Positions 1 to 41,529 of a stretch of 41,529 bases of DNA are shown here, in pieces (positions within the stretch are counted from its first letter, which is position 1; each line of letters begins with the position of its first letter). The notes beneath the pieces were generated by a model that saw only the letters and a program-made list of their open reading frames with translations, ran no database searches and was not told the origin of the DNA. Location: positions 1-41,529 of IMG/VR virus record IMGVR_UViG_3300011118_000012; one strand, written 5' to 3'. The position numbers were made by a program, and so were the translations under genes. The DNA is from a virus.

Positions 1-1746
1 AGTACTGGTTATCAGGTTATGAATCTCCTCTTTGAAATAGACCCTACCGATGTTATTGTTAATGAGTTATATGGAGGGCAGGAGATAAAAGTAGCAATTA
101 TTTTGATGAGAGAAACTGCTGAGATAGGGCCAAGAATTGATTTAGATTTACTCCTTATAACAGCAGACTTTCAACTAAATGAAAAAGCAACAGATTCGAC
201 TAATAAACAAAAAGATAGAGGAATGCTTACAGTAAGAACTGTTGTTCGCCCAGCATATCAAATACTTAATGGTTTAGTCAATGGTGTTTTTCTCGGATCA
301 AATATTAATTCAATAGTTACTTCTTTAGCATCTGATCTTGATGCCAAAGTTGTTTTTGATACAGATTTTAGAAATGATGAAACTATTGATCAAGTATGTA
401 TTCCGCCAACTACATTCTATAAAATTATTAAAGAGTATGACAGAAATAATCCGGAAGTATTTGATGGTTTTCTTGATCAACGTTTTGGAATATTTGACGG
501 AGTTCCCGCAGTTTTTTGCCAATATGATAAAACAGTGTATATAAAAAATCTGACCGCCAAAATGTCTAAAAGTCCTATCTTTACAATATATCAAATGGCA
601 TCAGATACTGAAGTAAAAAGAATGGAAGAAATTATTAACAAATCAACTGACGGAGAAACATTCTATACTTATGATACAATCCATACAGATTATTCTGCTA
701 ATGCAAAATTTGCTTCCTTAGCATCAGATATAAATCATATTGTCAAACCAAAAGATACATTATCTGTAACATTAAATCAGAGTTTAGAAAATGTTGCAGC
801 AACTAATGGATTAATATTTCAAAATAAAATGATATTCAAGGACTCTGCGATTGATCGTAAAAAATATTATAATGAAGATACAGGAAATGAAAGTTCCTTA
901 ACTATTTTTAATTCAAGATTTTCTAGACAAGTAGCAGATCTTTCTACTATCTCTATAAACTTAGAACGAAACTTACCAGTACTTGGATTAATTCAAGTAG
1001 GAGAATGTGTTGATTTTAAACCTCTTATAGTTGACTACATGAATTTATCAGGAAAATATATTCTTTGGAGTGTAGACATAATGTTTACAAGACCAAGTAC
1101 ATGGGAAACTGTTGCAACAGTGAATTTAATTAGAACTAATAAAACATCTGGTCAAACAGTTAAACCACAACAACAGGATCTCGCTGCTGTTGCCACATTA
1201 AAAGAATTTGAAAGAGGACAACAATTAAATGAAACTGTGGGTCCGGCGCCTGTAGCTGCTACAAAAAATATAAACTGGGGTCGTATAGAAAGATTAAATA
1301 ATAAAATTATGAAAGCTGAAAGAAACATAAATGAGTATTGTGGTGGCGTATTTGAAGCATTAAGTCCTTTCTTTAAGACCGAATGTTCTCTTTGGAGAAA
1401 GGAAATATCAGCTGCTAAATTTGCTATGGCAGAAGAAGCAGGAACAGGAGTAGAAGAAGCACAACAAATGTTAGATGCACGATCCGACCTTAGGATAAGT
1501 GAGCATATTAATGCAATAAAGGTTTCAGAAAATAAACAACAGGTTAAACCATATCAGGAAAAATCAAAAGAAACACTCGCAGGGATATCTACAAATCAGA
1601 AAAGAATAAACGAGTTACAAAAGAAAATTGATAACTGTAACGAGCTGTTAGACATTGGTATTCAAAACAGAGGTTGTAGCCACAGAACACAAGAAAGAGA
1701 TAAAGCAGAACTTCAACGATTAATAGCAGAAGAAAGGGGTCGATAA
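1..1746 (+). CDS. Putative baseplate hub protein with coiled-coil tail (5' end cut by window)
   Basis: The frame is open from base 1. The first ATG, at 19, has no ribosome binding site, so the true start probably lies upstream and the gene is partial. The first ~390 residues are a beta-rich structural region. One segment reads like tail hub proteins of the gp27/gpD kind: a helix 'TFYKIIKEYD', then 'FGIFDGVPAVFCQ', where these proteins have a short-chain 'YGIYDG' turn. From about residue 420 the protein becomes charged and helical, with several Cys and heptad-like stretches, probably a coiled coil. It lies just before the terminase and close to the tape measure and another structural gene, which fits a tail or baseplate part. 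The hub assignment is inference from fold-like pattern and context; an unrelated virion protein is possible. Confidence 0.5.
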   Translation, partial: STGYQVMNLLFEIDPTDVIVNELYGGQEIKVAIILMRETAEIGPRIDLDLLLITADFQLNEKATDSTNKQKDRGMLTVRTVVRPAYQILNGLVNGVFLGSNINSIVTSLASDLDAKVVFDTDFRNDETIDQVCIPPTTFYKIIKEYDRNNPEVFDGFLDQRFGIFDGVPAVFCQYDKTVYIKNLTAKMSKSPIFTIYQMASDTEVKRMEEIINKSTDGETFYTYDTIHTDYSANAKFASLASDINHIVKPKDTLSVTLNQSLENVAATNGLIFQNKMIFKDSAIDRKKYYNEDTGNESSLTIFNSRFSRQVADLSTISINLERNLPVLGLIQVGECVDFKPLIVDYMNLSGKYILWSVDIMFTRPSTWETVATVNLIRTNKTSGQTVKPQQQDLAAVATLKEFERGQQLNETVGPAPVAATKNINWGRIERLNNKIMKAERNINEYCGGVFEALSPFFKTECSLWRKEISAAKFAMAEEAGTGVEEAQQMLDARSDLRISEHINAIKVSENKQQVKPYQEKSKETLAGISTNQKRINELQKKIDNCNELLDIGIQNRGCSHRTQERDKAELQRLIAEERGR

Positions 1747-1753
1747 CTATTTT

Positions 1754-1770
1754 TTAGAACAAAAAATAAA
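1754..1770 (+). promoter_or_regulatory. Possible phage promoter-like motif before terL (weak copy)
   Basis: TTAGAACAAAAAATAAA resembles the motif found before many minus-strand genes (consensus TAAGAACAAAATATAAA). It lies in the 34-base gap before terL and points the right way. It runs straight into the ribosome binding site, so a transcript started ten bases downstream would lose that site. This makes the promoter reading doubtful for this copy. Confidence 0.25.
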
Positions 1771-1780
1771 GGAGTAGTCT

Positions 1781-3442
1781 ATGGAAGAAGTTATCGTTAC
1801 AAAGGATGACGAGATACAAGTTATTGCTGACGAGTATGTTTCCGAATATTTGAAATGTAAAGCAGCGTTTGAATATTTCTGTGAACACTACGTCCTTATT
1901 GAAGTTCCTGGTGCTGATGCTCATTTAAAACCATATCAAAAACAAAAAGAGTTAATCAACCTGGTTGAGTCAAAGCGCTATGTTTTAGTTTTGAAGAGTC
2001 GGCAAATCGGTATTTCGACAATTATTCAAGCATACGCCGCCTGGTTAACAGTCTTTTTCGATAATGCAGTAATTGGTATTATTTCTAAGGATGGAAAGGA
2101 AGCCACCGACTTTGCAAGAGCAATTAGAGGAATGGTTGAAAAATTACCTGATTGGATGAAACCTCCAAAAGGTCCTCTCGGAAAAGGTTTTGCAAAAAGA
2201 ACAGAACAATCATTCATCCTTACAAATGGTAGTAAGGTATATGCTTCACCTGTTAATCCAAATGCTCCTGATAAAACTCTTCGTGGTAAGGCGATTACTT
2301 TCTTAGTTATTGATGAGGCAGCATTTGTTCATCATGTTGATACTGCTTGGACTTCAATGGTTCCTGCTTTATCAACTAATCAGATGCAAGCCAAAAAAGC
2401 TGGAGTACCATTTGGAACAGTTGTCCTTTCAACTCCTAATAAAACAATTGGAGTTGGTCAATGGTATTTTAATAGATATACAAAATCTATTTCTAGAGAT
2501 GATATTTTTGAACCATTTGTTATTCATTGGAAAATGATTCCTGAACTTGCAGATGACCCTGATTGGTATGAAACACAATGTAGACTCTTTGATAATGATC
2601 AAAGAAAAATTGCTCAGGAACTTGAACTAAAATTCCTACCAGCAGAGGGATCATTCTTTGAACCCGAAACAGTAGAGAAAGTTCAAAATTCAGTTAGACA
2701 ACCAATGGAGAAAATAAGAATCTTCAATGGCGAACTTTGGAAATTTGCAAATACATTACCAAATAGATATTACATAATGGGTGTTGATACCGCCCCTGAG
2801 CATGGGGATGATAAATCTGCTGTTACTGTTTGGGACTATGAAACTATGGAGCAGGTTTGTGAATATCAAGGTAAATGCAAAGTTTTAGATTTTGTCAAAG
2901 TTGTAAAAGTTTTAGCAGCACAATATCCTGGTCTAATTGTAGTTGAATCAAACTCATATGGAAACCAAGTAGTTGAGCAATTATATGCCAGTGAGTTTTC
3001 AACTATGGTATATAAAGAAAAACGAGGTCAACAAACATTGTTACCTGGTTTAGCAACAACTTCAAAAACAAGACCATTGATGATTGATGCTCTATATTCA
3101 TATATTACTCAGTTCCCAGAAATTGTAAGATCAGAAAGACTTGCCCTTGAAATAACTGGGTTAGTATCAAAACCAAGCGGAAGAGTTGAAGCAGACATTG
3201 GTTGTCATGATGATTTAGTACTTGCTTCATCATGTGTTATGTATGTTAGAAAATATGATCCGCCAATGTTAGTTGGCACTGCTGAGTTCTCCTCAGTTGA
3301 ATCTGAAATTACAGAAGCTCTGAGGAAAAACATTTCTGTGTCAGGAGAAATAAGCAATGAAATGATAATGCGTAATGTTAAAGATAATATTCAAGACATG
3401 GGTGGATTTATAGATACTTTAACTATGTTTGAAAAAAGATAA
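1781..3442 (+). CDS. terL: Terminase large subunit (packaging ATPase-nuclease)
   Basis: Motor that pumps DNA into the prohead and cuts the concatemer. The ATPase half shows a Walker A-like loop 'LKSRQIGIST' (residues 71-80), a Walker B 'FLVIDEA' (174-180) and a coupling motif 'VVLSTPN' (214-220). The nuclease half shows the RNase H-like acidic residues in order: D336 in 'IMGVDTAPEHGDDKSA', E389 in 'LIVVESNSYG' and D477/D478 in 'GCHDDLVLA'. At 553 residues the length is normal for the T4-like gp17 group. The start is supported by AAAGGAG eight bases upstream. It sits between a hub-like gene and tail genes, with no portal, capsid or small terminase gene in view, so packaging genes are scattered in this genome. 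The family call is secure. Confidence 0.95.
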   Translation: MEEVIVTKDDEIQVIADEYVSEYLKCKAAFEYFCEHYVLIEVPGADAHLKPYQKQKELINLVESKRYVLVLKSRQIGISTIIQAYAAWLTVFFDNAVIGIISKDGKEATDFARAIRGMVEKLPDWMKPPKGPLGKGFAKRTEQSFILTNGSKVYASPVNPNAPDKTLRGKAITFLVIDEAAFVHHVDTAWTSMVPALSTNQMQAKKAGVPFGTVVLSTPNKTIGVGQWYFNRYTKSISRDDIFEPFVIHWKMIPELADDPDWYETQCRLFDNDQRKIAQELELKFLPAEGSFFEPETVEKVQNSVRQPMEKIRIFNGELWKFANTLPNRYYIMGVDTAPEHGDDKSAVTVWDYETMEQVCEYQGKCKVLDFVKVVKVLAAQYPGLIVVESNSYGNQVVEQLYASEFSTMVYKEKRGQQTLLPGLATTSKTRPLMIDALYSYITQFPEIVRSERLALEITGLVSKPSGRVEADIGCHDDLVLASSCVMYVRKYDPPMLVGTAEFSSVESEITEALRKNISVSGEISNEMIMRNVKDNIQDMGGFIDTLTMFEKR

Positions 3443-3454
3443 GGAGATAAAACA

Positions 3455-4387
3455 ATGCCTGAGTTAGATCTCAATTTAGAAAATTTTGTATGGGATGAGG
3501 ATCAATTAAGTGAAGTATTTGCTTCTCCAATTGGTTTAAAACCTGTTGTAAAAATTGATGGAGCACCTTTATACGGTTCAGATAGATTAAATGAAAGTTA
3601 TCTCAAAGCGATAGAAAAATGTGGAAGGACAAGTGCAGCTTCTCTAAAATTTAGAGGGTTGGTTGAAAAGAAACGAATCGTCCCTTGTTTTCTAACTAAA
3701 AGTCTTCTCAGTTTTGTTGCATGGAAAGTATTTGCTCCAGTTCATATGCAATCTATTATGGGATTTTATGATCCAACAAAAACAAAAAGAGTTTATATTC
3801 TCATTCAAAACAATGCTAATATATTCTCTTTTGTATCTAATGATTTTTTGGCTAAACTATCTATACATGAATTAATGCATATGATGGCAGATCAAAAGAC
3901 AAGTGTATTTATGAATATGTTTAGTAATGAATTGTCAGCATATTATAGAGAACTTTTTCAAATGATTTTCTCAATTAATAATTTAGATAAGGCACGAGTT
4001 GATAAGATCCTAAAATTTGTATTTATGGACATCGAAAGAAAATCGGAAAAATTAACCAACGGTACTTTAAATAAATATCAAGCTTTGATGAAAAAGGAAC
4101 TTTCATCAGTATCAACTTTACCACCACTTAAATTTGATGAGATGCTACAAGACTACTTTACAATTATAAAATTATATCTAACAAATGTTGCTAAATTTTT
4201 TGCATCCCGTGATAAGTTTAGACATATTTTAATGCCATGTTACCTGGCATATAAAAATGCGTTTAATATGAAAAACTTATCTACTGTATGTATTCAGGAA
4301 CTTATATTCCCATCAGAAGTTATTTGTATTCTGTCGGAAGATATGAGATATGGAAAGAAAGCTTTAATAGGAGCTGCAAAGCTCTAA
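3455..4387 (+). CDS. Putative zinc metallopeptidase-like protein (HExxH motif)
   Basis: A 310-residue protein of no recognised family. It has a clear HExxH zinc-binding motif, HELMH at residues 138-142. About 17 residues further on comes 'NELSAYY' (E159), spaced like the third zinc ligand of gluzincin peptidases. The first ~130 residues contain beta-like segments and the rest is mostly helical. An AAGGAGAT site precedes the start by 7 bases. It is co-directional with terL and the tape measure gene, with gaps of 12-13 bases, so it is probably expressed late and may mature a structural protein or be carried in the virion. The motif is seen; proteolytic activity and target are inference. The HExxH could be fortuitous. 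Confidence 0.5.
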   Translation: MPELDLNLENFVWDEDQLSEVFASPIGLKPVVKIDGAPLYGSDRLNESYLKAIEKCGRTSAASLKFRGLVEKKRIVPCFLTKSLLSFVAWKVFAPVHMQSIMGFYDPTKTKRVYILIQNNANIFSFVSNDFLAKLSIHELMHMMADQKTSVFMNMFSNELSAYYRELFQMIFSINNLDKARVDKILKFVFMDIERKSEKLTNGTLNKYQALMKKELSSVSTLPPLKFDEMLQDYFTIIKLYLTNVAKFFASRDKFRHILMPCYLAYKNAFNMKNLSTVCIQELIFPSEVICILSEDMRYGKKALIGAAKL

Positions 4388-4400
4388 GGAGATTTAATGT

Positions 4401-7400
4401 ATGGCTGATATTCCTAGTAAAACGCCACCGGGAACAGACCTGCTTATGCAGCAGTCTAAATCAACTGCCTCGGATAGAGCGAAGAGAATCAACTCACTAC
4501 ATAAACACGTCGATAAAATTGTTGTCGAGCAAAATCGAAAAAACCTACAAATTTCAAAAGATACTGACACGTTATCGAAACAAAAAGAAAGATTAAGACG
4601 TGAGTTAGATTATGCACGCTCGGACATCTCTAATGAATTAGCGCAAGATTATAATAAAGTTGTTAAAGGTCTTGGTTCTACAATTCAACAGATGTCTATT
4701 GGGATGAAAAATATAAGCGTCTCAACAGCTCAAGCAACTACAAATGCTATTTCACAATATGGAAAAGCAATTGGTCAAGATATAAATATCAATAAAACAA
4801 ACACTGTTGCAATGGCATTAGCTAAAGCAACTCCACTATTTGGATATTTTGCTGCTAAGTTTATGGAAACAGATGTATTCCAAGGAGCAGCAAGAAAGAT
4901 AAGAGATAAAATCGGTTCAGCTATGGTCTCTGGACTTTCAGCTGCCGGTCGAAAAATATCAGGTCTATTTCAGAGAGATACTCCACGTGAAAAGATGGGG
5001 AAAAGACAAAGAGAAATTGGAGCTCTTTCATCTGAGGTTGCAGCACTTAAAAAAGAAATTCAAGGCAAACCTCCTGCGTTACAGACAGGTGGGTACGTTA
5101 AAAAGGGCGGCGTTGTTCAAGTTCATGCCGCAGAAGTAATCGCCCCCGTTGATACGTTAGTAAAAGAGATTACAAGTAGTATAGCTATGCAGCAAGAAAA
5201 AGATAGACGATCATTCATTAGAACTTTTGTGAAAGAATATAAAGGTGCTAAACTTGATGATAAAACTCAAAATTGGCAAGATAGAATGCTTAAAGCAATT
5301 CTTGAATTAAAAATATCATTCATTGGTACTACATCAAGATTACGAATTGCATGGCAAAGAACCCTTCTAGAAAATCCAGCATTCAGAGGAATGTTAATGT
5401 TCGCCGAGGGATTTAAGTTAGTTCTCGGTGCTCCTATTAAATGGTTATTTGGAGCTAGAGGTGGATACTTATCAGATGTAAAGAAAGCTACTGCAACTGA
5501 CAACGTATTTCTGAAAGTAGCAAACCTTCTTGGTGTTCTTTATACAACAGCAATGCCAAAACTGGATGCTATTGCTAAATACACAAGAGTATCTGCAACT
5601 GTAGCTGCCGGTTATGAACCAACTGCGCCTATAATGGATAAATACACAATGTTCCAAAAGGTCAAGGGGTTTTTGAAATCTAGAAAAAAAGGAAAAGGAT
5701 TAGGAGTTGAAGGTTTAAAATCGAAAGGGTTTGATACGATTCTCAAAATGGCCGGGGTAAGTGATGATGAAATAGGAGAATTTCATAAGAGTGGCGGCTT
5801 CAAAGGAATGTTTGGTTTGGGTAAGGAAGCCGCAGAATCTGCAAAAGGTGGATTAGGAAAAGGGAAAGAAGCTGCAGAAAAAGGTTATGAGGAAGTTAAA
5901 GGGATGGTCAGTGATATTAGAAAACTTAGAGAAATGAAAACTGATCAAGAAGAAAGAGAAGGTCCTCATTCTCCAAGCATGGCTGAACGTATTAAAGATA
6001 TGGCAGAAACAGGTAAAAAACAATATGTAGATGTGAAAAAAAGAGGTGGTGAACAATTAAAAGAAATAACCAAAAGTAGAAAAGCTCAGGAACTTCAAAA
6101 TAGTTTCTTAGGACGAATGGCAAAAAGACTAAAAAAGTTGGGTGGTAAGATGTGGCAATTTGCTATGTTTGCCTTTAGTATGTTTCAAAGTATTGTTAGT
6201 GGCGGCGTTAGAATGATAGGATGGATTCTTGGTCCTATTTTAACTCAACTTGGAATCAGAGGATTATTTAAAAAAGGCGGAAAGGGATTTGTGTCACACG
6301 CCGGGAAAGGAGCTAAAGCAGCCAAGGGACAGGCTGGAAAAGCTGGAAAATTCGCTAGCCAGACAGGACGAGTTGCTAAAACGGCAGGTCCTAAAGCTGC
6401 TGGTAAATTTGGAGCAAAAGGAGTTGGTGCAGCTCTTAAAGGTGGAGCTAAATGGGTCGGAAGACTCGGTCTTAATGTAGGAAAAGCTGCAGGTAGAGCT
6501 TTTGTACCACTTGGCGCAGCAATAGGTATCGCTGAGGGTGGATGGGACGCAGTTAGTATAATGCGAAATCCACAAGGATTTGTTGGAGGTGTGATTACTA
6601 GAGGACTTTCTGCATTCTTAGGGGGTAAAGGGTCTGGAGCTTCTGGTGCATTAAGCGGAGCTCTTAAAGGTGGAGCAATTGGAGCAGCTGCTACAGCTTG
6701 GTTAGGACCTGGAGCCTTAATAGGAGGTGCAATTGGAGCAGCTGCCGGTGGTATCCTTGGTTTTATTGGCGGTAAAAATATCTCTAAAGCAATTGATTTT
6801 GTAGTAAAACCAGTCAAAAAATTAGCTAGCGCTGTTTGGAGAATAATAACATTTCCAGTTAAGTTGGTAGGGCAAGTAGTAAAATTCTTTAAAAGATATC
6901 TAACTGAAACAGAGACTGGAAAGAAGATATGGAAACAAGTTAAATTCTGGGCTCCTAAAATAATGTTCCCACCATTAATGATGATATGGGCAGCTAAGAA
7001 AGCATTTGGAATGTTTAAAACTGCTGTTGGAAAACTGTGGGATAAAGTTAAAGATACATGGTTTGGAAAAGGAGTAACAGCAATTTGGGATACCATGATG
7101 ATAGCAGTTAATAAAGCTAAGGAAGTTGCTAGCATGGTTGGGGATGCATTAGGTAGAGTTTGGGATGATGTAAAATCCGGATTTATGAGTGTTGTTGGTA
7201 TGTTTCAAGCAATTCCACAAGCAATAAGAGATATGCATAACTGGATTGTTGACAAAATCACAGGTATTCCATTTATTGGAAGGTTCATAAAAGGTATTAA
7301 GAAATTTGTTGCTGATGTTGAGAGTGGAACCCTAGCAGACAAAGGTATCAAGGCTGTCAAAACAGCAGAAAAAAAGAAAACTTTAGATAAGTATTATAGT

Positions 7401-7928
7401 AACATTAAAGAAGGAGAAGCTGGGAGCAAAACAAATAGGTATCGTACTGTTGATCGACTGAGAGGGGAATCACAGAAAGAGCATCGACAACGTACAAAGA
7501 TGGGAATGAATATAGCTCTTAGTACTCTTGGTGCATCTGGTGGTACATGGACCAATGGTACTTTAACTAGAGCTAAAATCAAAGACGTCTGGTATGATGT
7601 TGTTATTGGTGGAGATGGTCAACTCAAAGAACTAAATCTGTCAACCGATCAAACCGGAACAGAACTTGGGAAAAAGTTGGGGCAAGAAGAAGCATCAAGA
7701 CGAAGTTTTGATCATAGTTCAAGAAACGCTCAAACAGGAGCTTTAACAGACAAGATGGGCAAAACTGGTGAAGCAACTGTAAATGCAACAAATGTATCTA
7801 GTAGCAATGTAGTATCCTCTGTTAATAATATATCACATAGTCAACCCAGAAGTGGAAATAATTGGAGTAGAGGATTCGGTTCAGGTAACGGATATGCATC
7901 TGATGTTGAAAGGTGTAACATCAGTTAA
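4401..7928 (+). CDS. Putative tail tape measure protein
   Basis: The longest helical protein in the window apart from the fibre (1175 residues). Tape measure proteins set tail length and are ejected with the DNA. Residues ~30-80 and ~440-560 are charged and coiled-coil-like. About 225-255 holds a Gly-rich turn ending 'VQVHAAEVIAPVDTL', reminiscent of the 'HAGE..vP' segment common in tape measures. Two long hydrophobic stretches follow: ~575-620, and ~715-800, rich in Gly/Ala. The last 40 residues are Asn/Ser-rich, as in many tape measure C-termini. Start chosen at 4401 with AAGGAGAT upstream. The next gene follows after 11 bases. An internal virion protein is the main alternative. If fully helical at 1.5 angstrom per residue, it would span roughly 175 nm. 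Confidence 0.7.
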   Translation: MADIPSKTPPGTDLLMQQSKSTASDRAKRINSLHKHVDKIVVEQNRKNLQISKDTDTLSKQKERLRRELDYARSDISNELAQDYNKVVKGLGSTIQQMSIGMKNISVSTAQATTNAISQYGKAIGQDININKTNTVAMALAKATPLFGYFAAKFMETDVFQGAARKIRDKIGSAMVSGLSAAGRKISGLFQRDTPREKMGKRQREIGALSSEVAALKKEIQGKPPALQTGGYVKKGGVVQVHAAEVIAPVDTLVKEITSSIAMQQEKDRRSFIRTFVKEYKGAKLDDKTQNWQDRMLKAILELKISFIGTTSRLRIAWQRTLLENPAFRGMLMFAEGFKLVLGAPIKWLFGARGGYLSDVKKATATDNVFLKVANLLGVLYTTAMPKLDAIAKYTRVSATVAAGYEPTAPIMDKYTMFQKVKGFLKSRKKGKGLGVEGLKSKGFDTILKMAGVSDDEIGEFHKSGGFKGMFGLGKEAAESAKGGLGKGKEAAEKGYEEVKGMVSDIRKLREMKTDQEEREGPHSPSMAERIKDMAETGKKQYVDVKKRGGEQLKEITKSRKAQELQNSFLGRMAKRLKKLGGKMWQFAMFAFSMFQSIVSGGVRMIGWILGPILTQLGIRGLFKKGGKGFVSHAGKGAKAAKGQAGKAGKFASQTGRVAKTAGPKAAGKFGAKGVGAALKGGAKWVGRLGLNVGKAAGRAFVPLGAAIGIAEGGWDAVSIMRNPQGFVGGVITRGLSAFLGGKGSGASGALSGALKGGAIGAAATAWLGPGALIGGAIGAAAGGILGFIGGKNISKAIDFVVKPVKKLASAVWRIITFPVKLVGQVVKFFKRYLTETETGKKIWKQVKFWAPKIMFPPLMMIWAAKKAFGMFKTAVGKLWDKVKDTWFGKGVTAIWDTMMIAVNKAKEVASMVGDALGRVWDDVKSGFMSVVGMFQAIPQAIRDMHNWIVDKITGIPFIGRFIKGIKKFVADVESGTLADKGIKAVKTAEKKKTLDKYYSNIKEGEAGSKTNRYRTVDRLRGESQKEHRQRTKMGMNIALSTLGASGGTWTNGTLTRAKIKDVWYDVVIGGDGQLKELNLSTDQTGTELGKKLGQEEASRRSFDHSSRNAQTGALTDKMGKTGEATVNATNVSSSNVVSSVNNISHSQPRSGNNWSRGFGSGNGYASDVERCNIS

Positions 7929-7939
7929 TAGGAGAAAAT

Positions 7940-9244
7940 ATGGCAACAAAACAAGCTGATAAAAATTTAACAATGAATTTAACCCCAAACTTGGGTGCAT
8001 TTGGCATGCCTCCGTCATCATATGTTAGTGATGATATGATTAGAAATAGTATGCCTGTTATTGAGTTCTGGCCTGCCGAACCGAAATTTTCTACAGGATT
8101 ATCCCTCTTTCAAATGAATGAAAGTGCGGGGAAAAATAAATATCTCGAAATTTTGGCAAAACATGGGTTCACCACAACCCTTCCAATAAGAGCTGGATTT
8201 ATTGCTGATAACTTTCCGACTGATACATTTTCAAATGAATATACAGAAACCTTCTTACAAAAATTTACTGATGTTGCTTCTTCTGCTCTCGGACAAATAG
8301 TTCAAATGTCTGGGCAAAAGAATGCTACTGGCGCTGTAAAAGAATATGGGCAAGCCGCAATAAACGCTGGGGAAGACATTAAAGGACCAATTGGAAAAGT
8401 GCTTTCTATGGGTGGTGAAGCGGCTCAAGGTATGGTAGCGGGATTGAATAAATTTTTAGAAAACAAAAGTGGTGATACAAGTGGAATGGGAAATATGCTT
8501 CGTGGGTCTGGCGGTTTGATAAATAAAATGTTAGCTGGTCATAGAGTTGACTTTCCACAAATCTGGTCTAATAGCGGTTATACTCCATCATATAGTGTAA
8601 CAATAAGATTGTTCAATCCATTACCAGGAAGTATTGAAGCAACCAAGAGATATATTGTTGGTCCTCTTGCTTGCTTCTTATGTTTAGCAACTCCAAGAAC
8701 AGATAATGGTCATTCATATAGATGGCCATTCTATCACAGAGTTAGAGTCACTGGACTATATGAATTAAGTCCAGCAGCTATAACTAATATCACAATTGTA
8801 AAAGGTGGAGATCAACAACAAATTGCATTTAATCAAAATTTAGGGATGTGTGACGTAAGAATTGATTTTCAAGCTCTGCATAGAAGTATGGTATTAGAAG
8901 AAACACCAGATGGTAAATTTAATAAGAGACCAACAGTGAGAAGATATTTAGATGAATTGTCAATACAAAATAGTAGTAGATTTGTTAGAAGGGATAGAAT
9001 GAATGAAAATATTAGAAATATAGTTGGCGATGGAACAGGCCCTCCAACTGGACCTTCTAGGGATGAAAGAGAAGAATTACTAATCCAAAAAAATCAAGCC
9101 GCTGCAAAAATGCAAAAGCAAGTAGCAGAAGTACTTCCGGTGGGTCAAAGAGTACCAACACCACAGGAATTATTAGAAGCAGCACTAAAAAGAGAATCAG
9201 ATCGCAACTTCATACCGAATGTTCGTGGTACTTCATTGATCTAA
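7940..9244 (+). CDS. Tail/baseplate structural protein
   Basis: A 434-residue protein with two parts. Residues ~90-195 are helical and Gly/Ala/Met-rich. Residues ~200-320 form a beta-rich, aromatic domain, with phrases such as 'DFPQIWSNSGYTPSYSVTIR' and 'YRWPFYHRVRVTGLYELSP', then 'KGGDQQQIAFNQ'. That kind of domain recurs in baseplate or tail-tube-proximal proteins of myoviruses, but I cannot place it in a specific T4 family. A tail-tube cap protein (gp48/gp54 role) is one possibility. It lies right after the tape measure candidate (11-base gap, AGGAG site), where tube-initiation proteins are expected. The stop codon overlaps the stop of the next, opposite gene. Confidence 0.5.
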   Translation: MATKQADKNLTMNLTPNLGAFGMPPSSYVSDDMIRNSMPVIEFWPAEPKFSTGLSLFQMNESAGKNKYLEILAKHGFTTTLPIRAGFIADNFPTDTFSNEYTETFLQKFTDVASSALGQIVQMSGQKNATGAVKEYGQAAINAGEDIKGPIGKVLSMGGEAAQGMVAGLNKFLENKSGDTSGMGNMLRGSGGLINKMLAGHRVDFPQIWSNSGYTPSYSVTIRLFNPLPGSIEATKRYIVGPLACFLCLATPRTDNGHSYRWPFYHRVRVTGLYELSPAAITNITIVKGGDQQQIAFNQNLGMCDVRIDFQALHRSMVLEETPDGKFNKRPTVRRYLDELSIQNSSRFVRRDRMNENIRNIVGDGTGPPTGPSRDEREELLIQKNQAAAKMQKQVAEVLPVGQRVPTPQELLEAALKRESDRNFIPNVRGTSLI

Positions 9245-10359
9245 CAAACAGTATTCTTAAATACCATAGTTAAATAGTAGGCGAGAAATAAATTATGAAG
9301 GAATTGTGTTTGTGAGGTTAATTGATTATACTTTTTATTATAACCAATTTCTTTAAGAATATCAATAAGTAAAATATTAATCTGTTGTTTGAAGTAGATT
9401 TTCATTCTAGTTCTTTTTATTGACATTAACTTTCTAACAAAAGGATAAAACTTTTTTCCGCATAAAGAATCCGCATCTTCCAAGTCTTTCACATATAGTT
9501 TATATACAGTTCTTAGATTATCAACATATTTAGTATTATTTAGTTTATTGACTATCTGTGTCGCAAGAGAAGTACTAATTCTAGCTTCCTTTCTAGCTGC
9601 CATCATCGCCTTATTATCAACGTGTCTATAAACAGTAATCTTTTGAACAACTTTATCTATCAGTCTAGTACCAGTTTCTTTCGATACGGTCTGAAATGCA
9701 TTTTCATTTTCTTCATCATCTGACGGCATTTCTTCAGTTTTAAGACCAACACCTTCCTTAGCAGCTTTATGATATGTTACAGCAAAACTTCTAACGCTTT
9801 GTTCAAGTCTATTACGACTCTCTTGCATAAATTTAGATATTAAATCAAGATCATTTTTTTCTAATGCTTTAGTCCATCTTCTTATCATTTCATCGGATAA
9901 AAAGAACAAAGCATTTGGGATTGTTTTTTCTCTAGAAAATAGATGTGTTCTTGTTAGAGTTTCTAATGCATATTTAAATGCATCATCAATACAATATGGA
10001 AACCATTTTCGCATTAAGTTTGCATAATGTCTGACAATATAGAAAATCATCAAGTTGCGGTACCCAATCTTGTCTCTCCTTTTTATATAACGTTGCATAA
10101 GGAAAACATAAAAATTAGCGAGTGGATCCATTTGCGCCATAAATTTAGCTTCTTTTCTTCCTGCCCATCTTCTTTTCGTAAATGCTTTTATTTCCTTTTC
10201 ACTTAGTCCAGTTAATCTAATCATTTCATAATAATGTTTTTTAACCTCAGGATAGAAACACGGTTGAGAAAGTGAACTTAAATTATGTGACACAGCGTTC
10301 ACAATAATTCGTTTTAATCGTGACTCGTCTACTTTAAGTTGTTTTACTAGTTCATCCAT
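9241..10359 (-). CDS. Conserved-looking phage protein of unknown function
   Basis: Not recognised. A 372-residue, strongly basic, almost entirely helical protein, rich in Arg/Lys and aromatic residues, with no membrane segment or obvious catalytic motif. A more acidic patch (~210-230, 'PSDDEENENAF') may be a flexible linker between two helical domains. It is the last gene of the minus-strand baseplate run, one base after the gp6-like gene, so it is probably co-translated with it and may be a baseplate or assembly factor. Its stop (TAG) overlaps the stop (TAA) of the convergent plus-strand gene within the bases CTAA at 9241-9244. Function unknown. Confidence 0.55.
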   Translation of the reverse strand: MDELVKQLKVDESRLKRIIVNAVSHNLSSLSQPCFYPEVKKHYYEMIRLTGLSEKEIKAFTKRRWAGRKEAKFMAQMDPLANFYVFLMQRYIKRRDKIGYRNLMIFYIVRHYANLMRKWFPYCIDDAFKYALETLTRTHLFSREKTIPNALFFLSDEMIRRWTKALEKNDLDLISKFMQESRNRLEQSVRSFAVTYHKAAKEGVGLKTEEMPSDDEENENAFQTVSKETGTRLIDKVVQKITVYRHVDNKAMMAARKEARISTSLATQIVNKLNNTKYVDNLRTVYKLYVKDLEDADSLCGKKFYPFVRKLMSIKRTRMKIYFKQQINILLIDILKEIGYNKKYNQLTSQTQFLHNLFLAYYLTMVFKNTVC

Positions 10360-10360
10360 A

Positions 10361-12832
10361 TTATATCACCCTAACTATAATTTCATCCTGGATAAAATAT
10401 ATATACTCAGGACCATATTTTAATAACTGATCTTCTGTTAAATCTCTTAACTCAAAGTTAAAGTAAATACTTGTCTCAGGTTGTATAAGAGTACAGTGAC
10501 TAACACCATCAACATTCTGCACTACATCAATAATTTCTGAACGAAATATCTCTATATTAGTTCCAAACCTGTCAACAAACGCATCGTAGATAGTCCCTTG
10601 TACGTCTGTAATAAGCGATGAAAGAGTCCCACTATACGTTGATGATCTAAACACCTCAACTTCAATAATCAGAGGACAAGTATAAGCTGGCAATGGAATC
10701 CACCCTTTAACTGAATAAGTATATTTTGCTGCCTTATTAGTAATATACGCAATGCTATCAGAAACAGGTTGAGAATATGTGAATATTAGTGCTGTTGCAT
10801 CAACACATTTAGCAATATAATCTTCGTATTCGCCTTCCTCAGTAATAATAAAACGATCATCTACCTCACACGACAAAGGAAGGGTAGGCAAAATATCTAC
10901 TATATCTGAAATGGTTGGTTCATTTAATAGCATATTAAGCAACGGACCATAAGTGTTTGTGAATTTAGTATTTGAAAAATCTGTAAGCATTCGATAATCA
11001 TTTAGATCCATAGTACTGATTAATTTTTGCATAACCTCAAGTTCAAATGCTCTCTGATCTATATCATCATAATATTCTGATTGTATCACAGGAACATCAT
11101 AAACGTAAGTTGCTGAACTATCAAAATCTACATTGGATCTCATAAAGTCGGATAAATCATCTCTGAATGTTACTTTATTGGAATATTTTACAATTGGATC
11201 ACCTAATGGGTCACTAATTGTAAACTCATAAGTCTGCTCACCTGAGGGGATATCAGTATAAGGATCAAAGGTATATACAAAGTAACTTGCTGTTGCATCG
11301 TTTGTCATAATTTTTGTGGATCCGCTTGATGCGATAACCATATCACAAGTAGCTTGATCCATATCAACTTCAGATCCTTTATAGTGTAATTTAAATATCC
11401 CTTCTGTTCCTTCTCTTATAACCTCAATCAGATCAGCATAAATATCATAATCATTTGGGTAACTTGTTTCGATTGCAGGTATTAATGAAACTTCATAAAT
11501 AATATAGTCATAATAACCAACAGAGTTTAAATAATCAATTCTGACTTCAAAAAGTGTTAGATAATCAGTATCACCAATTGTTATTGTAGTGTCTCTCGCA
11601 ATTCCGGTCGTACCCAAAGGAAGTGTAAAAAATACATTACGGGTTGGAACTAAATTGGATGTTTCGGTCTCACTTGAACCAAAAAGGATTCCGCTAAATA
11701 AAGATATTTCATTGACTTGAAGATCTGATCTCTTCAAAACAGGAAGAGCATTTTGTGCTAAAGGAGAATCAGGAACAATAACATTGATAACAGTATAGTC
11801 ATTTTCAGTTACTAATCTATTAAGAGCAGTCAAAGCATCAATAGAATTTCTTCTAACTTCTTCTAACGATTCTTCATCCTCACCACCATACGCAGAACTA
11901 GAATTAATAACGTCATAGTCAACAACCTGATTCAATCCAGCTAAATTGGTTAAATATATTCTATCGCCACTTCTTATTGCACCGGCAATGACGTTTCCAG
12001 TTTCACCTTGAGTTACTTGTGATGTAACTAAAACACTTGAACCGGCAACAGGCTGAACTCCAACTAGACCATTACCAAATGTTAATCTTCTCCCAATATC
12101 AGTTCGCCTAGAAACATACCCTTCATCTGTATCGTCCATTAAAAATAAACTTTCAAATTCTGACCAAATTGAATACCCTGCGCTTCCAGGTTCTTTAATT
12201 TCAACTTCTAACCCAGCAACCTGTCCAGAAATAGGAACATCTAATGTTACAAATTGAAAAGGTAATGTGTCGCTATCAATTTGAAATTCTTGTTGTATTT
12301 CTTCGACTTGCCTAACTGGTAAAACAAAACTAAAATTTTCTGAAGTAATACTGACAGGTAAATTGAATCTTACATTGCCTTCCCTTACTTGAATTTCAAC
12401 TGACGCGTTATTTGTGACTGTGATTGTTGTTATATAATAAGTACGAAAGATAATTTCACCATCGGCTGTATACTTAAAATCTTCTGGTATAATAAATTGA
12501 GTGATTGGATCATCAAACCCAAAAGGTATTGTCATTAAAACATCTGCTGTAGCTGCTGTGGCTTCTCTGGTGTTATAACCAAGGAAAGCAGAAAGATTTA
12601 AAATTGATTCAGGTAGTTGTGCTTTAGTTAAGAAAAATTCTCTGTATGCTGATAACTGATAAAATAGAAGGTTGGCAGTTAACGTAGATAGTGTATCAAT
12701 CATAAAACTTAAAAATGACGATTTCGTAAGATCTACATTTTCTAGTTCTAAGTATAGTTTAGCTCTATCACTTATCTGTTCTCTAATAGAATCCCTAGAT
12801 AAGTATATTTGACTTGACAGTGTTTCAGCCAT
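10361..12832 (-). CDS. Baseplate wedge protein, gp6 / baseplate J family
   Basis: Main structural protein of the baseplate wedge. The N-terminal ~110 residues are helical ('FLSFMIDTLSTLTANLLFYQ' type). The region around residues 240-350 carries the baseplate J signature in order: 'RLTFGNGLVGVQP', 'VTQGETGNVIAG', then 'SAYGGEDEESLEEVRR' and 'LVTENDYTVI'. The remaining ~450 residues are beta-rich arm domains. At 823 residues it is longer than T4 gp6 but similar to gp6-like proteins of large myoviruses. A GGGAG site sits 8 bases before the ATG. It follows the 223-aa gene by 12 bases. Family call is firm; the exact T4 equivalence is inference. Confidence 0.85.
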   Translation of the reverse strand: MAETLSSQIYLSRDSIREQISDRAKLYLELENVDLTKSSFLSFMIDTLSTLTANLLFYQLSAYREFFLTKAQLPESILNLSAFLGYNTREATAATADVLMTIPFGFDDPITQFIIPEDFKYTADGEIIFRTYYITTITVTNNASVEIQVREGNVRFNLPVSITSENFSFVLPVRQVEEIQQEFQIDSDTLPFQFVTLDVPISGQVAGLEVEIKEPGSAGYSIWSEFESLFLMDDTDEGYVSRRTDIGRRLTFGNGLVGVQPVAGSSVLVTSQVTQGETGNVIAGAIRSGDRIYLTNLAGLNQVVDYDVINSSSAYGGEDEESLEEVRRNSIDALTALNRLVTENDYTVINVIVPDSPLAQNALPVLKRSDLQVNEISLFSGILFGSSETETSNLVPTRNVFFTLPLGTTGIARDTTITIGDTDYLTLFEVRIDYLNSVGYYDYIIYEVSLIPAIETSYPNDYDIYADLIEVIREGTEGIFKLHYKGSEVDMDQATCDMVIASSGSTKIMTNDATASYFVYTFDPYTDIPSGEQTYEFTISDPLGDPIVKYSNKVTFRDDLSDFMRSNVDFDSSATYVYDVPVIQSEYYDDIDQRAFELEVMQKLISTMDLNDYRMLTDFSNTKFTNTYGPLLNMLLNEPTISDIVDILPTLPLSCEVDDRFIITEEGEYEDYIAKCVDATALIFTYSQPVSDSIAYITNKAAKYTYSVKGWIPLPAYTCPLIIEVEVFRSSTYSGTLSSLITDVQGTIYDAFVDRFGTNIEIFRSEIIDVVQNVDGVSHCTLIQPETSIYFNFELRDLTEDQLLKYGPEYIYFIQDEIIVRVI

Positions 12833-12844
12833 TCTTTATCTCCC

Positions 12845-13516
12845 TTAACAAGACACTGGTTGCCTTGGTGTATAATAAAACCCTACTCTTTCATCATGCA
12901 GATTTTTCAGAGTTGGTCTCAATTCTGCATCCTTTACTAACAACCTTGCCATAAATTCAGCATCAGATAATGTATGAATTTTTTTGTCGTATTCTACATA
13001 TGAATACACGTTCTCAACTTGTGCGTCTACAGAAGCTAAAGTTTCACTTTGGAAAGTTTCTACTTTTAGTTTCCAATATCTACGATCAGTATTAGCAGAA
13101 ATTTCAACTCCAGAAACAACATAAAGCGGGTAAACATCATTTGATGGTCTCATAAATCGTTGTTCTACTTTGATAATATCTTGTGGGTAAGGAACAAATC
13201 CGTGTGTGCTAGGAATTACAAATGTGGTTTCGTTGTCTTTATTATATCCAGTTTCCTCACCATCAAATGCTGTTGTTACTTGATCCATATAATAAACAGG
13301 AAGAACTAAAATTTTATTTCTTTTGATCCCGGATAAGTCACCCGTCCATTCATAAGGACCGCCGAAAAGATCTTCATCCTCCCAAATTGTGCTTGGAATA
13401 TTCATGTTATAATAAGTTACCAAAAATCTAACAACATCTTCTGCATAAAAATCGTAAACTAGATTTTGATACTCATGAATATAGAAGTACAATCGCTCAT
13501 ATTTTTGAGTTGACAT
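12845..13516 (-). CDS. Probable baseplate/virion structural protein, unknown
   Basis: Not recognised. A 223-residue, beta-rich, acidic and Tyr-rich soluble protein without membrane segments. It sits between a twin CX3C protein and the gp6-like wedge protein, so a wedge component (a gp53-like role is possible) is the natural guess. Recognisable phrases include 'IPSTIWEDEDLFGGPYEW' and a C-terminal 'FYYTPRQPVSC'. The start overlaps the stop of the preceding gene, with AAGG in an A-rich stretch upstream, suggesting translational coupling. Placement in the baseplate is inference from position only. Confidence 0.5.
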   Translation of the reverse strand: MSTQKYERLYFYIHEYQNLVYDFYAEDVVRFLVTYYNMNIPSTIWEDEDLFGGPYEWTGDLSGIKRNKILVLPVYYMDQVTTAFDGEETGYNKDNETTFVIPSTHGFVPYPQDIIKVEQRFMRPSNDVYPLYVVSGVEISANTDRRYWKLKVETFQSETLASVDAQVENVYSYVEYDKKIHTLSDAEFMARLLVKDAELRPTLKNLHDERVGFYYTPRQPVSC

Positions 13517-14652
13517 TATATAATACCTTTTTTCCTTTTGTAAGTATCAAGTCTAATTCTAGCTTCAACTTCTTTAAGTCTCCATTTTTTATGAAGTTTC
13601 CCAAGTTTCTTTTCACATTTTACAGACTTCTTCCTTCCAGAGCACTTTCTTCTCTCATCTTCAATATATCTTATTGTCCATCTAACGCCCATAACTTTGC
13701 ATCGTTTATGGCAATAAACTTTATCATCTTCAGATTTTAATTTAGCACACTGTACTGCGCATTTGTATGCATTTAAATCAGTTAAGTGAACCATTGCTAA
13801 AACTAAACCTGGCAATGGAACAATTGCAGCTGCTGCCACAAGACCGATTGATAAAACTTTTTGAGTAAGAGGTTTTGTCTTCGGAGCTTTTAATGTTTCT
13901 TCAATTACTTTTTTTTTAACAGCGTTATATAGATATAAATGTTCTTTGAATGTTAATCTGTCTCGTACCTCTTCGCTTTCATATATTACCTTGGCAAGTC
14001 TTGAAGGTTGAATGTTAGCACTAGCTGCTAACAATTTTGCTCTTTTACTCAGTTCCTTTCCCCTTGATTTTCGTACCTTTTCAACTTGACCTGCTCTAAT
14101 AGATCGTAATTTTACCAATAGACTTTGAAGTTTTTTGCTCCACTTCATATACTGTTTCATTAATCTCTTTTCACATTTTTGAGGATTTGTAAATTGTCTA
14201 CATTTTGCTATTTCAGATCTAAGTTCATTTACAAGATCCCTAGCAGCTTGAATCTGACATTCAAGTTTGCATGCTTTTCTTTTTGCAGACATTGGCATAT
14301 TTCTAAAACATGCTCTCTCGCATGGGTCTGTAGCTTTTCTGAATAGATATAAAGCAAACATAGCAAGACCGGGAGCTTTGAGTAATCCAACTTTCAATCC
14401 TGCTGATTTAAGACCCAACGTTGCACCTGCTACTCCAGCAAGCCCATATTTTAAAAATTTGCTAAACTTACCTTCAAATTCTCTAATGTCTTCAGAGAAT
14501 ACTGTTGCTATACCTTCATAATCTAAAGACATTATTTCGCCGCAAAGTTCCAGGTGCTCTTTAAATGTAAGATTGTCTTTGAGTAATTTATCCTCAATTG
14601 CAAATTCTAACAGAAATTGTCTACCAACTTCGGTTATTAATTTCCTATCCAT
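13516..14652 (-). CDS. Duplicated twin-CX3C, Lys-rich membrane-associated protein, unknown
   Basis: Not a known family to me, but its architecture is clear. It is an internal duplication. Each half has a 'LTFKEHL' helix (29-34 and 233-238), then a hydrophobic segment (~68-105 and ~267-292), then a basic helical region with six Cys. Spacing in half one is C111-x3-C115-x12-C128-x3-C132-x18-C151-x8-C160. In half two it is C298-x3-C302-x11-C314-x3-C318-x18-C337-x8-C346. The twin CX3C pattern suggests a helical hairpin pinned by two disulfides or a metal. The 164-aa gene at 16401-16895 has a reduced copy. GGGGAG precedes the start. It lies among baseplate genes, so it may be a virion component; function unknown. 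Confidence 0.6.
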   Translation of the reverse strand: MDRKLITEVGRQFLLEFAIEDKLLKDNLTFKEHLELCGEIMSLDYEGIATVFSEDIREFEGKFSKFLKYGLAGVAGATLGLKSAGLKVGLLKAPGLAMFALYLFRKATDPCERACFRNMPMSAKRKACKLECQIQAARDLVNELRSEIAKCRQFTNPQKCEKRLMKQYMKWSKKLQSLLVKLRSIRAGQVEKVRKSRGKELSKRAKLLAASANIQPSRLAKVIYESEEVRDRLTFKEHLYLYNAVKKKVIEETLKAPKTKPLTQKVLSIGLVAAAAIVPLPGLVLAMVHLTDLNAYKCAVQCAKLKSEDDKVYCHKRCKVMGVRWTIRYIEDERRKCSGRKKSVKCEKKLGKLHKKWRLKEVEARIRLDTYKRKKGII

Positions 14653-14665
14653 GTTAGCTCCCCTA

Positions 14666-15118
14666 TTAAGTTGTTGCTTCTGTATCTGCTACTTCAAAGA
14701 ATTTAAAGTATGCATTTTCATCAATAACAACTTCAAGTTCTCCTTTGGCTCCTTGATACTCAACATCTATAGCAATATCAAATCCTTTTAAATTAGATAA
14801 AAAATTTACAGTAATATCTTTAATTATTGCTCGATCATCATATAAACTCAACGCCCCAACAACTTCATCAATAATTGCATCTACTGTTGTATCATCACTA
14901 GGTTCAAAAACCATTTTATAAAGATCACTACCGTATTCTGGATCAAATTGATATGTTCTTTTTGGAGTAATTAGAATATTACTCCATGATGCTATTATGA
15001 CTTCAATATCAGAAATTCTTTTAAAGTCACCTGACACATCAATTTTTGACAAATAATCCCCAATTTTTTTATTGGAACCTACAACTGTTTTTTGAAATCG
15101 GGTTAATAAATTTGGCAT
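14666..15118 (-). CDS. Baseplate wedge protein, gp25-like (GPW/gp25 family)
   Basis: A 150-residue protein of the size expected for gp25, the small wedge protein that nucleates sheath assembly at the baseplate. Hallmarks are 'NILITPKRTYQFDPEYGSDL' near residues 49-68, then 'FEPSDDTTVDAIIDEV' and a 'YDDRAIIKDI' strand. These match the 'ILtPkGsrpfnPefG...lFEp' pattern of the family. AGGA lies just before the ATG. It sits in the usual baseplate neighbourhood, upstream of the gp6-like gene in transcription order, with only the CX3C and 223-aa genes between. High confidence. Confidence 0.9.
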   Translation of the reverse strand: MPNLLTRFQKTVVGSNKKIGDYLSKIDVSGDFKRISDIEVIIASWSNILITPKRTYQFDPEYGSDLYKMVFEPSDDTTVDAIIDEVVGALSLYDDRAIIKDITVNFLSNLKGFDIAIDVEYQGAKGELEVVIDENAYFKFFEVADTEATT

Positions 15119-15126
15119 ATTTAATC

Positions 15127-15351
15127 CTAGAATTTCTTATTTTTTAATTTTTGTGATTCCTCATCTATTTGCTTTTGCTTTTCTTCTTCTAACTCTGCTT
15201 TCCATTTGAGGTAATCATAAAACTTCTTAACTGGCATGGCCATAACATCTATATATGATTGACGACTTAATTCCATGCAAGCATAAACATCCAGGGAAGA
15301 GGATTTTCTATAAATCTCGACAGCATCGTCACTGCTATCACTCCGCCCCAT
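15127..15351 (-). CDS. Small protein following the hub chaperone gene, unknown
   Basis: A 74-residue, charged protein. It starts with a Ser/Asp-rich stretch, followed by helices and a Lys/Glu-rich C-terminus. No motif recognised. Its start overlaps the last 14 bases of the gp26-like gene in another frame, and no good ribosome site is visible, so translation probably depends on coupling. Position and size fit a small baseplate assembly factor; this is inference only. Confidence 0.5.
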   Translation of the reverse strand: MGRSDSSDDAVEIYRKSSSLDVYACMELSRQSYIDVMAMPVKKFYDYLKWKAELEEEKQKQIDEESQKLKNKKF

Positions 15352-16132
15352 ATAATGAACGAAAAAAGTTTTCGACTAAGTCAATATCGTGAACTTCTTC
15401 ATTACCACATGCCGGACAATAACTTTTCATTTTGAGATCAATTCCAAATGCACCAAATTGTTTCTCATATGTTTTGTAAATGGCTCGTTTATCTTTAGCA
15501 GGTAATGTAAGATATGCATCAATGATATCCGCCTTATCTTTATATACAGCTGGTTCAGTCTTATCTGGAATATCTTCCTCAAAAGACTCAATGATGAGAG
15601 TTTCAGTTATTAAGTCCATTGTACTGTTTGGTCTTGAACTCAATGACTTCATACTTGCAACTTCATCAAACAAGGTCGGTTGCTTAATCATAGCGGACAC
15701 ACCCTTGGATGCTGGTAAGTCAACTCTTACTCTTGCTTTTAAAATATCATTTCGAGGATACGGTTTATAATTAAATGTATCTGATGCTTTAACTGTTACT
15801 GGATATTGTTTAGAACAACCTCCACATTTGAGTTCATAGTTTCTAATCTCTTCATATGTAATATGATATAAACCATATAACAAAGCATCCCTATCTTTTA
15901 ATGTTACATTTTTTAGGAATGTATCAAGATTTTTAATTATATCGGGTTTTTTGACTATAGATTCGAACAGACATTGATTTAAATGTTCCGCGATTTTTTG
16001 TGGAGAAATCATACTCCCTTTTAGCTTTTCTTCTTCTTGAACATTCAAACTTCTTAATGTGAATGTGTGTTTTGTTTGAGGTGTTATTACCTCGTACTCC
16101 GGGTACGTAATGTTAAATCCTGTAAATGGCAT
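15338..16132 (-). CDS. Baseplate hub assembly protein, T4 gp26-like, with zinc ribbon
   Basis: A 264-residue protein that looks like the gp26-type baseplate hub assembly chaperone. A CxxC pair at C103/C106 ('KCGGC') and a second at C239/C242 ('YCPACG') probably form one zinc site. The protein ends in 'IDLVENFFRSLYG', the FFR-containing tail I associate with this family. A middle stretch 'RVDLPASKGVSA' is also typical. AAAGGAG sits 7 bases before the start, and a T4-late-like box TATAAATA (minus strand) lies at 16172-16179. It probably acts in the cytoplasm during hub assembly and may not remain in the virion. Family call from pattern and context. Confidence 0.7.
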   Translation of the reverse strand: MPFTGFNITYPEYEVITPQTKHTFTLRSLNVQEEEKLKGSMISPQKIAEHLNQCLFESIVKKPDIIKNLDTFLKNVTLKDRDALLYGLYHITYEEIRNYELKCGGCSKQYPVTVKASDTFNYKPYPRNDILKARVRVDLPASKGVSAMIKQPTLFDEVASMKSLSSRPNSTMDLITETLIIESFEEDIPDKTEPAVYKDKADIIDAYLTLPAKDKRAIYKTYEKQFGAFGIDLKMKSYCPACGNEEVHDIDLVENFFRSLYGAE

Positions 16133-16174
16133 TGTTTGATCTCCTTTCCTTTCGGATCTATTTAATACTTCTAT

Positions 16175-16387
16175 TTATAATGTTAAAGCAGTCCATCTAT
16201 CATGGACAATTTGCTCTGCTAACTCATCCAACTGTGTTACTTTTCCATCCATGATAAGAGCTTTTATCTGTGCATCAGTCGCATCATGTTCGATGAAATT
16301 CATGAGTTGGAGTTTTGCCGCTTTTGTCATTTTGGAATCTCTAACAGACTCAGCAGCAAATAATCTTAGTTCTAAGTCTCTTCTCAT
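16175..16387 (-). CDS. Small helical protein sharing the 'AKLQL' domain, unknown
   Basis: A 70-residue protein consisting almost only of the short helical domain that opens the 164-aa protein next to it. 'SKMTKAAKLQLMNFIE' is followed by 'ATDAQIKALIMDGKV', against 'SDLSRSAKLQLVNFLK' and 'ATEPQIKLFIVEGKV' in the neighbour. It lacks the hydrophobic segment and the Cys region. An AAGGAG site is present. It probably arose by partial duplication. No function known; likely an assembly or virion accessory protein from its place in the tail block. Confidence 0.55.
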   Translation of the reverse strand: MRRDLELRLFAAESVRDSKMTKAAKLQLMNFIEHDATDAQIKALIMDGKVTQLDELAEQIVHDRWTALTL

Positions 16388-16400
16388 TTTTGGCTCCTTG

Positions 16401-16895
16401 TTAAAACATTTTTGATCTTAACTTTATCAATTGTTTTTCAACAACTTTTATATTTTTAATAAATTTTTCTCGACATTTTTTCGGATCAGCAGTTTGATTA
16501 CATTTTCCAGCTTCCGTTTTAAGGACAGTGATTTTTTGTTGATATGCTCGCATTGTATAAACTTTCATACAGAGTTTCTTTTCTTTACCTGTCTTTTCAG
16601 CACATGCTTTAGCTGCTTCTCCAAAGTATTTAGTAAATGCTTTTGTAGCTAACCCAATTGCCGCACCCCATACAACTCCGCTAGCATAGTAGGCAGCAAC
16701 TGGAGCGACTTCTAATATAGAATCTAACTCCAGTTCCTGCTCAGGTGAAACATTACCAACCTTTCCCTCTACTATGAATAACTTAATCTGAGGTTCAGTT
16801 GCTTCTTTCAAAAAGTTAACCAACTGTAATTTAGCTGATCTACTAAGATCAGAATCATGAACCATCAAATGGGCAACCAATTTAAGGTTTATCAT
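16401..16895 (-). CDS. Cys/Lys-rich membrane-associated protein of the CX3C family, unknown
   Basis: A 164-residue protein with the same three-part layout as one half of the 378-aa protein at 13516-14652. It has a helical 'AKLQL' domain (residues 15-46), a hydrophobic segment (~64-86), then a basic helical region with C98, C109, C132 and C141. The last three have the same 23- and 9-residue distances as the equivalent Cys in the larger protein, but one Cys of each CX3C pair is missing. An AAGGA site precedes the start. It lies 13 bases upstream of its 70-aa relative and 10 bases after the tail tube gene. Function unknown. Confidence 0.6.
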   Translation of the reverse strand: MINLKLVAHLMVHDSDLSRSAKLQLVNFLKEATEPQIKLFIVEGKVGNVSPEQELELDSILEVAPVAAYYASGVVWGAAIGLATKAFTKYFGEAAKACAEKTGKEKKLCMKVYTMRAYQQKITVLKTEAGKCNQTADPKKCREKFIKNIKVVEKQLIKLRSKMF

Positions 16896-16905
16896 ATTAT
16901 AATCC

Positions 16906-17643
16906 TTATGTATTATACGCTAGAACTGCGCTCTTACTACCCTTGAATATACCTTGAGCGAATCCTTTACACTTATTATAAACCCAAGGTTCATGCCAAG
17001 CATAATCGACGTTAAACTCAATTTCAACATCCAGTCTTCCAACAGTTTCTACATCACTTGTAAATAAATCCTGTGGATCTTTTGCTGGAAACATACCATC
17101 ATAGCATGCATAATATTCAATTGTAACACCATCAGGAGCTGTAGTCCAGTAGTACATTAGACCGGCATATGTTCTCTTTGAATAACCAGCACCTTCTGCA
17201 CCATCTTCTAGATCTGGAGAAGATACACCAGTTCTATAATCTCTGATTAATTTAACCCATCCATGCATAACATCTAGGATTGGAGTCTTATTAAATTCAA
17301 AGAATTTTACAGATACTGTATTCCCATAATCAATGTTACCAGGTACTGCCCATTTTACTCCACCCAATCCAGTATACTCAACCTTATTTAGAGTTCCGCC
17401 TGGTGGTGTAACAGAAAGGCATGATGCTGCTAATACTTTCTTTATTTCGTCTTCATTTTGAATACCGCTTCCACCATCAATACCAGCATTGTTTAACTGG
17501 ATAGCTTGTGGTAGTAAATTAGGAATCTTATCAAACCAAATAAAGTGATATCCAGTTACATAAGGATCAGCAACTCCAATAGATGTTCCGCCTAGTTTTC
17601 GGGTATAAAAATTAGACTGTACTTCCGAAAATGAACTTTTCAT
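16906..17643 (-). CDS. Tail tube protein (gp19-like)
   Basis: Forms the inner tube through which DNA passes. A 245-residue beta-rich protein. Its central 'VSVKFFEFNKTPILDVMHGW' and later 'YYACYDGMFPAKDPQDLF', then 'RLDVEIEFNVDYAWHEPWV', match the layout of myovirus tube proteins: a conserved strand-helix 'pvl..v..Wv..i.dy', then a '.G..P..' turn. GGAGG precedes the start. It lies in the same transcription unit as the baseplate genes, while the sheath gene is 3 kb away beyond the radical SAM cassette. In many myoviruses sheath and tube genes are adjacent, so the cassette may have separated them. Confidence is high for tube, not for exact orthology. Confidence 0.8.
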   Translation of the reverse strand: MKSSFSEVQSNFYTRKLGGTSIGVADPYVTGYHFIWFDKIPNLLPQAIQLNNAGIDGGSGIQNEDEIKKVLAASCLSVTPPGGTLNKVEYTGLGGVKWAVPGNIDYGNTVSVKFFEFNKTPILDVMHGWVKLIRDYRTGVSSPDLEDGAEGAGYSKRTYAGLMYYWTTAPDGVTIEYYACYDGMFPAKDPQDLFTSDVETVGRLDVEIEFNVDYAWHEPWVYNKCKGFAQGIFKGSKSAVLAYNT

Positions 17644-17646
17644 TTT

Positions 17647-18183
17647 TTATGACCTCCGCGTTGCTTCAGCAACTTTATAGTTAATTCGTTTTTTGATAAC
17701 TTTGAGAACTGCAGCCCAATTCCCATTCTGTATATGAATCGCTTTATCATCAATATAAAAATCTGCTGCTAATTTTTCTGCTGTAATTCTGTCAAAATGA
17801 ATCCCGTGCTTGTTCAACCACTTTCCTACTTTTTGGATCTCTTTTTTGTGATCGCCGCCTTGTTCGACAGCATTTCTTTGTGACGCACGAGTGGTAAAAA
17901 TAACTATTTCGTAACCTAATCTTTTTAACCATTCAATAACTTTTCTCGAATCTGCAAATGGATCGTCATAGATAGTACCATCATCATATCCTTTCGAATA
18001 TTTGTGAATGGTTCCATCTAGATCAATCATTACTCTTCTTGGTATATTTTCAAGTTTATTCTCAGGATGAATTGATCGTATTATTTGTCTTTTCTTTTTC
18101 CGTTTTGGTACTTCCGGGAAGGAATCAATAGGAAATAAAGACTCTGATCCAAAGTCTATTGGTTCAATATATTTTTTTCCCAT
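17647..18183 (-). CDS. HAD-superfamily phosphatase-like protein
   Basis: A 178-residue protein with HAD motifs in order. Motif I is 'VMIDLDGTIH' (nucleophile D54, acid D56), motif II is 'IVIFTTR' (T97/T98), a Lys lies before motif IV (K137), and motif IV is 'FYIDDKAIH' (D145/D146). No large cap domain is present. A basic, disordered-looking N-terminus ('KRKKKR') precedes the domain. Small HAD proteins of phages act on nucleotides or polynucleotide ends; the substrate here is unknown. I chose ATG 18183, since GAGG lies ten bases before it; a GTG at 18192 in the same frame would overlap that site. It is first in the minus-strand tail block, 3 bases from the tail tube gene, so it is co-expressed with structural genes. 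Confidence 0.7.
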   Translation of the reverse strand: MGKKYIEPIDFGSESLFPIDSFPEVPKRKKKRQIIRSIHPENKLENIPRRVMIDLDGTIHKYSKGYDDGTIYDDPFADSRKVIEWLKRLGYEIVIFTTRASQRNAVEQGGDHKKEIQKVGKWLNKHGIHFDRITAEKLAADFYIDDKAIHIQNGNWAAVLKVIKKRINYKVAEATRRS

Positions 18184-18200
18184 AAATACCACAACCTCAT

Positions 18201-18217
18201 TTTATATTTTGTTCTTA
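18201..18217 (-). promoter_or_regulatory. Putative phage promoter motif, copy 1
   Basis: On the minus strand this reads TAAGAACAAAATATAAA, identical over 17 bases to the copy at 23663-23679. It precedes the HAD/tail tube/baseplate gene run. The TATAAA part resembles the T4 late promoter box. It lies only about 3 bases from the ribosome site of the HAD gene, which is closer than expected if transcription starts just downstream. Confidence 0.5.
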
Positions 18218-18242
18218 GAAACTACAAGTAAAAGATCTTAAA

Positions 18243-18257
18243 ACTATATATATTAAT
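18243..18257 (+). promoter_or_regulatory. Candidate cassette promoter, shared 15-mer (copy 1)
   Basis: ACTATATATATTAAT lies about 59 bases before the first gene of the radical SAM cassette. The identical 15-mer lies 53 bases before the first gene of the pilin cassette (25409-25423). TATATT would serve as a -10 box. It is AT-rich, so chance is not excluded, but the matching position in both cassettes supports a shared control site. Confidence 0.4.
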
Positions 18258-18315
18258 AAGTAATATAAAAAGGGATTCTTATTTTAACTACTAACTCAAA
18301 AAGAGGGGGTATCAT

Positions 18316-18663
18316 GTGGGAAGGCGAACAAGTAGTAGCATAGGTCTGATGCCAATTGTTATAGCGTTGTTTTTCGGATACAATTTATTTTTTGATGACG
18401 ATGATGATAAAGAAGTTGATGTTACAGAGGAGTCAACTGAAATTGTCGATGAAATCAAAGAGGTAATTGAAGATGTTAAACCCGAGATTCAAGAAGCAAT
18501 CAATAAGGCAAAGGAAATTTTGGCAGAAACGGCAGAAAAATTGACTAAAGAGGAAGGGGAAGATAATGAAAAACTCGAAAAAGATACCGAGAAAGACCCT
18601 CCCGAGATCGAAACTGATGAACCAAAACCGGAGGAAAAATCCGAAGAAGGAGTCGCATTATGA
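18316..18663 (+). CDS. Small membrane-anchored acidic protein, unknown
   Basis: A 115-residue protein starting with GTG, chosen because GAGGGGG lies 5-10 bases upstream and the overlapping ATG at 18314 leads to an early stop. One membrane segment (about residues 9-25, 'GLMPIVIALFFGYNLFF') is followed by five consecutive Asp and a long acidic, Glu/Lys-rich tail. The tail is predicted to be helical at first (~35-80) and then Pro-rich and disordered. It is first in the plus-strand cassette and overlaps the next gene by ATGA, so the two are translationally coupled. Function unknown; a partner or substrate of the radical SAM enzyme downstream is conceivable but unsupported. Confidence 0.6.
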   Translation: MGRRTSSSIGLMPIVIALFFGYNLFFDDDDDKEVDVTEESTEIVDEIKEVIEDVKPEIQEAINKAKEILAETAEKLTKEEGEDNEKLEKDTEKDPPEIETDEPKPEEKSEEGVAL

Positions 18664-18962
18664 TGAAAAAAATTCTCAAAAAAGCTCTTAGTATTTTAGT
18701 CAAGATTAACAACTGGGTGGACAGAGACACCGATAAAGAGACCACCTCAATCGTTACCGGGATTATCATCCTGGTGGGAATTTTAGTTTTACACAAATCA
18801 TTTGTATTCATCTTTGCTGCAATCATTATCGCCAATCGTGTTATTCACCGATTTGGATATTGGCGACGATGGGAACTCAGGATGGTTATGGAGGGAGTCG
18901 GTACTAAAGAAACAATTGAAAAAGGGAGTGAAGATGACGCAGAGGCCAAAAAGAAAGATTAA
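18660..18962 (+). CDS. Small membrane protein, unknown
   Basis: A 100-residue protein with a basic N-terminus and a hydrophobic region at about residues 33-60 ('SIVTGIIILVGILVL', then 'SFVFIFAAIIIANRVI'), probably two short membrane passes or a hairpin. A charged C-terminus follows. AAGAAGGAG precedes ATG 18660 (a second ATG follows directly). The C-terminal codons overlap the start of the radical SAM gene by 29 bases. It could be a small pore or holin-like protein, or anchor the enzyme at the membrane; neither is shown by the sequence. Confidence 0.6.
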   Translation: MMKKILKKALSILVKINNWVDRDTDKETTSIVTGIIILVGILVLHKSFVFIFAAIIIANRVIHRFGYWRRWELRMVMEGVGTKETIEKGSEDDAEAKKKD

Positions 18963-19956
18963 GTGCTTTATCAATGATGACTACGAAATCTTCTTTGATC
19001 CGTCAACTGGCGTTGAAATGATGAGGGGAGCAAATGGGAAACCAGATCCATTCTCACTACAGCTTCCCTCATTATTAGACATTGGTATAATGGGGACTTG
19101 TGTAAACAACTGTCCATTTTGTTATCAAGGTCATGAAAACAAACCGAATATGAAATTAGAAGACTTCAAATGGATCATTGATCAAGTAAAGCATCATACA
19201 AACCAAGTCGCATTGGGAGGTAGAGGTGATCCCAATAAACACGAGAACTTCAAAGAGATCATTGAATATGCCCGAAACAATAATGTCGTTCCAAACTATA
19301 CGACAAGTGGGATTGATTTAACAGATGATCAAATTGAAATCTCGAAAATGTGTGGTGCAGTAGCTGTGAGCGAATATCGAACTCCAGTTACATATGAAGC
19401 TCTCAAACGATTTATGGATGCAGGAGTTAAAACCAACATTCATATGATCTTCTCACAACCATCATTTGACGAAGCTGTCAAGATATTATATGGTAGTAAT
19501 CCATGGCAAGCCAATTCAACTGGAAAGAAAACTCTGGTTGATATTGATAGACTCAATGCTGTGATATTTCTTCTATTTAAACCAGCAGGAGCAGGAAAAA
19601 ACTTAATTGGCATGAGACCAACTGAATATCAATTTGGTATCTTCTCAAGTCTTATTTTCAACTCCAAAGCAAAGTTTAAAGTTGGAATGGACTCTTGCCT
19701 TTGTAATCACGTTTTGAAAAAGAGCACCCCTACCGAACTTCAAAAGTTATCAATTGATACGTGCGAAGGCGCCAGGATGTCAGGATATATCACTCCTAAT
19801 ATGATCTTTATGCCATGTAGTTTTGCAGAAAAATCACAATGGGGAGTGAGTCTAAGAAAAAAAGATATCGAACAGGTCTGGAATAAATCGTTGCCATTTA
19901 AAAGGTTCAGAAAAATGTTACATAAACAAAAGGACAAATGTCCACTAGAACTCTAA
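18934..19956 (+). CDS. Radical SAM enzyme with SPASM/twitch-like C-terminus
   Basis: A 340-residue iron-sulfur enzyme. The [4Fe-4S] cluster motif CxxxCxxC is seen as 'CVNNCPFCYQG' (C56, C60, C63), followed by a Gly-rich SAM-binding strand 'VALGGRGDPNKH'. The C-terminal third has further Cys at 255, 257, 277, 295 and 336, with 'CEGARMSGYITPNMIFMPC' resembling the 'C...G.i.PC' part of SPASM/twitch auxiliary-cluster domains. Known SPASM/twitch enzymes modify peptides and proteins (thioether bonds, sulfatase maturation, PQQ and mycofactocin). I chose ATG 18934 with GGGAG upstream; an open frame from 18802 would overlap the previous gene by 160 bases. The substrate is unknown. Such an enzyme is unusual cargo in a tail gene region. 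Confidence 0.85.
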   Translation: MTQRPKRKIKCFINDDYEIFFDPSTGVEMMRGANGKPDPFSLQLPSLLDIGIMGTCVNNCPFCYQGHENKPNMKLEDFKWIIDQVKHHTNQVALGGRGDPNKHENFKEIIEYARNNNVVPNYTTSGIDLTDDQIEISKMCGAVAVSEYRTPVTYEALKRFMDAGVKTNIHMIFSQPSFDEAVKILYGSNPWQANSTGKKTLVDIDRLNAVIFLLFKPAGAGKNLIGMRPTEYQFGIFSSLIFNSKAKFKVGMDSCLCNHVLKKSTPTELQKLSIDTCEGARMSGYITPNMIFMPCSFAEKSQWGVSLRKKDIEQVWNKSLPFKRFRKMLHKQKDKCPLEL

Positions 19957-19971
19957 AGGGAGGGTGTTGCT

Positions 19972-20340
19972 ATGAAGAAAGAGTCGGTACCGTTAACCAA
20001 ACCCAATTACATAACCGTCGCCGTTCTAATTTGCTGTGTCATTCTTGCGTTCCTCGGTGGTTACTTCGATCAAGAATGGGCCGAAAATATTTATATGTTT
20101 TGGTCCGGTTTCGTGATGTTCGTCTTTATATGTCTTGCACTTGCAAAAGCTAAAATCAGACCCATGAAACCATTGGTTGTTATGTACACTTTCAACCTTC
20201 TCACGTGCGTTGCTTTGGGATGGTGGTGGTTAGCTATTTTTTGGATTGCAACTCATATATGTTGTTTCTATGGAATACACTTATGGGATCTAGAATATAA
20301 TCCCAAACCTAAAAAAGATAAGGAGGAACCTGCAACATGA
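19972..20340 (+). CDS. Integral membrane protein, unknown
   Basis: A 122-residue protein with about four hydrophobic stretches: residues ~14-30 ('ITVAVLICCVILAFLGGYF'), ~42-60, ~68-84 and ~86-100, the last rich in Trp. A Lys/Glu/Pro-rich cytosolic-looking tail follows. GGGAGGG precedes the ATG. Its last four bases overlap the start of the CreA-like gene (ATGA). It belongs to the same unit as the radical SAM gene. No family recognised; a small transporter- or channel-like part or an assembly partner is possible. Confidence 0.6.
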   Translation: MKKESVPLTKPNYITVAVLICCVILAFLGGYFDQEWAENIYMFWSGFVMFVFICLALAKAKIRPMKPLVVMYTFNLLTCVALGWWWLAIFWIATHICCFYGIHLWDLEYNPKPKKDKEEPAT

Positions 20341-20816
20341 GAAAATACATTATCGCAGCCGTCATTATTTCTTTCTTGCTCCCAATCATCGCTTTCGCTG
20401 GTGTAAAGGCAGTTAGAATTGATCGGTTTGAAGCTATTGATAGGATCGGTCCAAACGACTATGATCTGGAAACTCTAAGAATTGATGATCCTGAAAATCC
20501 GTTTGTCAGCATTTATGTAGCACACATAATTGGAACCGGGATTCAATGGTCGGACCCAAGCAATGTATCAATTGCTTGTCGGTTAACTGGAAAAATTCCT
20601 GTTGATAAAGATGGAAAGCAGCTTATCAATAAAAAGACAAATCATGATATTGCTCACTTTCGGAAATCAATCGGAACCAAAAACATGAGAATTTCAAGGA
20701 GTTATGATAAGGGAAAGAATGTTCTTATCTATAATGTTTATACGACCAAGCTATTTGACGGGTCAATGAAACATTCTCTATCGGTTGTGCCATTGGGTAT
20801 GCCTTTAGCGCCCTAA
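20337..20816 (+). CDS. creA: CreA-like secreted protein
   Basis: A 159-residue protein with a clear Sec signal peptide (basic 'MRK', hydrophobic core to residue ~18, cleavage likely after 'AFA'). The mature part matches the layout of CreA, a periplasmic protein of unknown function in many proteobacteria. It has 'IGPNDYDLETLRIDDPENP' (CreA 'iGPdhki.veafDDP'), 'VSIACRLTGKI', a 'RSYDKGKNVLIYNVYTTK' strand, then 'DGSMKHSLSVVPLG'. Two differences are visible: the Gly-Gly-rich loop is shortened, and the first conserved Cys of E. coli CreA appears absent. It is the last gene of the cassette, just before a terminator. CreA in a phage is unusual and suggests action in the host periplasm. Family call is from memory of the E. 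coli sequence. Confidence 0.7.
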   Translation: MRKYIIAAVIISFLLPIIAFAGVKAVRIDRFEAIDRIGPNDYDLETLRIDDPENPFVSIYVAHIIGTGIQWSDPSNVSIACRLTGKIPVDKDGKQLINKKTNHDIAHFRKSIGTKNMRISRSYDKGKNVLIYNVYTTKLFDGSMKHSLSVVPLGMPLAP

Positions 20817-20825
20817 CGACGGAAG

Positions 20826-20868
20826 GAAGGTGATCTGGTATATTTCAACCAGACCACCTTCTTTTTTT
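20826..20868 (+). terminator. Rho-independent terminator of the radical SAM/CreA cassette
   Basis: A 14-base stem with one mismatch (20826-20839 with 20848-20861, GAAGGTGATCTGGT against ACCAGACCACCTTC), an 8-base loop and seven T residues. It lies 10 bases after the CreA-like stop. On the minus strand the stem is not followed by a T run, so it serves mainly the plus-strand cassette. Confidence 0.9.
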
Positions 20869-20870
20869 GC

Positions 20871-22835
20871 TTACTTAATGAAGAAATTTAACTCAATCTG
20901 TTCTACAACTCTAGTTGGTTCTAGAGTTACATTAACATGGAATCTCTTTGTTTTTCTTTCATAGTCTGTTGCACCAACATCAACTGAGTAGCTATATAGA
21001 CCGCGTTTACTCTTAATGATTTCTAAGAACTCAATTAAGTTTGTGGCAACTTGTGACCAGGTAATTTCATCATTTTGTTCAAATATAAAGAATCTACAGA
21101 AATCCTCAAATGCTCTCTTAACATATAGAATAAGTCTAACAATATTTAGATCTTGTAGAGCACTTGGTCTTGCCTGTGTTGTTAACTGCCCCCAAACAAC
21201 ATAACCAGGATTGAACTTCACAATTGGGTTTAGTTGTTTGAGATACATCTGATCTCTTTCTCCAAGACGTGGATTAAATCTCAGGTCTTTGATTGAGTCG
21301 ATTGCAGCTCTATTGTAACCAGCTGCTGCGAACCAAATCTCTGCGATATTATCATTTCTTGGTAGGATATAAGACATATGATAAACTGGTGAGAACCATA
21401 CATCTTGTCCTGTAAATATGTCATACACTTTATTATATGATTCATAAAGTGCTAAGAAGTAAGTATTGAATGTATGAACATTACTTCTTTTTGCTAATGA
21501 TGTAGTAACTGATGGGTTATCACCATTATCAAGAATACCAACAGAGTCACGTCTTGTTTGAGCAAGTGTGCTAATCTGCGTCTTAACATCGCTTGGATAA
21601 CCTGAATCAAAGATCATTGAGTAATAAATATTTTCAGTATCTAATACAGCGTCATCAATCAAACCAGCATATCCTTGAGCTAATAGTTGAGTAGCTTCGG
21701 CAGTATCAATATCACCTGTTGCGGTTAATAGAGATCCGTCGCTACCTTTTCTTAGAGGAACTGGTTCAGCTGAAACAAACGGTTCTGCAAATGTACTGAT
21801 ATTAGCTTTAATCCTATATTCAATTTCAGAAGTAGGATCAAAGTCTGTTGTATTTCCATTCCAGGTTTGGCTTGCAGTACCTAATGCTCTTTCATTAAAT
21901 ACATTAACTGTTTCACCATCTATTCCACTGGATGCTCCCATCCAACCCCAAATTTCAACACCTTTTGCATCTTTGGCAGAAATAGAATAATTAGCATTAC
22001 CAACTTCTGGTAATGTATCCCAATCTGAAAAGTCTTGTTTACTATCTGTGATTGTTGCAGCTCCACCAGTTGTAACTGTAACAACAGTACCAATATTTTT
22101 ATCATATACTTTAACAACAGCATTATATCCTGAACTGTACTCTCCACTAACCAGTTCCATATCAGCTCTAAGAACGCTTGAGTATGTATTCAATACATCA
22201 ACAATCCAAAGAGAATCACCTGCGCCATCTCTAGCGGTAGGATCAAACGAAATTTCAAATGATTCAATAATTTCGTCTTCACCATCAGATTGTCTCTCAT
22301 AAATATCTATAATGTATTGATCCCAAAGAGTTGGGTTAGCGACTTCGGTAATTCTGACACCGATGCTGTTATACCATTGTCCTCTTCCGATTGGATATAA
22401 GAAACAAACCGGATATGTTGGTGGAACAGCAGCTAAAGATAAATTAGTCTTAATTTCGGTTTCAGTATTTAAACTATCAACGAAAGTAATCGTTATACTT
22501 GATGTGGTATCTGCAGCTCCGAATGACGCATCTATTCTCATATTGGAGTATGATGCATCATCTGGAAGGCATCTCATAAAATAAAGAGCTCCTGATTCTC
22601 CTAAATAATTATATGCGGAATAAGGGCCTTGACCGTAATTCTTTCCATACGTTGTGATGTTCGGTTCCCCGAACTCGGCGATATAATCAGCTCTACCGCC
22701 AATGAATTTTAGGGTGTTATCTTCTCCTTTCTCTGTTAGTGCACAAAGGAAACCAATTGTTGATGGTACCGCCTGTACGAATTGTGAAAGGTCGATAATT
22801 TTAGTGTATACACCCGGAGATACGTTTTGTGCCAT
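20871..22835 (-). CDS. Tail sheath protein (gp18-like)
   Basis: Contractile sheath subunit, 654 residues. The N-terminus 'MAQNVSPGVYTKIIDLS', then 'VQAVPSTIGFLCALTEKG' and 'FIGGRADYIAEFGEP', is the usual start of sheath proteins (SPGVY, then a conserved beta strand and 'g.. .f...fG'). The C-terminal third has the conserved pattern 'WFAAAGYNRAAI', 'LNPIVKFNPGYVVWGQLTTQ' and 'DLNIVRLILYVKRAFEDFCRF'. The protein ends with a strand-rich 'VNVTLEPTRVVEQIEL' segment. CAGGAGG precedes the start. The gene ends 3 bases beyond the cassette terminator. Together with the tube and baseplate genes it fixes the phage as a myovirus. Confidence 0.92.
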   Translation of the reverse strand: MAQNVSPGVYTKIIDLSQFVQAVPSTIGFLCALTEKGEDNTLKFIGGRADYIAEFGEPNITTYGKNYGQGPYSAYNYLGESGALYFMRCLPDDASYSNMRIDASFGAADTTSSITITFVDSLNTETEIKTNLSLAAVPPTYPVCFLYPIGRGQWYNSIGVRITEVANPTLWDQYIIDIYERQSDGEDEIIESFEISFDPTARDGAGDSLWIVDVLNTYSSVLRADMELVSGEYSSGYNAVVKVYDKNIGTVVTVTTGGAATITDSKQDFSDWDTLPEVGNANYSISAKDAKGVEIWGWMGASSGIDGETVNVFNERALGTASQTWNGNTTDFDPTSEIEYRIKANISTFAEPFVSAEPVPLRKGSDGSLLTATGDIDTAEATQLLAQGYAGLIDDAVLDTENIYYSMIFDSGYPSDVKTQISTLAQTRRDSVGILDNGDNPSVTTSLAKRSNVHTFNTYFLALYESYNKVYDIFTGQDVWFSPVYHMSYILPRNDNIAEIWFAAAGYNRAAIDSIKDLRFNPRLGERDQMYLKQLNPIVKFNPGYVVWGQLTTQARPSALQDLNIVRLILYVKRAFEDFCRFFIFEQNDEITWSQVATNLIEFLEIIKSKRGLYSYSVDVGATDYERKTKRFHVNVTLEPTRVVEQIELNFFIK

Positions 22836-22922
22836 ATCTATTTTCCTCCTGTGATGTAAAATTCTCTATTGTCGTTTTTTAGTCTCTAAGATTCTAGCAT
22901 CCTTTCTCCAGGTTTAAAACCC

Positions 22923-23630
22923 TTATACATACAAGTACCACCTGAATATTAAGCGTCTATCGCTTGTTTTAACAATTGATGGGAAAGTTGTTCTGGCAAA
23001 TAAGGTGAAGTTTGCACTACCATCCACACCATATCCTCCAGAATCTGATTCTGCTGTAAATAACCCAGCTTCACTTAATATACTACCATTAGCATCATCA
23101 ATCCCAATCGTAACAGTTATCTTTGTAACTAACCAATTATCATCATTTAAAGCATCCTGCTCAAATTCTACATCATCAAGAGGATGCTTGTAGTATCCTA
23201 TATCGGGGTGGTCGGCGTCTGATACAGTCCAATAGTCCGCACTTGAAGCGTCTAAAGCATTGATCATTATCTGCGAATATAACTCAGTATCTGTAAGAAC
23301 AGGTGGTATAGGATCTATTGGATCCGCAGGCAGAACACCACCGTCACCAAGACCAAACCAATTAATCCATTCATCTTTTGTAGATGTTACAGCTGGATTA
23401 TCAAACATGACCATACGTTGTATCAGCCATTCCCGACCTTGATATAAAACTAAGTTATGACGACCGATAAGTTTTTTCTCTCCATCTTTCTCAACGTCAT
23501 AGATTTCTACAAACCCTTGAGGTTTTTTAGCTTCTCTGGAAACACCATCACGAACTGCATCTCCCAAGCATTTATCTCCGTAAAAATCTTTTATAATATA
23601 CTCTCTTGTCGAAATTTCTTTTTTTGTCAT
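22923..23630 (-). CDS. Probable virion structural protein, unknown
   Basis: A 235-residue soluble protein, acidic and beta-rich, with a 'LIGRHNLVLYQGREWLIQRM' segment and a later 'WFGLGDGG' turn. Its C-terminal half looks like a beta-sandwich ending 'RRLIFRWYLYV'. Proteins with this 'n.i...gre.l...f....iGdG' arrangement occur among fibre- or baseplate-attached proteins of large phages, but I cannot name a family. It is transcribed ahead of the sheath gene with an 87-base gap. GGAAGGA lies before the start, and a promoter-like motif lies 33 bases upstream. Virion location is inference. Confidence 0.5.
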   Translation of the reverse strand: MTKKEISTREYIIKDFYGDKCLGDAVRDGVSREAKKPQGFVEIYDVEKDGEKKLIGRHNLVLYQGREWLIQRMVMFDNPAVTSTKDEWINWFGLGDGGVLPADPIDPIPPVLTDTELYSQIMINALDASSADYWTVSDADHPDIGYYKHPLDDVEFEQDALNDDNWLVTKITVTIGIDDANGSILSEAGLFTAESDSGGYGVDGSANFTLFARTTFPSIVKTSDRRLIFRWYLYV

Positions 23631-23662
23631 GGTTTAGTCCTTCCACACTAGTGACGTTTTAC

Positions 23663-23679
23663 TTTATATTTTGTTCTTA
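23663..23679 (-). promoter_or_regulatory. Putative phage promoter motif, copy 2
   Basis: TAAGAACAAAATATAAA on the minus strand, identical to the copy at 18201-18217. It lies 33 bases before the 235-aa gene and the sheath gene downstream. Spacing would leave a short leader that keeps the ribosome site, which fits a promoter. Confidence 0.55.
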
Positions 23680-23732
23680 TTGTTCAGCGGGTTTAGAACT
23701 ATTTACTATCTTCAAAAAGAAATAACGGAAAA

Positions 23733-23795
23733 GAGAGGGGACTGGGGAGCAACGAGCTATTTATTTATCGTTACTCAAGTAGCCAGTCCCCTCTC
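23733..23795 (-). terminator. Long hairpin, probable minus-strand terminator
   Basis: A perfect 13-base stem (GAGAGGGGACTGG at 23733-23745 with its complement at 23783-23795) encloses a second 9-base stem with one mismatch (23747-23755 with 23768-23776). Read on the minus strand the hairpin is followed by TTTT and a T-rich stretch, and it lies 36 bases after the stop of the zinc-ribbon gene. This fits termination between that gene and the next promoter motif. The long double stem is unusual for a simple terminator. Confidence 0.65.
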
Positions 23796-23830
23796 AGACT
23801 TATATAGGCACCCATACGTTTTTTGTTCTA

Positions 23831-24682
23831 TTATTCTAGGAATGTCCCACAGTTGGGGCAGAACTTGAATGATGATTTTGACTTGACTCCACAAGAGGAA
23901 CAAGTCAGTTTTCTTTCAACCGTTACCGGTTGTGAAACCTTATTACCTGATTCAGCAAGTCCTTTTAACTGAATTACAATAGTAGCAAGTTCTTCTAATT
24001 CGCCAATAGAAGCATAATTAAACTGTTGGTTACATTCAGATCCTTTTACAGTTATTCCCTCATCCGCATTTGGGATATTAGAAATATTTTCTACTCCAAG
24101 AGAATCCATTGTAACATTACTGCTTAAATCCACAACGTTTCTACTTACAGGCGGTCCAGAAGCAGCCATTGCCACAGGCGTTCCATCATCTACATCCTTA
24201 CCGCCAGATGATGAACTATAAAGTGTATCATTATGACTCCAGTCAGGACTGCTATGATAAGTATATGTGAATGGACTATTATGATAGTGATGATGAACTT
24301 CCTCAATAACCTTCTTAATTTGAGGTTCAGGTCTCGGTTTTTCAAAAGCAAATTCTATTCTAACTAATCCATCATCTACTTTATCGCCTCTATGCTCACT
24401 AATCTCTTTCGTTTTGTTAATAAATCGAAAACGATTACGTGCAACATTTCCACGAAGAAATCCTTCTATTTCAGTTGATGTGTTTGCGTCAAGGATTAGA
24501 CTACTGTTATCTAAAACATCTTCCCCATCAATCGAAATGTTCACGGATGCTCTTTTTGAGTTTAGATTTTTTAGTAGAATGGTGTACTCGCTTCCAAAAG
24601 GTAGGTAGACGCTTCCATCTTTAACTCTGAGGATTCGTCCATTTGATTTTACTTCAGCTACGAATTGATCTTTATAAGTCAT
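23831..24682 (-). CDS. Phage protein with C-terminal zinc ribbon, unknown
   Basis: A 283-residue protein with three regions. Residues ~1-115 form a beta-rich domain with 'VYLPFGSEYTILLKNLNSKR', 'DGEDVLDNSSLILDA' and 'RFINKTKEISEHRGDKVDDG'. Residues ~125-200 are low-complexity His/Ser/Tyr-rich ('HHHYHNSP'). The C-terminus is a zinc ribbon, with C261/C264 and C275/C278 ('CSSCG', 'FCPNCG'). I have an impression of similar unnamed proteins in large phages, but no known function. AAGGAGAT precedes the start. A promoter-like motif lies 86 bases upstream and a hairpin terminator follows, so it looks like a single-gene unit. The N-terminal fold resembles a surface or decoration domain; that is a guess. 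Confidence 0.55.
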   Translation of the reverse strand: MTYKDQFVAEVKSNGRILRVKDGSVYLPFGSEYTILLKNLNSKRASVNISIDGEDVLDNSSLILDANTSTEIEGFLRGNVARNRFRFINKTKEISEHRGDKVDDGLVRIEFAFEKPRPEPQIKKVIEEVHHHYHNSPFTYTYHSSPDWSHNDTLYSSSSGGKDVDDGTPVAMAASGPPVSRNVVDLSSNVTMDSLGVENISNIPNADEGITVKGSECNQQFNYASIGELEELATIVIQLKGLAESGNKVSQPVTVERKLTCSSCGVKSKSSFKFCPNCGTFLE

Positions 24683-24767
24683 TTTTACATCTCCTTTTAC
24701 AGATCACAGACTAAGATCTCATAGATTTTAGTTTAAAGTCTGTTGGTGAATTACGCATATAAATACC

Positions 24768-24785
24768 TATATATTTATGTTCTAA
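24768..24785 (-). promoter_or_regulatory. Putative phage promoter motif, copy 3
   Basis: On the minus strand TTAGAACATAAATATATA, a close variant of TAAGAACAAAATATAAA. It lies 86 bases before the zinc-ribbon gene and just after the stop of the HNH gene. Confidence 0.4.
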
Positions 24786-24793
24786 TAAATAAG

Positions 24794-25381
24794 TCAAACT
24801 TCTCTAAAATAACGATTATATATTATAGTTTGATACCACGACTTATGCCATTCTCTATCTTTATTAGCTTTTGTATTACAAGAACCGCAAACCGTTATTA
24901 AATTAAAAGGACTACAATCTTTTTTAATATAATTAATATGATGAACACAAAGAGTATTTCTAGTTTTATTACACTCAGGATTTAAACATATATAACCATC
25001 TCTTTCTTTTATAGATTCTTTATACTCTTTATCTAACCATTGCTCACAATAAGGTTCATAAGAAGTTCCCCCTTTCCAATTTGGATGTTTATCTCCCAGT
25101 ATATCAAGTCTTTTTCTACCTGTTAAAAATTTACTGAGAGTGGGATTTTTCTTCCCATAATAATGATGGTTAATTCCAGAAATCTTTTTACTATGCTCTG
25201 GACGTTTCTTTCCTTTCCAATGACAGGTTCTACCAGTACTGCTTTTCTTAATTTTTTCTATAATATCTGGACGTTTCTTTCCTTTCCAATAATGTCCTTT
25301 TATATATAACGGAATGCCACGAGTTTTATGCCATGATTTAACTTCTATTTCTTTGTCACATCCACACTTGCATAAAGTCAT
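24794..25381 (-). CDS. HNH homing endonuclease with NUMOD-type repeats
   Basis: A 195-residue free-standing homing endonuclease. The N-terminus has short basic repeats of the NUMOD3 kind ('HWKGKKRPEHSKKISG' and relatives, residues ~30-75), which bind DNA. The C-terminus has an HNH domain: 'YICLNPECNKT', then 'LCVHHINYIKKDCSPFNLI' and 'VCGSCNTKANKD', with paired Cys for a structural zinc. It is strongly AT-rich and lies between structural genes with no relation to them, as expected for an invading selfish gene. GGAGG is 6 bases before the start. No intron signs are visible in the flanking genes. Confidence 0.85.
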   Translation of the reverse strand: MTLCKCGCDKEIEVKSWHKTRGIPLYIKGHYWKGKKRPDIIEKIKKSSTGRTCHWKGKKRPEHSKKISGINHHYYGKKNPTLSKFLTGRKRLDILGDKHPNWKGGTSYEPYCEQWLDKEYKESIKERDGYICLNPECNKTRNTLCVHHINYIKKDCSPFNLITVCGSCNTKANKDREWHKSWYQTIIYNRYFREV

Positions 25382-25393
25382 AAAAATCCTCCA

Positions 25394-25410
25394 TATATAT
25401 TATGTTCCAC
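25394..25410 (-). promoter_or_regulatory. Putative phage promoter motif, copy 4 (variant)
   Basis: On the minus strand GTGGAACATAATATATA, a looser version of the TAAGAACAAAATATAAA motif, directly before the ribosome site of the HNH gene. It abuts the candidate plus-strand cassette promoter, so this gap may hold two divergent start sites. Confidence 0.35.
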
Positions 25411-25423
25411 TATATATATTAAT
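25409..25423 (+). promoter_or_regulatory. Candidate cassette promoter, shared 15-mer (copy 2)
   Basis: ACTATATATATTAAT, identical to 18243-18257, 53 bases before the first gene of the pilin-like cassette. The similar distance to the first gene in both cassettes is the main argument for a regulatory role. Confidence 0.4.
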
Positions 25424-25448
25424 GACCAGTAGGAACCATTCTTGAGCA

Positions 25449-25478
25449 ATTAACCATAACACTTGGAGGTGTCAAATG
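25449..25478 (+). repeat. Leader direct repeat, copy 1 (with ribosome site and ATG)
   Basis: Thirty bases running from ATTAACCATAACAC through TTGGAGGTGTCAAATG. The sequence recurs at 26531-26561 with one substitution and one extra T. Both copies end in the start codon of a cassette gene, and each carries the ribosome site GGAGGTGT. Confidence 0.8.
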
Positions 25479-25703
25479 GCAGAGTCAAAATATTATTATA
25501 TCAAAGTTCAAAAAGCAGAAACCGAAGAAATTCGGGAACATGAAAAACTCGAAGTCAAAACTTCAATTGAAAATATAGTCTTGGCATTGGGTCGTTATGG
25601 ATGGATAACCATCAATTATCATCAGGTATATGAGGATGACAGCGAAACCAAATCAGTCCAAACATCTGTAAATTCTGAGGAGGTTGAACAGGAGGTAATT
25701 TGA
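25476..25703 (+). CDS. Small acidic protein, first gene of pilin-like cassette, unknown
   Basis: A 75-residue, soluble, charged protein with no membrane segment or known motif. The middle ('ENIVLALGRYGWITINYHQV') could form a small helix-strand fold, and the C-terminus is Glu/Ser-rich and probably disordered. The strong TTGGAGG ribosome site lies in the repeated leader. Its stop overlaps the TTG start of the pilin-like gene, so the two are translationally coupled. Function unknown. Confidence 0.55.
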   Translation: MAESKYYYIKVQKAETEEIREHEKLEVKTSIENIVLALGRYGWITINYHQVYEDDSETKSVQTSVNSEEVEQEVI

Positions 25704-26062
25704 GAAACCAAAAGGGGTTCACTCTGATTGAGATCATTGCTGTCCTCACAATTTTAGGGATCATGATCTCACTCGGTGCTTACAAGTTCATGAAAACTTC
25801 AGTAAAGGCAGAAGACTCCGTGCTCACTAGTGTAATTGTTGACTTGAATAACAGAGAATTAGAAGCATGGACAAACCTAAAACTGGATTCAGGGTGGACC
25901 TCCGATGAAGAAGTTTACAATAATCTTAACATTCTTGATTATGACTGGAGATCAAAAAATCAGGATGAAGGGATTATAATGATAAGGGACAAATCATTTT
26001 CCCTTAAACGGATAAGGTCTGTCCGAAACGCTTACGGGAAGTGGGAGGTGTTGTATGACTAG
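25700..26062 (+). CDS. Type IV pilin-like / pseudopilin protein
   Basis: A 120-residue protein with a textbook class III signal. A short basic leader 'MRNQKG' is followed by 'FTLIEIIAVLTILGIMISLG', giving prepilin peptidase cleavage after Gly6 and Glu at +5 of the mature chain. The hydrophobic helix that packs into the pilus core continues to about residue 28. The soluble domain (~90 residues) is small, closer to minor pilins or pseudopilins than to a major pilin. Start is TTG at 25700, preceded by GGAGGT. It overlaps the next gene by 8 bases. Processing would need the host prepilin peptidase, which is not encoded here. A pilin signal is rare in phage genomes. Confidence 0.85.
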   Translation: MRNQKGFTLIEIIAVLTILGIMISLGAYKFMKTSVKAEDSVLTSVIVDLNNRELEAWTNLKLDSGWTSDEEVYNNLNILDYDWRSKNQDEGIIMIRDKSFSLKRIRSVRNAYGKWEVLYD

Positions 26063-26477
26063 TATTCTTATGTATTGTGACAAGTGTGCGGCAACTCATG
26101 CGTTGCCTATTCAATCTGATAAGATGTCAAAGGGTGAATGTTCAATCTGCCATCGTTACACCGGCGCATTGAATGAGACCACTCGGGAAGTTAATGAAAC
26201 CCTTGAGTCAATGGATTTCGGTTCATTCAAGGTTGTCAGACTTCCGGATTTCCTTCCGGGTTTGAGTCCAAGTCAAATCCATATGGGTCATACGTATCAG
26301 GCCCAAACTCCTGAGTCGGTGATTTACTTCCCGACGATCAATGATGGAAATGGGCAGAAATCAATCATCATAGCCAACCCGAAATTGGGCGAGCAGATTC
26401 AGATTTTCTGGAAAGAGAAAATCTCGAAAAACCCGCCGGTGGCAAGAATCGATCTAAACGGTTCACCAGAAAAGTAA
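26055..26477 (+). CDS. Small protein with N-terminal zinc-ribbon-like Cys pairs, unknown
   Basis: A 140-residue soluble protein. Two Cys pairs, C8/C11 ('CDKC') and C29/C32 ('CSIC'), probably bind zinc. The remaining ~100 residues are Pro/Ser-rich with strands, without a recognised domain. It looks richer in G+C than the nearby tail genes. It is encoded between the two pilin-like genes, with a GGGAGGTG ribosome site inside the end of the preceding gene. It lacks a signal peptide, so it is probably cytoplasmic. A regulator or adaptor for the cassette is possible but not shown. Confidence 0.55.
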   Translation: MTSILMYCDKCAATHALPIQSDKMSKGECSICHRYTGALNETTREVNETLESMDFGSFKVVRLPDFLPGLSPSQIHMGHTYQAQTPESVIYFPTINDGNGQKSIIIANPKLGEQIQIFWKEKISKNPPVARIDLNGSPEK

Positions 26478-26487
26478 ATATCGCTGA

Positions 26488-26518
26488 TGGGGCATAGGGT
26501 AGTTGACTATGTCCCATA
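26488..26518 (+). terminator. Hairpin inside the pilin-like cassette
   Basis: An 11-base stem (ATGGGGCATAG with CTATGTCCCAT, one G-U pair) and a 9-base loop. TTTTT follows a few bases later at 26524-26528. It lies in the 81-base gap before the 64-aa gene. It may act as a weak terminator or attenuator, or protect the upstream message. Confidence 0.5.
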
Positions 26519-26530
26519 GGAGATTTTTAC

Positions 26531-26561
26531 ATTAACCATTACACTTTGGAGGTGTCAAATG
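26531..26561 (+). repeat. Leader direct repeat, copy 2
   Basis: Runs from ATTAACCATTACAC through TTTGGAGGTGTCAAATG. It matches 25449-25478 apart from one substitution and one extra T, and ends in the start codon of the 64-aa gene. A shorter relative (TGGAGGTGTTAAATG) precedes the PilX-like gene. Confidence 0.8.
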
Positions 26562-26753
26562 AAAAATTTAAATAATCTTAAAAGGAAAATGAATTGTATT
26601 CTTTTCCTAGTATTATTCATGACCGGTCTCATATGTATGTCTGGTGCATTACAGAGTGAGATAAACAATCCGACATTATCAGAAGTTAGAATTTTAGAGA
26701 TGGCGGAAATCTCTGAACCGCCAGACATGGAGGTGTTAAATGAGAATTCTTAA
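26559..26753 (+). CDS. Small membrane-anchored protein, unknown
   Basis: A 64-residue protein with a basic N-terminus (~10 residues) and one hydrophobic segment (~12-31, 'MNCILFLVLFMTGLICMSG'). A short acidic tail with Glu/Pro follows. The Cys at the end of the hydrophobic segment does not sit in a canonical lipobox (GLIC), so a membrane anchor or signal peptide is more likely than a lipoprotein. It has the second copy of the repeated leader. It overlaps the PilX-like gene by 14 bases, which suggests the two are made together. Confidence 0.5.
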   Translation: MKNLNNLKRKMNCILFLVLFMTGLICMSGALQSEINNPTLSEVRILEMAEISEPPDMEVLNENS

Positions 26754-27831
26754 AAGTCAGAACGGGTATGCAATTGTTGTGGCTCTTTGTATTCTTTGTG
26801 TTCTAACCCTTATCGGGACTACATCCATTAGAACAGCAGTCACTGAGTTGCAGATTTCCGGTAACTTCGTAATAATGAAGATGAACTTCTATGCCGCTGA
26901 GAGTGGTATAGCAGTTTCACCATTATGGGCAAACCACGAAACCAATTACCCAGAAAGTGAATGGGGTAATATTGATTTCATCGGGACTGGTACAGGAGGA
27001 TTACCGAATGATACCAGCTTCATCTTTGAAGTAAAACCTCAAACTAAAATCGATCCAGTCGATGGGAATTCTAAAGTTTTGAGGTATGGGGATCAGGATG
27101 GTGATTATTTAAATGAGGTTAACTTCACAACTGGTCCTCCCCTTATCATTACTGAAAGTCACGGCACTCATCCAAAGGGTGGCGATTCAGCAATAAGGGC
27201 AACTTACATCTACAGTCCTATCTTTATGATGCCAGATGCCGCGTTGCGAGTTCATACCAACGTTAATGGTAATGGTGTCAGTGGAAGTATTCTCGGAGAA
27301 CACAAATCGGGTTCAAGCTGCGGTGACGTCGCGGATATTATGTATGACGTTGAAGGTGGCATCATTGAATACGGTGGTGATCTTGGGGATACTCCATTGA
27401 TTACAGCATCAGGTGGGATGTATCCTATTCCACTGATCAAACCCTTGATCCTGAAAAGAGCTACCATTGAAATAGTTGGTAGTAACAACATTGATGAAGG
27501 TCCAATTGAATCTGGAACTTCTTCGGCAAATCCAGGTGTTGTTTACATTTCAGGAAACGCAAAGGCTACCAACCTTGTGGGTCACGGTATTCTCTTCGTT
27601 GATGGGAATATTGAACTTGCAGGTAGTCTTGGGTGGACCGGAATTATAATTGTGAGTGGAAACATTACCTTCTCAGGTGGTGGGACTAAAACAATTACCG
27701 GTGCAGTCATTGGTGGTGGGGACGCTGTCGCATTGAATGGGTCAGTCGATATTCAATATGATTGTGAAGTTCTATCTGATCTACATGATAACTTTTCAAA
27801 CTATCGGCTGACGTCATGGAGGCAAATATGA
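26740..27831 (+). CDS. PilX-like type IV pilus minor pilin / assembly protein
   Basis: A 363-residue protein. The N-terminal 60 residues match the PilX N-terminal domain: 'NGYAIVVALCILCVLTLIG' (membrane helix) followed by 'TSIRTAVTELQISGN' and 'MNFYAAESGI', the conserved 'n....A...AE.g'. PilX-type proteins are minor components that prime or adorn type IV pili in bacteria. The rest is a Gly-rich beta region with motifs such as 'GVVYISGNAKATNLVGHGIL', suggesting a repetitive beta-helix-like domain. The ribosome site is GGAGGTGT. It overlaps the 38-aa gene by ATGA. Together with the pilin-like gene it suggests a phage-made pilus module; its effect on host pili is inference. Confidence 0.85.
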   Translation: MRILKSQNGYAIVVALCILCVLTLIGTTSIRTAVTELQISGNFVIMKMNFYAAESGIAVSPLWANHETNYPESEWGNIDFIGTGTGGLPNDTSFIFEVKPQTKIDPVDGNSKVLRYGDQDGDYLNEVNFTTGPPLIITESHGTHPKGGDSAIRATYIYSPIFMMPDAALRVHTNVNGNGVSGSILGEHKSGSSCGDVADIMYDVEGGIIEYGGDLGDTPLITASGGMYPIPLIKPLILKRATIEIVGSNNIDEGPIESGTSSANPGVVYISGNAKATNLVGHGILFVDGNIELAGSLGWTGIIIVSGNITFSGGGTKTITGAVIGGGDAVALNGSVDIQYDCEVLSDLHDNFSNYRLTSWRQI

Positions 27832-27944
27832 GAAAACCTTACCTGCCCCCGAATATCAAAATTCGGGAACGAATGAGTTTGAAGTTCAAAATTGCAATGG
27901 TAGCAACCGCTATCCTTGTATCATACTTGATTAGCTTTATCTAA
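27828..27944 (+). CDS. 38-residue membrane peptide, unknown
   Basis: A short gene overlapping the PilX-like stop by ATGA, with GGAGG six bases before the ATG. The peptide has a basic, Pro-containing N-terminus and a hydrophobic C-terminal helix ('IAMVATAILVSYLISFI'). It could be a single-pass membrane peptide. A terminator follows 7 bases later, so it is the last gene of the cassette. Confidence 0.55.
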   Translation: MRKPYLPPNIKIRERMSLKFKIAMVATAILVSYLISFI

Positions 27945-27950
27945 TCAGGG

Positions 27951-28034
27951 AAGAGTGGGCCCATGCTGGTGGGGGTATCCGGAGAGGTCATCTCCGGACC
28001 CTACCCCAGTAGGGATGACTCCCACTCTTTTTTT
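27951..28034 (+). terminator. Structured rho-independent terminator of the pilin-like cassette
   Basis: An outer stem AAGAGTGGG (27951-27959) pairs with CCCACTCTT (28021-28029) and runs into seven or eight T residues. Inside is a second stem-loop with TCCGGAGA/TCTCCGGA and flanking GGGG/CCCC pairing. The composite shape is larger than a usual terminator and may include a stable RNA fold. Confidence 0.85.
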
Positions 28035-28036
28035 GC

Positions 28037-28954
28037 CTAGATATTTTTCCCGTAGTATTTCCCATTGAACATAAATGAACCTTCAATGATGATCATGGTA
28101 TAAAGATTAAAGAAACCTGTTGCCGGGAGATGCTCTACTATACCAAATCCATTCACCCAATGTGTCGGAGCATTTTTCTTGTAATCAGGTTCAATATTAC
28201 AGAGACAAGGCAAAGATGTTGCCATATGATAACCTTTTGAATCAACAGGAGAAATCTTTGTAAACATCTGTGGATTATGAACATGAGCATATGCCACATT
28301 TCCTTCAAATTCTTCTGCGTGTTTTTTGGCGTGATACATACCCCAATATCGTCCATGAATAACCATCAACTTTCCAACCCTATGCATCCCATTGAAAGGA
28401 ATTACTTTATATCCTCTTTCTTGTAATTGTAAATGATTATCAATATCTAAAAATCCTTCAAGTTCAGGATTTTCCTCAATATATGTTTGTACTCGATTCT
28501 CATGATTACCCATAATGAATGTTCTTCGAATATCAGTTCTGGTTATATTTTCATGAACTTTTAATATATCATTATTAAAATTATTATAATCTTTTAATAG
28601 TCTTTGCCCCTCTTTTAATAGAGGTCTGTTTTTATTCCAAAATGAAATACAATCCAATGACATTTGGTCTCCCATATAAACTAATTCATCTGGATCATAA
28701 TCAAAAATAAATTCATTTAAAACATCCATAGTTCTACCATCACAATGAGGATGATGAATGTCAGGCAACAGCACAGTCTTTTGAACCTGCCATGCTGTCT
28801 CATCAAAATCGGTTTTTGCTTTAGTTCTACGAATATATGAACCTGCATATCTAAGAACTGTTTTTTCAGTACACCCAACTACTTTCGCAATCTCTTTGTT
28901 CGTTAAAGCTGTTGTTTCTGCCAATTTCATTATTTCTGCTTTAAATTGTGACAT
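28037..28954 (-). CDS. Calcineurin-like metallophosphoesterase with N-terminal HTH
   Basis: A 305-residue protein. Residues ~1-42 look like a helix-turn-helix ('LTNKEIAKVVGCTEKTVLRY'). The rest is a metallophosphoesterase with all the metal-binding blocks: 'LLPDIHHPH' (D65, H67), 'VYMGDQ' (D96), 'FIMGNHENR' (N150, H151), 'VIHGRY' (H200) and 'AYAHVHNP' (H224, H226). Such enzymes act on phosphodiesters or phosphoprotein and nucleotide substrates; this one is unassigned. I chose the ATG at 28954 because GGAGG lies about ten bases upstream; a TTG at 28972 would put that site inside the gene. It is a single-gene minus-strand unit with a promoter-like motif ahead. The DNA-binding role of the HTH is inference. 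Confidence 0.8.
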   Translation of the reverse strand: MSQFKAEIMKLAETTALTNKEIAKVVGCTEKTVLRYAGSYIRRTKAKTDFDETAWQVQKTVLLPDIHHPHCDGRTMDVLNEFIFDYDPDELVYMGDQMSLDCISFWNKNRPLLKEGQRLLKDYNNFNNDILKVHENITRTDIRRTFIMGNHENRVQTYIEENPELEGFLDIDNHLQLQERGYKVIPFNGMHRVGKLMVIHGRYWGMYHAKKHAEEFEGNVAYAHVHNPQMFTKISPVDSKGYHMATSLPCLCNIEPDYKKNAPTHWVNGFGIVEHLPATGFFNLYTMIIIEGSFMFNGKYYGKNI

Positions 28955-28991
28955 ATTAATCACTACCTCCAAATGCTTATTTATATTGGGA

Positions 28992-29009
28992 TTTATATTT
29001 TTGTTCTAA
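28992..29009 (-). promoter_or_regulatory. Putative phage promoter motif, copy 5
   Basis: On the minus strand TTAGAACAAAAATATAAA, the common motif with one extra A. It lies 38 bases before the metallophosphoesterase start, leaving room for a leader with the ribosome site. Confidence 0.5.
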
Positions 29010-29042
29010 AAAGATAGTGAGACGACTCGGGATAAGTCATTG

Positions 29043-29071
29043 GTTTCTAACTATTTTCTTGGGTTAGAAAC
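29043..29071 (-). terminator. Weak hairpin after the tail protein gene
   Basis: GTTTCTAAC (29043-29051) pairs with GTTAGAAAC (29063-29071) across an 11-base loop, just after the stop of the 626-aa gene. There is no clear T run on the minus strand, so it may be only a message-stabilising hairpin. Confidence 0.35.
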
Positions 29072-29079
29072 TCGGAAGG

Positions 29080-30960
29080 TTATGCCGCCAGATTAAGTTT
29101 AATTCTGCCGCCATTTTGTTGCAGGAGGTAATCGCCATTTTGTTGCAGGAGAAAATCTTGGATATCCTGTACTTCAATATTTAGCAAATCAAAACTATTA
29201 GTGCAGTCAAGTGTACCGCCTCCATCGAAATCTGCGAAACCACCTGATTGATAATAATCAGCAGGTTCGACAAGGGTATCCCCGGAAGTAGTATCAAGAT
29301 AATATACTGAAGTAGTATCGCTTAAAGAAAAACTAGTTACAATTGCTGTACTATCTAAATCAGCAGGAATACAATTTAAGTGATCGGTAAAGTCTTGTCC
29401 GAAATCAATTTCTAAAGGTCTACAATCATCTGATACAGAACCAACATCATGCCATGAACCACAATCGTAAAATTCCCTTGGATTTAACGAACATAGAGCA
29501 GTTGAATCATCAGCACAACATGGTTCGCCACACGCCATACCTGTCATGAAATCATAGATATATTTTTCAACATCAGTTATAGTTTCACCAGGACCAACGT
29601 CTTCAACTATGATACTATTGAATAATCTCCTTGAAAACTCCAACATTTCAAGAGGAATTAATCGAGCTCGATAAGGTTTAAAAAACTCAATAATATCTCT
29701 AAATTGGAAAAATAGAGAATCAATACCAAACATAATATAAGCTATATTTATAAAACCAAAACTAACATTTGCTCTTAACCATTCTCCTAAGTCTGCCAGC
29801 AAACTTCCAAACACAACAAAGTTTGTTAACCCTAAACCATCCAGATTACTTTTAAATGTTGGGTTAATTAATTGTAGAACAGTTCCTGCATCACTGTGGT
29901 TTTGTAGAAAGTTTCTTGGTGTTACTCTAGTAAATTCATCATAATAATCAGACAGTTGAACAAGATGACTTGATCTAGTCCATGGATCCGGTTTTCCTGT
30001 TAATGAGTCATATATATCAAGAATTTCAACTGAATCAGTACTTGTGCCATCATAACAAACAAAACTTTTTCCCGGAGTTCCGACACTATAATCCTTATTG
30101 AATGTGTATATTGTTGCTAAGTATAATTCTAGGATAGATATTTGATCACCAGTAACCGTACAGATTGCGTTCTTTTCCGGTTCAATACCATCTTCGGACC
30201 ATGCCTGATATTGATCTTGAATAGTTCGAACAAGAATTGATAATCCGCCTTCAAGTCCTTTCTCATCAAACAATGGTTTAACAGCAAAATATGGAGATCG
30301 TGATGGAAAGTTAATTTTGTTAGTGGTGAATAATTGTCTGATCTGATTCTCTTTATAGAACCAATGTGGGTCTCCCTGCGTTAAAAGTTGATAAGGTAAA
30401 TATAAAGGAGATGTATCACCAGTTGTTCCTGCTGCAATTATTCCTTTAAACATTAAATCACTATGATCTTTATTTGCACGGTCATCAAACAAAAGATCAA
30501 ATTCATAAATATCCAATTCACCAATTCCGTAATATTGTAATACATCAACCAACGCTTGTGGTGTTCCCTTTATCTTATATAAATTAACGAGGTCTAAAAA
30601 GAAATTAATCTTTGGTAATATTGCTTCATTATTGATTGGATTCTTTAAACTTGCAGAATAATTATAACCAAAACTCTGAAATAGATCATCCATCTGATCG
30701 TTTGGCATTTCATATATATCTGAAATGTTTTGTTGAAACGTTGCTATAGTTCTATGGGAAGCATTCCAATCTCTTAACATACCTCTTATTCTTTGATAGT
30801 CTGGAGAGTTATGCCCTATCTGATCAATGATTGTGGAAAATAGACGGTTTGAAGTTGACCTTTCAGATTTGGCAATAGCAACAAGAGCTTCCGTAAGACC
30901 CTCATCCTCACCTATAATTGTATTCCATATCTTCCAAAAATCATCTATTGTACGCGCCAT
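29080..30960 (-). CDS. Tail/baseplate structural protein with Cys-rich C-terminus
   Basis: A 626-residue protein. Residues ~95-150 read 'NFFLDLVNLYKIKGTPQALVDVLQYYG', similar to tail protein I and related wedge proteins ('YriKGTpaale..l'). The middle is helical/beta-mixed. From about residue 480 there is a Cys-rich stretch with nine Cys, including 'GEPCC', then an Asp/Thr-rich beta region. The end is an 8-residue duplication, 'DFLLQQNG' then 'DYLLQQNG', encoded by a 19-base direct repeat 24 bases apart. Such Leu-Gln-Asn-Gly ends are seen on phage minor structural proteins. AAGGAG is present before the start. It is downstream of the Cys-rich 234-aa gene. Baseplate or fibre attachment is likely; the exact role is inference. 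Confidence 0.6.
   Translation of the reverse strand: MARTIDDFWKIWNTIIGEDEGLTEALVAIAKSERSTSNRLFSTIIDQIGHNSPDYQRIRGMLRDWNASHRTIATFQQNISDIYEMPNDQMDDLFQSFGYNYSASLKNPINNEAILPKINFFLDLVNLYKIKGTPQALVDVLQYYGIGELDIYEFDLLFDDRANKDHSDLMFKGIIAAGTTGDTSPLYLPYQLLTQGDPHWFYKENQIRQLFTTNKINFPSRSPYFAVKPLFDEKGLEGGLSILVRTIQDQYQAWSEDGIEPEKNAICTVTGDQISILELYLATIYTFNKDYSVGTPGKSFVCYDGTSTDSVEILDIYDSLTGKPDPWTRSSHLVQLSDYYDEFTRVTPRNFLQNHSDAGTVLQLINPTFKSNLDGLGLTNFVVFGSLLADLGEWLRANVSFGFINIAYIMFGIDSLFFQFRDIIEFFKPYRARLIPLEMLEFSRRLFNSIIVEDVGPGETITDVEKYIYDFMTGMACGEPCCADDSTALCSLNPREFYDCGSWHDVGSVSDDCRPLEIDFGQDFTDHLNCIPADLDSTAIVTSFSLSDTTSVYYLDTTSGDTLVEPADYYQSGGFADFDGGGTLDCTNSFDLLNIEVQDIQDFLLQQNGDYLLQQNGGRIKLNLAA
29109..29151 (-). repeat. 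Short in-frame tandem repeat at the 3' end of the tail gene
   Basis: CGCCATTTTGTTGCAGGAG occurs at 29109-29127 and again at 29133-29151. The 24-base period encodes the repeated LLQQNG units at the C-terminus of the 626-aa protein. Confidence 0.9.
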
Positions 30961-30969
30961 TCTATCTCC

Positions 30970-31674
30970 TTAACAATCTTGGAAAATTACAGTCATAGAA
31001 GACATACACTTATAGTACTGATCAATAAGGTATGATTCATAGCACGACTGTAACAATCCGCCAGTGGATATTAGACTTGTGTTATTATAGTTTGAGAAGT
31101 TCCCGTTCACTTTCAAATCCAAAAATAAATAAATAAGCTTTGATAATTCTGTGGTTAAAGATCCTAAACTTGCTTTCAGTGTACATATACCTGTTCCAGT
31201 AGTATCACAAACAAAACTCACATCTGTTGAATCAATTACTAATAAATCGAAAGAAGTAGTATCAACTCCACATGCTGTATCTACTCCAGTTGAATCACAT
31301 ATTAAATTTCTATAACTCAGTAAAGCATCAAGCATAATAAAATCATCCGGTTGTAACGCAAAGATGTTATCTCCATCAACTGAATCTATATTAACATATT
31401 GGGATGAACCGGGATATACGATCATGCGGTCATAAGCAACTCGAGGAATGCAGAGGACATTTGTTTCACATTTATATTTATACTCATATGAATCTTGACA
31501 ATAGTGATCATTAAAAAGCATACTGATAAATGAAACCTCTGATAAATACAATTCGGGAATATCTACAGGAGGCGGAACTCTATCTTTAGTTACAATCGCA
31601 CTCTCGACTACAAAATGATTATACCAATGTTGTAGTTCAGGAACAATTGTATAAGAACTTAAAACTGTTGCCAT
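30970..31674 (-). CDS. Cys-rich probable virion protein, unknown
   Basis: Not recognised. A 234-residue acidic, beta-rich protein with about ten Cys and no membrane helix. Asp/Thr/Ser stretches ('STGVDTACGVDTTSF') resemble those in the C-terminus of the 626-aa tail protein that follows 9 bases later. The shared composition and the tight gap suggest the two proteins work together, probably on the outside of the virion, where disulfides could form. AGAGAGGG is the ribosome site. Confidence 0.5.
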   Translation of the reverse strand: MATVLSSYTIVPELQHWYNHFVVESAIVTKDRVPPPVDIPELYLSEVSFISMLFNDHYCQDSYEYKYKCETNVLCIPRVAYDRMIVYPGSSQYVNIDSVDGDNIFALQPDDFIMLDALLSYRNLICDSTGVDTACGVDTTSFDLLVIDSTDVSFVCDTTGTGICTLKASLGSLTTELSKLIYLFLDLKVNGNFSNYNNTSLISTGGLLQSCYESYLIDQYYKCMSSMTVIFQDC

Positions 31675-31688
31675 CCTATTCCCTCTCT

Positions 31689-32249
31689 TTACTCAATATC
31701 TGTTTTTAAACAATCTGCTGTGCTGAGCATATCTAACATATGAACGAACATAGTTTCAGGATTATAATTGTTGAAAGAAAAATCCCCATTATTCTTTGCA
31801 TCAGTACTCCATTGCCCTGAATGAAATCTGACAGCTTCTTCCATTTTAAAGAACTCTTCTTCTGTCATTATTTTAGAGAAAGTACCTTTATTTTCAGAAA
31901 TCATATCAGCACCCAATTTATCATGGGTATAATCTGTATGTTTTCTTGTTCCCATTTTCCCATATTTTAATGAATCATGAAGAACAACTGCAAATAATAA
32001 TGAATCTGATTTTTCAGTTTTCAATTCGATATTAAACATCCTTAAGATTTTAACTGTGGAATATAACATTTGATAAACATGCTCATCTATATTTGGAACT
32101 TCTCCAGAGTTTTTTCTGTGATATTTTCCAGTAGATGAAGTTGGTTTGCTCCATATATTCGGTAGGATCTTATTTATTCCATTCCAAAGTTTAAATCCTT
32201 TTTCTGTCATGTTCTGCTCTAGCATTTCTTTTATCTTTTCAAAATACAT
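31689..32249 (-). CDS. HD-domain phosphohydrolase-like protein
   Basis: A 186-residue protein with the HD-domain metal ligands in order: H57 ('DEHVYQML'), H91-D92 ('VVLHDSLKYG'), H143 ('VRFHSGQW') and D178 ('LSTADCL'). HD enzymes cleave phosphate from nucleotides or cyclic nucleotides; the substrate is not visible. I prefer ATG 32249, which has AAAGGG seven bases upstream. A longer start at 32282 lacks a good site and would overlap the previous gene. The gene lies between the MscS-like small protein and the Cys-rich tail proteins, so it may be expressed late. Helix content and length fit a stand-alone HD protein. Confidence 0.75.
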   Translation of the reverse strand: MYFEKIKEMLEQNMTEKGFKLWNGINKILPNIWSKPTSSTGKYHRKNSGEVPNIDEHVYQMLYSTVKILRMFNIELKTEKSDSLLFAVVLHDSLKYGKMGTRKHTDYTHDKLGADMISENKGTFSKIMTEEEFFKMEEAVRFHSGQWSTDAKNNGDFSFNNYNPETMFVHMLDMLSTADCLKTDIE

Positions 32250-32262
32250 ATCTAAACCCTTT

Positions 32263-32586
32263 CTATTTACTTCGCTTTCCATTTTTATATATTTCCCATG
32301 TTTGGTTTGTCCATTTTGTTATGGGAATTATCAACTCATTACCTGACTCTGTGAGTCTAACATAGATGAATCTCCATGTTGATTGAATAATAAAACCTTC
32401 TTTACCATTAACCATTACTTTGACATTTTTTCCAAGATCTTTGTTGGATCTAAACATCAAGTAAGATGATAAATTATCATAATATCTTTTCAATACTGCA
32501 AGACATATTGCTGCAAAGAAGATACTAAATAATGCCTTCCATGGTACTGAATTAAAGATGTCTGTGAGTATTGTTGTTATATCCAT
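32263..32586 (-). CDS. Small membrane protein with MscS beta-domain-like region
   Basis: A 107-residue protein with one N-terminal membrane segment (about residues 15-34, 'WKALFSIFFAAICLAVLKRY'). Next comes a small beta domain, 'LGKNVKVMVNGKEGFIIQST', then 'RFIYVRLTESGNELIIPITKW'. That order of strands and the 'G.V..i..r.t.......i.iPn' rhythm resembles the cytosolic beta domain next to the MscS channel pore. The gene overlaps the previous one by one base. The likeness is by eye only; a membrane-tethered Sm-like fold is the safe reading. It may belong to the lysis group. Confidence 0.45.
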   Translation of the reverse strand: MDITTILTDIFNSVPWKALFSIFFAAICLAVLKRYYDNLSSYLMFRSNKDLGKNVKVMVNGKEGFIIQSTWRFIYVRLTESGNELIIPITKWTNQTWEIYKNGKRSK

Positions 32587-33089
32587 TATAACCCCGTAGT
32601 ATCGTATCCTTTAGCTTCCAAGTACTTTTTGTATTTCTCTCGAACTTCTGGAGATAGTTTCATAATTTTTTCAAATTGCTCAGGTGTTAAAACTCGCTTG
32701 TCGTTTCTAACTTGACTGCTAGATATTTGTCCGCTAGATTTCACTTTAACACTCTTAGGAGCATCCAGTACAGTAGCTCTTTGTCTAATCATTATTAGAG
32801 TCTTTTGATTCTCAATAATTGCTGCATCCTGTTTTTCATCTTTTGCACCTTTCTCTTTCAGTGCAGTTTCTTGTCTTTGTAAAGCTTCTCTATCTTTTTG
32901 AATCATTAATTGAAGAGTCTTATTATCCACCTTCTTTTTAAGCTCTTCGCTCATGCCGTTGTAAATAACCCCAACTGGTCCAAGAACAAACATACCAATA
33001 AGAGTAAGAATAACCGCAGCAGTTGCAATTGGTTGCCTCTTATAAATTGGTGGCGGTGGAGGTTCCGGTTTTCTAAATGGATTAAACAT
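32586..33089 (-). CDS. Inner-membrane protein with coiled coil (possible lysis protein)
   Basis: A 167-residue protein. After a Pro-rich start ('PFRKPEPPPPPIYKRQP') there is one membrane helix (about residues 21-42), then a charged coiled coil (~48-100, with 'REALQRQETALKEK') and a basic tail. I chose ATG 33089 because AAGGAG lies nine bases upstream; a start at 33125 would overlap the lipoprotein gene. Single-pass proteins with a coiled coil outside the membrane resemble inner-membrane spanins or phage membrane adaptors. It lies downstream of the spanin-like lipoprotein gene. Confidence 0.5.
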   Translation of the reverse strand: MFNPFRKPEPPPPPIYKRQPIATAAVILTLIGMFVLGPVGVIYNGMSEELKKKVDNKTLQLMIQKDREALQRQETALKEKGAKDEKQDAAIIENQKTLIMIRQRATVLDAPKSVKVKSSGQISSSQVRNDKRVLTPEQFEKIMKLSPEVREKYKKYLEAKGYDTTGL

Positions 33090-33102
33090 TTCTTTATTCT
33101 CC

Positions 33103-33636
33103 TTATAACAATAGTAAGAGTACAACTATTGAACCAATAGTGATTCCATATAGTGCTGTCTTATGTATCCTGTTGTCCCAGTCGTGTTCCCATTTCTCAC
33201 GTCTGTATGCATCTTCTGAACTAATCCAAAGTTCTCTATACACTTCAGACTTTCTCTGCTCCATCGCTAATAACTCTTTAAGCGCGTTTATTTGATCTAT
33301 ATAGGTATTAATTAAGGCCTCTTGATCAAGGGCCACCCCTTTATATGTGACTGCTAATTTCACCACAGCACCAACCTTGGCGTATTCAGCAGGTGCCATC
33401 ATTACATGAGTTGCCTCTGCTTTATCAGAAACAACTTCATATGACTGATCAGTAACCTTTTTGACATACATCCTTTTAATAGGCCCTGGTTTTGGAAGAG
33501 CGTCTAACTCTTCTTGGACTGAATATGGTGGTGTTTCGTCAAACTTAATCACCTCTGGTTTATATGGTTTAAACGGTGGAGGTGCACAAGCGATTAAGAA
33601 TACTCCAATGATTAATATCGCAATTAGATTTTTCAT
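33103..33636 (-). CDS. Candidate unimolecular spanin (lipoprotein with C-terminal membrane helix)
   Basis: A 177-residue protein. It starts with a lipoprotein signal, 'MKNLIAILIIGVFLIAC' (lipobox LIAC, Cys17), followed by a Pro-rich stretch and a periplasmic region with helical content (~110-155). It ends in a membrane helix ('ALYGITIGSIVVLLLLL', ~161-177). A lipid anchor at one end and a membrane helix at the other is the layout of u-spanins (phage T1 gp11 type), which fuse outer and inner membranes at lysis. I chose ATG 33636 with GGAAGGA upstream. The neighbouring genes encode small membrane proteins, including a holin-like one. An o-spanin or other lipoprotein is the alternative. Confidence 0.6.
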   Translation of the reverse strand: MKNLIAILIIGVFLIACAPPPFKPYKPEVIKFDETPPYSVQEELDALPKPGPIKRMYVKKVTDQSYEVVSDKAEATHVMMAPAEYAKVGAVVKLAVTYKGVALDQEALINTYIDQINALKELLAMEQRKSEVYRELWISSEDAYRREKWEHDWDNRIHKTALYGITIGSIVVLLLLL

Positions 33637-33637
33637 T

Positions 33638-33982
33638 TTACAGGTCCTTCCAATCTTCATCAATCTGATCATCAATTGCTGCTAGATTGTCCTTTTTCAA
33701 AGTTTCTTGAATTTCTACAGCTGCCTTTTGTAGCTTCTCTTTAACCTTTGCTTTGGTTTCTTCAGATGCATGCTCTGACGCCTTAATTTGAGCAGCTATC
33801 ACCTGTTGCTCCTTTGATGTTTCAATGACCTCGTCTTGCAGTTTCTTTTGTAAATCATCTTTCTTAAATGTATCTAACAATTTACTTTTTTTCGACCGGC
33901 CGAGTAACTTCGGTAAGAATATAGCTAATGCCCCAGCAATTCCAACTGCGCCAAGACCATACAGAATAGTTTCTGGTCCCAT
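33638..33982 (-). CDS. Small membrane protein with coiled coil
   Basis: A 114-residue protein. One N-terminal membrane helix (about residues 5-25, Gly/Ala-rich) is followed by a basic patch and a long charged coiled coil. AAGGAG lies six bases before the start. The gene ends one base before the spanin candidate starts. An N-terminal anchor plus coiled coil is the layout of an i-spanin (Rz type), which would make a two-component alternative with the lipoprotein. It could also be a phage adaptor unrelated to lysis. Confidence 0.5.
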   Translation of the reverse strand: MGPETILYGLGAVGIAGALAIFLPKLLGRSKKSKLLDTFKKDDLQKKLQDEVIETSKEQQVIAAQIKASEHASEETKAKVKEKLQKAAVEIQETLKKDNLAAIDDQIDEDWKDL

Positions 33983-33992
33983 GATATTCTCC

Positions 33993-34385
33993 TTACGCTT
34001 TCATTTTTTCAATGATTTCAGTATTATTTTTCTCTTCCTCATTTAATGCAGTTAATTTCTTAACCTTAAATGTTTCACGTACTACAATAATAGTACCAGC
34101 TAAACTTACAGTAAATGTACACCATGCTATAAACATATCTGACACAATCTTCATCTGTAACAAAATTGGTACTAATTTATCTCGATGTTCAGAAGCAACA
34201 ATAGCCTCCAAACTATCTTTAATAAATTCAAGATGCCATCCAACAAGAACTGCCAAGACAATTGTAGAAACAATAAATGGTAGTATAAAGAACCATACTT
34301 TAACGGATGCTAAATTTTCAAGACACTTAACCCCAAATGCACACCAGTATTCTTTTGCTTCTTTCGATAATTTAAATATTGACAT
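33993..34385 (-). CDS. Holin-like membrane protein
   Basis: A 130-residue protein with two membrane helices (about residues 27-50, 'VKVWFFILPFIVSTIVLAVL', and ~83-103, 'MFIAWCTFTVSLAGTIIVV'). Between them is an amphipathic helical loop, and the C-terminus is charged ('EEEKNNTEIIEKMKA'). Size and topology suit a holin, and the following genes look like spanin parts. AAGGAG precedes the start. There is no endolysin gene in the window, so the lysis reading rests on context. Confidence 0.45.
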   Translation of the reverse strand: MSIFKLSKEAKEYWCAFGVKCLENLASVKVWFFILPFIVSTIVLAVLVGWHLEFIKDSLEAIVASEHRDKLVPILLQMKIVSDMFIAWCTFTVSLAGTIIVVRETFKVKKLTALNEEEKNNTEIIEKMKA

Positions 34386-34422
34386 AACTAACTCCTTGGC
34401 CTATTCACAAGACCTAGTACTT

Positions 34423-34518
34423 CTACCTACTATATTTTCCTTTCATTTTTTTAGATTCTTTTACAAAACAAATTCTACAAATTTGCCACCTGCGTCTCAT
34501 TCTCCAGTTTAATCTCAA
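34423..34518 (-). CDS. Possible 31-residue small protein
   Basis: A TTG-started short frame whose strong ribosome site (AAGGAGG) sits directly after the stop of the 201-aa gene. The peptide is very basic, with Trp and Arg at the start and a CxxC ('CRIC'). There is no other use for this ribosome site, which is the main support. Too short for a firm call. Confidence 0.35.
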   Translation of the reverse strand: MRLNWRMRRRWQICRICFVKESKKMKGKYSR

Positions 34519-34528
34519 TAAATCCTCC

Positions 34529-35134
34529 TTATTTAGGACGTTTCTTTTTTAATAACTTAACAACGTTTTTAAGGACCTCAAAACTATTTTTAGAATTTTG
34601 ACTTGCTTGTTCATATACTAAATCCTGAATATGTTTAGTTCTTGTTCCTGCCTTTTCCATATATCTATAAATATCTTCTTCTGACGGATTTTTTAATGAT
34701 TGCTTTAAAATAGATTTCTTTTCTTCCAGAAGTTGTCTTTTAGTTTTTTGTGGTTTTGCTTTTACAGCTGGTGCTTTCTTAGACTCACTAACCCTTGCCT
34801 TAATGGAAACTTTACTTTTACTTCCATCTAATTCGGCTGTGATGGTCATTGGTTTGGATATTTTCATTTCATCTTCCCAAGGTGTAAAGATACGATCCTC
34901 GGCAATAATATCAAGTCGGGCATTAACAATTGTTCCGCTTCTTAACGTTGGGAATATTTCAGATAATGGAGAGATAACTGTTGTGATTCTATCTGATTCA
35001 ATTAACGCCGGGAAACCGTATTCAATCCCTTCATGCATGAAACGGACAAATCCGCCCAATTCGTCACACCCAACCCCATCTATTTCAACTTGAAATGTTA
35101 AAAGTTTTTCTGCTGTTGCATCTAAAGTTAACAT
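34529..35134 (-). CDS. Phage protein, unknown (possibly virion- or assembly-related)
   Basis: A 201-residue protein with a beta-rich N-terminal half (~1-115, 'FQVEIDGVGCDELGGFVRF', 'PALIESDRITTVISPLSEIF') and a Lys-rich, helical C-terminal half starting after 'APAVKAKPQKTKRQ'. I chose ATG 35134 with GAGGT eight bases upstream; a GTG at 35149 would contain that site. A promoter-like motif lies 28 bases ahead, so it probably starts the unit that includes the lysis genes. The first half resembles small beta-barrel tail or decoration proteins, but no family is recognised. Confidence 0.5.
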   Translation of the reverse strand: MLTLDATAEKLLTFQVEIDGVGCDELGGFVRFMHEGIEYGFPALIESDRITTVISPLSEIFPTLRSGTIVNARLDIIAEDRIFTPWEDEMKISKPMTITAELDGSKSKVSIKARVSESKKAPAVKAKPQKTKRQLLEEKKSILKQSLKNPSEEDIYRYMEKAGTRTKHIQDLVYEQASQNSKNSFEVLKNVVKLLKKKRPK

Positions 35135-35161
35135 TGTTAAATACCTCACACCGGTTAATTC

Positions 35162-35178
35162 TTTATATTTTGTTCTAA
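35162..35178 (-). promoter_or_regulatory. Putative phage promoter motif, copy 6
   Basis: On the minus strand TTAGAACAAAATATAAA, differing by one base from the two identical copies. It lies between the fibre gene stop and the 201-aa gene, 28 bases before the latter, at a spacing that fits a promoter. Confidence 0.55.
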
Positions 35179-35183
35179 GAAAG

Positions 35184-38100
35184 TTACTCTAACTTAACAT
35201 TTTTTATGGTTATCATTTGTATTGGTTCACGCCATTCATCAATATCAGATAAGAATACTTTCTTAATTCTAATACTACATGGAGGAGAAGGATCAGGATC
35301 AGCTCTATATGGAGGTGCTCCACCACCACCTCCAGTAGGTGGACATGGTTCAAAACAATCTTCGTCATAGAATATCTTTTCAATTGAACAGACATCTGCA
35401 CCTGGGGTGATAACTGTTAGTTTAATTCTATAGTCTACTTTATATGGCCAAGAATATATAAATTGATCTGATGTACTATCACAACTACAAGCAAGAGCTT
35501 CACCATTTGAATTATCAAATACTTCCCAGAAGTACTGTAAATCTTCTGGTGGATAAACGCTGATTGATGTTGAATAGTATACCCAACTACATGACGGGCA
35601 ACATAATTCATCATCGACTTCTATTCTTTCAAAATCACATATTAAAGCAGCAGCTGATGAACTTGAACTTGATGAACTACTAGATTTACTGCTAGAGCTG
35701 CTACTTGAACTTGATCTGCTAGAGCTACTACTTGATGATCGACTACTACTTGAACTAGAGCTAGATGATGATCGACTAGAACTTGAACTAGAGCTAGAAG
35801 ATGATCTTGAACTTGAACTAGAAGAAGAGCTGCTAGAAGATGATCTTGATGAACTACTACTACTTGAGCTGCTTGAACTAGATCGACTCGATGAACTCGA
35901 TGATGAACTTGAACTAGATGATCTGCTGCTAGAACTACTACTACTTGAACTAGATGATGATCGACTAGATGAGCTGCTACTTGATGAACTTCTAGATGAG
36001 CTGCTACTAGAACTACTTGATTTAGATGAAGCACTAAATGATGAACTGGAGCTAGAACTTCTACTTGAACTAGATGAACTCCTTGAAGAAGAACTGCTTG
36101 ATGAACTAGATGATGATCGACTAGAACTACTTGATGAACTAGATGATGATCTACTGCTAGAGCTGCTAGATGACGAACTTGACGATGAACTACGACTAGA
36201 GCTACTAGATGATATGCTAGATGAAGATGAACTGCTTGAACTTGATGAACTAGAAGACGATCTACTAGAACTACTACTTGAAGATGATCTGCTAGATGAA
36301 CTAGAAGATGAACTCGAACTACGTGATGAACTCGAGCTACTACTACTTGATCTAGATGAAGAACTGGATGAAGATGAACTCGAACTTCTTGATGAACTAC
36401 TACTACTAGATGATGATCTAGATGAAGAGCTACTTGAACTCGATGATCGACTACTACTGCTTGAGCTGCTTGAACTTCGTGATGAGGATGATGAACTACT
36501 AGATGATGAACTACTTGATCGGCTACTACTACTTGAACTGCTAGACGATCTAGATGAACTAGAAGATGAACTCGAACTACGTGATGAACTCGAGCTACTA
36601 CTACTTGATCTAGATGATGAGCTGCTAGAAGATGATGAACTGCTGCTACTTGACCTTGAAGAAGATGAACTGCTACTGCTTGATGAACTAGAACTTGAAC
36701 TCGATCTACTTGATGAAGATGATGATCTGCTACTTGAACTTGAACTCGATGAACCGCTAAAACTACTGCTAGATCTACTACTTGATGAAGATGATCTACT
36801 ACTAGAAGAACTACTTATACTTGATGAAGATGAACTCGAACTGCTAGAACTAGAACTAGAAGATGAACTTCTGCTAGATGAGCTACTAGATGAACTGCTA
36901 CTACTTGATCTAGATGAAGACGATGAACTCGAACTTGATCTACTGCTACTACTTGAAGATGACGAACTACTTGAACTGCTTGAACGACTACTACTGCTTG
37001 ATGAAGATGATCTAGAACTGCTTGATGAAGATGAACTGCTACTAGATGATCTACTTGATGAACTGCTTGAGCTGCTAGAAGATGATCTACTGCTACTACT
37101 ACTTGATGAAGAAGAACTAGATGATCTGCTGCTAGAGCTGCTACTGCTACTTGACGAACTCCTTGAAGAAGACGAACTGCTTGAACTACTACTTGAGCTA
37201 GATGACGATCTTGAGCTACTACTGCTACTACTGCTAGATGAGCTTCTTGAAGAAGATGATGAACTAGAGCTGCTTGATCTGCTTGAACTTGATGATGAGC
37301 TACTAGATGAACTTCTTGAAGAAGACGAACTGCTTGAACTGCTTGAACTTGAAGACGATGATCTACTACTAGAACTGCTACTACTGCTAGATGAACTTCT
37401 TGAAGAAGACGAACTGCTTGAACTGCTTGAACTTGAAGACGATGATCTACTACTAGAACTGCTACTACTGCTAGATGAGCTTCTTGAAGAAGACGAACTA
37501 CTGCTACTGCTTGAGCTGCTAGAAGATGATCTACTGCTTGAACTGCTACTACTGCTAGATGAGCTTCTTGAAGAAGACGAACTGCTTGAACTGCTAGAAG
37601 ATGATCTACTACTTGAACTGCTTGATGAAGAAGAACTAGACGATCTACTGCTTGAACTGCTACTGCTACTTGATGAACTTCTTGAAGAAGATGATGAACT
37701 AGAACTACTACTAGAACTTGAAGAAGAACGACTTGAGCTGCTACTACTTGAACTAGATGATGATCTACTAGATGATGAACTTGAACTTGAACTGCTACTA
37801 CTACGAGATGATGAACTAGAACTTGATGATGATCTGCTTGAACTTGAACTACTGCTAGATGATCGACTGCTACTACTACTTGACGAACTAGAAGATGATC
37901 TACTAGATGAACTTGAACTACTACTACTACTAGATGATCGACTGCTACTACTGCTAGATGAACTAGAAGATGATCGACTAGACGAACTCGATGAACTTGA
38001 ACTACTGCTACTTGAAGATGATCTACTGCTTGAACTACTGCTACTACTTGAAGATGACAAACTGCTTGAACTTGAGCTACTACTAGATGATCTACTGCTT

Positions 38101-40988
38101 GAACTACTGCTACTACTTGAAGATGATCTACTTGAAGATGACGAACTGCTTGAACTTGAGCTACTCGAAGATGATCTACTACTACTGCTGCTTGAGCTGC
38201 TAGATGATGATCTGCTAGATGAACTAGAGCTACTCGAAGATGATCTACTACTGCTGCTACTTGAGCTACTTGAAGATGATCTGCTAGAAGACGAACTCGA
38301 ACTAGAACTACTACTACTAGATGATCGACTAGATGAACTGCTACTACTGCTACTTGACGATGAACTAGATCTAGATGAACTACTACTACTTGACGATGAA
38401 CTTGAACTAGAACTTCGTGACGAACTACTAGAGCTTGACGATGAACTTGAACTAGAACTTCGTGACGAACTACTAGAGCTTGACGATGAACTAGATCTAG
38501 ATGATGAGCTTGATGAAGATGACGAACTAGACGATATACTTGATGAAGATGAACTACTGCTACTTGATGAAGATGAACTACTGCTACTTGAACTTGAAGA
38601 TATAAATCGAATAGTAACATCTTCAATTCGAGTATCTACACAAGAAGAAGTAGAGCTTGATGATGAACTTCTTGATGAACTACTACTGCTTGAACTTGAT
38701 TCTAATGTAACATCATTGACCACACACACAGCAGTACAATCATTAGCATCCCAAACACTTGAAAGAATTATATGTCTTGGAATTGCTGAAACACTACTAA
38801 GAGTATGAGTTAAATTAGCTGTTCCATCGCCTTGAAAAATTCTATATGTAATACCAGCCGTACTAACTGCCTGAGATTCATTTTGTACTTCTACTTGCTC
38901 ATCATTATGTGCAATATATAAAGCACCATTAGGAGGACTATCACCTGTTCCTTCACTATTAAGAAGGTGATGTACTGCTAAATGTAAACTCTCAGGTTTG
39001 TGACCCCCCATACCACCATAAACAGTTGTATGCTCATAAGTTTGAGTTCCAGACGGTCTGCTTAGTTCTATACTTGAAGTAACTTGTGGTGGATGTTGAT
39101 GCATATCAGCCAAAGATAAACCAGAAAGAAAAGGTTGTACGGTTGCTTCTCCCCAATCCTGAATTTGTGCCTTAGCTAAAAAGAATCCTCCCAACGCAGG
39201 AAGATCATCATCATATAAAGCAAATAAATGAATAGAGCTTGTTCTACCAACTATTGCATCTACGACTGAAACAGAAGTCATATCTATTCCATCAAATCTA
39301 CAATATTCAACAGAACTTGCTAGTGTATTGTCTTCCCAAGATACAGCAATTAAAACTATTCTATCAGTACCAGTAGGTCCAATATGGATAAATGTAGTAG
39401 CATCATGAGCACTATCAGAACCAAGAACTCCACCCTCACTATCAATAGTAAGACCGTAGGTGACTCCTATCTGAACCCAACCCAAACTAACAAAACTTAA
39501 TCCATCATACGGAATAAATTCTATACTATCTAAACCTGCTTTAGTAGAAGCAGTTTTATAAGCAATATTTACACAATCATCACCAGGTATATATTTATCA
39601 ATTTTTATTTGGGCATTTTGCATTATACCCAATAACCATTTTTCTGAAACAGTAGAACCAGCAGGACAACCGAAGGTTAAAATTTCTGAGTCACCAGAAC
39701 CACTTATTGTAACATTATTATCTGTAGTCCAGTTACCAGAAAAATCCTCATCGAAATCTTCTTCAACTCCAGTATGATGCCCCCAAGTAACTGTACCTGG
39801 TGCAGCTGAACTTGAACTAGTTGAACTTGAACTTGAAGAACTACTACTTGATGATCTTGATGAACTACTTGATGAACTTGAACTAGCCACCTCAGCAGCA
39901 ATTAAAACAAGAGTTCGTTCATGTACTGTAGCTGTACCACCAGCAGTATTCCATTGAGTAGCAATTGCATCAGCAGAACCCACACCAGTTATATAAGCAT
40001 GTGTAGTATTAGGATATGAAGTATCTGGAGTAGAAGCATCTTGATCTGTGTTACGTTCAGAAGCAGCTATTGGCGTACCCGCATCAGTAAGGCGAGTTTG
40101 CATATCAAGGTTAGTTCCAGTATCATTCTCAATGCTTGTTGAGAAGAATGCTACATAATCATCAGCTACTCCAGCAGTAACTGTCATTCCTGTCATAGCA
40201 ACATATGTAGCAGATGCAGTTGAAGCATCACCCGTTGCAGTTGCTTGATAATAAGCAGGAACTTTTTGAACTACTAAAGTTCTTTCATGAGCATTAACAG
40301 TTCCTGTTCCATTACCATCACGCCACCTAATTTCAACTGTGCCAGTAGTCCAAGCAACGCCAGCAACAACACCCATTATAAATTCGGTATTAGGAATAGA
40401 AGTCTCTTGAAACTGTTCACGTTCAGTATGAGCTTGTTGTACTCCATTTACATAGATAGAAAAAGTTGGACGTTCACCAGAACCACCATAAAGAGAAGAA
40501 GAAAAGTAAACTAAATAATCGCCAGCACCAGCAGTTGGAGTAATCTGCATATTTGTCATTAATACATCAGTGGTGCTTGCGGTACTTATATCATTGACAG
40601 CACTTGCCTGACTTAAATCACTAGAGCTGACTTCCTGTAATGTTAATGTTCTTTCATAACAAGTCGCTGTTCCTGCAGTATCTCTATTCCATCTAATTTC
40701 AACTGCTTGCCCTGCGCCAACTCCTGAAAGATAAGCATATATAGATGAATTTTGCACTCTTGAAGCTATAGAACTTTCTTGATATTGTTCTCTCTCTGTA
40801 TGAGGAACAGCAACTCCATTTACAAAAACTTGATAGAATATTCTCGATTGAGAACTACATTCAGCAGAGGTAGTAAATGCTAAGACATAATCACCTGCGC
40901 CAGGTGTTAATGTCATTGAATCAAGCAACGCATAAGTCGCACTAGCTATAGTAGTGGTCCCAGTTGCCGTAGCTTGAAAGACAGCCAT
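35184..40988 (-). CDS. Giant modular tail fibre/adhesin-like protein with poly-serine tract
   Basis: A 1934-residue protein. Three tandem beta-sandwich-like repeats of ~118 residues open it (about 5-120, 125-243, 244-366; each ends in 'ERTL.L..V'). A Ser linker (~367-393) leads to a 'TWGHHTGVEEDFDEDF' domain, which the upstream gene also carries. A mixed domain with 'HQHPPQ' and 'YGGMGGHKPESLHLAVHHLL' follows. Next are a second Ser linker, the short 'CVDTRIEDVTIRF' module, and a Ser tract of about 980 residues (797-1777). The protein ends in a Cys-rich PKD-like domain ('QYFWEVFDNSNGEALACSC') and a Pro/Gly-rich tail. GGAGGAG precedes the start. Repeats, beta domains and linkers fit a receptor-binding fibre or adhesin; the exact target is unknown. 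Poly-Ser suggests a flexible spacer. Confidence 0.75.
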   Translation of the reverse strand: MAVFQATATGTTTIASATYALLDSMTLTPGAGDYVLAFTTSAECSSQSRIFYQVFVNGVAVPHTEREQYQESSIASRVQNSSIYAYLSGVGAGQAVEIRWNRDTAGTATCYERTLTLQEVSSSDLSQASAVNDISTASTTDVLMTNMQITPTAGAGDYLVYFSSSLYGGSGERPTFSIYVNGVQQAHTEREQFQETSIPNTEFIMGVVAGVAWTTGTVEIRWRDGNGTGTVNAHERTLVVQKVPAYYQATATGDASTASATYVAMTGMTVTAGVADDYVAFFSTSIENDTGTNLDMQTRLTDAGTPIAASERNTDQDASTPDTSYPNTTHAYITGVGSADAIATQWNTAGGTATVHERTLVLIAAEVASSSSSSSSSRSSSSSSSSSSSTSSSSAAPGTVTWGHHTGVEEDFDEDFSGNWTTDNNVTISGSGDSEILTFGCPAGSTVSEKWLLGIMQNAQIKIDKYIPGDDCVNIAYKTASTKAGLDSIEFIPYDGLSFVSLGWVQIGVTYGLTIDSEGGVLGSDSAHDATTFIHIGPTGTDRIVLIAVSWEDNTLASSVEYCRFDGIDMTSVSVVDAIVGRTSSIHLFALYDDDLPALGGFFLAKAQIQDWGEATVQPFLSGLSLADMHQHPPQVTSSIELSRPSGTQTYEHTTVYGGMGGHKPESLHLAVHHLLNSEGTGDSPPNGALYIAHNDEQVEVQNESQAVSTAGITYRIFQGDGTANLTHTLSSVSAIPRHIILSSVWDANDCTAVCVVNDVTLESSSSSSSSSRSSSSSSTSSCVDTRIEDVTIRFISSSSSSSSSSSSSSSSSSSSSISSSSSSSSSSSSRSSSSSSSSSSSRSSSSSSSSSSSSSSRSSSSSSSSSSSSSSRSSSSSSSSSSSSSSRSSSSSSSSSSSSSSRSSSSSSSSSSSRSSSSSSSSSSRSSSSSSSSSSSRSSSSSSSSSSSSSSSRSSSSSSSSSSSRSSSSSSSSSSLSSSSSSSSSSSRSSSSSSSSSSSSSSSRSSSSSSSSSSSRSSSSSSSSSSSSRSSSSSSSSSSSRSSSSSSSSSRSSSSSSSSSRSSSSSSSSSSSSRSSSSSSSSSSSRSSSSSSSSSSSSSSSRSSSSSSSSSSSRSSSSSSSSSSSSRSSSSSSSSSSSSRSSSSSSSSSSSRSSSSSSSSSSSSSSSRSSSSSSSSSSSRSSSSSSSSSSSSSSSRSSSSSSSSSSSRSSSSSSSSSSSSSSSRSSSSSSSSSSSRSSSSSSSSSSRSSSSSSSSSSSRSSSSSSSSSSSSSSSRSSSSSSSSSSSRSSSSSSSSSSSSRSSSSSSSSSSSRSSSSSSSSSSSSRSSSSSSSSRSSSSSSSSSSSSSSRSSSSSSSSSRSSSSSSSSSSSSRSSSSSSSSSSSSSSSSSISSSSSSRSSSSSSRSSSSFSGSSSSSSSSRSSSSSSRSSSSSSSSSSSSSSSSRSSSSSSSSSSSSSSRSSSSSSSSSRSSSSSSSSSRSSSSSSSSSRSSSSSSSSSSSSSRSSSSSSSSSRSSSSSSSSSRSSSSSSSSSRSSSSSSSSSSSRSSSSSSSSSRSSSSSSSSSSRSSSSSSSSRSSSSSSSSSSSSSSSISSSSSSRSSSSSSSSSSSSSRSSSSSSSSSSRSSSSSSSSSSSRSSSSSSRSSSSSSSFSASSKSSSSSSSSSRSSSSSSSSSRSSSSSSSSSSSSRSSSSSSSSSSSSRSSSSSSSSSSSSRSSSSSSSSSSSSRSSSSSSSSSSRSSSSSSSSSSRSSSSSSSRSSSSSSSSSKSSSSSSSSSSAAALICDFERIEVDDELCCPSCSWVYYSTSISVYPPEDLQYFWEVFDNSNGEALACSCDSTSDQFIYSWPYKVDYRIKLTVITPGADVCSIEKIFYDEDCFEPCPPTGGGGGAPPYRADPDPSPPCSIRIKKVFLSDIDEWREPIQMITIKNVKLE
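35658..38600 (-). repeat. About 980-residue poly-Ser tract with regular Arg
   Basis: Nearly uninterrupted serine, with an Arg every ~7-16 residues (about 80 in all) and a few Ile, Leu, Phe, Gly, Ala or Lys. Ser is written with both codon families (TCA, TCT and TCG; AGT and AGC), so the DNA is degenerate rather than a simple satellite. Arg uses AGA and CGA. The degenerate coding argues for selection on the protein and against an assembly artefact. Confidence 0.9.
39891..40976 (-). repeat. Three tandem ~118-residue domain repeats in the fibre N-terminus
   Basis: Each unit begins near 'STAS.TYVAMTGMTVT'-type residues, contains a 'YV..F.TS' strand and a 'V.G..' turn, and ends in 'ERTL.LQ.V'. They are diverged at DNA level. 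Repeat borders were set by eye. Confidence 0.75.
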
Positions 40989-41004
40989 TATACTCCTCCG
41001 TTAT

Positions 41005-41529
41005 TTATATATGAATCAATCTAATCTGTACCCATCCTAAACTTGTAAAACTTGTACCGTTATATGTTGACCATGAAGCTACTAATACTCCAAGCCCTGT
41101 GGTCGCAGTCCTATATTGAATTACTGGTGCCGGACCATACCCTGTTCCATATTCATCAATTAATATTTCCGCTTCTCCTGCTCCAAGAGGCCAAACTTGA
41201 AATGTAATAACTTGATCACATGATGTAGCATCTATATATTCATTATCATTTCCAGGTGTTCCGCCTATCTCCCATCCAGTTGTATTATCTGTAAAATCTC
41301 TATCATAATCTTCTAATACTCCTGTGTGATGCCCCCAAGTAATCGTACCGCCCACTGCAGAACTTGAACTAGATGAAGTGGAAGATGAACTAGATGATCT
41401 AGATGAACTAGATGACGAACTACTGCTACTCGAACTTGACGAACTACTGCTACTTGATGAAGATTCGATAGCAATATCTTCAATGATGGTGGGAATACAT
41501 GAACTTGCACTTGAAGAAGAACTACTTGA
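41005..41529 (-). CDS. Second modular fibre/adhesin gene (C-terminal part, cut by window)
   Basis: The frame is open to the window end, so the N-terminus lies beyond it. From the edge inward the protein has Ser runs, the short module 'CIPTIIEDIAIE', a Ser linker of ~37 residues with one Arg and one Thr, and then a 'TITWGHHTGVLEDYDRDF' domain of ~115 residues ending 'SLGWVQIRLIHI'. The first module and the WGHHTG domain both have close relatives in the giant fibre gene that starts 16 bases downstream. The two genes probably derive from one another and build the same appendage. A GTG at 41355 could be read as a start, but the Ser linker ahead of it is clearly in frame. Confidence 0.75.
   Translation of the reverse strand, partial: SSSSSSSASSCIPTIIEDIAIESSSSSSSSSSSSSSSSSSSSSRSSSSSSTSSSSSSAVGGTITWGHHTGVLEDYDRDFTDNTTGWEIGGTPGNDNEYIDATSCDQVITFQVWPLGAGEAEILIDEYGTGYGPAPVIQYRTATTGLGVLVASWSTYNGTSFTSLGWVQIRLIHI

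Follow-up and report, generated by a model that had tools for sequence, protein, structure and literature searches.

Among the minor pilins of bacterial type IV filaments, GspK and PilX have been shown or argued to lack Glu5, to occupy the filament tip and to initiate filaments, and PilX to be in contact with the tip protein PilY1 (PMC5207764, PMC7541494). ComZ, proposed to be the DNA receptor at the tip of the competence pilus of Thermus, is a pilin whose sheet accommodates an ice-binding-like solenoid; it binds DNA and a neighbouring minor pilin (PMC6561018). Phages also act on host pili: Tip/Gp05 of D3112, Aqs1, Zip and Pf4 pVII, for which superinfection exclusion has been proposed (PMC11656802, PMC11436027), are small inhibitors of PilB, PilZ and other parts of the machine. 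Pilins encoded by phages have been recorded in isolates and form a PHROG family (PHROG 3433); they include N_methyl prepilins such as the 'pilin' of Synechococcus phage ACG-2014f and those of Nankokuvirus G1 and Vibrio phage 033B. An earlier note on the DNA studied here held that phages usually encode inhibitors and not pilin look-alikes; this is accurate for the known pilus-acting phage proteins, but look-alikes do exist in ACG-2014f, G1 and 033B.

The locus described here is a gene cassette of a large phage that encodes two prepilins, a Glu5-bearing pilin and a PilX/GspK-type protein. The latter resembles the PilX/GspK core minor pilins (PF14341) in its PilX_N domain, Gly-1, missing Glu5 and large extra domain, but it is a phage gene found without the FimU/GspH, PilV/GspI and PilW/GspJ set and without a peptidase or ATPase; the extra domain of GspK is an alpha-helical insertion, whereas that of the phage protein is a predicted beta-solenoid. 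Because the cassette holds one partner prepilin at most, with none in some relatives, it represents a phage variant and not the bacterial core set. ComZ (Thermus thermophilus, PDB 6qvi) is comparable in having a pilin-like N-terminal part joined to a DUF3494-like beta-solenoid, a predicted tip position and another minor pilin gene in its cluster; it differs in being a bacterial competence gene with no detectable sequence similarity to the phage PilX, which is acidic. Similarity to the pilins of ACG-2014f, G1 and 033B is confined to the N-terminal half or less, and no PilX-type tip pilin was found in the records of these three phages. In contrast to the small inhibitors, the cassette products are filament subunits: none matches the Aqs1/Tip family in Pfam or PHROG, and the key products are exported-type prepilins. 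A minor-pilin operon on a plasmid of Gemmatirosa kalamazoonensis (NZ_CP007130.1) shares PilX_N and C-terminal solenoid repeats, with 34% identity over the last 97 residues, but it is a bacterial operon with several prepilins and is very distant (branch length 8.4). Finally, an autonomous type IV filament system has its own peptidase and ATPase, whereas neither prepilin peptidase (Peptidase_A24) nor assembly ATPase (T2SSE) was found in 12 related phage records, two of them >220 kb, in which the controls matched.

A plus-strand cassette in the late region of a contractile-tailed phage

The window, that is, the whole stretch of DNA analysed, is a 41.5 kb IMG/VR virus record and a virus fragment. 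Recognisable terminase, tape measure, baseplate and sheath genes place it in a large contractile-tailed phage (a myophage fragment), whose best terminase and sheath matches among named phages fall below 31% identity. The cassette occupies positions 25476–27944 on the plus strand inside a minus-strand late region, and the six closely spaced ORFs that the earlier note described there, between minus-strand late genes, are all present. Comparison of related contigs identified the flanking minus-strand genes as the boundaries of a cargo site, with a conserved phage gene on one side (23831–24682) and a conserved metallophosphoesterase gene on the other (28037–28972). A minus-strand HNH endonuclease gene (24794–25381), without a match in the syntenic loci L002–L005, was apparently inserted beside the cassette in the window; other HNH genes lie at the variable site in L056, L077, L089 and L149. 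Elsewhere in the window, a second plus-strand cargo cassette (18316–20816) encodes two small membrane proteins, a radical SAM protein, another membrane protein and a CreA-like protein (7.5e-13), and is kept at least partly in L002, L003 and L012. Positions 35184–41529 encode a 1934-aa repeat-rich protein, likely a fibre, and then a serine-rich (poly-Ser) protein that is truncated where the contig stops.

Four of the six cassette products are not prepilins, so that of the pilus cassette with partners proposed in the earlier note, the two prepilins stand, and the partners are not all linked to pili. The first gene, c2a (25476–25703, plus strand), encodes a 75-aa soluble protein with related small proteins in several sister cassettes and no Pfam, PHROG or NCBIfam match. 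The 140-aa product of c2c (26055–26477, plus strand) is a zinc-ribbon protein, and comparison of the site in relatives showed that genes of this type are common there also in phages with neither pilin nor PilX. The 64-aa product of c2d (26559–26753, plus strand) has one predicted membrane helix, and its gene lies directly upstream of pilX in close relatives. The last ORF, c2f (27828–27944, plus strand), could encode a 38-aa membrane peptide from a start at 27828 that follows GGAGG, a start at 27816 being less likely; it may not be a gene, because it was not found downstream of pilX in relatives. A DUF2572 match (0.0024, under the cut-off) was too weak and was set aside.

Expression signals accompany the cassette on the same strand. 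A motif scan identified a cassette-specific leader, GGAGGTGTCAAATG, at 25465–25478, again at 26548–26561 and, with one mismatch, at 26729–26742. In the 41.5 kb these are the 3 sites at ≤2 mismatches, against 0.21 expected, and they stand before cassette genes only; the leader recurs in related cassettes. The ribosome sites of the cassette genes are near-perfect, and a sigma-70 promoter scan performed no better than on shuffled sequences. A long hairpin ending in a U run (~27950–28035, plus strand; –50 kcal/mol, z = –4.4) resembles an intrinsic terminator and agrees with the strong terminator that the earlier note saw closing the cassette.

The Glu5-bearing pilin

Gene c2b (25700–26062, plus strand) encodes a 120-aa prepilin with the leader MRNQKG followed by FTLIE, which contains Glu5. 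Its start codon is TTG, where relatives have ATG at the same place. The class III prepilin signal recognised in the earlier note passes the cut-offs of both models that describe it: N_methyl of Pfam matches at 6.3e-9, exceeding its gathering score, and IV_pilin_GFxxxE of NCBIfam at 1e-7. All 13 pilins scanned match N_methyl, and all 13 keep Glu5. Conservation extends past the signal to the invariant residues N50, E53, W57, R104 and W115, and by sequence c2b is a member of a phage-specific pilin family that extends to further phages. The predicted model of c2b has a canonical helix (res. 9–64) and four strands. A search of the PDB with this model gave no significant fold match, so c2b is assigned as a type IV pilin by its GFxxxE signal and, for the fold, by predicted secondary structure only.

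The PilX-type prepilin and its predicted solenoid

Gene c2e (26740–27831, plus strand) encodes a 363-aa prepilin of the PilX/GspK type with a predicted beta-solenoid domain, a candidate filament-tip subunit. Its signal, MRILKSQNG/YAIVVAL, has no Glu5. The PilX N-terminal domain noted earlier is borne out by a PilX_N match of 1.2e-10, above the gathering score, and by matches in all eight aligned phage relatives scanned. Across nine aligned PilX sequences, Gly-1 is invariant and Glu is never found at mature position 5 (0/9). The identity of both c2b and c2e as prepilins is strongly supported. Both genes are under purifying selection, one near-identical pilin pair apart: dN/dS is 0.12–0.18 for PilX and 0.13–0.18 for the pilin in two diverged pairs, with 0.41 in the near-identical pair, where changes are few.

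An AlphaFold2 model computed from eight phage PilX sequences (pLDDT 83) predicts a helix (res. 7–64), a small sheet, a solenoid and a last strand (res. 354–362). Searched against the PDB by Foldseek, it retrieved ComZ (6qvi) first, with E = 7.5e-6, and then DUF3494 ice-binding beta-solenoids, the same two resemblances reported for ComZ itself (PMC6561018). In the order of its strands, the model runs from strands within residues 82–159 through the beta-solenoid to the strand at 354–362, which is compatible with a ComZ-like solenoid set between the penultimate and last strands of the sheet, but the global TM-score to ComZ is low (0.27), so that the placement of the domains differs or is uncertain. 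A PDB sequence search with a PilX profile gave no match, ComZ included, and a viral fold search with the model found nothing significant. PilX may be described as a ComZ-like beta-solenoid tip pilin whose fold and tip position are both predicted. By analogy with the Glu5-less GspK and PilX of bacteria, it is probably restricted to the filament tip, since it combines the loss of Glu5 with a bulky beta-solenoid.

The solenoid is the most conserved region of PilX, with 58–89% identity to the window across unrelated phages, as opposed to 40–60% in the signal and membrane part, which is among the least conserved regions. The ectodomains are strongly acidic (pI 4.1–4.5), with 35–45 Asp+Glu against 13–23 Lys+Arg. 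A segment at 27091–27117 (res. 118–126), GDxDGDYLNE, is mostly invariant across phage PilX and resembles a calcium-binding loop.

Distribution and mobility

Scans for a flanking gene and for the sheath gene yielded at least 80 contigs apiece, including records of 223 and 248 kb, and the family is therefore a large one of jumbo-sized phages. The PilX protein was found in eleven virus contigs. Within the window's own phage lineage, PilX keeps a constant position, bounded by the same two genes, and the search for the cassette in related phages that the earlier note had suggested located at least seven other contigs in which this site carries one of the two prepilin genes or both. Among 45 independent contigs that cross the site, 35 have neither gene, five the pilin only, three PilX only and two both; the window has both. 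The gap between the flanking genes in these contigs ranges from 119 bp to 3.1 kb, and the larger gaps are filled by other cargo, such as zinc-ribbon proteins, secreted-looking proteins and HNH endonucleases.

Two sister phages, L012 and L015, have near-identical cassettes, and pilX alone separates them. The gene that precedes it is 97% identical in DNA between the two, after which one sequence runs into pilX while the other continues straight to a terminator. Together with the syntenic relatives, this presence/absence pair rules out a join to a host contig, which the earlier note had named as one finding that would overturn its reading. Farther afield, contigs L006–L011 have no match to the flanking structural genes and a terminase identity of ≤24–25%, and carry PilX at 50–55% identity. 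Because these sequences are closer to the window than the PilX of two phages of its own family (37–38%), PilX seems to have been exchanged between phage lineages, as judged from these identities. Within this large phage family, the cassette is best read as mobile cargo. A few narrow motifs, used in two scans of GTDB genome contigs, found no close bacterial relative, and a plasmid search returned only Gemmatirosa.

A second kind of prepilin-like gene, separate from the cassette and encoding ~75–83 aa, was seen at L165:2794-3042, L166:2374-2598, L167:2361-2597 and L006:1883-2134. Its product has a signal helix and an acidic or polar tail but no head domain, and in all four records (the relatives of 248, 223 and 101 kb, and L006) an SbcD-like nuclease gene lies close by. 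Another virus contig (L210:4521-4973) encodes a PilA-like pilin with a classical start.

Discussion

Our preferred explanation, to which we assign a probability of roughly 0.55, is that the cassette either places a viral tip on the type IV filaments of the host or stalls these filaments, with the exclusion of other phages as the most plausible purpose. The phage would supply minor pilins to the host type IV filament machine, either a type IV pilus or a type II secretion pseudopilus. Since no peptidase or ATPase was found in the 12 related records, the host machine must process and assemble the phage prepilins. Entry into the host pilus machine, one of the fates considered in the earlier note, is the best-supported route, given also the invariant Gly-1 and the correct leader and helix. 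The host prepilin peptidase would cut both precursors after Gly-1, and the Glu5-bearing pilin would probably link the PilX tip to the host shaft, so that an infected cell would carry a viral tip complex in place of its own. A fixed complex of the two is not required, because pilin and PilX are often found apart. Incorporation into host filaments is probable; it presupposes a type IV filament system in the host.

Overproduced phage prepilins could instead stall filaments, as excess GspK does; adsorption of competing pilus-dependent phages would then fall. Overproduction need not reduce pili: in V. cholerae, pilus dynamics went up, not down, when the full set of core minor pilins was overexpressed (PMC13249403). 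Superinfection exclusion is the most economical benefit, because minor pilins can serve as phage receptors, as for JBD68 (PMC13170266), and other phages disable pili to exclude rivals (PMC11436027, PMC11656802); as the actual benefit we hold it at somewhat under even odds. The fuller proposal comes close to an even bet: a viral PilX/ComZ-like tip with its own linker pilin would replace the host tip complex and yield a virus-controlled receptor or adhesin, on a cassette that, as other genes for superinfection exclusion do, passes from one large phage to another unrelated one. Against a viral tip speak the pilin's lack of a PDB match, the ComZ TM-score of 0.27 and the small size and inhibitory action of the known pilus-acting phage proteins. 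A structural role in the virion is not favoured, given the invariant prepilin signal in both proteins and the strand opposite to the late operon.

Because the solenoid is so conserved, a gain in adhesion or aggregation is a serious rival, if a fairly unlikely one. The solenoid would be the ligand-binding part of a viral tip that binds a surface, a polymer or a neighbouring cell, and infected cells would attach or clump so that progeny meet new hosts. Its higher conservation across unrelated phages is what one would expect if a common ligand were bound while the helix adapted to each host, and tip pilins and PilY1 are proposed adhesins (PMC7541494); however, no ligand-binding motif was recognised in it, and it is uncertain what a lytic phage would gain so late in infection. 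Pure jamming, in which excess prepilins would tie up the prepilin peptidase or the assembly platform and so shut down every type IV filament, without a specific function at the tip, appears a little less likely still. It needs the helix only, yet purifying selection has conserved both the solenoid and the head domain of the pilin, although near-perfect ribosome sites and the decrease in pseudopili on XcpX (GspK) overexpression (PMC5207764) would suit it, and the headless prepilins encoded at other loci of related jumbo phages could work in this way.

The likeness to ComZ, the closest solved fold and a DNA binder (PMC6561018), raises the possibility that the tip binds extracellular DNA, which the infected cell would import to feed the phage with nucleotides. 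A DNA receptor is less likely because the ectodomain is so acidic; moreover, there is no sequence match to ComZ and the window showed no genes for uptake, and we regard this role as improbable. Chance capture of host minor-pilin genes that are functionless in the phage, or an assembly artefact, is very improbable and largely ruled out by synteny and purifying selection. The Gemmatirosa plasmid, with the same protein type in a bacterial minor-pilin operon, fits such a capture, but the site shared by several contigs, low dN/dS, exchange between phage lineages, the cassette-specific leader and the failure of the few narrow motifs to find a close bacterial relative in GTDB contigs all argue against it.

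A PilX/ComZ-type tip pilin was found in no INPHARED phage record, and we located no report of phage-encoded PilX or prepilins in the open-access literature. What is new here is phage cargo that would act on type IV filaments and is itself made of filament subunits; the described phage proteins acting on type IV pili are, as far as we found, all inhibitors. If the preferred explanation of a viral tip is correct, a phage-supplied tip subunit would be a different means of controlling an organelle that is at once phage receptor, DNA-uptake device and adhesin. The family would then be a natural source of interchangeable tip pilins with which to probe tip function, and would point to a further layer of virus–virus competition in the environments of these phages.
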